A DNA stretch of 45,737 bases from an uncultured Caryophanales bacterium (GTDB taxonomy: Bacteria; Bacillota_I; Bacilli_A; RF39; UBA660), in the NCBI GenBank assembly GCA_946623125.1, contig CAMOQR010000009.1:1-45737 (forward strand), in the 5' to 3' direction. Shown piece after piece: positions 1-45,737 of the stretch. The position numbers and the translations under genes are program-made. Positions within the stretch are counted from its first letter, which is position 1. Every line of letters begins with the position of its first letter. The notes beneath the pieces were generated by a model, which did no database searches, was not told the DNA's origin, and saw only the letters and a list, made by a program, of their open reading frames with translations.

Positions 1-3000
1 ATGGTTCCTCATCAATAAATTCAGTCTTTAATTCGTAATCAACATCACGATAAGCCTTGCTTCCAGTACCTGCTGGAATTAATTTACCGATAATAACATT
101 TTCTTTAAGTCCAGATAACGTATCAACTTTTCCTTTTATAGCAGCATCCGTTAAGATACGCGTTGTCTCTTGGAATGATGCAGCAGATAAGAAAGAATCT
201 GTCTCAAGTGCTGCCTTAGTAATACCAAGTAAGATTGGTTTTCCAAGAGCAGGAGTCTTACCATTAATAATAGCCTCTTTATTTCCATCAGTAAATTCAC
301 GGAAATTAACTAAACTACCAGGTAAGAATTTCGTTTGACCACCATCAACAATACGAATCTTACTAATCATTCTACGTGCAATAATCTCAATATGTTTATC
401 AGAAATATCAACACCTTGAGAACGATAAGTATATTGAACTTCTTTCAAGATATACTCTTGAGTAGTAATAGGATCTGTAACAGCAAGTAACTCTTTAGGA
501 CTAATAGCACCTTCTGTTAACTTATCACCACAATGAACTTCGTCACCTTTTTCTACACAAAGTTTAGAACCATAGTTTGTAACATGTTCCTTAGTTTCTA
601 ATTTATTAGTAATACTAATCTTATATTTTCCATGATCTTCCTTAATTTTTGTAATCTTACCATCAATTTCAGCAATTGTAGCCTTAGCCTTAGGATTACG
701 AGCCTCAAATAACTCTTGAACACGAGGAAGACCTTGAGTGATATCAGCATCACCACCATGAGCAACACCACCAGAGTGGAATGTACGCATTGTAAGCTGA
801 GTACCAGGTTCACCAATGGATTGTGCAGCCATAACACCAACAGCCTCACCTACTTCAACTAAATTACCAGTTGCTAGGTTACGACCATAACATTTTTGGC
901 AAACACCATCTGCAGTATTACAAGTTAAAATAGTACGAATTTCTACTTCTTTAATTCCTGCATCAATAATCTTATCAGCAAGAGATTCTGTAATCATTTG
1001 AAGTTTATCAACAATTAATTCTTTTGTTTCTGGATGAACAATCTTTTTATTAGCAAATCTACCAACAATACGATCTCTTAATGATTCAATAACAGAACCA
1101 GTTTTTTCATTAATAAAGTCACGAACTACAACACCTTGATCAGTACCACAATCAGCCTCACGAACAATCATATCTTGTGAAACATCAACTAAACGACGAG
1201 TTAAGTAACCAGAATCGGCTGTCTTTAAAGCAGTATCAGCAGAACCTTTACGAGCACCATGTGTTGATAAGAAGAATTCTGCAACAGATAATCCTTGAAT
1301 AAAGTTAGAAAGAATTGGTATTTCAACTGGAGTACCATCTGGCTTAGCCATAATACCACGCATACCAGCAACCTGAGTAAAGTTAGAAATATTACCACGA
1401 GCCTTTGAATTCATCATGATAAAGATAGGATTATCAATATCAGTTTGAGAAATACCTTCAAGCTCTTCTTTAACTTTATCAGTTGCATTATTCCATGTAT
1501 CAATAACTTTATTAAATCTTTCTTCTTCCGTAATTAAACCACGTTTATACTGTTTATTAATTTTATCAACAATCTTTTGAGCCTCAGCAACAATTTGTGG
1601 TTTTGTCTTAGAAATTTCAACATCAGCCATACTAACAGTAATACCTGAAATAGTTGAATATTTAAATCCTAAATCCTTTAAATTATCAAGCATAGTAGAA
1701 GTCTCAGTAGTTTTATAACGCTTAAATACTTGAGCAATAATTTTCTCTAAAGTACCTTTTGCAAAAGGCTTAACCAAAGGCATTTCTTTTATAGCCTCTG
1801 GAATATTAGTTCCCATTTCTAAGAAATACTTATTTGGAGTAATATTAGAAATATTTTCTTCCGTTGGCTCATTAACAAATGCAAATGTATCAGGTAAAAT
1901 CTCATTAAATTTAATCTTACCTACAGTAGTTACTAAGTATTTACCCTTTTGTTGTTCTGTAAACAATTTATATTTAAAAGAATCAACAGGGATTGCAATA
2001 CGAGTATGAAGAGTGATTTCACGTCTTTCATAAGCCATTAAAGCCTCATTAGAATTCTTAAATACTCTTCCTTCTCCTTCTTCTCCAGCCTTCTCCATAG
2101 TAATGTAATAATTACCTAAAACCATATCCTGAGAAGGCGTAACAATTGGATCTCCTGATTTTGGATGTAGAATATTGTTAGAACCTAACATTAACAATCT
2201 AGCCTCTGCTTGAGCCTCTTCTGATAGAGGAACGTGAACAGCCATCTGGTCACCATCGAAATCTGCATTAAATGCAGGACATACTAATGGGTGAAGACGA
2301 ATAGCCTTTCCTCCAACTAAGATAGGTTCAAATGCTTGAATACCTAATCTATGTAATGTAGGAGCACGGTTTAACATAACAGGATGTTCTTTAATAACTT
2401 CTTCAACAATATCCCAAACAACAGGATCTTGATTATCAATTAATCTTTTAGCAGCCTTAATATTATGAGCAATATCTTTACTAACTAAACCATGAATAAC
2501 ATGTGGTTTAAATAATTCCAAAGCCATTTCTTTAGGAATACCACATTGATACATCTTAAGAGATGGACCAACAACAATAACAGAACGTCCAGAATAATCA
2601 ACACGTTTACCTAATAAGTTTTGACGGAAACGTCCTTGTTTACCTTTTAACATAGAAGAAATAGATTTTAATGGTCTGTTACCAGCACCAGTAACACTTC
2701 TTCCACGACGTCCATTATCAAATAAGGCATCTACAGCCTCTTGAAGCATACGTTTCTCATTTTGAATAATGATACCAGGAGCACCTAAATCAATTAATTT
2801 TTTTAAACGATTATTACGATTAATAACACGTCTATATAAATCATTTAAATCAGAAGTAGCAAAACGACCACCATCTAATTGAATCATTGGACGTAACTCT
2901 GGAGGAATAACAGGAATACAATCCATAATCATCCATTCAGGCTTATTACCAGATTGATAAAAAGCATCTAATACATCCAAACGTTTAAGTAAACGAGTTC

Positions 3001-3607
3001 TCTTTTGTCCTTGAGCACCTTCAAGTTCTTTTTGAATCTCGTCGATTTCTTTCTTTAAATCAACTTTCTTTAAAAGTTCCTTGATGGCCTCAGCACCCAT
3101 TCCTACTTTAAATCCAGTACCATACTTTTCATAGTATGCACGATATTCTTTTTCAGATAAAGTTTGTTTATTTTCAAGTGGGGCATTTCCCTTATCAATA
3201 ACAACATAACTTACAAAGTATAAAACTTCTTCCAAATCTCTTGGACTCATATCAAGTACTAATCCCATACGAGAAGGAACACCTTTAAAGAACCAAATAT
3301 GAGAAACTGGTGTTGCAAGTTCAATGTGACCCATTCTCTCACGTCTAACTTTAGAACGAGTTACCTCTACACCACAACGATCACAAATAATGTTTTTATA
3401 ACGTACTCTTTTATATTTACCACAAGCACATTCAAAATCTTTTGTAGGTCCAAAAATCTTTTCACAAAACAAACCATCACGTTCAGGTCTCAAAGTACGG
3501 TAATTAATAGTTTCAGGTTTTTTAACCTCACCATAAGACCATTCACGGATTTTATCAGGAGAAGCGATACCAATTTTTAAAGCCTCAAATTTATTAACAT
3601 CTATCAT
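1..3607 (-). CDS. rpoC: RNA polymerase beta' subunit, 3' end cut by window edge
   Basis: Largest catalytic subunit of RNA polymerase. The frame starts with ATG at 3607-3605, sharing one base with the rpoB stop (TAATG), and stays open to base 1, giving about 1,201 codons with the C-terminus missing. Visible landmarks: the N-terminal zinc-binding domain with Cys pairs near residues 59-78 (CACG, then CDRCG), the Mg-binding NADFDGDQ motif at residues 447-454, and the second Cys cluster around residues 820-905 (CGTD, then CQKCYGRN). The Shine-Dalgarno GGAGC lies inside the end of rpoB, so the two genes are translationally coupled and belong to the operon starting at 7961-7989. No frameshift seen. 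Identification is secure. Confidence 0.98.
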
Positions 3608-6600
3608 TAAATATCAGCTCCTTCCTCATCAAAATCTTCTTCGATTTCATCATCACTAGGTTCATAATCATCATCATCAAAATCATCATCTTCATCATCA
3701 AAATCACTTAATTCAGAATCAATGTCCTCTGAAGAATCCATAGGTTCTGGAAGAATTTCCTTTGCAGGACTTTCAACTTCTTCTAAATTGAAATTCAAAT
3801 CTTCTTTATCCTCAGCCTCTTCAATTTCTTTTAATTGTAATGTTTCCCCATCATCATCAATAATAGAAACATCTAATCCCAATGCTTGGAATTCCTTCAT
3901 CAATACTCTAAATGATTCTGGAACGCCAGCCTGATTAATTTCTTGACCTTTAATAATAGATTCATATACCTTAACACGTCCAATAACATCATCAGACTTA
4001 ACTGTTAAGATTTCTTGTAATGTATGAGCAGCACCATAAGCATAAAGTGCCCAAACTTCCATTTCTCCAAATCTCTGTCCACCAAATTGTGCCTTACCAC
4101 CAAGTGGTTGTTGAGTAACTAATGAATAAGGACCAGTAGCACGAGCATGTAATTTATCATCAACCATGTGATGAAGTTTAATCATATACATAACTCCAAC
4201 TGCAATACGATGATCAAATGGCTCACCAGTACGTCCATCATATAGAACAGTTTTTCCATCTTCATCCATTCCAGCCTCTTTCATCATAGCTTGAATATCA
4301 TCAATATGAGCACCATCAAATACTGGTGTAGCAACATGAACTCCTAATTTCTTACAAGCCATACCCATATGGATTTCAAGGATTTGTCCGAAGTTCATAC
4401 GAGAAGGAACACCTTGTGGATTTAACATAATATCAACTGGAGTACCATCTGGTAAATATGGCATATCTTCTTGTGGAAGAATAAGTGAAATAACACCTTT
4501 ATTACCATGACGTCCAGACATCTTATCTCCAACTTGAATCTTACGTTTTTGAATAATATAAACACGAATTACTTTAGAAACACCTGCAGGTAATTCATCA
4601 TTATCTTTTCTTGAATAAATCTTAATATCATGAACAATTCCATCTCCACCATGTGGAACACGTAAAGAAGTATCTCTTACCTCACGAGTTTTTTCACCAA
4701 AAATAGCATGTAACAATTTTTCTTCAGAAGTAAGTTCAGCCATACCTTTTGGAGTAACTTTACCAACTAAGATATCTCCTTCTTTAACTTCAGTACCAAT
4801 TGTAACAATACCATTTTCATCAAGATTTCTTCTTGCTTCTTCACTAACATTAGGAATATCCCTTGTAATCTCTTCAGGACCTAATTTGGTTTCACGACAT
4901 TGCATTTCATAATCCTCTAAGTGTAGAGAAGTATATTTATCATCTTTAACTAAGTTTTCATTTAAAATAACAGCATCCTCATAGTTATAACCATTAAATG
5001 TCATGAAGGCAACTGTCATATTCTTACCTAAAGCAAGTTCACCTTTATCAGTAGAATTTCCATCAGCAAGAATAGTCTTATCAGCCTTAACTTTATCTCC
5101 AACATGAACAATAGGTCTTTGATGAGAACAAATACTAGAGTTCGCAAGTTCAAAATTAGCAAGTTGATAAGTATCTTTACCTTCTTTTGTTTTAACTTCA
5201 ATTTTCTTAGCATCTACATACTCAACAACACCATCATGTTTTGCAATAACTTCAACACCTGAGTCTTTTGCAGCAATAAATTCAACACCAGTTCCAACAT
5301 AAGGAGCCTCAGTTTTGATAAGTGGCATAGCCTGACGTTGCATGTTTGCACCCATCAAAGCACGAGTGGCATCATCATGTTCCAAGAATGGAATACAACT
5401 AGTAGTTACTGATACTACTTGTTGAGGACTAACATCAATAAAATCAACATCCTCTGGTTTTGCTAAAATATTTTCACCACGTAAACGAGCATTTACTTGT
5501 TCATCAATAATTCTATTTGATTCATCTGTATTAACAGTAGATTGCGAAATAATATAATCAAGTTCATCATCAGCAGTTAAATAAACAACTTCATCTGTAA
5601 TCTGACAATCAACAACTTTACGATATGGAGTCATAATAAATCCATATTCATCAATTTTTGCATAAGAAGCAAGTGATGTTATCAAACCAATGTTAGGTCC
5701 TTCTGGAGACTCAATTGGACAAATTCTTCCATAGTGAGAAGTATTAACATCACGTACTTCAACTCCTGCTCTATCACGAGATAATCCACCAGGTCCTAAT
5801 GCTGATAAACGACGTTTATTAGTAAGTTCTGCAATAGGATTTGTTTGATCCATGAATTGAGAAAGTTGAGAGGAACCAAAAAACTCTTTCATAGCAGCAG
5901 TAACTGGTCTAATATTAATTAAAGTTTTTGGAGTAACTTCTTCCATCTCTTGAGTTGTCATTCTCTCACGAATAACTCTTTCCATACGAGATACACCAAT
6001 ACGGAATTGATTTTGTAATAATTCTCCTACTTGACGAATACGTCTATTTCCTAAATGGTCAATTTCATCATAATTACCAACACCATGTAATAAATTTAAA
6101 TAATAAGATACAGATGCATAAACATCAGAAATAGTAAGTCTTTTAATATCAATAGATTGATCATTACCAATAACAAGAAGTTTTTTCTTTTTATCATTAG
6201 GATCTAAAATCTTAACAACTTGGATTTTATTAAAGGAATCTAACTCTTCATTTACTTTAGCATCAACAATTCCATATCCATTTTTCAAAGCCTCATTTAA
6301 TTGTGCAATATTAGCCTTAGTAATAACAGTACCTTTTTCAAATAATACTTCATCACCAATTTTAATATCCTCTGCTAATGTTTGATTAAGCAAACGATCG
6401 CTTACATTTAATTTACGATTAAATTTATAACGTCCAACCTTAGATAAATCATAACGGAATTCATCAAAGAATCTTGTAATAATTTGGTTCTTTGATGAAT
6501 CTAATGTAGCAGGTTCACCTGGTCTTAATTTTTCATAAATTTCAATTAAAGCCTCATCAGTATTTTTAGTAGAATCTTTAGCAATAGTATTCTTTAAATA

Positions 6601-7245
6601 TTCATCATCACCAAACATTTTTAGAATTTCATCATCGCTAGATAAACCAAATGCTCTCAATAATGTAGTAATAGGAACTTTTCTAGTTCTATCAATACGA
6701 ACATATAAAACATCTCTAGCATCTGTTTCAAACTCTAACCAAGTACCACGATTTGGAATAATTTGAGAAGTAATTAATTCACGTCCATTTTTATCAACTT
6801 CGTGATTAAAATAAACACTTGGAGAACGTACTAATTGAGAAACAATAACACGTTCAGCACCATTAATTACGAAAGTTCCAGAATCGGTCATCATAGGCAT
6901 ATCGCCCATAAAAATTTCTTGTTCTTTTACTTCTCCAGTTTCACGATTAAATAATCGAACTTCTACTCTTAATGGTGCAGCATAAGTAGATTCACGATCT
7001 TTACTTTCTTTAATAGAATATTTAGGTTCATCAAAATGATAATCACCAAATTCTAATGATAAAGTTCCAGAAAAATTCTCAACTGGAAATAAATCATCAA
7101 AAACTTCCTTAATACCATTATCAATAAACCAACGGTAAGATTTCTTTTGAATTTCAAGTAAATCTTTCAATTCATAAGTATTACGGATTCGAGAAAAATT
7201 TCTTCTTTCTCTATAGTCACCACTTTTAACAATCTTATATGACAC
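3607..7245 (-). CDS. rpoB: RNA polymerase beta subunit
   Basis: Second catalytic subunit of RNA polymerase. I chose GTG at 7245 because GGGGTGA sits four bases upstream; an ATG 33 bases further up (7278) has no ribosome binding site. From GTG the protein is 1,212 aa. The rifampicin region is clear ([16 protein letters not shown], then [13 protein letters not shown]), as are the [13 protein letters not shown] segment and the C-terminal anchor with [19 protein letters not shown]. Two oddities: the usual His of the THKRR motif is Asn (codon 5818-5820), and the C-terminus carries a tail of about 55 residues made mostly of Asp, Glu and Ser. It follows the rsmC-like gene and precedes rpoC, as in Bacillus. 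Confidence 0.98.
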
Positions 7246-7298
7246 TTTTTCACCCCACAATTGATTATTTTGATGCATTTAAATGCAAATAAAAAGAA

Positions 7299-7886
7299 TT
7301 AGGATACACATTCAAGAATATAAAACCCTTTCTTTCTTTCAAGTATATGAACAGTATATACTTTTTCTAAATCTACAATAAGTGATTTAGCACCTTGCTC
7401 CTTACGAATTACAAGAAATAGCCTACCATCTTTTTCTAAATAATTCTTAGCATTCATCACAATATCGTAAACCACTTTTTTACCAGCCCTAATTGGAGGA
7501 TTGGTAACAATACATGTGTATTTAGAATCAATATTCTGATAAGTATAACTCTCAAAGGCTTTAATATTAGAAGCACAATGATTTTCTTTGATATTAATTT
7601 CAGAAAGATGAAGTGCTCTCAAATTAACATCAACCATATCTACTGATGCAGAAGTTAACTTATGAATGATGATACCAAAAACACCATAACCACAACCCAT
7701 ATCAAGAACTTTGCCTCCAACTTCTTCAAGCGGGATTGTTTCAAGAAGAAGTCTACTGCCAAAGTCCAAACCGTCCTTAGAAAAAACTCCATTATCAGTA
7801 AAAAAAATAAATTTTTTACCTAAAATAAAACATTCTTTTTTTACCATTTTACTTGGTAAATTTTGATTATCAAAATATTGCCCCAT
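7299..7886 (-). CDS. RsmC/YbxB-like class I methyltransferase
   Basis: A 195-aa SAM-dependent methyltransferase of the RsmC/YbxB family, predicted to methylate rRNA. Motif I VLDMGCGYGVFG lies near residues 60-71, and the catalytic NPPIRAGK motif, typical of N2-guanine and related exocyclic amine methylases, near residues 129-136. Length matches B. subtilis YbxB (about 200 aa), which sits in the same place between rplL and rpoB. Start ATG at 7886 is preceded by AGGTGAT. It is the first gene of the rpoBC transcript from promoter 7961-7989. The exact rRNA target cannot be read from sequence. Confidence 0.9.
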   Translation of the reverse strand: MGQYFDNQNLPSKMVKKECFILGKKFIFFTDNGVFSKDGLDFGSRLLLETIPLEEVGGKVLDMGCGYGVFGIIIHKLTSASVDMVDVNLRALHLSEINIKENHCASNIKAFESYTYQNIDSKYTCIVTNPPIRAGKKVVYDIVMNAKNYLEKDGRLFLVIRKEQGAKSLIVDLEKVYTVHILERKKGFYILECVS

Positions 7887-7960
7887 TTTATCACCTAAAT
7901 AGAAAAAAAAGAAGAAGAAAACTTCGTAATTACTACTAAATTTCCTTCCTTTCGAAACAT

Positions 7961-7989
7961 ATAATACAACACAAGAATTGAAAAGTCAA
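7961..7989 (-). promoter_or_regulatory. Sigma-A-type promoter of the methylase-rpoB-rpoC operon
   Basis: On the minus strand: TTGACT (7984-7989), 17-bp spacer, TATTAT (7961-7966), with TG one base before the -10. Transcription would start near 7954, leaving a leader of about 68 nt rich in purines then pyrimidines before the ATG at 7886. It lies just downstream of the terminator at 8023-8053, so rpoBC expression is separated from rplJL here. Confidence 0.8.
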
Positions 7990-8022
7990 CAAAAAAATTA
8001 AATAATTTATGATTTATAAACA

Positions 8023-8053
8023 AAAAAAATGTAGTGACGATGATTTCAACTAC
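8023..8053 (-). terminator. Intrinsic terminator of RNA B
   Basis: Minus-strand hairpin closed by GTAG/CTAC and TGA/TCA (8031-8053), followed by ATTTTTTTT. It precedes the rpoB operon promoter. Confidence 0.65.
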
Positions 8054-8347
8054 ACCTAAAAATATATTATTAGTAATCAAGAGCAAATTACCATTCGATA
8101 CGTTTTCTGACTAAAACAAAACATATTTTTTTCTCATATAACAATCTGATAAAAAGTTATACTTGTTTGGTTTGATAGAAAGGCTAAATTCACTTAATCA
8201 TCATTGCCAGCCGTTCGTCCTATGAAGTTTTCCTTCTTCAAAAATGTAATTTTACTAATAGTATGGTAATTCAAAGATCACACCATTAATATTTATTACA
8301 ACTGTTAGGTAAATAATAAACAATTAATAAATCTTATCTCTATTAGC
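8023..8347 (-). ncRNA. Putative non-coding RNA B, about 325 nt, unknown class
   Basis: No credible reading frame is present, yet the stretch is bounded by a near-consensus promoter (8354-8382) and an intrinsic terminator (8023-8053). Internal pairing supports a structured RNA: a 9-bp long-range helix between 8263-8271 and 8086-8094 (AATTACCAT with ATGGTAATT), an 8-bp complement between 8253-8260 and 8068-8075 that would cross it as a pseudoknot or be an alternative fold, and local hairpins GAAG/CTTC and GGCT/AGCC. Its 3' part shares ATGGTAA followed by TTGATTACTnATAAT with RNA A. It is not SRP RNA, tmRNA or RNase P RNA by their hallmark motifs. Function unknown. Confidence 0.55.
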
Positions 8348-8353
8348 AATTTA

Positions 8354-8382
8354 ATAATATCAATATATAAAAAAAATGTCAA
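8354..8382 (-). promoter_or_regulatory. Promoter of RNA B
   Basis: TTGACA (8377-8382), 17-bp spacer, TATTAT (8354-8359) on the minus strand. Predicted start near 8347. No ribosome binding site or start codon follows within a usable distance, which supports a non-coding product. Confidence 0.75.
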
Positions 8383-8401
8383 TATTTTTTTGAAAAATAA
8401 T

Positions 8402-8429
8402 AAAAAAAAGTATGCACATTCATGCATAC
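8402..8429 (-). terminator. Intrinsic terminator of RNA A
   Basis: Perfect 7-bp stem GTATGCA/TGCATAC (8410-8416 with 8423-8429), six-base loop, followed on the minus strand by eight Ts. Confidence 0.85.
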
Positions 8430-8666
8430 CGAGTTTTTTCATCCATTATCGAAGATTATCAGTAATCAATAATAGACGTTTACCATAAGAGTTGTCTTTC
8501 TCTCAAAAATTACACATAACCCAACCAGACGAACTATTTAAAGCTCTTCAAAATTTTTTTCTATTGGAACTTTAATACATTATTTCTAAAAACTTTTCTT
8601 TTACAAGTATTATCTACTATATAAAATTAAATTTCTAAAAATAACTATATCTTAGTATTAGGTTAT
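8402..8666 (-). ncRNA. Putative non-coding RNA A, about 265 nt, unknown class
   Basis: Bounded by promoter 8673-8700 and terminator 8402-8429, with no supportable frame inside. The 3' half contains the hairpin GAGAG/CTCTT, then ATGGTAA (8480-8486), then TTGATTACTGATAAT (8455-8469), which can fold on itself (GATTA/TAATC). The last two motifs recur in RNA B with 14 of 15 matches and similar spacing (10 versus 7 bases), so the two look like diverged copies. The first 120 nt are very AT-rich with no clear structure. Class and function unknown. Confidence 0.55.
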
Positions 8667-8672
8667 AATACA

Positions 8673-8700
8673 ATTATATATGATATTTAAAAAAAGTCAA
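8673..8700 (-). promoter_or_regulatory. Promoter of RNA A
   Basis: TTGACT (8695-8700), 16-bp spacer, TATAAT (8673-8678). The -35 box directly abuts the stop codon of the WXG-like gene (8701-8703). Confidence 0.75.
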
Positions 8701-8946
8701 CTAAATTTTTATTTTTTTCTGAATTTTAGAAATACTATCCATTAAATTATAATCTGTATTTAACTGTTGAGAGATAGTCTTAATAAAATCACATGCATTA
8801 GCACCATTCCAATAAGGTTTTCCATTTCCCGATTGTAATTCATTGATAGAAGAACTTAATGAAGCCAAAGCATCATGAATCTTATCAACATTTTTTTCAA
8901 AATTATACACAAGTTTCTCTTTTTGTTTTATTGACATATTAGCCAT
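8701..8946 (-). CDS. Small WXG100-like helical protein
   Basis: An 81-aa protein made of two predicted helices joined by a short turn carrying PYWNG near residues 44-48, that is a W-x-G motif at the centre. This size and helix-WXG-helix layout is what defines WXG100/ESAT-6-type proteins, which work as dimers with type VII secretion. The motif and architecture are seen; membership of the family is inference, and no FtsK/EssC-type ATPase is in the window. Start ATG at 8946 follows GGAGG. It lies 14 bp after its helical neighbour (8961-9329), so they are co-transcribed. No signal peptide, as expected for the family. Confidence 0.6.
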   Translation of the reverse strand: MANMSIKQKEKLVYNFEKNVDKIHDALASLSSSINELQSGNGKPYWNGANACDFIKTISQQLNTDYNLMDSISKIQKKIKI

Positions 8947-8960
8947 GATAAACTTTCCTC

Positions 8961-9329
8961 CTAATCATTTTTTGATAATAATTTTTTTTCCAAATAAGTA
9001 ATACGATCATCTAAACTTTTAATAAGTGCAGACTTAACATCATCATTATAATGAAATAAAAAATCATCGAGTAATTTAGAAGCCTCATCACTTTGAATAG
9101 CACACTTCATTGAGCTTTGTAAAGCAAGCTGAACTGAATCACCAGCCAAAAAGTTTTTATATGACATTTTCGTTAACAATACAGATAATTCTTTATAAGA
9201 ATCTGAAAGAATTTTTAATTGTTTTTCAATATTTTTCTTAATTGGATCCGCACTTTTTGAATCTAAATATAATGACTTACGATTCATATTAGAATTTATA
9301 CAAATCTTTGATTTTTCATTTTTATCCAC
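8961..9329 (-). CDS. Small helical protein paired with the WXG-like gene, unknown function
   Basis: A 122-aa protein starting with GTG at 9329, seven bases after AAGGAGG. It is almost entirely predicted alpha-helix: a basic N-terminus, a helix around residues 30-60, a second around 62-90 and a charged C-terminal coiled-coil-like segment (SLDDRITYLEKKLL). No signal peptide, membrane segment or catalytic motif. Its tight spacing with the following WXG-like gene suggests a partner or chaperone, as small helical partners often accompany type VII substrates. I do not recognise a named family. Confidence 0.65.
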   Translation of the reverse strand: MDKNEKSKICINSNMNRKSLYLDSKSADPIKKNIEKQLKILSDSYKELSVLLTKMSYKNFLAGDSVQLALQSSMKCAIQSDEASKLLDDFLFHYNDDVKSALIKSLDDRITYLEKKLLSKND

Positions 9330-9355
9330 AAAACAACCTCCTTATTCTATAGAAA

Positions 9356-9364
9356 ATTATAACA
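9356..9364 (-). promoter_or_regulatory. Extended -10 promoter of the WXG-like gene pair
   Basis: TGTTATAAT (TG-n-TATAAT) on the minus strand, with only a T-rich stretch at the -35 position. It lies between the rplL terminator and the GTG start at 9329. Confidence 0.5.
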
Positions 9365-9385
9365 TAAAATAAAAAGAAGAAAAAG

Positions 9386-9419
9386 ACAAAAAAAAAGCAA
9401 TACAAATTGTATTACTTTT
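9386..9419 (-). terminator. rplL operon terminator
   Basis: Hairpin of about 8 bp (AATACAA paired with TTGTATT, 9397-9415) followed by nine Ts on the minus strand. It ends the rplJL transcript and isolates the inserted region downstream. Confidence 0.85.
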
Positions 9420-9427
9420 TTATAAAA

Positions 9428-9799
9428 CTATTTAACTTCTACAGTAGCTCCAGCCTCTTCTAATTTAGCCTTGATTTCTTCAGCCTCTGCAACAGGAATA
9501 TTTTCTTTTACAACTCCGTTAGCATCAACGATATCTTTAGCCTCTTTTAGACCTAAACCAGTAATTTCTTTAACAACCTTGATTACTCCAACTTTTCCAG
9601 CTCCTGGATCAGAAATTGATACAGTAACTGTACTTGGTGTAGCATCTTCTGCAGCAGCACCAGCAGCAGGTGCAGCAACTGCAACTGCAGATGGATCTAC
9701 TCCAAACTCCTCTTTCATAGCATCTACTAATTCTTTAATTTCTAATAAATTCATTTCTTTTAAACTACTGATAAAATCTTCTTTTGTTAATTTAGCCAT
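9428..9799 (-). CDS. rplL: Ribosomal protein L7/L12
   Basis: Stalk protein of the large ribosomal subunit that recruits translational GTPases. 123 aa, the usual size. N-terminal dimerisation helices, an Ala-rich hinge around residues 40-55, and the conserved C-terminal domain ([20 protein letters not shown], then [13 protein letters not shown] at the end). Start ATG at 9799 with GGAGG upstream. Directly follows rplJ with a 32-bp gap; it is the last gene of this transcript. Confidence 0.98.
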
Positions 9800-9831
9800 T
9801 TTTTTCTCCTCCTATTATAAATATTTTATTA

Positions 9832-10326
9832 TTAATTTTCTTCTTTTTGTTGACTATATAAGTCTAAGCAAATAGATAAGTCTCTTACAAGTCCTATCAT
9901 ACCACCAGCAAGCATAGTAAGTAATTGATCTCTTGAAGGTAAAGTTGCATATTCAGCCAATCTAGCCTGATCTGCTTTCTCTCCATCAACAATCCCTACT
10001 TTTAAAACTAATGCTGGGTGATCCTTAGCAAACTCTGATAAAACCTTAATTGGAGCGATTTGATCATCTCCATAAGCAAGAGCACTAGGTCCAGTTAAAC
10101 CTTCAGAAAGGTCAATTCCTAAATCATTAAATGCTCTAGTCATTAAAGTGTTTTTATAAACTTTATAATCTGAATTTGATTCTTTTAATTTAGAACGTAA
10201 CTCTTTTGATTCACTATCAGTAATACCACGATAATCGAATAATACCATAGTTGTCGCATTTTGTGCACGCTCTTTAATCTCATCAATAACACCTTGTTTT
10301 TGACTTAAGATTTTTTCACTTGCCAT
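9832..10326 (-). CDS. rplJ: Ribosomal protein L10
   Basis: 164 aa, base of the ribosomal stalk that binds L7/L12 dimers and 23S rRNA. Recognisable by the N-terminal segment with TTMVLFDYRGIT and the C-terminal L12-binding helix (MIGLVRDLSICLDLY). Start ATG at 10326 follows GGAGGTG. Preceded by its own leader and attenuator (10340-10461), and by a consensus promoter inside the end of rplA, so rplJL are controlled separately from rplKA. Confidence 0.98.
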   Translation of the reverse strand: MASEKILSQKQGVIDEIKERAQNATTMVLFDYRGITDSESKELRSKLKESNSDYKVYKNTLMTRAFNDLGIDLSEGLTGPSALAYGDDQIAPIKVLSEFAKDHPALVLKVGIVDGEKADQARLAEYATLPSRDQLLTMLAGGMIGLVRDLSICLDLYSQQKEEN

Positions 10327-10339
10327 AATACACCTCCTT

Positions 10340-10461
10340 CATTATATTGAGGGATGCCATAAAAAAGTTCTTTAGACAAACCAAAGAACTTTTTATATTA
10401 CTTATGAAAAGTCCTCGGTAGGATTTATTTGAATACCTACTGTCTATGGCACCTACAAATT
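10340..10461 (-). promoter_or_regulatory. L10 (rplJ) autoregulatory leader
   Basis: The minus-strand RNA contains AGACAGTAGGT and CCTACCGAGG, the paired kink-turn elements typical of Firmicutes L10 leaders, followed by a terminator hairpin just before rplJ. GGTGCCAT at the 5' side (10445-10452) can also pair with ATGGCATC at 10353-10360, giving a competing fold. By family knowledge, excess L10-L12 binds this RNA and represses rplJL. Confidence 0.8.
10361..10395 (-). terminator. Attenuator hairpin in the rplJ leader
   Basis: AAAAGTTCTTT pairs with AAAGAACTTTT (11 bp) and is followed by a T run before the rplJ ribosome binding site. Its place in the leader marks it as a conditional terminator. 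Confidence 0.75.
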
Positions 10462-10467
10462 GTCTTT

Positions 10468-10496
10468 ATTATATACTATAAAATCCTACTTGTCAA
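10468..10496 (-). promoter_or_regulatory. Consensus promoter of rplJ-rplL
   Basis: TTGACA (10491-10496), exactly 17 bp, TATAAT (10468-10473): a perfect sigma-A consensus. The -35 box overlaps the last codons of rplA. Confidence 0.85.
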
Positions 10497-11181
10497 AAGA
10501 ATTTTCAATTTTGATACCAGGACCCATAGTAGATGAAATAGAAATATTTTTTACATAATCACCTTTAACAGTTGCTGGTTTAATTCTTAATATTTGTGCA
10601 ACAAATGCATCTAAATTAGCAAGTAAATCTTCTTCACTAAATGATGCTTTTCCAATAACACCATGAATGTTACCAAAACTGTCAGTTCTATATTCAACAC
10701 GTCCAGCCTTAACTTCTTCTACTGCCTTTGCAATATCCATAGTAACAGTACCTGTTTTTGGATTTGGCATTAAACCTTTAGGTCCTAAAACTCTACCAAG
10801 TTTACCTAAAAGTGGCATCATATCTGGAGTAGCAATCATTGTATCAAAATCGAACCAATTTTCTTTTTCGATTTTTTCTAACATATCAGTATCTCCAACA
10901 TAATCAGCACCTGCATCACGGCCTTCTTGTGCTTTTGGTCCTCTAGCAATAACTAATACTTTCTTAGTCTTACCAGTTCCTTTTGGAAGTACAATAGCAC
11001 CTCTTAATTGCTGATCTGCTTTTTTAGTATCAAGATTTAATCTCATAGCAATTTCGATAGAACCATCAAAAGAACTAATAGAAGTTTCTTTAACTAATTT
11101 AACAGCCTCTTCTTTTGAATAGAAACGACTCTTATCTACTTTAGATAAAGCATCAACATATTTCTTACTTCTTTTTCTCAT
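10486..11181 (-). CDS. rplA: Ribosomal protein L1
   Basis: 231 aa, the L1 stalk protein that helps release E-site tRNA and in many bacteria represses its own operon. Conserved stretch LGRVLGPKGLMPNPKTGT near residues 127-144 and the C-terminal STMGPGIKIE. Start ATG at 11181 follows GGAGG. Second gene after rplK. Confidence 0.98.
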   Translation of the reverse strand: MRKRSKKYVDALSKVDKSRFYSKEEAVKLVKETSISSFDGSIEIAMRLNLDTKKADQQLRGAIVLPKGTGKTKKVLVIARGPKAQEGRDAGADYVGDTDMLEKIEKENWFDFDTMIATPDMMPLLGKLGRVLGPKGLMPNPKTGTVTMDIAKAVEEVKAGRVEYRTDSFGNIHGVIGKASFSEEDLLANLDAFVAQILRIKPATVKGDYVKNISISSTMGPGIKIENSFDK

Positions 11182-11189
11182 TTTATTTC

Positions 11190-11232
11190 CTCCTTATGTG
11201 GTTAAAGCGGATTTTTCCTACCACTAGGTATT
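11190..11232 (-). promoter_or_regulatory. Hairpin element between rplK and rplA
   Basis: The minus-strand RNA has AGTGGTAGGA then ATCCGCTTTAACCACA, pairing GTGG with CCAC around a GGA/TCC inner stem just before the rplA ribosome binding site. The rplK leader shows similar words (AGTGGGAAGC, AAAGCGG, CCACT). A role as an L1 target is a guess. Confidence 0.35.
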
Positions 11233-11253
11233 TCCTATATGGTTATTTTGGAA

Positions 11254-11682
11254 TTACTCTCCGTCAATAGCAATTCCCATATTCTTAGCAGTACCTGCAA
11301 CAATTTTCATAGCTGCTTCAACATCATATGCATTTAAATCAGGTAATTTAATCTCAGCAATCTCTCTTAAAGTGTCTTTAGAAATAGTAGCAACAGTTTC
11401 TGAAGAACCTTTAGCAGATCCTTTTTGTACTTTTGCATACTTCTTTAATAAGAAAGCTGTTGGTGGAGTTTTGATAACAAAATCAAAACTTCTATCCTCA
11501 TAAATTGAAATTTCTACTGGAAGAACATCTCCCATTTTATCTCTAGTTGCCTCATTATACTTTGTACAGAAATCTTGTAAATTGATTCCTGCAGGTCCTA
11601 ATACAGTTCCAACTGGTGGAGCTGGAGTAGCTTTTCCTGCAGCAATTTGTAATTTAATTTTCTTTACTGCTTCTTTTGCCAC
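11254..11682 (-). CDS. rplK: Ribosomal protein L11
   Basis: Binds the GTPase-associated centre of 23S rRNA. I use GTG at 11682, nine bases after GGAGGTG, giving 142 aa, the normal size; the longer frame from GTG 11691 would overlap the ribosome binding site. Conserved N-terminal [20 protein letters not shown] and the C-terminal rRNA-binding domain ending in [10 protein letters not shown]. First gene of the rplKA transcript from promoter 11800-11828. Confidence 0.97.
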
Positions 11683-11699
11683 GAAAAACACCTCCTCTT

Positions 11700-11793
11700 A
11701 TTTGTTTTCGCGAGTGGTCCAAATAGCTTGATTACCGCTTTTACAATGCAAACCATGCTTCCCACTAAATCTATACTAATAAATTAATATAGC
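11700..11793 (-). promoter_or_regulatory. Structured rplK leader, possible r-protein target
   Basis: About 95 nt between the rplK promoter and its start. A long stem AGTGG/CCACT encloses a GC-richer section (GGGAAGCATGG, AAAGCGG, GGACC). The unusual length and local GC content, compared with the flanking AT-rich sequence, suggest an autoregulatory leader. Not a leader I can name with certainty. Confidence 0.4.
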
Positions 11794-11799
11794 CCCTAA

Positions 11800-11828
11800 A
11801 TAATAACATAAAACATTTAATATTGCAA
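11800..11828 (-). promoter_or_regulatory. Promoter of rplK-rplA
   Basis: TTGCAA (11823-11828), 17 bp, TATTAT (11800-11805), with TGT before the -10 (extended). It begins only a few bases after the nusG stop. Confidence 0.8.
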
Positions 11829-11834
11829 GATATT

Positions 11835-12368
11835 TTATGCATTTTCTATTTGGCTAAGTTCAACTTCAACAGAAGTTTCTTGTCCAAACAAATCAACTAG
11901 TAACATTACCTTTTGATTTGGTAGATCAACAGAATCAACTTTACCAAACATTCCATTAAATGGTCCAGCAATAATCTTAACTTTAGAACCAACAGATAAT
12001 TCAGTATCAACATCCATTCTACTAATTCCCATATTACCAAGAATCTTATCTACTTCATATGGTTGTAAAGGTGTTGGTTTTGCTCCCTTACCACTAGAAC
12101 CAATAAATCCTGTAACACCAGGGGTATTACGTACAACATACCATGCCTCATCAGTCATTACCATTTCAACAAGTATATATCCAGGAAACATTTTTTTCAC
12201 TTTTTCCTTAGTAACACCATCTTTAACTTCAACAACTTTTTCTTCAGGAATAACGATTCTATGAATAAAATCCTGCATATCCATAGATTCAGCTCTCATC
12301 TCTAATTTTTCTTTAACTTTATTCTCATGACCAGAATATGTATTTACAACATACCATTGTTTATCCAT
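11835..12368 (-). CDS. nusG: Transcription elongation/termination factor NusG
   Basis: 177 aa from ATG at 12368, which has TTAGGAGG seven to nine bases upstream; the open frame runs 26 codons further up into secE but those residues are unrelated. NGN domain first (MDKQWYVVNTYSGHENKV), containing the NTPGVTGFIG segment near residue 92, then a KOW domain around residues 125-155 (VKIIAGPFNGMFGKV). Binds RNA polymerase and modulates pausing and translation coupling. Co-transcribed with secE. Confidence 0.97.
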   Translation of the reverse strand: MDKQWYVVNTYSGHENKVKEKLEMRAESMDMQDFIHRIVIPEEKVVEVKDGVTKEKVKKMFPGYILVEMVMTDEAWYVVRNTPGVTGFIGSSGKGAKPTPLQPYEVDKILGNMGISRMDVDTELSVGSKVKIIAGPFNGMFGKVDSVDLPNQKVMLLVDLFGQETSVEVELSQIENA

Positions 12369-12382
12369 AATATAACAACCTC

Positions 12383-12712
12383 CTAAGCAAATAAAGAACG
12401 AATAAAAGCAAATAATATATCTATTGCATAAAAGAACACAGAACAAAAGATAATAAATATAATACTAGAGATAGAATATTTTATCATATCATTTTTACTT
12501 GTCCAATGTACCTTATGAAATTCACTCTTTACGCCATTACAAAAAATACGAAATCTAACAAAAAGACTCTTTTTCTCTTCTTTAGAAGAATCCTGCTTTT
12601 TAGATACCTTTTTATCATTCTTACTTTCTACTTTTTTTTCAGTTTTTTCAGTTTTTTTAATTTTAGAAGTATTATATTTATCTTCTACAACTTTTTTACG
12701 AACTTCAGCCAT
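12383..12712 (-). CDS. secE: Preprotein translocase subunit SecE
   Basis: 109 aa. An unusually long, Lys/Glu/Ser-rich N-terminal half (about residues 1-50) precedes the conserved amphipathic segment KSEFHKVHWTS near residues 62-72 and a single membrane span at about residues 81-107. Clamps SecY in the Sec translocon. In Bacillus the gene for L33 (rpmG) sits just upstream; it is absent here. Own promoter at 12775-12803. Confidence 0.95.
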   Translation of the reverse strand: MAEVRKKVVEDKYNTSKIKKTEKTEKKVESKNDKKVSKKQDSSKEEKKSLFVRFRIFCNGVKSEFHKVHWTSKNDMIKYSISSIIFIIFCSVFFYAIDILFAFIRSLFA

Positions 12713-12747
12713 TTCTTCACCTATTCCCTATATTTTTTTTCAAAATA

Positions 12748-12768
12748 AAAACACTTCCAAGTGCTTAC
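12748..12768 (-). terminator. Hairpin at the predicted 5' end of the secE transcript
   Basis: AAGCACTT and AAGTGTTT can pair (about 7 bp, tiny loop), followed on the minus strand by TTATTTT. It could stop transcription from the upstream gene, but it also falls right at the start of the secE transcript, so it may instead be a 5' stabilising hairpin or attenuator. Confidence 0.5.
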
Positions 12769-12774
12769 ATCAAT

Positions 12775-12803
12775 AAAATAACATAAACACCTAAAAATGT
12801 CAA
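12775..12803 (-). promoter_or_regulatory. Promoter of secE-nusG
   Basis: TTGACA (12798-12803), 17 bp, TATTTT (12775-12780), TGT before the -10. It lies between the stop of the 232-aa gene and secE. Confidence 0.8.
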
Positions 12804-12809
12804 CAAATT

Positions 12810-13508
12810 TCAATGATTAATCCCTGCTAACCACCCTAAGAAACCAACAAACAAAAAACTAATAATCAATAAAAACGGCAATAAAATATGATATACAAAG
12901 GCAGAATCCTTTAAACCATTTATTTTACGATATATACTATCATTTATCTTGTCATTAGATAAAGAGGATATCTCAGGATGAAAAGCAATCGTATTATTAG
13001 AAGAATTAGAATCTGCTACCTGTTGTTCAAGGGCTTCATAATCACGTTTCATTTTCTCAACAGCATACTCTGAAAAATAAACAGATGCTCCTCTTTGAAC
13101 AACCCCACGATAATAAGGAACATCTCCTTCAGGCAAGAAACGAGCAATATCATCAAAATTTTCTTTTAAAAAAGAAGGCGTCAAACTTTTTAAAGTATTT
13201 GTATAAATTCCAATTTGTATAAAAGCAGAATGAAAAATATCTTCTCGTATCATATCCTTTTGAGTAGAATTATCATATGGAAGCTCCATTAATTCATCAA
13301 ATTGTATATGATCTGGCATATTATTTAGTACTTTTATTTTAGAAGGATGAAAAACCTCAATACAATAATGATGATCATGAATATATTTCAAAGCAATATC
13401 CATATTTAAAAATAACTCTCTCATTTCTTCTTCATCAGGATGTTGTTGAATATATTCTAATAATGTACAACACTCAATTTCATGTTCATGAAATATCTTA
13501 CCATTCAT
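12810..13508 (-). CDS. Tail-anchored protein with a degenerate kinase-like segment
   Basis: 232 aa, no family recognised with confidence. The N-terminal half includes MDIALKYIHDHHYCIEVFHP followed by SKIKVL (about residues 36-61), which recalls the helix and catalytic loop of protein kinases (aLkyLH...HxDlkPsNIl) but lacks the catalytic Asp. The middle is charged, with a low-complexity Ser/Asn patch near residues 166-171, and a single hydrophobic span at about residues 206-228 near the C-terminus would anchor it with the bulk in the cytoplasm. It sits between the sigma factor and secE. Pseudokinase is a suggestion only. Confidence 0.6.
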   Translation of the reverse strand: MNGKIFHEHEIECCTLLEYIQQHPDEEEMRELFLNMDIALKYIHDHHYCIEVFHPSKIKVLNNMPDHIQFDELMELPYDNSTQKDMIREDIFHSAFIQIGIYTNTLKSLTPSFLKENFDDIARFLPEGDVPYYRGVVQRGASVYFSEYAVEKMKRDYEALEQQVADSNSSNNTIAFHPEISSLSNDKINDSIYRKINGLKDSAFVYHILLPFLLIISFLFVGFLGWLAGINH

Positions 13509-13548
13509 ATTATCATCCCTATCCTAATCTAATTGTAAAACAAAAAAA

Positions 13549-13595
13549 GAAAAAAAACAAATTAAAAACAACTTTATAAAGAAGTTCTTAATTTG
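13549..13595 (-). terminator. Terminator after the sigma factor gene
   Basis: Long hairpin with CAAATTAA and TTAATTTG at its base and AACTT/AAGTT near its tip (13558-13595), then eight Ts on the minus strand. It overlaps the last codons of the sigma factor. Confidence 0.7.
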
Positions 13596-14155
13596 TTTTG
13601 AATAGAAAACAATAGATTATGATATATTTTTTGAGACTTACGAGGTGAAATTCCTAATAAAATTTGAATTTCATGATAAGTAAAATGATTCCAACGTAAT
13701 TCAAATACACATATAGATTCAAATGGATTAGAATAAACAATATCCCATATCATATGAATCAACTCATTATTAAACAAAGAATCTTCAAGAGAGTAATCAT
13801 CAGCCAAAAAAACAGAATCAATAGGAATTAAATAATCTTGATTAATATTCTTTTTATCACATGATATTTTTTTACAAAAACTTATAAAACATCTATGAAG
13901 ACATAACACAAGAAAAGTATAAAACAAAGCATCTTTATTCTCATTATAATGTAAAACAGCACTTTGAAAGGCTAAATACCCTTCTTGAATAAAATCATCC
14001 AAATCATATCCATAAGAACTATAGTTCTGATAATAATTCATAGCAATCTTCTTTATAATAGGAATATACTTTTGAAATAAAACATCATATGAATCATCAT
14101 CTTTTTCTCGAACCATATAAATAAGCTCATAATCATTATATTGTTTGTAATTCAT
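13574..14155 (-). CDS. SigH-like sigma-70 family factor
   Basis: 193 aa with sigma region 2 at about residues 20-95 (LFQKYIPIIKKIAMNYYQ, then DLDDFIQEGYLAFQSAV) and a region 4 helix-turn-helix at the C-terminus (TYHEIQILLGISPRKSQKIY). Its position, after rlmB and before secE-nusG, is exactly that of B. subtilis sigH, the stationary-phase/early-sporulation factor. Divergent in sequence, so I leave the symbol blank; identity as the positional SigH equivalent is likely. Last gene of the cysS/mrnC-rlmB group. Confidence 0.8.
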   Translation of the reverse strand: MNYKQYNDYELIYMVREKDDDSYDVLFQKYIPIIKKIAMNYYQNYSSYGYDLDDFIQEGYLAFQSAVLHYNENKDALFYTFLVLCLHRCFISFCKKISCDKKNINQDYLIPIDSVFLADDYSLEDSLFNNELIHMIWDIVYSNPFESICVFELRWNHFTYHEIQILLGISPRKSQKIYHNLLFSIQNKLRTSL

Positions 14156-14161
14156 GAAAAC

Positions 14162-14860
14162 CTACTTTCTATTCCGAATTACCTCATAAATCATAATTCC
14201 AGTAGCAACACTAGCATTTAAACTATTTGTTTTTCCATACATTGGAATTTTTGCTAAATAATCACACTTTTTAGATACTAAATTTGTAATTCCTTTCCCT
14301 TCATTCCCAATGATAATTGCAATTTTACCAGAATAGTCAATTTCACGATAATCAACACTATCATGAAGAGCTGTACCAACAACCCAAAACCCATTCTTCT
14401 TTAATTGCTCTATACATTGAACAATGTTAGAAACTTTAATAATCTTAACATTATCTAGTGTACCAACACTTGTTTTCATAACAGTAGAATTAATCATAAC
14501 TTGTCGATCTTGTGGAATAATAATAGATTGAATACCTGCAGCCTCACAAGTACGAATAATAGCACCAAAATTATGTGGATCTTCAATATGATCTAATATA
14601 ACAACAAGCTCCTCACCTGTTCTAAAAAAAGAATTTAAATCATAGTACGAATAATCCGGAATAGATAGAATTATACCTTGATGAACGCCAGAAGCCAAAT
14701 CATCCATTTTCTTTTTTGACTCAAATTCAACTTTGATTTTAGCATTTTCAAGCATAGAAATTATCTCTTCATCATGAAATCCTTCCTGTAAAATAGCTTT
14801 ATAAACTTTTTTCTGATTTTTTAACAAATCCAATGAAACATTCCTACCGTATACTAACAT
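14162..14860 (-). CDS. rlmB: 23S rRNA 2'-O-methyltransferase, SpoU family (RlmB-like)
   Basis: 232 aa from ATG at 14860, just after the mrnC stop; a GTG three codons upstream lies inside mrnC. N-terminal substrate-binding domain, then a SpoU/TrmD-type knotted catalytic domain with VVILDHIEDPHNFGAIIRTC (motif 1), IIIGNEGKGI (motif 2) and the C-terminal SLNASVATGIMIYEV (motif 3). Uses SAM to methylate a ribose, in RlmB the G2251 equivalent of 23S rRNA. No clear ribosome binding site, consistent with coupling to mrnC. Confidence 0.9.
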   Translation of the reverse strand: MLVYGRNVSLDLLKNQKKVYKAILQEGFHDEEIISMLENAKIKVEFESKKKMDDLASGVHQGIILSIPDYSYYDLNSFFRTGEELVVILDHIEDPHNFGAIIRTCEAAGIQSIIIPQDRQVMINSTVMKTSVGTLDNVKIIKVSNIVQCIEQLKKNGFWVVGTALHDSVDYREIDYSGKIAIIIGNEGKGITNLVSKKCDYLAKIPMYGKTNSLNASVATGIMIYEVIRNRK

Positions 14861-14861
14861 A

Positions 14862-15236
14862 TTATTCACTAAAGATGAAATTCATAATTTCATCTATCCT
14901 TTCTTTACGATTTATAAAATCAAGATATCCAATTAATGCTTCTAATGCAGTAGCATACTTATAAGTTATAATATCACAATTTTTTGGATGAGAAGAACTT
15001 TTATAATTTCTAGCCCGTTTAATAACTTGAATCTCTTCATCATCGAAAAAATCTATATCTAACATCTTAGTTAAAAAATAAGCCTGTCTCTTAGCACTTA
15101 CATATTGAATAGCCTCTTTTTGTAATTGATTAACATTTCCTATCCCCTTAGAAACTAAAAAATGTCTAATATAATTTTCATAAACAGTATCTCCCAAATA
15201 GGCTAAAACCAAAATATTGATTTCCATTACATTCAT
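14862..15236 (-). CDS. mrnC: Mini-ribonuclease 3
   Basis: 124 aa from ATG at 15236 with GGAGGGG four bases upstream; the longer frame from 15257 would overlap it. A stand-alone RNase III catalytic domain: the signature YLGDTVYE near residues 12-19 with the metal-binding Asp, and a second acidic motif in ALEALIGYL near the C-terminus; no double-stranded RNA-binding domain. Matures 23S rRNA in Bacillus. Between cysS and rlmB, as in B. subtilis. Confidence 0.95.
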   Translation of the reverse strand: MNVMEINILVLAYLGDTVYENYIRHFLVSKGIGNVNQLQKEAIQYVSAKRQAYFLTKMLDIDFFDDEEIQVIKRARNYKSSSHPKNCDIITYKYATALEALIGYLDFINRKERIDEIMNFIFSE

Positions 15237-15259
15237 AATACCCCTCCAATAACGCAAAT

Positions 15260-15268
15260 ATTATATCA
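15260..15268 (-). promoter_or_regulatory. Extended -10 promoter of mrnC-rlmB-sigma
   Basis: TGATATAAT on the minus strand just after the cysS terminator; no good -35. Confidence 0.5.
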
Positions 15269-15271
15269 CAC

Positions 15272-15298
15272 AAAAAAAGATTAGAAAACTAATCTTTT
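15272..15298 (-). terminator. cysS terminator
   Basis: AAAAGATTAG/CTAATCTTTT hairpin with a four-base loop, followed by Ts; overlaps the cysS stop codon. Confidence 0.85.
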
Positions 15299-16686
15299 AT
15301 AAATTCATAGGTTGTTCCTTCACGAGTATCAATAAGTTTAATACCACGTTCTAATAATTCATCACGAATTTTATCAGCAAGAAGAAAATCCTTATTCTTT
15401 TTAGCATCACTTCTCTCTTGAATCTTTTCAAGAATTTCACTATCTAAAGAATTATCATCAGTACTATTAATAGAAAGTAAATCTAGAGAAAATATTTGAT
15501 CAAAATCTTCTACAAGTTTCTTCTTAGTATTATCATTTAAATGATTATCCTTTAAAACCTCATATAAAACAGACAAAGCATTAGAAGTATTTAAATCATT
15601 CTCCATTGCATCACGAAATTTCATAACGTAAGAATGAAACAACTCTTCATCAATATCTCCATCATCTTTTAAACTAGAGATACGTTTTTTTAATTTATTC
15701 AATGTCTTCTGTGCTTGTTCCAAGTTCTCATAGTTAAATAATAACTGTTTACGATAATGAGAATTTAAACACATAAAACGAAATGCCAAAGGATCATATC
15801 CTTTTTGAACTAAAGAAGAAACCGTTAAAATATCTCCTTTTGATTTACTCATTTTTCCAGAGTCATCTAATAAATGCTCATTATGGAACCAATAATTACA
15901 CCATTTATGTCCTAAATAAGCCTCACTTTGAGCAATCTCATTCGTATGATGTGGAAATATATTATCCACACCACCACCATGAATATCTAAGTGTTCTCCA
16001 AGATATTTGATAGAAATACCAGAACACTCTATATGCCATCCAGGATAACCTTTTCCCCATGGTGAGTCCCATAATAATTCATGATTTTCAAATTTACTTG
16101 TAGTAAACCATAAAACAAAATCAGCCTGATTTCTTTTATTAGAATCATCCTCAACACTTTCTCTAGCCCCTACAACCAAATTACTATCCTGATTTGTTAA
16201 ACAATAATAATTATCTAATTTAGAAATATCAAAATAAATATTTCCTCCAGATTCATAAGCATAACCATCTTTTAACAATTTTTCGATAATAGTAATATAT
16301 TGTTCAATATTTTCAGTAGCAGGAGAAACAATTTCGGGAATCTTACAATTAACCTTCAAAAAATCTTCAAAAAATGCATCGGTATAAAACTTTGCAATTT
16401 CCATAGCAGATTTATGTTCTCTCTTTTTAGCAACCTCCATCTTATCTTCTCCTGAATCACTATCACTTGTTAAATGACCAACATCTGTAATATTCATTGC
16501 ACGACAAACATCATATCCTAAATATCTTAAAGTCTTATCTAAGATATCATGACCAATATAATTACGAATATTACCAATATGAGCATAATGATAAACAGTA
16601 GGTCCGCAAGTATAAAGTCTTACCTTATTTCCTTCATAAGGTACAAAATCTTCTACTTTTTTTGTCAAAGTATTATATAATTTCAT
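15289..16686 (-). CDS. cysS: Cysteinyl-tRNA synthetase
   Basis: 465 aa from ATG at 16686, seven bases after AGGTGA; a GTG two codons upstream is too close. Class I synthetase: HIGH motif as YHYAHIGN with the zinc Cys just before (TCGPTVY), further zinc ligands in HIECSG and the GGGVDNIFPHHTNE segment, and KMSKSKGD near residue 270. C-terminal helical anticodon-binding part present. Charges tRNA-Cys. Has its own weak promoter and a terminator, so it is probably monocistronic. Confidence 0.98.
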   Translation of the reverse strand: MKLYNTLTKKVEDFVPYEGNKVRLYTCGPTVYHYAHIGNIRNYIGHDILDKTLRYLGYDVCRAMNITDVGHLTSDSDSGEDKMEVAKKREHKSAMEIAKFYTDAFFEDFLKVNCKIPEIVSPATENIEQYITIIEKLLKDGYAYESGGNIYFDISKLDNYYCLTNQDSNLVVGARESVEDDSNKRNQADFVLWFTTSKFENHELLWDSPWGKGYPGWHIECSGISIKYLGEHLDIHGGGVDNIFPHHTNEIAQSEAYLGHKWCNYWFHNEHLLDDSGKMSKSKGDILTVSSLVQKGYDPLAFRFMCLNSHYRKQLLFNYENLEQAQKTLNKLKKRISSLKDDGDIDEELFHSYVMKFRDAMENDLNTSNALSVLYEVLKDNHLNDNTKKKLVEDFDQIFSLDLLSINSTDDNSLDSEILEKIQERSDAKKNKDFLLADKIRDELLERGIKLIDTREGTTYEFIKD

Positions 16687-16705
16687 AAACACATCACCTG
16701 AAAAT

Positions 16706-16714
16706 ATTATATCA
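16706..16714 (-). promoter_or_regulatory. Extended -10 promoter of cysS
   Basis: TGATATAAT on the minus strand, about 10 bases before the predicted transcript start; -35 weak. Confidence 0.5.
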
Positions 16715-16733
16715 AAAATAAAAATAAATGCTA

Positions 16734-16766
16734 CTACAAAAAGAAAAGAAGCCTTAAAAGCTTCTT
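16734..16766 (-). terminator. Terminator of the DcuC/YfcC-like gene
   Basis: AAGAAGC/GCTTCTT stem of 7 bp (16746-16752 with 16760-16766), followed by a T-rich run on the minus strand. Confidence 0.8.
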
Positions 16767-16772
16767 AAAATA

Positions 16773-18416
16773 CTAAATTAATGATAATATTATGAAAATA
16801 ATTAATAAAATAACAAATAATTCTAATAATAGTTTCCAAATATTTTTCAACCATTTACTATATGATACTCCTAAATAAGAAAGAGCAGTCATTAAGATGA
16901 AACTAGTTGGAGCAAATAATGTAGTAAATCCATACATAGTTTGAGCAATAATACCAACATTAGCATAATTATCTGCATTAGTAACTACAGAAGTATAATA
17001 TGGTAATACTGCTTGGAATACATAAGTAGGATCAACATTGAATAAAGAAGATAAAATCATAACAATCATAGTTGTAATAATATTAAATCCTTTACTAATT
17101 CCTAAAATAGCCTTATATAATGACATTTGGAATGGATGATAAGTAACAACTACCAAAACAGTATAAACTAAAATAGAAATTACTGCTGGAGCAAGAGCCT
17201 TTTTAGCACCTTGAATAAATCCATCAAATAACTCATCAATTTTAATTTTATAAATAATAGATAAAATTAAAATAACAAGTGCCATTGGTAAGAACATATC
17301 AATAATTGACCAATTACCAAATGAATTAACAGATCCATATACTTTAGCAAAAATTGGGAATCCAAATAATTCAAATTCAGTAACAGATTTAGTAATATCA
17401 TCAAATAAAGTTACACCAAATCCTCCTTCTCCCCAATTAATGAATGCCATTACAAATAGTATAAACATTAATGAGAAAAGAACAACAAATGGCCATATCT
17501 TATGAGTTATTTCAACTCTAGAAGGAACCAAATAAGAATCTTTTTCAGAATCGTTTACTACACTTTCTTTAACAACAATAATATCTTCATCTCTCAAAGC
17601 CGCTTTATTTACATTTTTATGAGACTTATTAGATTTTGTTGATTTTGTATTCTTAGAATTCTTAGAACCTCCAGTAGACTTAGAATTCTTAGAAGAAGTT
17701 GTAGTTTTTTTAGTAGTAGTCTTAGGTTTTGTATCTTTTTCTTCTTCTACTTTTTCAATTACAGGTTCACTCTTCTTTTCTTCTTTTTTATTAACTTTAA
17801 TAGTTCCCATAGTATTTTTAATATACATAAATAAATTAAATAACAATAATACTAATCCAACTAATAAGATTACAAAACGAACACCGATTTGATAATCAAT
17901 TTTTAAAGATAATAAATTAGTTAAAAGATTTAAATTCGTAACAGAATATGTAGAACCTAAAAGTCCAACAGCCATTGAACCAACAACTACCATTGCTGCA
18001 ACAATTTTATCATATCCTAATAGTAAAATTAATGATACAACAAATGGTACAAAGAAAATAAATCCAACTTGTAATCCTGCAATACTTACACCAAAAGCAA
18101 ATAAAACAGAAATTATTGCTAAAAATACTTTTTCCTTTCCTTCAAATTTTGAAGCAACCTTATCTAAAAAGGTACGATAAGCAGGAATTTTATATAAAAT
18201 TCCATAAAATCCTCCAACTAAGATTATAAAAATTGCATAATGTCCAAAATATGATACTGTAGTCATAGGATAATTAAACAATTCAGATAATCCCATTTGA
18301 ACGCGTCCTTGATCTATATATTTTCCTGAATAATAAGCAGCTGGAAATATCCAAGAAAGCAATAGAAATACTAAGATAGTAATAAGAACGACTTTCACTA
18401 TATTATGTTTTTTCAT
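16773..18416 (-). CDS. DcuC/YfcC-like membrane transporter with a basic linker
   Basis: 547 aa with around 11-12 predicted membrane spans in two halves. The first half (residues 5-205) includes SWIFPAAYY, GGFYGILYKIP and FEGKEKVFLAIISVLFAFG, which resemble the YfcC/DcuC family of anaerobic C4-dicarboxylate or amino acid carriers. Between the halves, about residues 210-285, lies a soluble segment extremely rich in Lys, Ser, Thr and Asn, probably cytoplasmic and not typical of the family. The second half (310-547) has six further spans. Substrate unknown. Monocistronic: promoter 18435-18464 and a terminator follow it. Membership is by pattern, not alignment. Confidence 0.7.
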   Translation of the reverse strand: MKKHNIVKVVLITILVFLLLSWIFPAAYYSGKYIDQGRVQMGLSELFNYPMTTVSYFGHYAIFIILVGGFYGILYKIPAYRTFLDKVASKFEGKEKVFLAIISVLFAFGVSIAGLQVGFIFFVPFVVSLILLLGYDKIVAAMVVVGSMAVGLLGSTYSVTNLNLLTNLLSLKIDYQIGVRFVILLVGLVLLLFNLFMYIKNTMGTIKVNKKEEKKSEPVIEKVEEEKDTKPKTTTKKTTTSSKNSKSTGGSKNSKNTKSTKSNKSHKNVNKAALRDEDIIVVKESVVNDSEKDSYLVPSRVEITHKIWPFVVLFSLMFILFVMAFINWGEGGFGVTLFDDITKSVTEFELFGFPIFAKVYGSVNSFGNWSIIDMFLPMALVILILSIIYKIKIDELFDGFIQGAKKALAPAVISILVYTVLVVVTYHPFQMSLYKAILGISKGFNIITTMIVMILSSLFNVDPTYVFQAVLPYYTSVVTNADNYANVGIIAQTMYGFTTLFAPTSFILMTALSYLGVSYSKWLKNIWKLLLELFVILLIIFIILSLI

Positions 18417-18434
18417 AATTAACCTCCCATAATA

Positions 18435-18464
18435 ATTATAAACTATTATTGAAAAATTTTACAA
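18435..18464 (-). promoter_or_regulatory. Promoter of the DcuC/YfcC-like gene
   Basis: TTGTAA (18459-18464), 18 bp, TATAAT (18435-18440), then GGGAGG before the ATG at 18416. Confidence 0.6.
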
Positions 18465-18493
18465 GTACTTACAAAGGAATTTCACAAAATAAA

Positions 18494-18522
18494 TAAAAAA
18501 TATGAGAAATCTCATATTTTTT
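18494..18522 (-). terminator. lysS terminator
   Basis: AAAAATATGAG and CTCATATTTTT form an 11-bp stem overlapping the lysS stop; the T run on the minus strand follows. Confidence 0.85.
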
Positions 18523-20005
18523 ATTTTCTTTCTTTCATCGTTGGGAATAAAATGACATCACGAATAGAATCTTGTTCCGTAAATAACATAACTAATCGAT
18601 CAATACCATATCCAATTCCACCAGCAGGTGGCATACCATACTCTAATGACTCAACAAAATCCATATCAATGTCATTTGCCTCTTCATTTCCAAGATTTCT
18701 TTCAGCAAGTTGTGCTTCAAATCTTTCTAATTGATCAATAGGATCATTTAATTCTGTATAAGCATTTGCAAATTCTTTTCCTGCCATAAACAATTCAAAA
18801 CGATCAACAAATCTAGGATCATCTGGATTTTTCTTAGTAAGTGGAGATATTTCTAATGGATGCCCATATAGAAAGGTAGGTTGAATTAAAGTTTCTTCAA
18901 CATACTTTTCAAAGAATTTATTAATAATATGTCCATAAGCCTTCTCATGCTCTTCTAACACAATTTGATGCTCCTCAGCCAATTTTAAACAAGTATCCAA
19001 ATCATGAATTTCTTTAAAATCAATACCTGTCTTCTCTTTAATTGCATCCGTCATACTGATTCTCTTCCATGGACCTTCCAAATTAATATCATATCCACCA
19101 AAATGATACACCATCTTACCAAAAACATCTTTAGCAATCGTTGTATACATACCTTCTGTAATATCCATCATACCTTCCAAATCACTATAAGCAAGATATG
19201 CTTCCATTAATGTAAACTCAGGATTATGTTTAGGATCCATTCCTTCATTACGGAATACTCTACCAATTTCATAAACTGCTTCCATTCCACCAACTAATAA
19301 TCTCTTTAAAGGTAACTCCAAAGCAATTCTTAAATACATATCTAAATTCTGTGCATTATGATGCGTTGCAAAAGGTCTAGCAGAGGCTCCTGTTAATAAA
19401 GTTGTTAAAACTGGAGTTTCAACCTCTGTGAAACCTAAATGATCCATATAATTTTGAATACAACGAATAATTCTAGGTCTTAAAAAGGCAACTTTTTTAG
19501 AATCTTCATTCATAATTAAATCAACATAACGACGACGATATCTCTCTTCGACATCTGTTAACCCATGGAACTTTTCAGGTAGAGGACGTAATGCTTTAAC
19601 AAGATGTGTATACTCTAAACATTTAATCGTAACCTCACCAGTTTTGGTTTTCATAATTTTACCATAAACACCAACAATATCACCAATATCGGCAGATTTA
19701 AATAACTCGTATACTTCTTCCCCAACATCATTAATAGATATATATACCTGTATAGAACCAGTTTTATCTTGAATCGTGAAAAATGAGGCCTTACCCATTC
19801 TTCGAATAAACATAATTCTACCAGCAACTTTTGCAGTATCATTCATACTTTCAAAAGCATCATGGTCAACGTCTATATATTTTTCTCTAATATCATTTGC
19901 AAAATCTCTTCGATCATAACGATGACCAAAAGGATCAAGTCCTTTTTCTCTTAATTGATTACATTTTTCTCTACGAACTAACTCTTGTTCACTAAATTCT
20001 CTCAT
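18521..20005 (-). CDS. lysS: Lysyl-tRNA synthetase, class II
   Basis: 494 aa, normal length. N-terminal OB-fold anticodon-binding domain (about residues 55-145, with VAGRIMFIRRMGKASFFTIQD), then the class II catalytic core: motif 1 near residue 185, motif 2 YEIGRVFRNEGMD near 245-257 and motif 3 GGIGYGIDRLVMLF near 465-478. Start ATG at 20005 follows AGGAGTG. Third gene after dusB and the RDD gene, so lysine charging is co-transcribed with a tRNA dihydrouridine synthase, as dusB-lysS are neighbours in Bacillus. Confidence 0.98.
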   Translation of the reverse strand: MREFSEQELVRREKCNQLREKGLDPFGHRYDRRDFANDIREKYIDVDHDAFESMNDTAKVAGRIMFIRRMGKASFFTIQDKTGSIQVYISINDVGEEVYELFKSADIGDIVGVYGKIMKTKTGEVTIKCLEYTHLVKALRPLPEKFHGLTDVEERYRRRYVDLIMNEDSKKVAFLRPRIIRCIQNYMDHLGFTEVETPVLTTLLTGASARPFATHHNAQNLDMYLRIALELPLKRLLVGGMEAVYEIGRVFRNEGMDPKHNPEFTLMEAYLAYSDLEGMMDITEGMYTTIAKDVFGKMVYHFGGYDINLEGPWKRISMTDAIKEKTGIDFKEIHDLDTCLKLAEEHQIVLEEHEKAYGHIINKFFEKYVEETLIQPTFLYGHPLEISPLTKKNPDDPRFVDRFELFMAGKEFANAYTELNDPIDQLERFEAQLAERNLGNEEANDIDMDFVESLEYGMPPAGGIGYGIDRLVMLFTEQDSIRDVILFPTMKERK

Positions 20006-20015
20006 ATAAACACTC

Positions 20016-20648
20016 CTATTTTAATCTAATAACTTTCGTATGTACCAACCGATCATGAATCGCCAATCCATCCCTACCACAAATAATCATAAAAAATGAA
20101 ACTATCATAATAGTATACTGAATCATGCTAAATAATCCAACACAATAAAAGTAAGATGTTCTAGATGCAAATGTCAAAAACAAAACAGATAATAAATCTA
20201 ATAAAATTGAATTTGCTAAAAATGCACGAAATACCATTTGATTCGTACTCAATTCACCATCCGTTGAAATAACACGAATTCTGAGTAGTTTTTTACCAAT
20301 CGTTTGCCCATTATTATAAAGTGGTACAACAACATAATAAACAAGTCCCAAAAGAACTCCAAAAATAGTAACAAAACCATTATTTCTGGCAATAGCATAC
20401 TCAATATTTATAAATTCTGCAACATATTCATTCATTTGAACATCTTCTTTTTCAAACTTTTCCATTATCTCTATATAATCCTTTTCCAAAGAATCTAACT
20501 TTTTAGAATCAACAAAAGGATACGCAAGTATAGAAGATAATAATGAAACTATAAATACATCAATCAAAAAGGCAAGTAATCTTTGTGATAAAAAAGCCTT
20601 ATCTGTAATTTCTTCCTTTTTTTCCAAATTATCATCTTTCTTATTCAT
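20016..20648 (-). CDS. RDD family membrane protein
   Basis: 210 aa. The N-terminal [20 protein letters not shown] carries the Arg and Asp of the RDD family, with membrane spans at about residues 29-48, 95-115, 145-165 and 170-192, and [13 protein letters not shown] typical of the family's loop. About 45 residues between the first two spans are acidic and probably extracytoplasmic. Function of the family is poorly defined, some members being Na+/H+ antiporters. Start overlaps the dusB end by 8 bp with GGGAGGG upstream, so it is translationally coupled. Confidence 0.85.
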
Positions 20649-21621
20649 CTAAACATCCCTCCCTAAACTCATATAATAATGAAATTATATCATGAATATT
20701 AGAAGTTTGATAGACTTTATTTTTTAATTCATTGGCTCCTTTAATACCTTTAAAATACCATCCAATATGATTTCTCATTTCTAAACAAGCGATCTTTTCA
20801 TCTTTTAACTCACATAAATACTGAAGATGTTTTAAACACATATCAACACGGTCCTTTAAAGAAACAGAAATCATATTTTTATGATCTAAATATAAAATAC
20901 AATTTTGAATTAACCATGGATTACCCAAAACACCTCTACCAATCATAACAGCATCACATTTAGTTTCATCAAGCATTCTTTTAGCATCCTCTGGACTCTT
21001 AATATCACCATTTCCAATAACAGGAATAGAAACATTTTCTTTCACCTGTTTTATAAGACTCCAATCAGCCTTACCACTATAACCTTGACTTCTTGTCCTA
21101 GGATGAACACAAATTGCGCTTGCTCCGGCCTTTTCAATAATCTTAGCCACTTCTACAGCATTAATATGATTTTGATCCCATCCACTTCTAATTTTAACAG
21201 TAACAGGAACAGAAACCGCATCAACAACAGCAGATACAATTTCATATATTTTAGAGGGATTTTTTAATAAAGCAGAACCTGCTTGAGCCCGTAAAGCCAC
21301 CTTAGGAACAGGACATCCCATATTGATATCAATAATATCAGGATGCATATTTTCTTCAATATATTTTGCCGCATAAACAAAAGAATCTACATCTGTTCCA
21401 AATATTTGCTGAGAAATAGGTCTTTCAAAATCAGTCATCATTAACATATCAAGAGTCTTCTGATTATGAAAAGTAATAGCCTTATCACTCACCATCTCTG
21501 CATAAATTAATCCACAACCCATTTCCTTACATATTCTACGATAAGCAGAATTACTAATTCCAGCCATAGGTGCTAATACAATTTGATTTGAAATAGAAAC
21601 ATTGCCAATCTTCCATTTCAT
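20641..21621 (-). CDS. dusB: tRNA-dihydrouridine synthase
   Basis: 326 aa FMN-dependent reductase that makes dihydrouridine in tRNA. TIM barrel with the family signature: [16 protein letters not shown] near residue 15, [12 protein letters not shown] near residue 98 containing the catalytic Cys, [26 protein letters not shown], and VIGNGDI. C-terminal helical domain with [10 protein letters not shown]. Start ATG at 21621 follows GAGGTGG. First gene of the dusB-RDD-lysS transcript, with a strong promoter. Confidence 0.95.
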
Positions 21622-21643
21622 AAAACCACCTCAAAACAAGCAT

Positions 21644-21672
21644 ATTATACCCCAAAATAAACAAAACAGCAA
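21644..21672 (-). promoter_or_regulatory. Promoter of dusB-RDD-lysS
   Basis: TTGCTG (21667-21672), 17 bp, TATAAT (21644-21649). Confidence 0.8.
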
Positions 21673-21697
21673 GAAAAAAAGAATACGCAAAGTATTC
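21673..21697 (-). terminator. mscL terminator
   Basis: GAATAC/GTATTC stem, five-base loop, then seven Ts on the minus strand, next to the mscL stop. Confidence 0.85.
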
Positions 21698-22131
21698 TAT
21701 TTATTCTTCTTTAAAGCATCTCTTATTTCTTCTAATAAAAGAACTTCATCTGATTTTTTTGGAGCCTCTTCAACTTTCTTTTTTCCAATATTAGAAATTT
21801 TATTAAATGTCTTTAATAACATAAAAAGTACAAAAGCCATAATAATAAAATTAATAATAGCAGTTAAGAAATGACCATAATTTAATGATTGTCCACCATA
21901 AATTTTAATTTGACCAGCAACCTCTGCTCCTCCAATACCATTGATAAGAGGGTTAATAAAATCATCAGTTAATGCAGTTACAATCCCTGAAAAAGCACCA
22001 CCAATAATAACTCCGACAGCCATATCCATTACATTTCCACGTAATACAAATTCTTTGAACTCTCCTAAAAATCCAGTACCTTTCTTTTTTAATTTAGCTA
22101 TTTCTTCTTTATCTACTACTTTTTTAGCCAC
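21697..22131 (-). CDS. mscL: Large-conductance mechanosensitive channel
   Basis: 144 aa from GTG at 22131, eight bases after AAGGAG; the open frame also has a GTG three codons upstream, which sits too near the ribosome binding site. N-terminal cytoplasmic stretch, then TM1 with FKEFVLRGNVMDMAVGVIIG, an extracellular loop, TM2 around residues 88-108 and a C-terminal charged helix (LEEIRDALKKNK). Homopentamer that opens on hypo-osmotic shock. Single-gene transcript between ftsH and dusB; not at this place in B. subtilis. Confidence 0.95.
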   Translation of the reverse strand: MAKKVVDKEEIAKLKKKGTGFLGEFKEFVLRGNVMDMAVGVIIGGAFSGIVTALTDDFINPLINGIGGAEVAGQIKIYGGQSLNYGHFLTAIINFIIMAFVLFMLLKTFNKISNIGKKKVEEAPKKSDEVLLLEEIRDALKKNK

Positions 22132-22154
22132 AATAATCACTCCTTTTAATTATT

Positions 22155-22182
22155 ATTATAATAAATATTAACTTTTTTGCAA
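22155..22182 (-). promoter_or_regulatory. Promoter of mscL
   Basis: TTGCAA (22177-22182), 16 bp, TATAAT (22155-22160). Confidence 0.75.
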
Positions 22183-22211
22183 GAAAAAAAGAATTAGACA
22201 TCTAATTCTTT
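22183..22211 (-). terminator. ftsH terminator
   Basis: AAGAATTAGA/TCTAATTCTT stem with a two-base turn, seven Ts after it; the ftsH stop codon lies inside the stem. Confidence 0.85.
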
Positions 22212-24164
22212 TAATAATTCCGCCTTATTCATTTTTGAATAATTTTTAACACCTTTTTCCTTAGCAATTTCTCTTAATTTAGTGATGGATAAAGATTCAA
22301 GATTATTCTCATCTTCTTCAGGCATTTTTTTATGTTCAACCAAATAATCAATTTGTTCTTTAGTTAAAGTCTCATATTCCAATAATGTTTCAGCAATTAA
22401 TTTTAATAAGTCTTTATTTTTATTAATTATTTCTTTTGCTTTCTTATGGCATTCATTAATAATCTTTCTCATTTCCATATCAATTTCATTTGCAACTTCA
22501 TTAGAAAAATGTTGAGGTTTATTATAATCTCTTCCTAAGAAAACACTGCCAGATTGTTGTTCAAATTGAAGTGGTCCTAAATCACTCATACCATATTCCG
22601 TAACCATTGCACGTACAATCTTAGTTGCTTTTTCAAAATCATTATGAGCACCTGTTGTTATTTCTCCAAAAGTAATTTCCTCAGCACTTCTTCCACCAAG
22701 TAAACCAGTAATTTCTTCCAACAAATCTGTCTTAGTAGAACATAATTTTTCTTCACTAGGAACCATCATATTGTATCCACCAGCAGAACCACGAGGAATA
22801 ATAGTAACCTTTTGAACAACGCTTGCACTTCTAAGTTTTAAACCAACTACCGCATGACCAGCCTCATGATAAGCAACTAACTTACGATCATTTTCTGTAT
22901 ATTTATGACTTACTTTTGCAGGTCCCATTAAAACACGATCTGTTGCCTCATCAATCTCACTCATAGTAATTTCATTCTTATTTCTACGTACAGCAAGTAA
23001 AGCAGCCTCATTTAATAAGTTCTCCAAATCTGCTCCACTAAAGCCAGGTGTTCTTTTTGCAAGATTTTGTAACGTAATACCATCAGCTAAAATCTTATTC
23101 TTTGCATGAACAGCAAGGATTTCTTCACGTCCTTTTACATCAGGTAAATTAACAGTAACTTGTCTATCAAAACGACCAGGACGAAGTAATGCAGGATCTA
23201 AAACATCAGGTCTATTTGTAGCAGCAATGATAATAATTCCTTCATTAGCACCAAAACCATCCATTTCAGTAAGTAACTGATTTAAAGTTTGCTCACGTTC
23301 ATCATGTCCTCCACCTAAACCAGTTCCCCTTTGACGACCGACAGCATCTATCTCATCAATAAAGATTAAACAAGGAGCATTTCTTTTAGCCTCTTTAAAC
23401 ATATCACGAACACGAGATGCACCTACACCAACAAACAATTCAACAAAATCAGATCCACTAATAAAGTAGAAAGGAACATCAGCCTCACCTGCAACTGCTT
23501 TTGCAAGTAAAGTTTTTCCAGTTCCAGGAGGACCCATTAATAATACTCCCTTAGGAATTCTTGCACCTAATTTTTGAAATTTCTTTGGAGCCTTTAAAAA
23601 ATCAATTAACTCTTTAACTTCTTCTTTTTCTTCTTTTAAACCAGCAACATCTTTAAAAGTAACTTTATTACTATCATTTACCAATCTTGCTCTACTCTTA
23701 CCAAAGTCTAAAGAACTTTTGCTACCAGCCATTTGCTTATTAAAAAACCAAAAAGCAAATACAACCAAAATAGCAATTGGTAAGAAATTAACAAGAACAA
23801 TCAACCAAGCAGATGCTTCAGGATCTGGATGAACAATCAATTTAAAATCTTGTTCATCACTTGCATCAACAAGTCTTTTCATAACCTGTTCACTTAAAGG
23901 TAAAACAACTTCAAAATATTCCCCTTCTTTATAATTAGTCAAAGTACCGGTTACATCATAAACATATCCACTACCTCTAGTAACTACCTCTAACTCTTCA
24001 ATTTTTCCACCATCAAGCTTTTCCATAAATTTATCATATGTAAGAGTATGTTTATCAGAATTATTTACGTTAAAATAAAAGAAAACACCGAACATAATAA
24101 TAAAAATAAATAAATATGGTAAAAGTCCTTTTTTTAATGTTTTTTTATCTATTCCACTATTCAC
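22194..24164 (-). CDS. ftsH: Membrane AAA+ zinc metalloprotease FtsH with an extra C-terminal domain
   Basis: 656 aa. Two N-terminal membrane spans (about residues 12-30 and 117-140) around an extracytoplasmic domain, AAA+ module with Walker A GPPGTGKT near 211-218, Walker B IFIDEID and SRH GRFDRQ, then the peptidase site HEAGH near residues 431-435. Degrades misfolded membrane proteins and regulators. After the peptidase domain there is an added segment of about 33 residues ([20 protein letters not shown], then NKAELLKEL) that resembles the SAP/Rho-N helix-extended-helix fold. Start ATG at 24164 with GGAGG. tilS precedes it directly; hprT, usually between them in Bacillus, is missing. Confidence 0.97.
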
Positions 24165-24176
24165 TATAATTCCTCC

Positions 24177-25490
24177 TTAGTTATATCTCAATATTATATC
24201 ATATTCTTCATTATTTTTTTTATCAAATTTTGATTTTTTTATTCCAGGAATCCATACAACCATACCTGTAGAATCTGTAACAATAGGCCATAAATCTCTT
24301 TCTTGAACAGATATTTTTTTATCAATAAAAATATCTTTAATTTTTTTTGAACCATTCAAACCTTTTACACAAATTCGATCTCCCATTTTCCGAGTTCTTA
24401 TCACTAAAGGTAATAATAAATCTTTTGAATTCAATCGACAAACAAAATTACTATTATTATCAACATTAGATACACGTTCAATAGAATGATGATTAGGTAA
24501 TAAAGCAAAACGATCAAATTCAATTTCGTAACTTAAAATTTCATCAACATCTCTTACAAAACGTAATTCATTATATTTCTTATTAACAATAACATTGTTA
24601 GGTAAATTTACAAAACTATTTGCCTTTCTAGAATGAATTAGACTTAAAATCAATTCAATATGACGATCATGAATCAAAATTAAATCATCTTGATAATATT
24701 TTCCTAAAAAATAATACAAAATTTCCTTTTGAATAAAAGGTTCTTCTTCCAAAAAAGAATCAATTATAATTTTATCATCTATAATACAACGTTGAACAGC
24801 TTTTTTCGTTAATTTATCAATAAAATGACATGCCTCATCAAGATAACAACTAAATTTCAAAAACTTTAAATGTACATGTTCATCCTCTTCTTTCAAAAAA
24901 GGCAAAATATACTTACGATAACGATTTCTAGTATACTTGTCTTTTTCATTAGAAGAATCAATATAATAAGGAACATGATTAATTTTATCATACTCTTCAA
25001 GCTCAGACTTTGTAAAAGTAATTAATGGTCGAACAATTTGATAATTAGACATCTGAACAACTTTTTTAAAACCAGAATAACCTTTTAAACTAGAACCTCT
25101 AACCATTCTCATAAGAATAGTTTCCATCAAATCATCACCATGATGAGCAGTCATTAAATAATTAGCATGATACTTTGATACTACACTTTCAAAAAAATGA
25201 TAACGAATATTACGGGCTTCATTATGAAAATTATCATCACCATATTCCTCTATAACCATTGATTCAAAAATCAACTGATTATCTGCACAATAATTTTTTA
25301 AAAATTCTGCTTCTTGATAACTTTCACGACGAATATTATGATTTACATGAGCAACAATTAATAATAAATTATATTTTTTTTGAACCTTCATTAACATATC
25401 TAATAAAGCCATTGAATCAGGTCCTGTAGAACACCCTACAACAATTTTATCATTTTGATGAAATAAAAAACATTCATCAATAGAAATCAT
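24177..25490 (-). CDS. tilS: tRNA(Ile)-lysidine synthetase
   Basis: 437 aa N-type ATP pyrophosphatase that converts C34 of tRNA-Ile to lysidine so it reads AUA, an essential function with this AT-rich codon use. PP-loop VVGCSTGPDSMALLDML near residues 17-33, conserved HVNHNIR and TAHHGDDLMETILMRM, and a C-terminal TilS domain (RTRKMGDRICVKGLNGSKKI). The PP-loop Ser-Gly reads STGPDS rather than SGGxDS. Start ATG at 25490 follows GGTGGTGAT. Follows divIC, as in B. subtilis apart from the missing spoIIE. Confidence 0.95.
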   Translation of the reverse strand: MISIDECFLFHQNDKIVVGCSTGPDSMALLDMLMKVQKKYNLLLIVAHVNHNIRRESYQEAEFLKNYCADNQLIFESMVIEEYGDDNFHNEARNIRYHFFESVVSKYHANYLMTAHHGDDLMETILMRMVRGSSLKGYSGFKKVVQMSNYQIVRPLITFTKSELEEYDKINHVPYYIDSSNEKDKYTRNRYRKYILPFLKEEDEHVHLKFLKFSCYLDEACHFIDKLTKKAVQRCIIDDKIIIDSFLEEEPFIQKEILYYFLGKYYQDDLILIHDRHIELILSLIHSRKANSFVNLPNNVIVNKKYNELRFVRDVDEILSYEIEFDRFALLPNHHSIERVSNVDNNSNFVCRLNSKDLLLPLVIRTRKMGDRICVKGLNGSKKIKDIFIDKKISVQERDLWPIVTDSTGMVVWIPGIKKSKFDKKNNEEYDIILRYN

Positions 25491-25519
25491 AAAATATCAC
25501 CACCAATAAACCAATAAGT

Positions 25520-25528
25520 ATTATAACA
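25520..25528 (-). promoter_or_regulatory. Extended -10 promoter of tilS-ftsH
   Basis: TGTTATAAT on the minus strand after the divIC terminator; -35 not evident. Confidence 0.45.
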
Positions 25529-25539
25529 TATATAAACAG

Positions 25540-25566
25540 AAAAAAAGAAAAATATGAATTATTCAT
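25540..25566 (-). terminator. divIC terminator, weak
   Basis: ATGAA/TTCAT stem with a three-base loop (25554-25566) over the divIC stop, followed by a 12-base T-rich run. Confidence 0.55.
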
Positions 25567-25858
25567 CAGGAATTTGCAAAATATACTCTCCATCCTTAGA
25601 ATAAAGATATTTTTCTCTAGCATAACGAGCAATATAATCTGGATTCTGTAATCGATTTGCATCAACCTGAAGTTCTTCTTCCTTTTCTTTTAAAGCCGTT
25701 AATTCCTTCTCTAGCTCACTTTTTTCTTGATACTTGTCAAATATTTCAACCCAATATTTTCCAATAGAGAATGTCATAACAACAATGATAAAAATCGAAC
25801 CAAAACCTAATAAAATCGTTTTCTTCTTAGGACGTAATCTTTTCTTATATTTAGCCAT
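25559..25858 (-). CDS. divIC: Septum formation initiator DivIC/FtsB-like
   Basis: 99 aa from ATG at 25858, five bases after AGGTGA; an ATG three codons upstream touches the ribosome binding site. Basic cytoplasmic N-terminus, one membrane span at about residues 15-35, then a coiled coil (residues 40-70) and the conserved C-terminal NPDYIARYAREKYLYSKDGE. Forms the divisome subcomplex with FtsL and DivIB. Located after yabP-yabQ as in Bacillus. Confidence 0.9.
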   Translation of the reverse strand: MAKYKKRLRPKKKTILLGFGSIFIIVVMTFSIGKYWVEIFDKYQEKSELEKELTALKEKEEELQVDANRLQNPDYIARYAREKYLYSKDGEYILQIPDE

Positions 25859-25945
25859 CACATTCACCTACCTTTTCACTATATATTATATAACGAAGAA
25901 AGATAGAAAAAATATAAAGTATTCAACAATTTACAATAATTTACG

Positions 25946-26209
25946 CTATTTTGAAAAAAACTGATAACATATTAAAAAACCACATATTATAAATAATAAA
26001 AAATAAATATGAAGAATTCCATTATTAAAACAATAAATAACATAAAAATAAAAAAGTGAAATAAGAAAAGAAAGAAAAAAGGAAAGAAAAAGATTTTTTA
26101 AAGTTTTTTTTATCAAAAAATTGGAATAAATATATTTATAAAAGAAAAACAGGGAACAACCATAACAAAAAGAAAAGAAAAAACAGATAATTTGAATTGT
26201 TAAATTCAT
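25946..26209 (-). CDS. yabQ: YabQ-like sporulation membrane protein
   Basis: 87 aa and nearly all hydrophobic or aromatic, with three predicted spans (about residues 4-24, 38-58 and 63-83). It overlaps yabP by 4 bp (ATGA), and the order yabP-yabQ-divIC is that of B. subtilis, where YabQ is needed for spore cortex formation. Shorter than the Bacillus protein (about 210 aa). Called mainly by context and topology. Confidence 0.65.
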   Translation of the reverse strand: MNLTIQIICFFFSFCYGCSLFFFYKYIYSNFLIKKTLKNLFLSFFLSFLISLFYFYVIYCFNNGILHIYFLLFIICGFLICYQFFSK

Positions 26210-26502
26210 GAACGAAATAACCTACTAAACAAACTTTCTTCCGTATTTTTCTTATTAGAATCATTAACATATTCTAATGAATTGATAGTTCCCTTAATTG
26301 TAACATTACCTGACAATGTATCTAATTTAATTAAATCAAGATCTTCTCCCTTGATAATCATATATCCCATAGTAGTATCCAATATAAAATGATTATTATC
26401 AAATGTATCTATCTTTTTAACTCCAGTAATTACTAAAGTCTTTCTTTCTAACAAATTAACACTATGATTATAATTATTAATACTAGAATCATTTTTATCC
26501 AT
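26206..26502 (-). CDS. yabP: Spore coat assembly-type protein YabP
   Basis: 98 aa from ATG at 26502 with AGGAGG upstream; the frame continues 16 codons further up into a T-rich, unrelated stretch. Contains the YabP/YqfC-family pattern: ERKTLVITGVKKIDTFDNN, then GYMIIKGEDLDLIKLD and a Gly-containing beta segment VTIKGTINSLEY. In B. subtilis it is a sigma-E-dependent sporulation protein. Overlaps yabQ. Confidence 0.85.
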   Translation of the reverse strand: MDKNDSSINNYNHSVNLLERKTLVITGVKKIDTFDNNHFILDTTMGYMIIKGEDLDLIKLDTLSGNVTIKGTINSLEYVNDSNKKNTEESLFSRLFRS

Positions 26503-26539
26503 ATATTTCCTCCTACAAAATTTTATGAATAAAAATGAA

Positions 26540-26575
26540 AAAAAGAACAAAAAAAAGATGCAAATTGCATCTTTT
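26540..26575 (-). terminator. spoVG terminator
   Basis: AAAGATGCAA/TTGCATCTTT near-perfect hairpin (26553-26575), then eight Ts on the minus strand. Confidence 0.9.
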
Positions 26576-26577
26576 AA

Positions 26578-26856
26578 CTATTCATTGTCTTCAGTAACAT
26601 CCTCAGCATTTTCATATGCTTCTAAAATAGCATCTTCAAACATAGAACGTACTTCAGGATTAATAGGATGAGCAATATCACGGTATCCACCAGCAGATGT
26701 CTTTCGGCTTGGCATAGCGATAAATAAACCGTTGTCTCCTTCAATAATACGGATATCATGTACTGCGAAACTATCATCTAATAAAACAGATGCAATTCCT
26801 TTCATACGAGATCCCTCTTTTTCAATCTTACGTACATTTACAGATGTAATTTTCAT
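26578..26856 (-). CDS. spoVG: SpoVG, RNA-binding regulator
   Basis: 92 aa, standard length. The conserved core runs from MKITSVNVRKI through ASVLLDDSFAVHDIRIIEG and IAMPSRKTSAGGYRDIAHPI. SpoVG binds nucleic acids and influences septation, sporulation and virulence gene expression in Firmicutes. Start ATG at 26856 after GGGAGG. Monocistronic, with promoter 26899-26927 and its own terminator. Confidence 0.97.
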   Translation of the reverse strand: MKITSVNVRKIEKEGSRMKGIASVLLDDSFAVHDIRIIEGDNGLFIAMPSRKTSAGGYRDIAHPINPEVRSMFEDAILEAYENAEDVTEDNE

Positions 26857-26898
26857 AAGAATTTCCTCCCTCTTAAAGCGTTACCACTTTATAAGTCA

Positions 26899-26927
26899 AT
26901 TTTATAATAGAATTTTCTAAAAATCAA
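26899..26927 (-). promoter_or_regulatory. Promoter of spoVG
   Basis: TTGATT (26922-26927), 17 bp, TAAAAT (26899-26904). In Bacillus spoVG uses sigma-H; here a sigma-A-like element is what I can see. Confidence 0.5.
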
Positions 26928-26939
26928 CATTTTTTCATT

Positions 26940-27152
26940 TTATGAAATAATTTTTAATGTTTTTATTAAAAAATCACTATAACTAAAAGAATGAATACAA
27001 TCATTTTGATCCTTAATTAAAAAAATTCGAGAATAAATTTGTACTATTTTGCCACTAAAAAATTCATCTTGCCCTCTACCACTATGATAAACAAAAGAAA
27101 ATGGTACATTTAAATAAGACATAATTTGAGAACGAAGGATATTTAAATTCAT
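26940..27152 (-). CDS. veg: Veg family protein
   Basis: 70 aa. The conserved pattern of Veg proteins is visible in the second half: SGKIVQIYSRIFLIKD, then HSFSYSDFLIKTLKI. Overlaps the yabG stop by 4 bp (ATGA), and yabG-veg is the Bacillus order. Veg stimulates biofilm gene expression in B. subtilis, mechanism unclear. Slightly shorter than the usual 85-90 aa. Confidence 0.8.
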   Translation of the reverse strand: MNLNILRSQIMSYLNVPFSFVYHSGRGQDEFFSGKIVQIYSRIFLIKDQNDCIHSFSYSDFLIKTLKIIS

Positions 27153-27928
27153 CTAGGATACCCCACATACATAGTACCATTTGTAATTAAACCACCAATT
27201 CCATCACTTCCAAATTTTGTCTTATCAATAATTTTTAAAATATCAATACTTTGATTACGATCAGAAAAGGCCAAAGAACTAGCCACAATAGCAGGATCTA
27301 AAGCATGAATATTAATTCTTTTAGGACTAGAGGCAAAATTTGCCCCAGCACGAATTAGACTTTCATAATTCGATTGACATGCACCAGCAATCACAATTAA
27401 TTTATCTTGATTATGTTCATATCTCCTTGCTTCCTTAATAGCAGAAATAAAATGAAATGAATTCTCATAATTATTCAGATCATCTAAATCATTCTTTTTA
27501 GAAAAATAAGCATCATGACCAGTAATAACTACAATATCAGGACGATACTCTTCCAATAAATGATAGATTTGAGAAGAAATATCAGATTCTCGTATTGTAA
27601 TTCCATTTGCCTTAATACCAAGATTCTTATAAAAATTCATACAACGATCTAAATATTCCTGGTCACCATCAATATGAAGAATCTTACCAGGTAAATAAAA
27701 ATAATTATCACGATCAATTGATAAATTACGAAGATTCTCAGCAATTATTTTATTATCATCATTAGAAGATGAATTAACTTTATCCAAATCATCTAAAAAA
27801 GCATCTGCATATAATCGAACATCTACGCCCTTTAATATAGCAACATTCTGATTTATAGTAAGAATCTTAAAAACAATATCATTATGATAAGATTTACGAC
27901 TTACTATATCACCAACTTTTAATTCCGT
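27149..27928 (-). CDS. yabG: Sporulation protease YabG, with a non-canonical start
   Basis: Cysteine-type protease that processes coat proteins in spore formers. The frame with clear homology begins upstream of every ATG, GTG or TTG: the N-terminal barrel (ELKVGDIVSRKSYHNDIVFK) is encoded from 27925 down, and the only codon at the right distance from the GGTGAT ribosome binding site is ACG (27926-27928). From there 259 aa (Bacillus about 290). Catalytic region includes DIVVITGHDAY, IVIAGACQSNYE and the final GGLITNGTMYVGYP. A TTG at 27787 would lose the N-terminal domain. Either ACG is used, the start was mutated from ATG, or one base is wrong. veg follows with overlap. Confidence 0.8.
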   Translation of the reverse strand, partial: TELKVGDIVSRKSYHNDIVFKILTINQNVAILKGVDVRLYADAFLDDLDKVNSSSNDDNKIIAENLRNLSIDRDNYFYLPGKILHIDGDQEYLDRCMNFYKNLGIKANGITIRESDISSQIYHLLEEYRPDIVVITGHDAYFSKKNDLDDLNNYENSFHFISAIKEARRYEHNQDKLIVIAGACQSNYESLIRAGANFASSPKRINIHALDPAIVASSLAFSDRNQSIDILKIIDKTKFGSDGIGGLITNGTMYVGYPR

Positions 27929-27951
27929 TTTTCATCACCCATAAAAATATA

Positions 27952-27984
27952 TGTAAAAAAAAAGAAAATAGTATTACTATTTCC
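27952..27984 (-). terminator. ksgA terminator
   Basis: AAATAGTA/TACTATTT stem overlapping the ksgA stop, then TTC and nine Ts on the minus strand. Confidence 0.75.
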
Positions 27985-28777
27985 ATAAAGCATTTGCCAA
28001 ATCAACAAAAACATCGACATCTAAACATTCAGCCCGTACATTCAAATCATAATGATAATGAGATAAAACTTTTTCAACAACCTTTAAATCATATTTTTTT
28101 AAGTTATTTCGAATAGTTTTTCTCTTAAATTGAAAACTATCTTGTACAATTTTTTCAAAAAAATCAAAATTTAAAACAGGTAACCTTTCTTCTTTTTCAT
28201 GAAAAGACACAACTACACTATCAACATTAGGTTCAGGTATAAATTCCTTTCTAGAAACAGAAAACTCTTTACGAATCGTATAAAAATAGTTTAACAATAC
28301 AGTTATAGAACCATAATCCCGATTACCAGAATCTGTACTGAAGCGATCCCCAACTTCTTTTTGAACCATCATAACAATATTATCAAAATGAATTCCACTA
28401 CGTAAAAGTTTTAATAATATTGGAGTAGTTATATAGTAAGGAACATTACTAACAAAAAAAAGTTTTTTATAAGAATAACGAGAAATATCAGATAATATAT
28501 CAGCCTCTAAAAAATCCTGAAAAATAATATCAACGTTATCATAGTCAATTAATTTTTGATGCAATTCATCCTCTAAATCAGTATCAATTTCATAAGCAAT
28601 AACATTTTGAGCACGAGATGCAAGCACTCTCGTCATAATAGCACCACCAGGACCAACTTCAATAACTAAAGAATCATTATCAACTCCACTTACATCAACA
28701 ATTCTTTTAACAACACGATTATCTTTCAAAAAATTTTGACCAAACTTTTTTTTAAATTTAACGTTATACTTTTCCAT
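27977..28777 (-). CDS. ksgA: 16S rRNA dimethyladenosine transferase
   Basis: 266 aa. Dimethylates two adjacent adenosines near the 3' end of 16S rRNA during small subunit assembly. N-terminal KKKFGQNFLKD, SAM motif I VIEVGPGGAIMTRVL near residues 40-54, catalytic NVPYYITTP near 112-120. Start ATG at 28777 after GGTGAT. In Bacillus it follows tatD (yabD) and rnmV; here rnmV is absent and a three-gene surface cassette lies between. Confidence 0.96.
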   Translation of the reverse strand: MEKYNVKFKKKFGQNFLKDNRVVKRIVDVSGVDNDSLVIEVGPGGAIMTRVLASRAQNVIAYEIDTDLEDELHQKLIDYDNVDIIFQDFLEADILSDISRYSYKKLFFVSNVPYYITTPILLKLLRSGIHFDNIVMMVQKEVGDRFSTDSGNRDYGSITVLLNYFYTIRKEFSVSRKEFIPEPNVDSVVVSFHEKEERLPVLNFDFFEKIVQDSFQFKRKTIRNNLKKYDLKVVEKVLSHYHYDLNVRAECLDVDVFVDLANALWK

Positions 28778-28833
28778 AAAATCACCAAACGCCTCTATTA
28801 TAAAGCAGATAATAAAAAAAAGAAAGATATCAA

Positions 28834-29436
28834 TTAAGAATTTATCTTACTTTTTTGAAATGCAAAAATAATTCGAAGGCAATCATAAACTAGAATACCA
28901 AATGATGGAATTAAAATACATAAAATAAAATTTTTAGGAATTGATAAAAACTGTTGAACATAACCAAGTTTAGGAATAATAAATAATACCTTTCCATAAA
29001 CACTTTTTGAAGAAACAGATCTTCGATCAGGTAAAGCATTATTATCCCCTTTTGTCGTATAATTGGAAAGATTAGAATCAATCACTTGCTTATCAACAAT
29101 TCTGTGAGTAATAACCATTCCTTTTTCATCATATTCAGTTGAAAAAAAACTAATAATATCACCAATAAAATAATCTTTATCTTTTTCTCTTTTGACTACA
29201 ATAGCATCATTAATATTAATTGTTGGAACCATACTTTGAGATACCACAACATAACCATTAAATAATGGACTACTATAATTACCTGATTTTACATTTAAAA
29301 ATAAATCACCAAAATAAAGTAGCAACAACAAAATGAAAACAGACAATAAGCATAATACTGCTATAAAAAATGCCCTTATAACAAAATAAGATAGATACTG
29401 AATTTTAGATAAAAAACAATTATCACGAATAATCAT
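28834..29436 (-). CDS. SipW/ER-type signal peptidase I
   Basis: 200 aa from ATG at 29436, five bases after GGTGG; an ATG four codons upstream overlaps that site. N-terminal membrane span around residues 15-42, the catalytic Ser in VVSQSMVPTI, and His instead of Lys as the second catalytic residue in VITHRIVD, which defines the SipW/ER-type class. KGDNNALPD follows as in SipW. A second span lies near the C-terminus (about residues 168-190). Its two upstream neighbours are anchored paralogous surface proteins, matching SipW-TasA type pairings. Confidence 0.88.
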   Translation of the reverse strand: MIIRDNCFLSKIQYLSYFVIRAFFIAVLCLLSVFILLLLLYFGDLFLNVKSGNYSSPLFNGYVVVSQSMVPTININDAIVVKREKDKDYFIGDIISFFSTEYDEKGMVITHRIVDKQVIDSNLSNYTTKGDNNALPDRRSVSSKSVYGKVLFIIPKLGYVQQFLSIPKNFILCILIPSFGILVYDCLRIIFAFQKSKINS

Positions 29437-29484
29437 AGAATCCACCATCCATAATCTAATTATAATATTGTAATATAAAAAAAA

Positions 29485-29528
29485 CTATAAGAGAAAATAA
29501 AAAGAAGTCAAACTTTACACTTCTTTTT
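29485..29528 (-). terminator. Terminator after the second surface-protein gene
   Basis: AAAAAGAAGT/ACTTCTTTTT perfect 10-bp stem (29499-29508 with 29519-29528), T-rich after. The signal peptidase gene therefore has its own start of transcription or depends on read-through. Confidence 0.8.
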
Positions 29529-30135
29529 ATTCAGCAACAGCATTTACATAAACCTCTATAGAATAAGTTCCAGCAGAAACAACACTAGAATCTGTTAACC
29601 ACATACGTAATCGATAATAATCTTTCCCACTCACATTCTTTGAAGTAGAATATAAAACCATACTATCTTTAGAGGAACCAATCTCAGTCGAAAAATTAAG
29701 TGGAGAAAAACTTGCTGGACTAAAAACCGAAACATATGAATTACCATTCTTTTTTTCTAAATAAATATGAACGTTATCATCAGATATAGTAGACGAAGAA
29801 TCTTTTTTTATGGAAATCTCATAATTAATCTCAGAAGCCTTATCTAAATCTACATCAACAAAAAAATCAAAATATTTATCACTACCACTCTTAATTCCTA
29901 CAGAATCTGAAGTGGGAGTATAATCAAACAAAGACAAAACATTTGTATTATCATTATAAACTAATGAAATATTCCCCCCTTGCTCTTCTTTTTCTACTAC
30001 ATCTATCTCTCTTTTAGAATAAACATGATAAGTAATTAAAAGAGAGACCCCTATAATAATAGATAAAAAAATAACGAAAAGCCAAAAACGACCAGACACT
30101 TTTACAGAATGATATCTATTTCCCTTTTTACCCAT
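29527..30135 (-). CDS. Anchored beta-rich surface protein 2
   Basis: 202 aa. Basic N-terminus, one hydrophobic segment at about residues 16-36 that may be a signal anchor or a SipW-type signal peptide, then an extracellular beta-rich domain with few charges and many Ser/Asp/Val. C-terminal DYYRLRMWLTDSSVVSAGTY matches the upstream paralogue's MILRVWLSDNYVIS. Start ATG at 30135 after AGGTGAT. I see no sortase motif or Cys. Likely a TasA/camelysin-like matrix protein, inferred from the adjacent SipW-type peptidase. Confidence 0.6.
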   Translation of the reverse strand: MGKKGNRYHSVKVSGRFWLFVIFLSIIIGVSLLITYHVYSKREIDVVEKEEQGGNISLVYNDNTNVLSLFDYTPTSDSVGIKSGSDKYFDFFVDVDLDKASEINYEISIKKDSSSTISDDNVHIYLEKKNGNSYVSVFSPASFSPLNFSTEIGSSKDSMVLYSTSKNVSGKDYYRLRMWLTDSSVVSAGTYSIEVYVNAVAE

Positions 30136-30145
30136 AATTCATCAC

Positions 30146-30727
30146 CTATATTGCACGTACACCAATCTCAAAAGTAAAATTTTTATCCTCATCCATGGAA
30201 ATAACATAATTATCAGATAACCATACTCTAAGTATCATTTTTTGATTATCATAAGCCTTTAAAAAACCAGAATATAAAACTTTACTTGATGGTTTATCCT
30301 CAATATATTCTAAATCAACATAAGTAGGAATTTTACTCAAAGAATAATCACTAAAAGGAACATCTTTATCATCTGTTAAATAAAATTTCACATAACTAGG
30401 ATTAATAATACTCTTCTCATTATCTGAAGAAGTAATAAATAACTCATAATTTCTACCTTCAGAAACATTATTATGAATATCCAAATCAACATATGCATAA
30501 GAACCAGCATTATCATCTGTAATAGTCTTTCCAAAAGCATCGGAAACAGACAAAATGTTCTTTATAATAACAACCTTTGAATTAACATTTAAAGTAACAT
30601 CTTCCTCCTCTACAATTGCATTAGAAGAAGTAACTCCCTTCATAAGAATAACAATTGATACAGATAAAATAAACAATAATACAATAATTGCAAATAAATA
30701 AACAACATACTTAGTATTTTTCATCAT
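30146..30727 (-). CDS. Anchored beta-rich surface protein 1
   Basis: 193 aa. N-terminal hydrophobic segment at about residues 8-30, then an extracytoplasmic domain of alternating beta strands. Paralogue of the next gene (same layout, same RVWLSD-type motif near the C-terminus, ending in EIGVRAI where the other has EVYVNAVAE). Start ATG at 30727 after GGTGAT. The pair are 10 bp apart, so one transcript. Function unknown; extracellular matrix or spore-surface role is speculation. Confidence 0.6.
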   Translation of the reverse strand: MMKNTKYVVYLFAIIVLLFILSVSIVILMKGVTSSNAIVEEEDVTLNVNSKVVIIKNILSVSDAFGKTITDDNAGSYAYVDLDIHNNVSEGRNYELFITSSDNEKSIINPSYVKFYLTDDKDVPFSDYSLSKIPTYVDLEYIEDKPSSKVLYSGFLKAYDNQKMILRVWLSDNYVISMDEDKNFTFEIGVRAI

Positions 30728-30760
30728 CGTATCACCAACCCATTATTCAAATATAAGATA

Positions 30761-31525
30761 TCATAAATTATCCTTCAAGTCAAACAAACTATTTGTATTA
30801 AATAAAGTTTTTTTAGAAACCTCATCTAATGAAACATCTAATATATTAGATATTTTTTGAGCAATGAAAGGAATATATTTAGAAGAATTCTTTTTTCCTC
30901 GATATGGTTCCGGAGTTAGATAAGGACTATCTGTTTCCAATAAAATATGATCTAAGCCAACAGCAGAAACAACTTGATACAAATTACTATTTTTAAAAGT
31001 TACAACTCCACCTATTCCTAAATAATACCCCATAGAGATATATTCTTTTGCAGTTTCAACACTACCACTAAAACAGTGGATATCACCAATAACATCAGGA
31101 AACTTCTTTAAAATATCAATCGTATCACGAGTAGCATCACGACTATGAATAACAACTGGTAAATGATATCTTTCTGCCAATTCTAGTTGCTTCATAAAAA
31201 GATTTTTTTGCTGAAGAATATTTTCTTTTCCATAATGATAATCTAAACCAATCTCTCCAATACCTATTACTTTTTTTTCTTGTAATTTAGTTTCTAAAAA
31301 CACCAAATCATCATCGGTAGTAAAAGATGCCTCACTTGGATGAAAACCAATTGTTACATAAACATTATCATATTTATGAGAAAAATCTAAAGATTCTATA
31401 ATAGAGCCTTTAGTACAACCAGATATTATCATTTTTTCAATTCCCGCATTTCTATTTTCATCAATAACTTGATCTATATCATCATAATCCTCTAAAGATA
31501 AATGACAATGAGTATCAATAAACAT
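30761..31525 (-). CDS. tatD: TatD family deoxyribonuclease
   Basis: 254 aa from ATG at 31525 with GGAAGTGG four bases upstream; the frame extends 17 more codons up but those are a hydrophobic read-through of the intergenic T-run. Metal-binding residues all present: DTHCHL at the N-terminus, GEIGLDYH near residue 91, VIHSRDA, IHCFSG and LLETDSPYL. Metal-dependent 3'-5' DNase and hydrolase family. Follows metG as metS-yabD in Bacillus. Confidence 0.93.
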   Translation of the reverse strand: MFIDTHCHLSLEDYDDIDQVIDENRNAGIEKMIISGCTKGSIIESLDFSHKYDNVYVTIGFHPSEASFTTDDDLVFLETKLQEKKVIGIGEIGLDYHYGKENILQQKNLFMKQLELAERYHLPVVIHSRDATRDTIDILKKFPDVIGDIHCFSGSVETAKEYISMGYYLGIGGVVTFKNSNLYQVVSAVGLDHILLETDSPYLTPEPYRGKKNSSKYIPFIAQKISNILDVSLDEVSKKTLFNTNSLFDLKDNL

Positions 31526-31544
31526 ATAACCACTTCCAAAAACA

Positions 31545-31550
31545 ATTATA
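31545..31550 (-). promoter_or_regulatory. -10 element of a tatD promoter
   Basis: TATAAT on the minus strand after the metG terminator; the -35 is a T-rich stretch and the leader would be only about 12 nt. Confidence 0.4.
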
Positions 31551-31572
31551 CAAAAAGATTTAAAAAAGAAAA

Positions 31573-31600
31573 ACAAAAAAGAATAAGAAACTTATTCTTT
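31573..31600 (-). terminator. metG terminator
   Basis: GAATAAG/CTTATTC stem with a three-base loop (31581-31597), then six Ts, overlapping the metG stop. Confidence 0.85.
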
Positions 31601-33118
31601 CGAAACATCTATTCTCATAAATAATGGACTAGGTTTTCCAAGTTCATATATATGATTATCTACATATAAAGTCTCATCACTATGTTGTTGTATTTGATTC
31701 AATATTTTTTCACTAGTTTCTGGTAAGAATGGAGACAATAAAACAGCACATACACGAATTGATTCTAAAAGATTATATAAAACAGTCTCTAAACGTTCCT
31801 TCTTTGAATCATCTTTTGCTAAAACCCAAGGAGTTGTTTCATCAATATATTTATTACTTAAACGTAATACATTAAATATTTCAGTAATAGCATCACTAAC
31901 GTATAATTGATCCATATTGGTAGAAACTTGCTTTTCTAAGGAATTAATGGAACGAATGAAACGTCCATCCATCGAATCCTCTACCCCAGGATTTTTTATT
32001 TTGCCATCAAAATACTTATTACCCATTGAAATCGTTCTTTGTACAAGGTTTCCTAATATATTTGCAAGATCCCCATTGATTCTATCAATTAATAATTCTC
32101 TAGTAAAAACTCCATCACTTGAAAACGGAATTTCATGAAGAAAATAATAACGAACAGCATCTACACCAAATTCATTAACTAAATCATCAGCATAAATTAC
32201 ATTACCACGAGATTTGCTCATCTTACCATCACTCATTATAAGCCAAGGATGTCCAAATACTTGTTTAGGTAATGGAACATTTAAACTCATTAAAAAGCAA
32301 GGCCAATAAATAGTATGAAAACGAATAATATCTTTTCCAATTAAATGTAAATCAGCAGGCCACTTATAGGAGAATTCCTCATTTTCAACACCAACATCAA
32401 AACCAATATTCGTAATATAATTAGTAAGTGCATCAAGCCATACATAAACAACATGTTTATTATCAAAATCAACAGGAATACCCCATTTAAATGATGTACG
32501 AGATACACATAAATCTTGAAGTCCTGGTTTAATAAAATTATTAATCATTTCATTTTTTCTAGCAACAGGTTGAATAAAATCAGGATGTGATTCAATATAC
32601 TCTTCCAATTGATCTTGATACTTACTTAATTTAAAGAAATAAGCTTCTTCACTTTGTTTTTCTACTTCTCTTCCACAATCTGGACACTTTCCATCAACTA
32701 ATTGGCTTTCCGTCCAAAAAGATTCACAAGGAGTACAATATAATCCTTTATATTCACCCTTATAAATATCTCCTTTATCATACATATATTTAAAAATATG
32801 TTGAACCTTTTTTTCATGATCAGGATCAGTAGTACGAACAAAACGATCATAACTTGTATTCATAATATCCCATATACGCTTAATCTCAGCAGCCTTTTCA
32901 TCAACAAATTTCTGAGGAGAAACTCCTGCCTCCTTAGCCTTTAATTCTATTTTTTCACCATGTTCATCAGTACCTGTCTGAAAATAAACATCATAACCTT
33001 GTAATCTCTTATACCTAGCAATAGCATCTGCTAAAACAATTTCATAAGTATTACCAATATGAGGTTTACCAGAAGTATATGCAATAGCAGTACTTATATA
33101 ATATTTTTTATTTTCCAT
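31592..33118 (-). CDS. metG: Methionyl-tRNA synthetase
   Basis: 508 aa class I synthetase. HIGH-type KPHIGNTYE near residues 18-26, the connective domain with one zinc site (CTPCESFW and CPDCGRE, residues about 127-150), and KMSKSRGN near residue 300. It lacks the C-terminal tRNA-binding domain of about 110 residues that B. subtilis MetS has, ending instead after the anticodon-binding helices. Start ATG at 33118 after GGGAGG. Controlled by the T-box leader upstream. Confidence 0.97.
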   Translation of the reverse strand: MENKKYYISTAIAYTSGKPHIGNTYEIVLADAIARYKRLQGYDVYFQTGTDEHGEKIELKAKEAGVSPQKFVDEKAAEIKRIWDIMNTSYDRFVRTTDPDHEKKVQHIFKYMYDKGDIYKGEYKGLYCTPCESFWTESQLVDGKCPDCGREVEKQSEEAYFFKLSKYQDQLEEYIESHPDFIQPVARKNEMINNFIKPGLQDLCVSRTSFKWGIPVDFDNKHVVYVWLDALTNYITNIGFDVGVENEEFSYKWPADLHLIGKDIIRFHTIYWPCFLMSLNVPLPKQVFGHPWLIMSDGKMSKSRGNVIYADDLVNEFGVDAVRYYFLHEIPFSSDGVFTRELLIDRINGDLANILGNLVQRTISMGNKYFDGKIKNPGVEDSMDGRFIRSINSLEKQVSTNMDQLYVSDAITEIFNVLRLSNKYIDETTPWVLAKDDSKKERLETVLYNLLESIRVCAVLLSPFLPETSEKILNQIQQHSDETLYVDNHIYELGKPSPLFMRIDVSKE

Positions 33119-33132
33119 AATATCATCCTCCC

Positions 33133-33363
33133 AAAAAAAAATTATTATAAATATAAGGACGAATTACTCGCGGTACCACCTTATTTTATAATAATTAATT
33201 ATTATACACTCAAATAGTTAACGCCTATATACGTCTATATCTACATATCGATATAAAAGTTCAGAAGCCATACATTACATCTTATTATTACTCATTTTCA
33301 CCAACCAGAGCTCTCTAAAAATAACAACTTATATAACGCTCTTCATCAAAACATTTCAAATAT
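33133..33363 (-). promoter_or_regulatory. T-box riboswitch leader of metG
   Basis: The minus strand carries the invariant T-box TGGTACCGCG (33169-33178). Downstream, TATTATAAAATAAGG (33179-33193) pairs with 33143-33158 to form a terminator followed by nine Ts. Stem I features precede it: GATGAAGAG near the 5' end, AGAGAGC and GGTTGGTGAAAA at the apex, and CTTC closing the base. The 3' side of the specifier loop holds three ATG triplets (33269-33280), so whichever is used the codon is Met. Uncharged tRNA-Met would prevent termination and raise metG. Confidence 0.92.
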
Positions 33364-33369
33364 GCCCAT

Positions 33370-33398
33370 AATTTAACACAAATATTAAAAAAAAGCAA
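33370..33398 (-). promoter_or_regulatory. Promoter of the metG T-box transcript
   Basis: TTGCTT (33393-33398), 17 bp, TAAATT (33370-33375) with TGT before it (extended -10). Confidence 0.6.
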
Positions 33399-33402
33399 GT
33401 AA

Positions 33403-34062
33403 TTATTCTAAGTCATTTAATAATCTGGAATGACTTAAAGTAAACATATACCTTTCTCCTTGTTCCTTAACACTATTTATTAAAGTGGTATCTTTAACAA
33501 GAATTTTAATATCAAAATTTTCAAGTAATTGTTTCTGGTAATTACCTTTCAAATACTTAGTAAAATCATTAATAATAGTATTTTTTATAGAATCATCAAT
33601 AGAATCAGAAAAAATACCATCAACTTTTTTCAAAAGAATAGAGTTACACCCTTCTAATAAATAGTCTTTAAATATTTTTTTAATTTTTTTATTGATAGTA
33701 ACAAAATCCTTTTTATTAAATTTATATACATCAGTATCTTTTATTAATGTCTGCTTTTTTATAACAGAAGTTAATTCACCAATACGAATCTTTTGAACTT
33801 CTTCACATATTTTCAATAAATAATTACGATATTGAACTAATAAATCTCCTAATTTATCTATATCTATAATAACATGATTCTTTTTTGCTAAATCTAAAAA
33901 CTTTGTACGCAACAAATCCATAGAATCAAGTGGAGGCTTTTTTAATAATGACATAATATCTTGATTAACTAAAACATCGGTATTATTTCGAATATTATCT
34001 AAAATAGCCATTTGATAACTATCTTCATGTTGTTTGCGAAATTTTTCAATTTCATCACTCAT
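33403..34062 (-). CDS. Conserved-looking helical protein, unknown function
   Basis: 219 aa, soluble, predicted almost all alpha-helical, rich in Lys, Asp, Ile and Leu. No signal peptide, membrane span, Cys pair or nucleotide-binding motif. A run around residues 110-135 is highly basic (KKDFVTINKKIKKIFKDYL). Good ribosome binding site (GGAGG) before ATG 34062. It follows mfd by 43 bp in the same direction and is probably on the pth-mfd transcript. I do not recognise it. Confidence 0.7.
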   Translation of the reverse strand: MSDEIEKFRKQHEDSYQMAILDNIRNNTDVLVNQDIMSLLKKPPLDSMDLLRTKFLDLAKKNHVIIDIDKLGDLLVQYRNYLLKICEEVQKIRIGELTSVIKKQTLIKDTDVYKFNKKDFVTINKKIKKIFKDYLLEGCNSILLKKVDGIFSDSIDDSIKNTIINDFTKYLKGNYQKQLLENFDIKILVKDTTLINSVKEQGERYMFTLSHSRLLNDLE

Positions 34063-34105
34063 CTACAATCCTCCTAGCATTCTTAATTTAACAATTATAA
34101 TTTTT

Positions 34106-37100
34106 TTAGTCAATAGATTTTTTTAAATTAGACTTTATTTTATCTAAGAGAGGAACCAAATAATAAATAGGATGTTTATCTAATTTAATAAGATCCAAAA
34201 CAATTATTAAATTACTTCCACGACTTATAAATCGAAACATAGTAGATATTTGAAAAGCATCCATAAAAATTTGTTCCGTATCAAATGTAGATACAGCATC
34301 TTTTCCAAAAACCAATTCAATAGAATTTTTATTTTGATGAACTTTTGACAAAGAAACCTCTTTTGCAAGTTTTTCAAACAATTCTTCATACATATAAATA
34401 ATAATATCCTCATCAAGTTTACCAAAACGATCCTCTAGTTCCGACTTTGTTAATTCAAATGATTCAAAACTATCTATAGAATTAATTTTCTTATGAATTT
34501 CAATTTTTAAATCATCTTCACTAACATAATGATCAGAAATATGAGTAGAAACCTCCAATAAAGGTTTTGAAGAATCTACTTCCTCATCTGATTCTACAAC
34601 TACATTATTACGTCGATTAATTTCATCATTTAGCATTTTTAAATATAAATCTATTCCAACTGTATCAATAAATCCGGCTTGTTCACTTCCTAAAATATCG
34701 CCAGCACCTCGAATAGATAAATCACGAGTGGCAATAGAAAAACCGCTTCCTAATTCCGTAAATTCTTTTATAACATTTAATCGTTTAACCGCATTTTCTG
34801 AAAGAGATTTAAAAGGTTGATACATTAAATAAGCATAAGCAAATTTATCACTTCTACCAACACGTCCTCGAATTTGATACAACTGACTTAAACCAAAGCG
34901 ATCGGCATCCATAATAATTAAAGTATTAACATTTGCAATATCAATTCCAGTTTCAATAATGGTAGTACAAATTAAAATATCATATTTTTTTTGAATAAAA
35001 TCGTAAATTGTACTTTCCAATTGATTCTTATTCATCTGACCATGTGCAATACAAATACGAGCATCAGGACTAATAGATTGAATCTTAGAAGAAAACTCCA
35101 TAATTGTTTGTACACGATTGTATAAAATATAAACTTGTCCATCACGTGATAATTCTCTATAAATAGCATCTCTTAATATTTGTTTATTTTCCTCAACAAC
35201 ATAAGTCTGAACTGGAAAACGATTTACAGGTGGAGTATTAATTAAAGAAAGACTCCTAATACCAACCAAAGACATTTGTAAAGTACGAGGAATAGGAGTT
35301 GCTGTCAAAGTTAATACATCAACATTAGTTTTATACTGTTTAATTTTCTCTTTATGAGCAACACCAAATCTTTGCTCTTCATCTATGATTAATAATCCCA
35401 AATCTTTTAATTTAATGTCATCACTTAATAAACGATGAGTACCTATAACCATATCAATCGTTCCATCTTTTAATCCAGAAATAATACGTTTTACGTCTTT
35501 TGGAGAAGTAAAACGATTCAACATAGCAATAGAAACCGGAAAATTTCGAAACCTTTCTAAAGCATTCTCATAATGCTGATTTGATAAAATAGTAGTAGGA
35601 CATAAAAATAAAACCTGTTTGGAATCCAGCATTGCCTTAAAAGCCGCAACAAATGCAACTTCAGTTTTACCAAAACCCACATCACCACATAACAATCTGT
35701 CCATAGGAACCGACTTTTCCATATCATCCTTAATTTGAGAAATTGCTCTCTTTTGATCTTGTGTTAAATCATAAGGAAAATCGTTTTCAAAATCCATTGA
35801 CATATCACAATCTTTTGAAAAAGCAAAGCCCTTTTTTGACTCTCTTTCTGCATATAATTTAAGTAATTGATCAGCCATATCATTAACACGAGCCTTAACC
35901 CTACTTTTCGTTTTCTGCCAATCATTTCCACCTAACTTATTAATTTTGGGAATTACACCTTCTCTACCAGAATATTTTGAAATTAAATCAATTTTTTCAA
36001 CAGGAATATATATTTTATCAGTACCTTGATATAATATTTCTAAATAATCTTTTGATATACCATTTAAATCAAGATTTTTCAGTCCATTATATACACCAAT
36101 TCCATGAACATTATGAACAACAAAATCACCCACATTTAATTTATTTAAATCATGAATAGCAGTAGAATACTTATATTTTGTATGATACTTCTTAGTAGAA
36201 ACAGGAGTATTAAAAAGCTCCCCAGCAGTTAACACAACAAAAGAGGAAAACTGAAACCCATTTTTTAAAGAACAATCTATAAGATTAACTGAATTCTCAT
36301 AAATATGAAAGAAATTGCTTTCGTAAACTTTCATATTTAAAAATTTATATAAACTTTTAAACTGATATTTAGGAACACATAATAAAACAGTTTTATGATT
36401 TTGTAAGGAAGAATTAATAAAATCATTAATAAGATGAGAATCCTCATGAAAATTTTGAATTGTTTTAACAGAAAAATTATGAATAGACGATTCATCTTTA
36501 TTGGTAGAAATATTTTCAAAAGAATGGTAATAAAGAGGAAAATCTACCACTAAATCTTCAAAAGAATTCATATAATTTAAGGAAAAATCAATATCTTTTT
36601 CCTTACGATAAGTATCAATATCTTCTAAAATATTTTTATAAGAAATCATCATTTGAGAATAATCTTTAAATAAAGTAATACAAGGATTCATATAATCCAT
36701 AATATTATAAACAGACTCATATAACTGTAAATATTTTTGTTTTCCAAAATGATCATCTAAAATAGAAAGATTATCAGTAATAAATTCAAAATACGGATAA
36801 ATTTGAATTGAAGAAAGAGAATCTATAGACATTTGGGTATCAGGATTAAAGAAACGAATTGATTCAATTTCATCATCAAAAAATTCAATACGAATTGGAT
36901 TATCATAATCAATTGGAAACACATCAATTACGAATCCCCGAACACCAAATTCACCTGTTTTATTAACCAAAGTATCCCTAGTATATCCAAGAGAAATTAA
37001 TTTTTGTGATAAACTTTGAGGATTAATAATGTCACCAACATTTAAAGTAATAATAGATGACAAATATTTTTCCTTTGAAGGTAAAAATCTTAAATAACCC

Positions 37101-37423
37101 ATTAAATTAGTAATAACAATTGATTTCTTATCAGAAACAATTTGATTTATAGTCTCCAATCTAGAAATCATTAAATCAGGAGAAATGGCCAAAGCCTCAC
37201 TTGTAAGAAAATCATCCATTGGAAATAAATAAACATCATCAAAACTCGATAAATTATTATAGATTTTATTTGCATCGTATAAACTATCCACAACAACTAA
37301 AATGCTTTTTTCAAAATGAGAACGAAGAGAATTTAAAAACAAACAAAAAAATTCATCGGTCAAATTAGATAGACCCATTCCTTTTTTTAAATCAAAGCGA
37401 ATTAATTGATCAAAAAAATTCAT
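34106..37423 (-). CDS. mfd: Transcription-repair coupling factor Mfd
   Basis: 1,105 aa. UvrB-like N-terminal module (residues about 1-300, with GFVIDVFPIDYDNPIRIEFF), RNA polymerase-interacting CarD/RID domain near residues 430-490 (VGDFVVHNVHGIGVYNGL), then the RecG-like translocase: Walker A CGDVGFGKTEVAF near 580, DEEQRFGV, TATPIPRT, and GRVGRS. C-terminal TRCF domain present. Removes stalled RNA polymerase and recruits UvrA. Start ATG at 37423 after AGGGGATG. Directly follows pth, as in Bacillus. Confidence 0.98.
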   Translation of the reverse strand: MNFFDQLIRFDLKKGMGLSNLTDEFFCLFLNSLRSHFEKSILVVVDSLYDANKIYNNLSSFDDVYLFPMDDFLTSEALAISPDLMISRLETINQIVSDKKSIVITNLMGYLRFLPSKEKYLSSIITLNVGDIINPQSLSQKLISLGYTRDTLVNKTGEFGVRGFVIDVFPIDYDNPIRIEFFDDEIESIRFFNPDTQMSIDSLSSIQIYPYFEFITDNLSILDDHFGKQKYLQLYESVYNIMDYMNPCITLFKDYSQMMISYKNILEDIDTYRKEKDIDFSLNYMNSFEDLVVDFPLYYHSFENISTNKDESSIHNFSVKTIQNFHEDSHLINDFINSSLQNHKTVLLCVPKYQFKSLYKFLNMKVYESNFFHIYENSVNLIDCSLKNGFQFSSFVVLTAGELFNTPVSTKKYHTKYKYSTAIHDLNKLNVGDFVVHNVHGIGVYNGLKNLDLNGISKDYLEILYQGTDKIYIPVEKIDLISKYSGREGVIPKINKLGGNDWQKTKSRVKARVNDMADQLLKLYAERESKKGFAFSKDCDMSMDFENDFPYDLTQDQKRAISQIKDDMEKSVPMDRLLCGDVGFGKTEVAFVAAFKAMLDSKQVLFLCPTTILSNQHYENALERFRNFPVSIAMLNRFTSPKDVKRIISGLKDGTIDMVIGTHRLLSDDIKLKDLGLLIIDEEQRFGVAHKEKIKQYKTNVDVLTLTATPIPRTLQMSLVGIRSLSLINTPPVNRFPVQTYVVEENKQILRDAIYRELSRDGQVYILYNRVQTIMEFSSKIQSISPDARICIAHGQMNKNQLESTIYDFIQKKYDILICTTIIETGIDIANVNTLIIMDADRFGLSQLYQIRGRVGRSDKFAYAYLMYQPFKSLSENAVKRLNVIKEFTELGSGFSIATRDLSIRGAGDILGSEQAGFIDTVGIDLYLKMLNDEINRRNNVVVESDEEVDSSKPLLEVSTHISDHYVSEDDLKIEIHKKINSIDSFESFELTKSELEDRFGKLDEDIIIYMYEELFEKLAKEVSLSKVHQNKNSIELVFGKDAVSTFDTEQIFMDAFQISTMFRFISRGSNLIIVLDLIKLDKHPIYYLVPLLDKIKSNLKKSID

Positions 37424-37434
37424 TTTATCATCCC

Positions 37435-38004
37435 CTATTTATTCTTACGATTATATTTATTCATCAAGTCACTAAATGAAAGAATAAAATAATCATCTAA
37501 TAAACCACAAAGATTATCAAATAAAGAAAAAATAACAGATTGTTCGTCTTTTGAAAAAACACCAAGAACATAATCTTTTGTATCTAGATTATTACTTTTT
37601 GAAATTCCAATTTTTAATCTTTTATAATTAGAAGAACCTAAATTAGTCTCAATACTTCTTAACCCATTGTGACCTCCACATGAACCTGAAGGTTTTAATT
37701 TATAATTACCAACTTTTAAATCCAAATCATCAGATATAATAAGAATATCATCAATGTCTATATGAAAATAATGAACAAAGCAAGAAACCGCATCACCTGA
37801 CAAATTCATATAAGTTTGAGGTTTTAAAAAAATAACCTTTTCATTTCCAATAAAAAATTCAAAATATAAACCATTCATTTTTTTAGACCATTTAACAGGA
37901 ATATTATTCTTATTTAAATAATAATCCAAAAACATAAAACCTATATTATGACGAGTCATATTATACTCTACACCAGGATTACCTAAACCAACTATTAATT
38001 TCAT
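37435..38004 (-). CDS. pth: Peptidyl-tRNA hydrolase
   Basis: 189 aa from ATG at 38004 with AGGAAGTGAT upstream; the open frame runs 33 codons further into rsmI but starts MKLIVGLGNPG here like the family. Conserved Asn in GNPGVEYNMTRHNIGF with the catalytic His near residue 20, FLKPQTYMNLSG, DDLDLKVGNYKLKPSGSCGGHNGL. Recycles peptidyl-tRNAs dropped from ribosomes. Confidence 0.96.
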   Translation of the reverse strand: MKLIVGLGNPGVEYNMTRHNIGFMFLDYYLNKNNIPVKWSKKMNGLYFEFFIGNEKVIFLKPQTYMNLSGDAVSCFVHYFHIDIDDILIISDDLDLKVGNYKLKPSGSCGGHNGLRSIETNLGSSNYKRLKIGISKSNNLDTKDYVLGVFSKDEQSVIFSLFDNLCGLLDDYFILSFSDLMNKYNRKNK

Positions 38005-38008
38005 AAAA

Positions 38009-38845
38009 TCACTTCCTATTATGATATTCTTGATAAATGACAGCCTTAGCAACACCACGTTCCTTTGCAACTTTCTTAATAGCGTCCATCTCCGACATAT
38101 CATCTAAATACATTTGAACATGTTCTACAACACCTAAAGAAGAATAATCAAACACTTCATGATTACCATCAACAACAATAACAAATTCTCCTTTTAAAGA
38201 ATCAACTAAAGGTAATAAATCTTCAAGATTTGAACGAATATATTCTTCATGTATTTTTGAAAGTTCACGACATAAACAAACTTTTCGATTACCAAAAATT
38301 TCTAACATATTTTCAAGAGTATTTGAAAGACGATGAACAGATTCATAAAAAACCATTGTATAAGGAATATTGACAAGACTCATTAATTCAGTCTTCTGCT
38401 TTGAAGATTTAGAATTTAAAAAACCATAATATAAAAAATGAGAAGGCTCTAATCCAGATGAAGTTAAAGATGGTACAAATGCAGTTGCTCCAGGCAAACT
38501 AATAACATTATAACCTGCATCAATAACTGCACGTGAAACTACAAATCCAGGATCACTTATAATAGGAGTTCCCTGATCAGTTACTAAACCCAAATTCAAA
38601 CCATCAGATAACTTTGACAATACATATTTTATCATTTTTTCTTCATTATATTCATGACAACTAACTAACTTTTTTTGAATATTAAAATGTTTTAATAATA
38701 CACCTGTATCTCGTGTATCCTCACATAAAACTTCATCAACATCACGCAGAATATTTAAAGCACGTAAAGTAATATCTTCCATATTACCGATAGGAGTTGG
38801 AATTAAATATAAAGAAGGAGAATTATCAAAACTTTTCTGAATCAT
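38009..38845 (-). CDS. rsmI: 16S rRNA 2'-O-ribose C1402 methyltransferase
   Basis: 278 aa. Tetrapyrrole-methylase fold: N-terminal LYLIPTPIGNMEDITLRAL, then DEVLCEDTRDTGVLLKH, GLVTDQGTPIISDPG and LPGATAFVPSL. Modifies C1402 in the decoding centre together with RsmH. Start ATG at 38845 overlaps the trmN6 end by 4 bp. Position corresponds to B. subtilis yabC. Confidence 0.95.
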   Translation of the reverse strand: MIQKSFDNSPSLYLIPTPIGNMEDITLRALNILRDVDEVLCEDTRDTGVLLKHFNIQKKLVSCHEYNEEKMIKYVLSKLSDGLNLGLVTDQGTPIISDPGFVVSRAVIDAGYNVISLPGATAFVPSLTSSGLEPSHFLYYGFLNSKSSKQKTELMSLVNIPYTMVFYESVHRLSNTLENMLEIFGNRKVCLCRELSKIHEEYIRSNLEDLLPLVDSLKGEFVIVVDGNHEVFDYSSLGVVEHVQMYLDDMSEMDAIKKVAKERGVAKAVIYQEYHNRK

Positions 38846-39576
38846 AAAATCACCTCGTTTTGTAGTCTTTTATATTCCTCTGTCATAGACCCATCTTCAT
38901 GATACATAATCAATGGTTTATCAATTTTTAAACCAACATTTCCACATTTCTGTCCTTCAATTAAAAAAAGAAAACACTCTTTATTCAAATTTTCATAAAC
39001 AAATTTAATTCTTTTCGGTTCTAAATTATATTTACGAAAAGAAGTAATAACATCCATCAACCGATCACAACGATGAACCATACAAAAATTTCCATTATCC
39101 TTAAGTATCCTTGAAGCAGATTTACAAACATCATCAAGAGTAATTAAGATCTCATGACGAGCAATCATCTTTTCATAAGAAATATTTTTCGTACTATTCT
39201 CATTATTTTTAAAATATGGAGGATTGCATAAAACTAAATCATAAGAATTAAGGTGAGAACTATCATTAGAAAAATCTTTGATATCCATACAAAAAAGATT
39301 AATACGATTATTTAAATTATTAATCGAAATAGATTGATTTGCAAGAAGACATAATTTATTTTGAATTTCAACAGCATCAATAGAACAATCACATCTCTTA
39401 GATAAAATTAAAGGAACTACACAATTTCCAGAACATAAATCAACAATATTACGATCTCTTAAACGAATATGCGAATAATTGGCTAAAATAATACTATCTA
39501 AAGAAAATGAAAAAAATTGAGAATCTTGAAAAATTTTTAAATCTGAATACCCTAAAACATCATCTATTCTTTTCAT
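38842..39576 (-). CDS. tRNA1(Val) N6-adenine methyltransferase TrmN6-like
   Basis: 244 aa from ATG at 39576, eight bases after AGGTGA; an upstream GTG at 39588 overlaps that site. Class I methyltransferase with NIVDLCSGNCVVPLIL as motif I and the N6-adenine signature LVLCNPPYFKN near residue 115. Equivalent of B. subtilis YabB by sequence style and position between ricT and rsmI. Overlaps ricT by 17 bp. Confidence 0.88.
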   Translation of the reverse strand: MKRIDDVLGYSDLKIFQDSQFFSFSLDSIILANYSHIRLRDRNIVDLCSGNCVVPLILSKRCDCSIDAVEIQNKLCLLANQSISINNLNNRINLFCMDIKDFSNDSSHLNSYDLVLCNPPYFKNNENSTKNISYEKMIARHEILITLDDVCKSASRILKDNGNFCMVHRCDRLMDVITSFRKYNLEPKRIKFVYENLNKECFLFLIEGQKCGNVGLKIDKPLIMYHEDGSMTEEYKRLQNEVIL

Positions 39577-40363
39577 CTCTTTTTTCACCTAATAATTTAA
39601 TAATTCCTTTCTCACCTAAATCAACAGAATATGTATTATTCAATACATCAATACTAACAACTTTTCCCATTCCTTCAGGAGTATCCATAATTAAACCAAC
39701 TTTAGGAAGAGATTTTTTTAATTCAGAATAAACATCGTTTTCATAACCCAAGCAACATAATAATCTACCACATATTCCATTAATTTTAGAAGGATTTAAG
39801 GCAAGCATTTGATTTTTAGCCATATTAATAGAAACACTATTAAAATCAGTTAAAAAAGAATTACAACATAAAAATAATCCACAAGGCCCCAAGCCACCTA
39901 TTCTTTTTGCCTTATCACGAACACCAATCTGTCTTAATTCAATTCTCATTTTAAACTTTTGAGCCATCTTTTTAACAAATTCTCGAAAATCAACACGTTC
40001 ATCAGAAATAAAAGATAAAAATAACTGACTAGAATCAAAGTTTAAATAAGAATCAACAAAATTCATATTCAAATTCAAATCGGAATTTATACGCTTTGCC
40101 TCTTCTAATGCCTTTTCAGAAATAGAATTATTTTTTTCAACAATAGACATATCCTTATCAGTTGCAATACGTATAATCTTTTTTAATGGCAAAACAAGAT
40201 TTTTTTTATCTTCTAAATATTTTTCTTTACAAACCTTACCACATAATAAACCATTATCATCTTCAAAAATAACATAATCCCCTTTTAAAACATTAATAGA
40301 ATTAGGAGACAAATAATAAATATTCTTATTATCCAAAACAGAAACAATTACAACATCTAACAT
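39560..40363 (-). CDS. ricT: PSP1-domain protein RicT (YaaT)
   Basis: 267 aa. PSP1 domain in the middle with FISDERVDFREFVKKMAQKF and the Cys-rich GGLGPCGLFLCCNSFL and GICGRLLCCLGYE around residues 165-215, which hold an iron-sulfur cluster in the B. subtilis RicA-F-T complex. That complex stimulates RNase Y and sporulation phosphorelay. No ricA or ricF here. Start ATG at 40363; adjoins holB by 3 bp. Confidence 0.93.
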   Translation of the reverse strand: MLDVVIVSVLDNKNIYYLSPNSINVLKGDYVIFEDDNGLLCGKVCKEKYLEDKKNLVLPLKKIIRIATDKDMSIVEKNNSISEKALEEAKRINSDLNLNMNFVDSYLNFDSSQLFLSFISDERVDFREFVKKMAQKFKMRIELRQIGVRDKAKRIGGLGPCGLFLCCNSFLTDFNSVSINMAKNQMLALNPSKINGICGRLLCCLGYENDVYSELKKSLPKVGLIMDTPEGMGKVVSIDVLNNTYSVDLGEKGIIKLLGEKRDEKNR

Positions 40364-40366
40364 AAA

Positions 40367-41209
40367 CTACACTCCAATCAAATTAGAAAAAAAAGAGTCC
40401 ATCCATAATTTAAAATTAACATTAAAATTTAATTTTGGAATTTCATTTTCTATAACAGAAAGAATAGAAATTATTTTTTGATAACTTATAGATTTCAATA
40501 AAACCAAAAAACCACTATCAATATTATTTCTATCTTCATCAGACAAATACAATAATAATAAAGATTCAATTTCAACAAGTTTAGATAAAAAATCAGATTT
40601 ATCTTTTAATAGTGTATCCTTTAATGAATTATATTGAAGAAAATATTGATTCGGACTTAAAATACAATCCAATAAATCCAATAGACTATCATCAAATACA
40701 TAATTTAAAGAATCATCTTTTAATGATAAAATCTGACATCTTGACAAAATTGTATCAAGTACATGATAACGATTATCAGTCAAAAGAATAGCAACAATAT
40801 CATCCTCTGGTTCTTCTAAAAACTTTAAAATTGTATTTGCAGCAGCCAAATTTAATTTTTCAGACTCTTTTATAATATATATTCTTTTATTATCATATAA
40901 AGATTTATTCAAAAACTCTTTTTGTAAATTAATAATACTCGACTTATTAATGACACTATTATCAGAGGAAATAATAGAAATATCAGGATATTGAAATGAA
41001 TCAATCAAATGAATAATTTTATCATCACATTTAAGAATTTCCTCATATGTTTTATTACATAAAATCATTTTAACAAACATCATAACATTTGTAAAATCAT
41101 TATCATAGTTATCAACTTCAATCAAATAAGCATGAGAAAGCCTATTATGTTTAATAATATTAGATGTCACAGAAAAAAAATTTTTTTGTAAAAAAGAATT
41201 ATCAGACAT
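40367..41209 (-). CDS. holB: DNA polymerase III delta' subunit
   Basis: 280 aa from ATG at 41209, after GAGGTG; 17 extra in-frame codons upstream belong to the preceding bofA-like region. AAA+ clamp loader subunit: SHAYLIEVDNYD near residue 24, IYIIKESEKLNLAAANTILK near residue 105 and LKFLEEPEDDIVAILLT. It lacks a good Walker A Lys, as expected of delta', which does not hydrolyse ATP. Same relative order recR...holB-yaaT as in Bacillus. Confidence 0.9.
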   Translation of the reverse strand: MSDNSFLQKNFFSVTSNIIKHNRLSHAYLIEVDNYDNDFTNVMMFVKMILCNKTYEEILKCDDKIIHLIDSFQYPDISIISSDNSVINKSSIINLQKEFLNKSLYDNKRIYIIKESEKLNLAAANTILKFLEEPEDDIVAILLTDNRYHVLDTILSRCQILSLKDDSLNYVFDDSLLDLLDCILSPNQYFLQYNSLKDTLLKDKSDFLSKLVEIESLLLLYLSDEDRNNIDSGFLVLLKSISYQKIISILSVIENEIPKLNFNVNFKLWMDSFFSNLIGV

Positions 41210-41216
41210 AAACACC

Positions 41217-41405
41217 TCATAAAAACAACAATTTAAAGAAGAATATTCCAAAAAAACCAATTAAATCAAAAAAAACTAATAAAAAAATAGTAAAAAAATT
41301 TAATGGTATAATAAAGAAAATATCTGAAAAAAAATAATTATAAAAGTAAAGTAAAAAAGAATAAACAATAAATTTTTTAAAAAAAATTTTAATTATATAT
41401 TTCAT
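41217..41405 (-). CDS. BofA-like short membrane protein
   Basis: 62 aa and very hydrophobic. Two membrane segments: residues 12-32, and 34-62 with IPLNFFTIFLLVFFDLIGFF, which follows the BofA pattern (hydrophobic, Pro-x-Asn, then Gly-rich LGIPG-type end) though the Gly-Pro is lost. bofA lies just after recR in B. subtilis and this gene occupies that place. Its TGA stop overlaps the GAGGTG of holB, hinting at coupling. No clear ribosome binding site of its own. In Bacillus BofA restrains sigma-K processing. Composition bias makes chance open frames possible. Confidence 0.45.
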   Translation of the reverse strand: MKYIIKIFFKKFIVYSFLLYFYNYFFSDIFFIIPLNFFTIFLLVFFDLIGFFGIFFFKLLFL

Positions 41406-41433
41406 ATAAAAAAATATGAAAAAAAATGATATT

Positions 41434-42030
41434 TTATTCTATTATTTTACGATCAGACAACGCTCTTTCTAAAGTCAAACTATCAACATATTCCATATCA
41501 GCACCAATAGGAACACCATTAGCAATTTTTGTAATCTTTAAAGGTAATCCATCAAGAATTTTTTTAATATATAAAGAAGTTGTTTCTCCCTCAATACTTG
41601 GCTTAAAAGCAAAAATAATTTCATCAAAATTCTCATTGTGAATTCTATCAAGTAATTTATCAATACCAATATCCTCAGGATTTATACCATCAAGCGGAGA
41701 AATTAACCCATTTAAAACATGATATTTTCCCTTAAACATACCTATTTTTTCAAATAAAAATACACTTTTAACATCTTCGACAACACACAAAATATTAGAA
41801 GAACGAAATTCATCAGAACAAATAGAACAAATATCGTTTTCAGTAAGAACATTACAAATAGAACAAGGATGAACTTTATTTCTTACATCATCCAAACTAT
41901 CTTTAAATAATTGAATCTGATCATCATCCAAATCAAAAATAGAAAAAGCAAATCTTTCAGCAGTTTTTTCACCAACACTTGGTAAAAATTTAAAAGATTC
42001 GATTAAATTTTTTAAACTATCAGGATACAT
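41434..42030 (-). CDS. recR: Recombination protein RecR
   Basis: 198 aa, standard length. N-terminal helix-hairpin-helix (FLPSVGEKTAERFAF), Cys4 zinc finger CSICNVLTENDICSIC at about residues 56-71, then the Toprim domain with ILCVVEDVKSV and the conserved ATFAFKPSIEGE equivalent IIFAFKPSIEGETTSLYI. Acts with RecF/RecO to load RecA. Three bp after ybaB. Confidence 0.97.
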   Translation of the reverse strand: MYPDSLKNLIESFKFLPSVGEKTAERFAFSIFDLDDDQIQLFKDSLDDVRNKVHPCSICNVLTENDICSICSDEFRSSNILCVVEDVKSVFLFEKIGMFKGKYHVLNGLISPLDGINPEDIGIDKLLDRIHNENFDEIIFAFKPSIEGETTSLYIKKILDGLPLKITKIANGVPIGADMEYVDSLTLERALSDRKIIE

Positions 42031-42032
42031 AA

Positions 42033-42329
42033 TTAAAATAGACCTGGAATATTACCAAATTTTCCCATTTTTGATTCAGTCATTTCATCTATTTTCTTGT
42101 TAGCATCATTAATAGCAACAACAATCATATCCTGTAAAGCCTCAATATCATCTTTATCTAATGTCTCATCAGAATTAATCTCAACCTTAACAGCCTCACG
42201 AGTACCTTTTAAAGTAACTTTAACAAACGAACTCTCTCCAACAAATTCCTTAGAATCAATCTCATTTTTAGTTTTTAACATATCCTTTTGTAAAGCCTGT
42301 GCTTGTTTTAACATAGCTTGCATATTCAT
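42033..42329 (-). CDS. YbaB/EbfC family nucleoid-associated protein
   Basis: 98 aa, the YaaK equivalent between dnaX and recR. Starts MNMQAMLKQAQALQKDM, followed by conserved VKVTLKGTREAVKVEI and C-terminal DEMTESKMGKFGNIPGLF. DNA-binding dimer of unclear function, frequently co-transcribed with dnaX-recR. AAGGAG precedes the ATG at 42329. Confidence 0.95.
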   Translation of the reverse strand: MNMQAMLKQAQALQKDMLKTKNEIDSKEFVGESSFVKVTLKGTREAVKVEINSDETLDKDDIEALQDMIVVAINDANKKIDEMTESKMGKFGNIPGLF

Positions 42330-42347
42330 AATAATAATCTCCTTTTC

Positions 42348-44102
42348 TTAAACAAATTCAACAATATCTTCTCCAAAAAGTGATATTGCACTATTAGATA
42401 TTATATCATTTTTCTTAATTTCTTCAAATAAAAGATCAGGTTCGGGTATAACATCATAATGAATACCTTGTTTTAATTTTGAAATATACTCATTTTTTAA
42501 TTTATTCCATTGATCATCAGAAACAAATGCAATATTTTTATTAGAATTGGTAATTTTATTATAAACCTCATTAATTTTGACAAGATTCACTAAATTCTGA
42601 TTAACAGAAGCATCCGTTTCATAGCTTATAATTAGATCATTAGAACCAACAACTCTAATTTTACCATCAAGTAAAGAATTAACTAAATATCCTATTTCTT
42701 GATCAAATGAAAAATCTTTTAATAAATTAAAATTATCAATTTCAAGTTTCAATAATGACTTATCAGCAGTAGCAAAAGTATTATTAATACGAACCTTAAT
42801 AATATCATCAATATTAATTATTTTAGGAATTTCATCTAAATTTTCATTTGAATCAATATCGTCAGAAAGATAATCGACACTTTTAATTGAACTGTTGTTT
42901 TTTTCTTGGGATAAATTATTGTTTTCAATATCAGAAGAATTACTAATAACATCATTTTTTAAAATATCAGAAGATAATTTTTTTTCAACAGGAGAATTAT
43001 CCTGATTTTTATCAATTAAATTATTAGTACTTGTAGTTTTAGAATCATTGATATTATCTTTTTTTATAACAAAGTCATCAATAAAATTCAAAATTAACAT
43101 TTCAACATAAACTTTAGTATTACTTGCCTTTTTAATATCAAAAAGTCTTTCATTTAAAAGAGATACAAAACTTTGAAATAAATTTAAAGGATAATCTAAA
43201 ACTGTTGATTTTAAATAATAATTTACAATTAGATCACGACAATAATCAATTAATTGAATCATAATCTGTATCAAATTTTTTCCACCATTATTAAAATAAG
43301 AAATATCAGATAAAAAAGATTGAATATCACCAGAAAAAATATGAGAAACAAATTTTGAAAGATCATCATCAGAAATAATACCATTAACCTCATTAAAATC
43401 ATTAATAGTAATTTTAGAAGAAGTATAAGCCGTCATTTTATCTAAATATCCTAATGCATCTCTTAGTCCACCATCAGATAATAATGATATTTTTTTTAAT
43501 ACAATATCATCTATATCAATTTTTTCTTCATTACAAATATGTGACAATCGATCAAAAATTACATCATCAGAAATTCTTTTAAAAGAAAAACATTGACATC
43601 TAGAAACAATCGTTTCAGGAACCTTCTGAGGATCTGTAGTTGCAAGTATAAACACAACATGCTCAGGAGGTTCTTCTAAAGTTTTTAACAAAGCATTAAA
43701 AGCACTATCCGAAAGCATGTGAACCTCATCAATAATATAGACTTTATAGCGTAATTCACTCGGAACCAAATTAATATTATTTTTTAATTCACGAATCTCA
43801 TCAACTCCATTATTAGATGCAGCATCTATTTCAATAATATCAACACAATCTTTAGAAAAAGATACAGCACAAGCACTGCAATTATGACAAGCACTACCAT
43901 CAACAGGAGATAAACAATTAATATTTCTCGCAAAAATTTTAGAAACAGTAGTTTTTCCAGTACCACGAGAGCCAAAAAACATATAAGCATGTGAAAAATT
44001 GTTATGAATAATAGAATTTTTTAATGTTTTAATAATTGGATCTTGCCCAACAACTGAATCAAAGTCCATAGGACGATACTTTCGATATAAAGCATGATAC
44101 AT
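42348..44102 (-). CDS. dnaX: DNA polymerase III gamma/tau subunit
   Basis: 584 aa. AAA+ clamp loader: Walker A GSRGTGKTT near residues 44-52, a zinc finger with four Cys (CLSPVDGSACHNCSAC to DC, residues about 63-83), DEVHMLS and LEEPPEHVVFILATT with sensor 1, then oligomerisation domain. The linker at about residues 355-430 is Asn/Asp/Ser-rich and low complexity, followed by a tau-type C-terminal domain. I see no A-rich slippery site that would make a shorter form. Start ATG at 44102 after GGAGG. Confidence 0.97.
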   Translation of the reverse strand: MYHALYRKYRPMDFDSVVGQDPIIKTLKNSIIHNNFSHAYMFFGSRGTGKTTVSKIFARNINCLSPVDGSACHNCSACAVSFSKDCVDIIEIDAASNNGVDEIRELKNNINLVPSELRYKVYIIDEVHMLSDSAFNALLKTLEEPPEHVVFILATTDPQKVPETIVSRCQCFSFKRISDDVIFDRLSHICNEEKIDIDDIVLKKISLLSDGGLRDALGYLDKMTAYTSSKITINDFNEVNGIISDDDLSKFVSHIFSGDIQSFLSDISYFNNGGKNLIQIMIQLIDYCRDLIVNYYLKSTVLDYPLNLFQSFVSLLNERLFDIKKASNTKVYVEMLILNFIDDFVIKKDNINDSKTTSTNNLIDKNQDNSPVEKKLSSDILKNDVISNSSDIENNNLSQEKNNSSIKSVDYLSDDIDSNENLDEIPKIINIDDIIKVRINNTFATADKSLLKLEIDNFNLLKDFSFDQEIGYLVNSLLDGKIRVVGSNDLIISYETDASVNQNLVNLVKINEVYNKITNSNKNIAFVSDDQWNKLKNEYISKLKQGIHYDVIPEPDLLFEEIKKNDIISNSAISLFGEDIVEFV

Positions 44103-44124
44103 AATATTCCTCCAGTCAAAAGTT

Positions 44125-44133
44125 ATTATAACA
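44125..44133 (-). promoter_or_regulatory. Extended -10 promoter of dnaX-ybaB-recR
   Basis: TGTTATAAT on the minus strand, immediately after the tadA terminator stem; -35 weak. Confidence 0.5.
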
Positions 44134-44136
44134 CAT

Positions 44137-44171
44137 AAAAGACAAAGAATTTACTTATTTCTTTGTCTTTT
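44137..44171 (-). terminator. Hairpin at the end of tadA
   Basis: AAAAGACAAAGAA pairs with TTCTTTGTCTTTT (13 bp) over the tadA stop; the following T tract is short, so termination may be partial. Confidence 0.6.
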
Positions 44172-44603
44172 AAAAAAATCCGATAATAATTTTTTTGAAT
44201 AATCACTACTTATATTTGTAATAAAATTAACTCTTGAATTTGTTGAATCAGAAACATAGAAGATTTCAGATATTATTTTTTCATAGGATTTATCAGAATT
44301 ATTTAATGCAGAAAAAACATTCTTAATTCTAGCCTGCTTTATCGCACTAGAACACATTGGACAAGGATCTAAAGTTACATAAATATCACAATCATCCAGT
44401 CTCCAATTATTCAAAATTTTTGAAGCATTTTGAATTGCTAAAATTTCTGCATGTGAAGTACAACAATTATCTGTTTCTTTTAAATTGTGAGCAGAGGCAA
44501 TAATTTTATTATTTTTAACAATAACGGCACCTACAGGAACCTCATTCAATTCTAATGCTTGTTCAGCCTCTTTAAATGCAAGATTCATATATTCTAAGTT
44601 CAT
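44151..44603 (-). CDS. tadA: tRNA-specific adenosine deaminase
   Basis: 150 aa from ATG at 44603, after GGAGG; 20 extra codons upstream run back through the SRP RNA gene and are not coding. Zinc deaminase motifs: SHAEILAIQ with the His ligand and catalytic Glu near residue 54, and PCPMCSSAI near residue 84. Converts A34 to inosine in tRNA-Arg. Next to the SRP RNA and dnaX as yaaJ is in Bacillus. Confidence 0.95.
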   Translation of the reverse strand: MNLEYMNLAFKEAEQALELNEVPVGAVIVKNNKIIASAHNLKETDNCCTSHAEILAIQNASKILNNWRLDDCDIYVTLDPCPMCSSAIKQARIKNVFSALNNSDKSYEKIISEIFYVSDSTNSRVNFITNISSDYSKKLLSDFFKRQRNK

Positions 44604-44623
44604 ACAATCCTCCAAAATAAAAA

Positions 44624-44695
44624 GTGCACATGAAAGGAGGACCTTAAGGCTGCTATTTTCCAATCCTGACCTGGTTCAATCACTTTCATTGCACA
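44624..44695 (-). ncRNA. ffs: Signal recognition particle RNA, short 4.5S type
   Basis: The minus strand contains the SRP core: ACCAGGTCAGGA on one side, the GGAAAATAGCAGCC segment with an A-rich bulge on the other, flanked by long complementary arms (GTGCAATGAAAG with CTTTCATGTGCAC). About 72 nt, so only the hairpin (helix 8) is present with no Alu domain, unlike the 270-nt Bacillus scRNA but like Mollicutes. A run TTTTTATTTT follows the closing arm and would terminate it. Binds Ffh for co-translational targeting. Confidence 0.93.
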
Positions 44696-44703
44696 AATTA
44701 ATT

Positions 44704-44732
44704 TTAATATAAAGAGTTAAAAAAGTAAACAA
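44704..44732 (-). promoter_or_regulatory. Promoter of the SRP RNA
   Basis: TTGTTT (44727-44732), 17 bp, TATTAA (44704-44709), placing the start near the first base of the RNA arm. Confidence 0.5.
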
Positions 44733-44776
44733 AAGAAATAAAAAAACGATATTATTAATTAATAAAAAAGCAAATT

Positions 44777-44785
44777 TGTGGATAA
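44777..44785. promoter_or_regulatory. Isolated perfect DnaA box
   Basis: TGTGGATAA (TTATCCACA on the minus strand), the consensus 9-mer, in the same orientation as the boxes in the array that starts 67 bp further on. The stretch 44733-44851 holds nothing else I can identify and is very AT-rich. Confidence 0.6.
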
Positions 44786-44851
44786 AATAATAGAAAACAA
44801 AAATTAAATAATATCTACGAAATATCTATTTATTTGTTTTCAACCACTTTC

Positions 44852-44960
44852 TGTGGATTAAAGATTCACATGAAACATCTAAAATAAGAATTAAATACTT
44901 TAAAAAGTCATCTAAATTATTTCCCGGGAAATATTTTGATTTTGATTTCTAACCATTTTC
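44852..44960. repeat. Array unit 1 (edge unit, degenerate parS)
   Basis: Box TGTGGATTA 44852-44860; parS-like 44862-44877 with three mismatches (AGATTCACATGAAACA); exact Noc site 44919-44932. Confidence 0.85.
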
Positions 44961-45063
44961 TGTGGATTAAAGTTTCACGTGAAACATTTAAAAAAGAAAT
45001 AAGTACTAAAAATAATTAATTATTTCCCAGGAAATATTTTGATTTTGATTTCTAGACACTTTC
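44961..45063. repeat. Array unit 2 (6 bp shorter)
   Basis: Box TGTGGATTA 44961-44969; parS 44971-44986, 15 of 16 matches (first base A); Noc site 45022-45035 with CCCAGG instead of CCCGGG. The deletion lies between parS and the Noc site. Confidence 0.88.
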
Positions 45064-45172
45064 TGTGGATTAAAGTTTCACGTGAAACATCTAAAATAAG
45101 AATTAAATACTTTAAAAAGTCATCTAAATTATTTCCCGGGAAATATTTTTATTTTGATTTCTAATCATTTTC
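45064..45172. repeat. Array unit 3
   Basis: Box TGTGGATTA 45064-45072; parS 45074-45089, 15 of 16; exact Noc site 45131-45144. Confidence 0.9.
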
Positions 45173-45282
45173 TGTGGATTAATGTTTGACGTGAAACATC
45201 TAAAATGAGAAATAAATACTATAAAAAGATAACTAAATTATTTCCCGGGAAATATTTTTTATTTTGATTTCTAAACATTTTC
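45173..45282. repeat. Array unit 4
   Basis: Box TGTGGATTA 45173-45181; parS 45183-45198 with one C-to-G change (TGTTTGACGTGAAACA); exact Noc site 45240-45253. Confidence 0.9.
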
Positions 45283-45390
45283 TGTGGATTAAAGTTTCAC
45301 GTGAAACATTTAAAATAAGAATTAAAAACCTTAAAAAGTCAACTAAATTATTTCCCAAGAAATATTATATTCTGATTTCTAGACACTTTC
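45283..45390. repeat. Array unit 5
   Basis: Box TGTGGATTA 45283-45291; parS 45293-45308, 15 of 16; Noc site 45350-45363 with two changes (CCCAAG). Confidence 0.88.
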
Positions 45391-45499
45391 TGTGGATAAA
45401 TGTTTCACGTGAAACATTTAAAATAAGAAATAAATACTATAAAAAGATAACTAAATTATTTCCCGGGAAATATTTTGATTTTGATTTTTAGACACTTTC
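45391..45499. repeat. Array unit 6 (all three sites perfect)
   Basis: Consensus DnaA box TGTGGATAA 45391-45399; perfect parS 45401-45416, extended to a 24-bp palindrome at 45397-45420; exact Noc site 45458-45471. Confidence 0.93.
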
Positions 45500-45608
45500 T
45501 GTGGATAAATGTTTCACGTGAAACATTTAAAATAAGAAATAAATACTATAAAAAAACAACTAAAATATTTCCCGGGAAATATTTTGATTTTGATTTTTAG
45601 ACACTTTC
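45500..45608. repeat. Array unit 7 (all three sites perfect)
   Basis: Consensus DnaA box 45500-45508; perfect parS 45510-45525 within a 24-bp palindrome (45506-45529); exact Noc site 45567-45580 within a 24-bp palindrome (45562-45585). Confidence 0.93.
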
Positions 45609-45716
45609 TGTGAGTTAAAGTATCATGTGAAACATCTAAAATAAGAAATAAATACTATAAAAAACAACTAAATTATTTCCCAGGAAATATTTTGATTTTG
45701 ATTTCTAATCATTTTC
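45609..45716. repeat. Array unit 8 (degenerate)
   Basis: Box degraded to TGTGAGTTA 45609-45617; parS-like 45619-45634 with three mismatches (AGTATCATGTGAAACA); Noc site 45675-45688 with CCCAGG. All three sites have decayed together here. Confidence 0.85.
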
Positions 45717-45737
45717 TGTGGATTAAAGTTTCACGTG
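45717..45737. repeat. Array unit 9, cut by the window end
   Basis: Box TGTGGATTA 45717-45725; the first 11 bases of parS from 45727, matching all but the first base. Confidence 0.85.

Follow-up and report, generated by a model that had tools for sequence, protein, structure and literature searches.

Interleaved parS and NBS palindromes between gyrA and tadA, a probable shared loading locus for ParB and Noc beside the origin of an uncultured RF39 bacterium

Introduction

ParB and Noc are paralogous CTP-dependent DNA clamps, Noc being thought to derive from ParB by duplication. In the bacteria studied so far, the two proteins use separate sites and fulfil different jobs; in Bacillus subtilis, about ten parS sites are dispersed near the origin. 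For Noc, about 70 sites have been described in B. subtilis (PMC4331003) and 41 ChIP loci in Staphylococcus aureus (PMC5540599). A helix is required for the membrane binding of Bacillus Noc (PMC4331003, PMC8429893), and the membrane association of the B. subtilis protein was abolished when its first 10 residues were missing (PMC4331003). The specificity for the Noc-binding palindrome (NBS) or for parS is set by Q173/K179/K184/R201 versus R173/G201, a single lysine, at 179 or 184, being sufficient for NBS reading (PMC7383237).

The present work deals with a stretch of 45,737 nucleotides (the window) from an uncultured Caryophanales bacterium (GTDB order RF39, family UBA660), at the end of which parS and NBS palindromes alternate. 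This locus resembles the ParB (Spo0J)-parS system of B. subtilis by its parS sequence, its ParB residues, its soj-parB operon and its clustering near the origin, but parS is here packed together with NBS in one interval of ~0.5-3 kb. It also resembles the Noc-NBS occlusion system of B. subtilis and S. aureus by the site ATTTCCCGGGAAAT, the residues Q173/K179/R201, the gene order rsmG-noc-soj-parB and the GERR and ENLQR motifs, whereas the Noc proteins of the clade are devoid of the membrane helix and of K184, carry a long motif-bearing linker and face only 0-20 exact NBS, about half of them in one origin interval and interleaved with parS. As in the DnaA-box clusters near oriC, a DnaA-box-like 9-mer recurs in almost all units of this species, but this 9-mer is not conserved in the family, in which parS and NBS are constant. 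Finally, both site types are also found in mParSpot (PMC11109969), an engineered ParB-ParS and Noc-NBS imaging system; in this artificial system they are separate labels, whereas the arrays described here are natural and mixed. The initial annotation of this DNA knew of no described array in which the two sites alternate, and none was found in the literature searched, which covered few subscription journals and yielded nothing relevant on parS/NBS arrays, Noc in Mollicutes or RF39 segregation. The components are known; what appears to be new, as judged from that literature, is that the two site types are naturally interleaved at a single origin locus while the Noc of the clade has no membrane helix.

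Results

Sites of the array

The tandem array detected by Tandem Repeats Finder (score 1318, Table 1) starts ~20 bp before position 44852, the start given by the initial annotation. Eight copies of the NBS palindrome ATTTCCCGGGAAAT (five exact, two one base off and one two bases off) alternate with the parS 16-mer, for which eight complete copies (two exact, four with one mismatch and two with three) and a ninth, incomplete because the contig stops within it, were detected. Two positions in each half site distinguish the two palindromes. They are separated by 50-56 bp from parS to NBS and by 52-54 bp from NBS to parS. Outside the array, the NBS matches of the window at ≤3 mismatches amount to one site with three mismatches; the resulting count of 9 was reached by no shuffle, and 8 parS copies were reached in 0/100 shuffles, the chance mean being 0.31. 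These site scans bear out the eight NBS (five exact) alternating at constant phase with nine parS that had been reported from the sequence, and the period of 109 bp and the position next to the origin were likewise recovered by Tandem Repeats Finder and by the gene map.

The DnaA-box-like sequence TAATCCACA/TTATCCACA is present in 8/9 window units, two copies being exact, and two more 9-mers of this type lie on contig C17 (L008:10765 and 10874). In these units (44852-45725), this DnaA-box-like 9-mer (TGTGGATTA/TGTGGATAA) is located between NBS and parS. In other regions, exact DnaA boxes were found in 4/91, above nearly all permuted 9-mers. The DnaA box as a general third component of the arrays was rejected, since it is enriched overall yet confined to a minority of regions.

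Table 1. Coordinates of the array, its palindromes and the neighbouring genes in the window.
Feature	Coordinates	Strand	Remarks
recR + yaaK/YbaB	41434..42329	-	conserved neighbours in origin region
dnaX, DNA polymerase III tau/gamma	42348..44102	-	no NBS in linker, unlike many relatives
tadA, tRNA adenosine deaminase	44151..44663	-	listed start TTG, overlaps ffs
ffs, bacterial small SRP RNA	44612..44703	-	Rfam RF00169, 56.3 bits; first gene past array
Tandem array	44833..45737	.	109-bp unit, 8.4 copies; runs off contig end, resumes on C17 after gyrA
parS-like AGATTCACATGAAACA	44862..44877	.	3 mismatches
NBS ATTTCCCGGGAAAT	44919..44932	.	exact
parS	44971..44986	.	14-bp core exact
NBS	45022..45035	.	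1 mismatch, ATTTCCCAGGAAAT, variant common among relatives
parS	45074..45089	.	14-bp core exact
NBS	45131..45144	.	exact
parS	45183..45198	.	1 mismatch
NBS	45240..45253	.	exact
parS	45293..45308	.	14-bp core exact
NBS	45350..45363	.	2 mismatches
parS	45401..45416	.	exact 16-mer
NBS	45458..45471	.	exact
parS	45510..45525	.	exact 16-mer
NBS	45567..45580	.	exact
parS-like	45619..45634	.	3 mismatches
NBS	45675..45688	.	1 mismatch
parS, ninth	45727..45737	.	truncated by contig end

Position of the array relative to the origin

The window corresponds to contig C9 in a draft genome of 1.135 Mb (41 contigs, 71% complete). Immediately behind gyrA, contig C17 ends in further units of the array that keep its orientation (C17:30690-30949). 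As the ends of C9 and C17 have an exact 55-bp repeat in common, the break is due to assembly inside a repeat, and the two contigs together hold at least ~10 units. The combined map reads rpmH / dnaA dnaN recF gyrB gyrA - array - ffs tadA dnaX yaaK recR, in which the array is located ~9 kb from the dnaA start and does not overlap the dnaA-flanking origin. C17 also encodes mnmE-mnmG-rsmG-noc-soj-parB. Thus, a continuation beyond position 45737 and the parB, noc, soj and dnaA genes, all of which the initial annotation had pointed to, were found; isolated copies of the parS core or of NBS, which it had also raised, were absent at ≤1 mismatch from the rest of this 71%-complete draft.

On the other side of the array, the TTG start listed for tadA overlaps ffs, so that a downstream ATG near 44603 is probably the true start; tadA was matched in 133/145 family genomes. 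Elsewhere in the window, Rfam searches highlighted a T-box leader (33152-33358) and a ribosomal protein L10 leader (10352-10467), both on the minus strand.

ParB and Noc proteins

The genome encodes both ParA (Soj) and ParB, and its parS sites are near the origin. ParB (305 aa) carries R173 and G201, and Noc (428 aa) carries Q173, K179 and R201 without K184; a Noc fitting the CCCGGG palindrome, on which the initial annotation had made its reading depend, is therefore encoded. Q173 and K179 are found in 30/30 sampled Noc homologs and R201 in 29, the remaining one having H201, and K184 is replaced in the Noc of the clade. In L171 (G082), in which H201 replaces R201, an exact NBS is retained. The best PDB matches of Noc are 7nfu, 7ng0 and 7ol9, its nearest solved relatives being the Geobacillus and B. 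subtilis Noc. In the phylogenetic tree, the clade Noc joins the reference Noc apart from ParB with a support of 100/96, with long-branch warnings on the ParB references. The order rsmG-noc-soj-parB is identical in L188. Against NCBIfam TIGR04285, Noc scores 281.6 bits, below the curated cut-off of 315, which is exceeded in 0/145 genomes; the matches span approximately the first 200 of 255 positions.

At its N-terminus, the clade Noc has a domain of the ParB type, in which the GERR and ENLQR motifs are present. AlphaFold predicts with confidence an N-terminal and DNA-binding part up to about residue 205 and a C-terminal domain (385-424), separated by a disordered linker (207-384). In this linker (L007:3978-5264), motifs such as NYGE, DLDSLL and a TPAEEIVKT-like one recur across the family despite the predicted disorder. 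With the starts assigned to the nearest ATG, no N-terminal amphipathic membrane helix was observed in ~50 Noc of the clade, which begin directly at the N-terminal domain. The Noc frame of this genome has just five codons upstream of the start; in G122 and G142, the noc frame is open further upstream and a longer N-terminus is possible.

Distribution and alternation in relatives

In the family, a Noc query was matched in 144/145 genomes by a Noc/ParB-type protein, a separate Noc-grade match being present in ~133. Exact NBS were found in 118/145 genomes (0 for the reversed-pattern control) and exact parS cores in 95/145. In the order sample, NBS occurred in 233/288 genomes and the reversed pattern in 2. 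The exact NBS number 0-20 per genome and do not range over most of the chromosome, about half of them lying inside one interval of ~0.1% beside the origin, and none was found in any species sampled of genera g103 and g89. In other families of the class, NBS are present in few genomes only; in one of these (G531), parS and NBS also lie between dnaX and gyrA. In another (L286, G357), exact NBS adjoin rsmG, mnmG and parB, i.e. the noc locus itself.

A parS/NBS cluster was located between gyrA and dnaX in 20 family genomes, a set picked from NBS listings. As a fair test, 30 loci were anchored on tadA and chosen blind to the sites, and 22 of these gyrA-dnaX intervals contained both sites. In this sample, 43/78 exact NBS fell in 0.11% of the genome, a ~490-fold enrichment, and alternations numbered 77 versus 61.1 ± 4.6 by permutation (p 0.0002). 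The parS-to-NBS adjacency pattern was also found in at least 114 stretches of the genome collection, all from records labelled as uncultured Bacilli, Bacillales, Erysipelotrichaceae, Tenericutes, Mollicutes, Clostridium/Clostridiales or similar; in the 114 matches, 513 neighbours were different versus 133 the same, but these counts, like those for 84 irregular clusters, are biased because a parS-NBS pair was what the loci had been chosen for, and the tadA-anchored sample supersedes them.

The 30 regular arrays fall into ~12 spacer groups, an approximate number as single linkage was applied to AT-rich sequence, with unit lengths from ~52 to 206 bp; even relatives of the same genus have alternating arrays built of other units (62 bp in G013, ~52 bp in G327). 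The same site content has been repeatedly rebuilt with new spacers, and the conservation of the sites while spacers and unit lengths change marks the palindromes, and not the repeat itself, as the functional part. An absence from close relatives, considered by the initial annotation as the sign of a local artefact, was not observed: throughout the family, the alternating sites are found again at the equivalent map position. Such a conserved placement despite different DNA between the sites suggests that both proteins act from one shared spot. A helical phasing of parS and NBS was also considered, but several Rayleigh tests on 12 array groups gave p of 0.02-0.12, which is unconvincing.

NBS within the dnaX coding sequence

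In many relatives (e.g. L198, L196, L193 and L200), dnaX carries an NBS within the coding region of its linker, at about codons 340-390. Among 49 distinct dnaX genes, the I[SA][RQ]E[IM] peptides, of the ISREI/ISQEI type, were NBS-coded in 19/19 cases and never specified by other codons; one further site is in another frame. TCC (5%) and CGG (2.5%) are rare codons, and the per-site codon probability is 6e-4. This exclusive coding despite rare codons points to a selection on the DNA and supports NBS as functional.

Genomes without Noc or with altered Noc

In six genomes without detected Noc (G011, G025, G064, G089, G112 and G136), the interval contains parS only. The array of one of them (L233, G025) consists of 13 parS palindromes with a spacing of 38-39 bp and no NBS. 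The interval is also restricted to parS in G134, in which the Noc recognition helix is altered, and that of L234 (G034), whose Noc has V173, carries nine symmetric parS variants GTTACACGTGTAAC between gyrA and tadA and no NBS. G130 is an exception, its interval carrying an NBS. Lack of Noc is associated with zero NBS (Fisher p 0.003; p 0.0002 when the two altered Noc are added). Two genomes scored without Noc (G011 and G112) still have NBS or one-mismatch NBS in dnaX, and in G041 and G050 Noc is present and the interval has parS only. Gene and site absences are uncertain, because draft MAGs make up most of the genome set and assemblies break at the array; the lack of Noc and that of NBS are correlated, in a test limited by draft incompleteness.

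Discussion

Taken together, the data are best explained by a shared ParB/Noc loading locus, given the identity of the sites, the matching proteins, the conserved position and the correlated absence. The array is likely to be a composite origin-proximal centromere between gyrA and tadA, at which both clamps would be loaded side by side. The single loading platform for both clamps proposed by the initial annotation is thus retained as the reading most consistent with the sequences (fitting ParB and Noc residues, origin position and recurrence in the family), whereas its link to membrane-tethered division inhibition is not supported. The missing helix of ~50 clade Noc and the scarcity of exact NBS argue against a chromosome-wide membrane-tethered occlusion and are better accommodated by a second clamp bound at the origin.

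A neutral tandem repeat or an assembly artefact, as could be feared from a highly repetitive array at a contig end, is hardly credible, since many genera carry these sites at the equivalent map position, often on contigs without a break, and differ in their spacers and unit lengths. That the CCCGGG palindrome is a mere parS variant bound by ParB in a plain parS array is very improbable as well: only two positions per half site separate the two palindromes and parS variants such as GTTCCACGTGGAAC and GTTACACGTGTAAC occur, but the two diagnostic positions shift together and symmetrically, yielding the known NBS, the genome encodes a distinct Noc that bears the NBS-reading residues, and most intervals without detected Noc lack NBS.

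Two further explanations assign the array another role. It could be a locus controlling replication initiation, at which Noc would restrain DnaA at the nearby origin by analogy with S. aureus, in which Noc controls replication initiation and minor ChIP peaks adjoin dnaA (PMC5540599), ParB/Soj being a second DnaA control. The ~9 kb separating the array from the dnaA start and the DnaA-box-like sequences of the window and C17 units are compatible with this role, which we nevertheless judge unlikely, because exact DnaA boxes are found in a minority of regions and the array and the dnaA-flanking origin do not overlap. The array could also serve a classical membrane-tethered nucleoid occlusion restricted to the origin region, Noc holding the origin DNA at the membrane and blocking Z rings. 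Protein family, DNA site and gene position are all the same as in that system, and Spo0J and Noc jointly prevent premature midcell Z rings in B. subtilis (PMC6852036). An amphipathic N-terminus is however not seen in ~50 clade Noc, with the proviso of the longer open frames of G122 and G142, and the few NBS are concentrated near the origin, which makes such an occlusion distinctly improbable.

In the composite centromere, one short locus would offer parS palindromes for the loading of ParB and NBS palindromes for that of Noc. ParB loaded at the array would recruit SMC and, together with ParA/Soj, segregate the origin. Noc, loaded from the interleaved sites, would spread over the same few kilobases as ParB; confined in this way, it should mark the origin and not the whole nucleoid. 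Devoid of a membrane helix, it would most likely act via its conserved C-terminal domain and its motif-bearing disordered linker, the latter recruiting a partner at the segregating origin. We therefore propose, as a tentative possibility, that the Noc of this lineage is a second centromere clamp acting through its disordered linker on a non-membrane partner, and not a whole-nucleoid occlusion factor. The regular arrays likely arise by tandem duplication of a parS-NBS unit, and the strict alternation could come from the duplication of one such pair; as alternation is also found in irregular clusters, this should not be the whole story. Interleaving would balance the loading of both clamps.

Noc as a second clamp could reflect either an early stage in the ParB/Noc duplication or a derived simplification that took place in small genomes. 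In the former case, Bacillus Noc would later have extended to sites across the chromosome and acquired its membrane helix. The lineage, with its many genomes, offers a natural system for studying how two clamps, apparently loading from one alternating array, share DNA and how a new DNA-binding specificity gained its sites, and its helix-less Noc allows one to ask what Noc does without the membrane.
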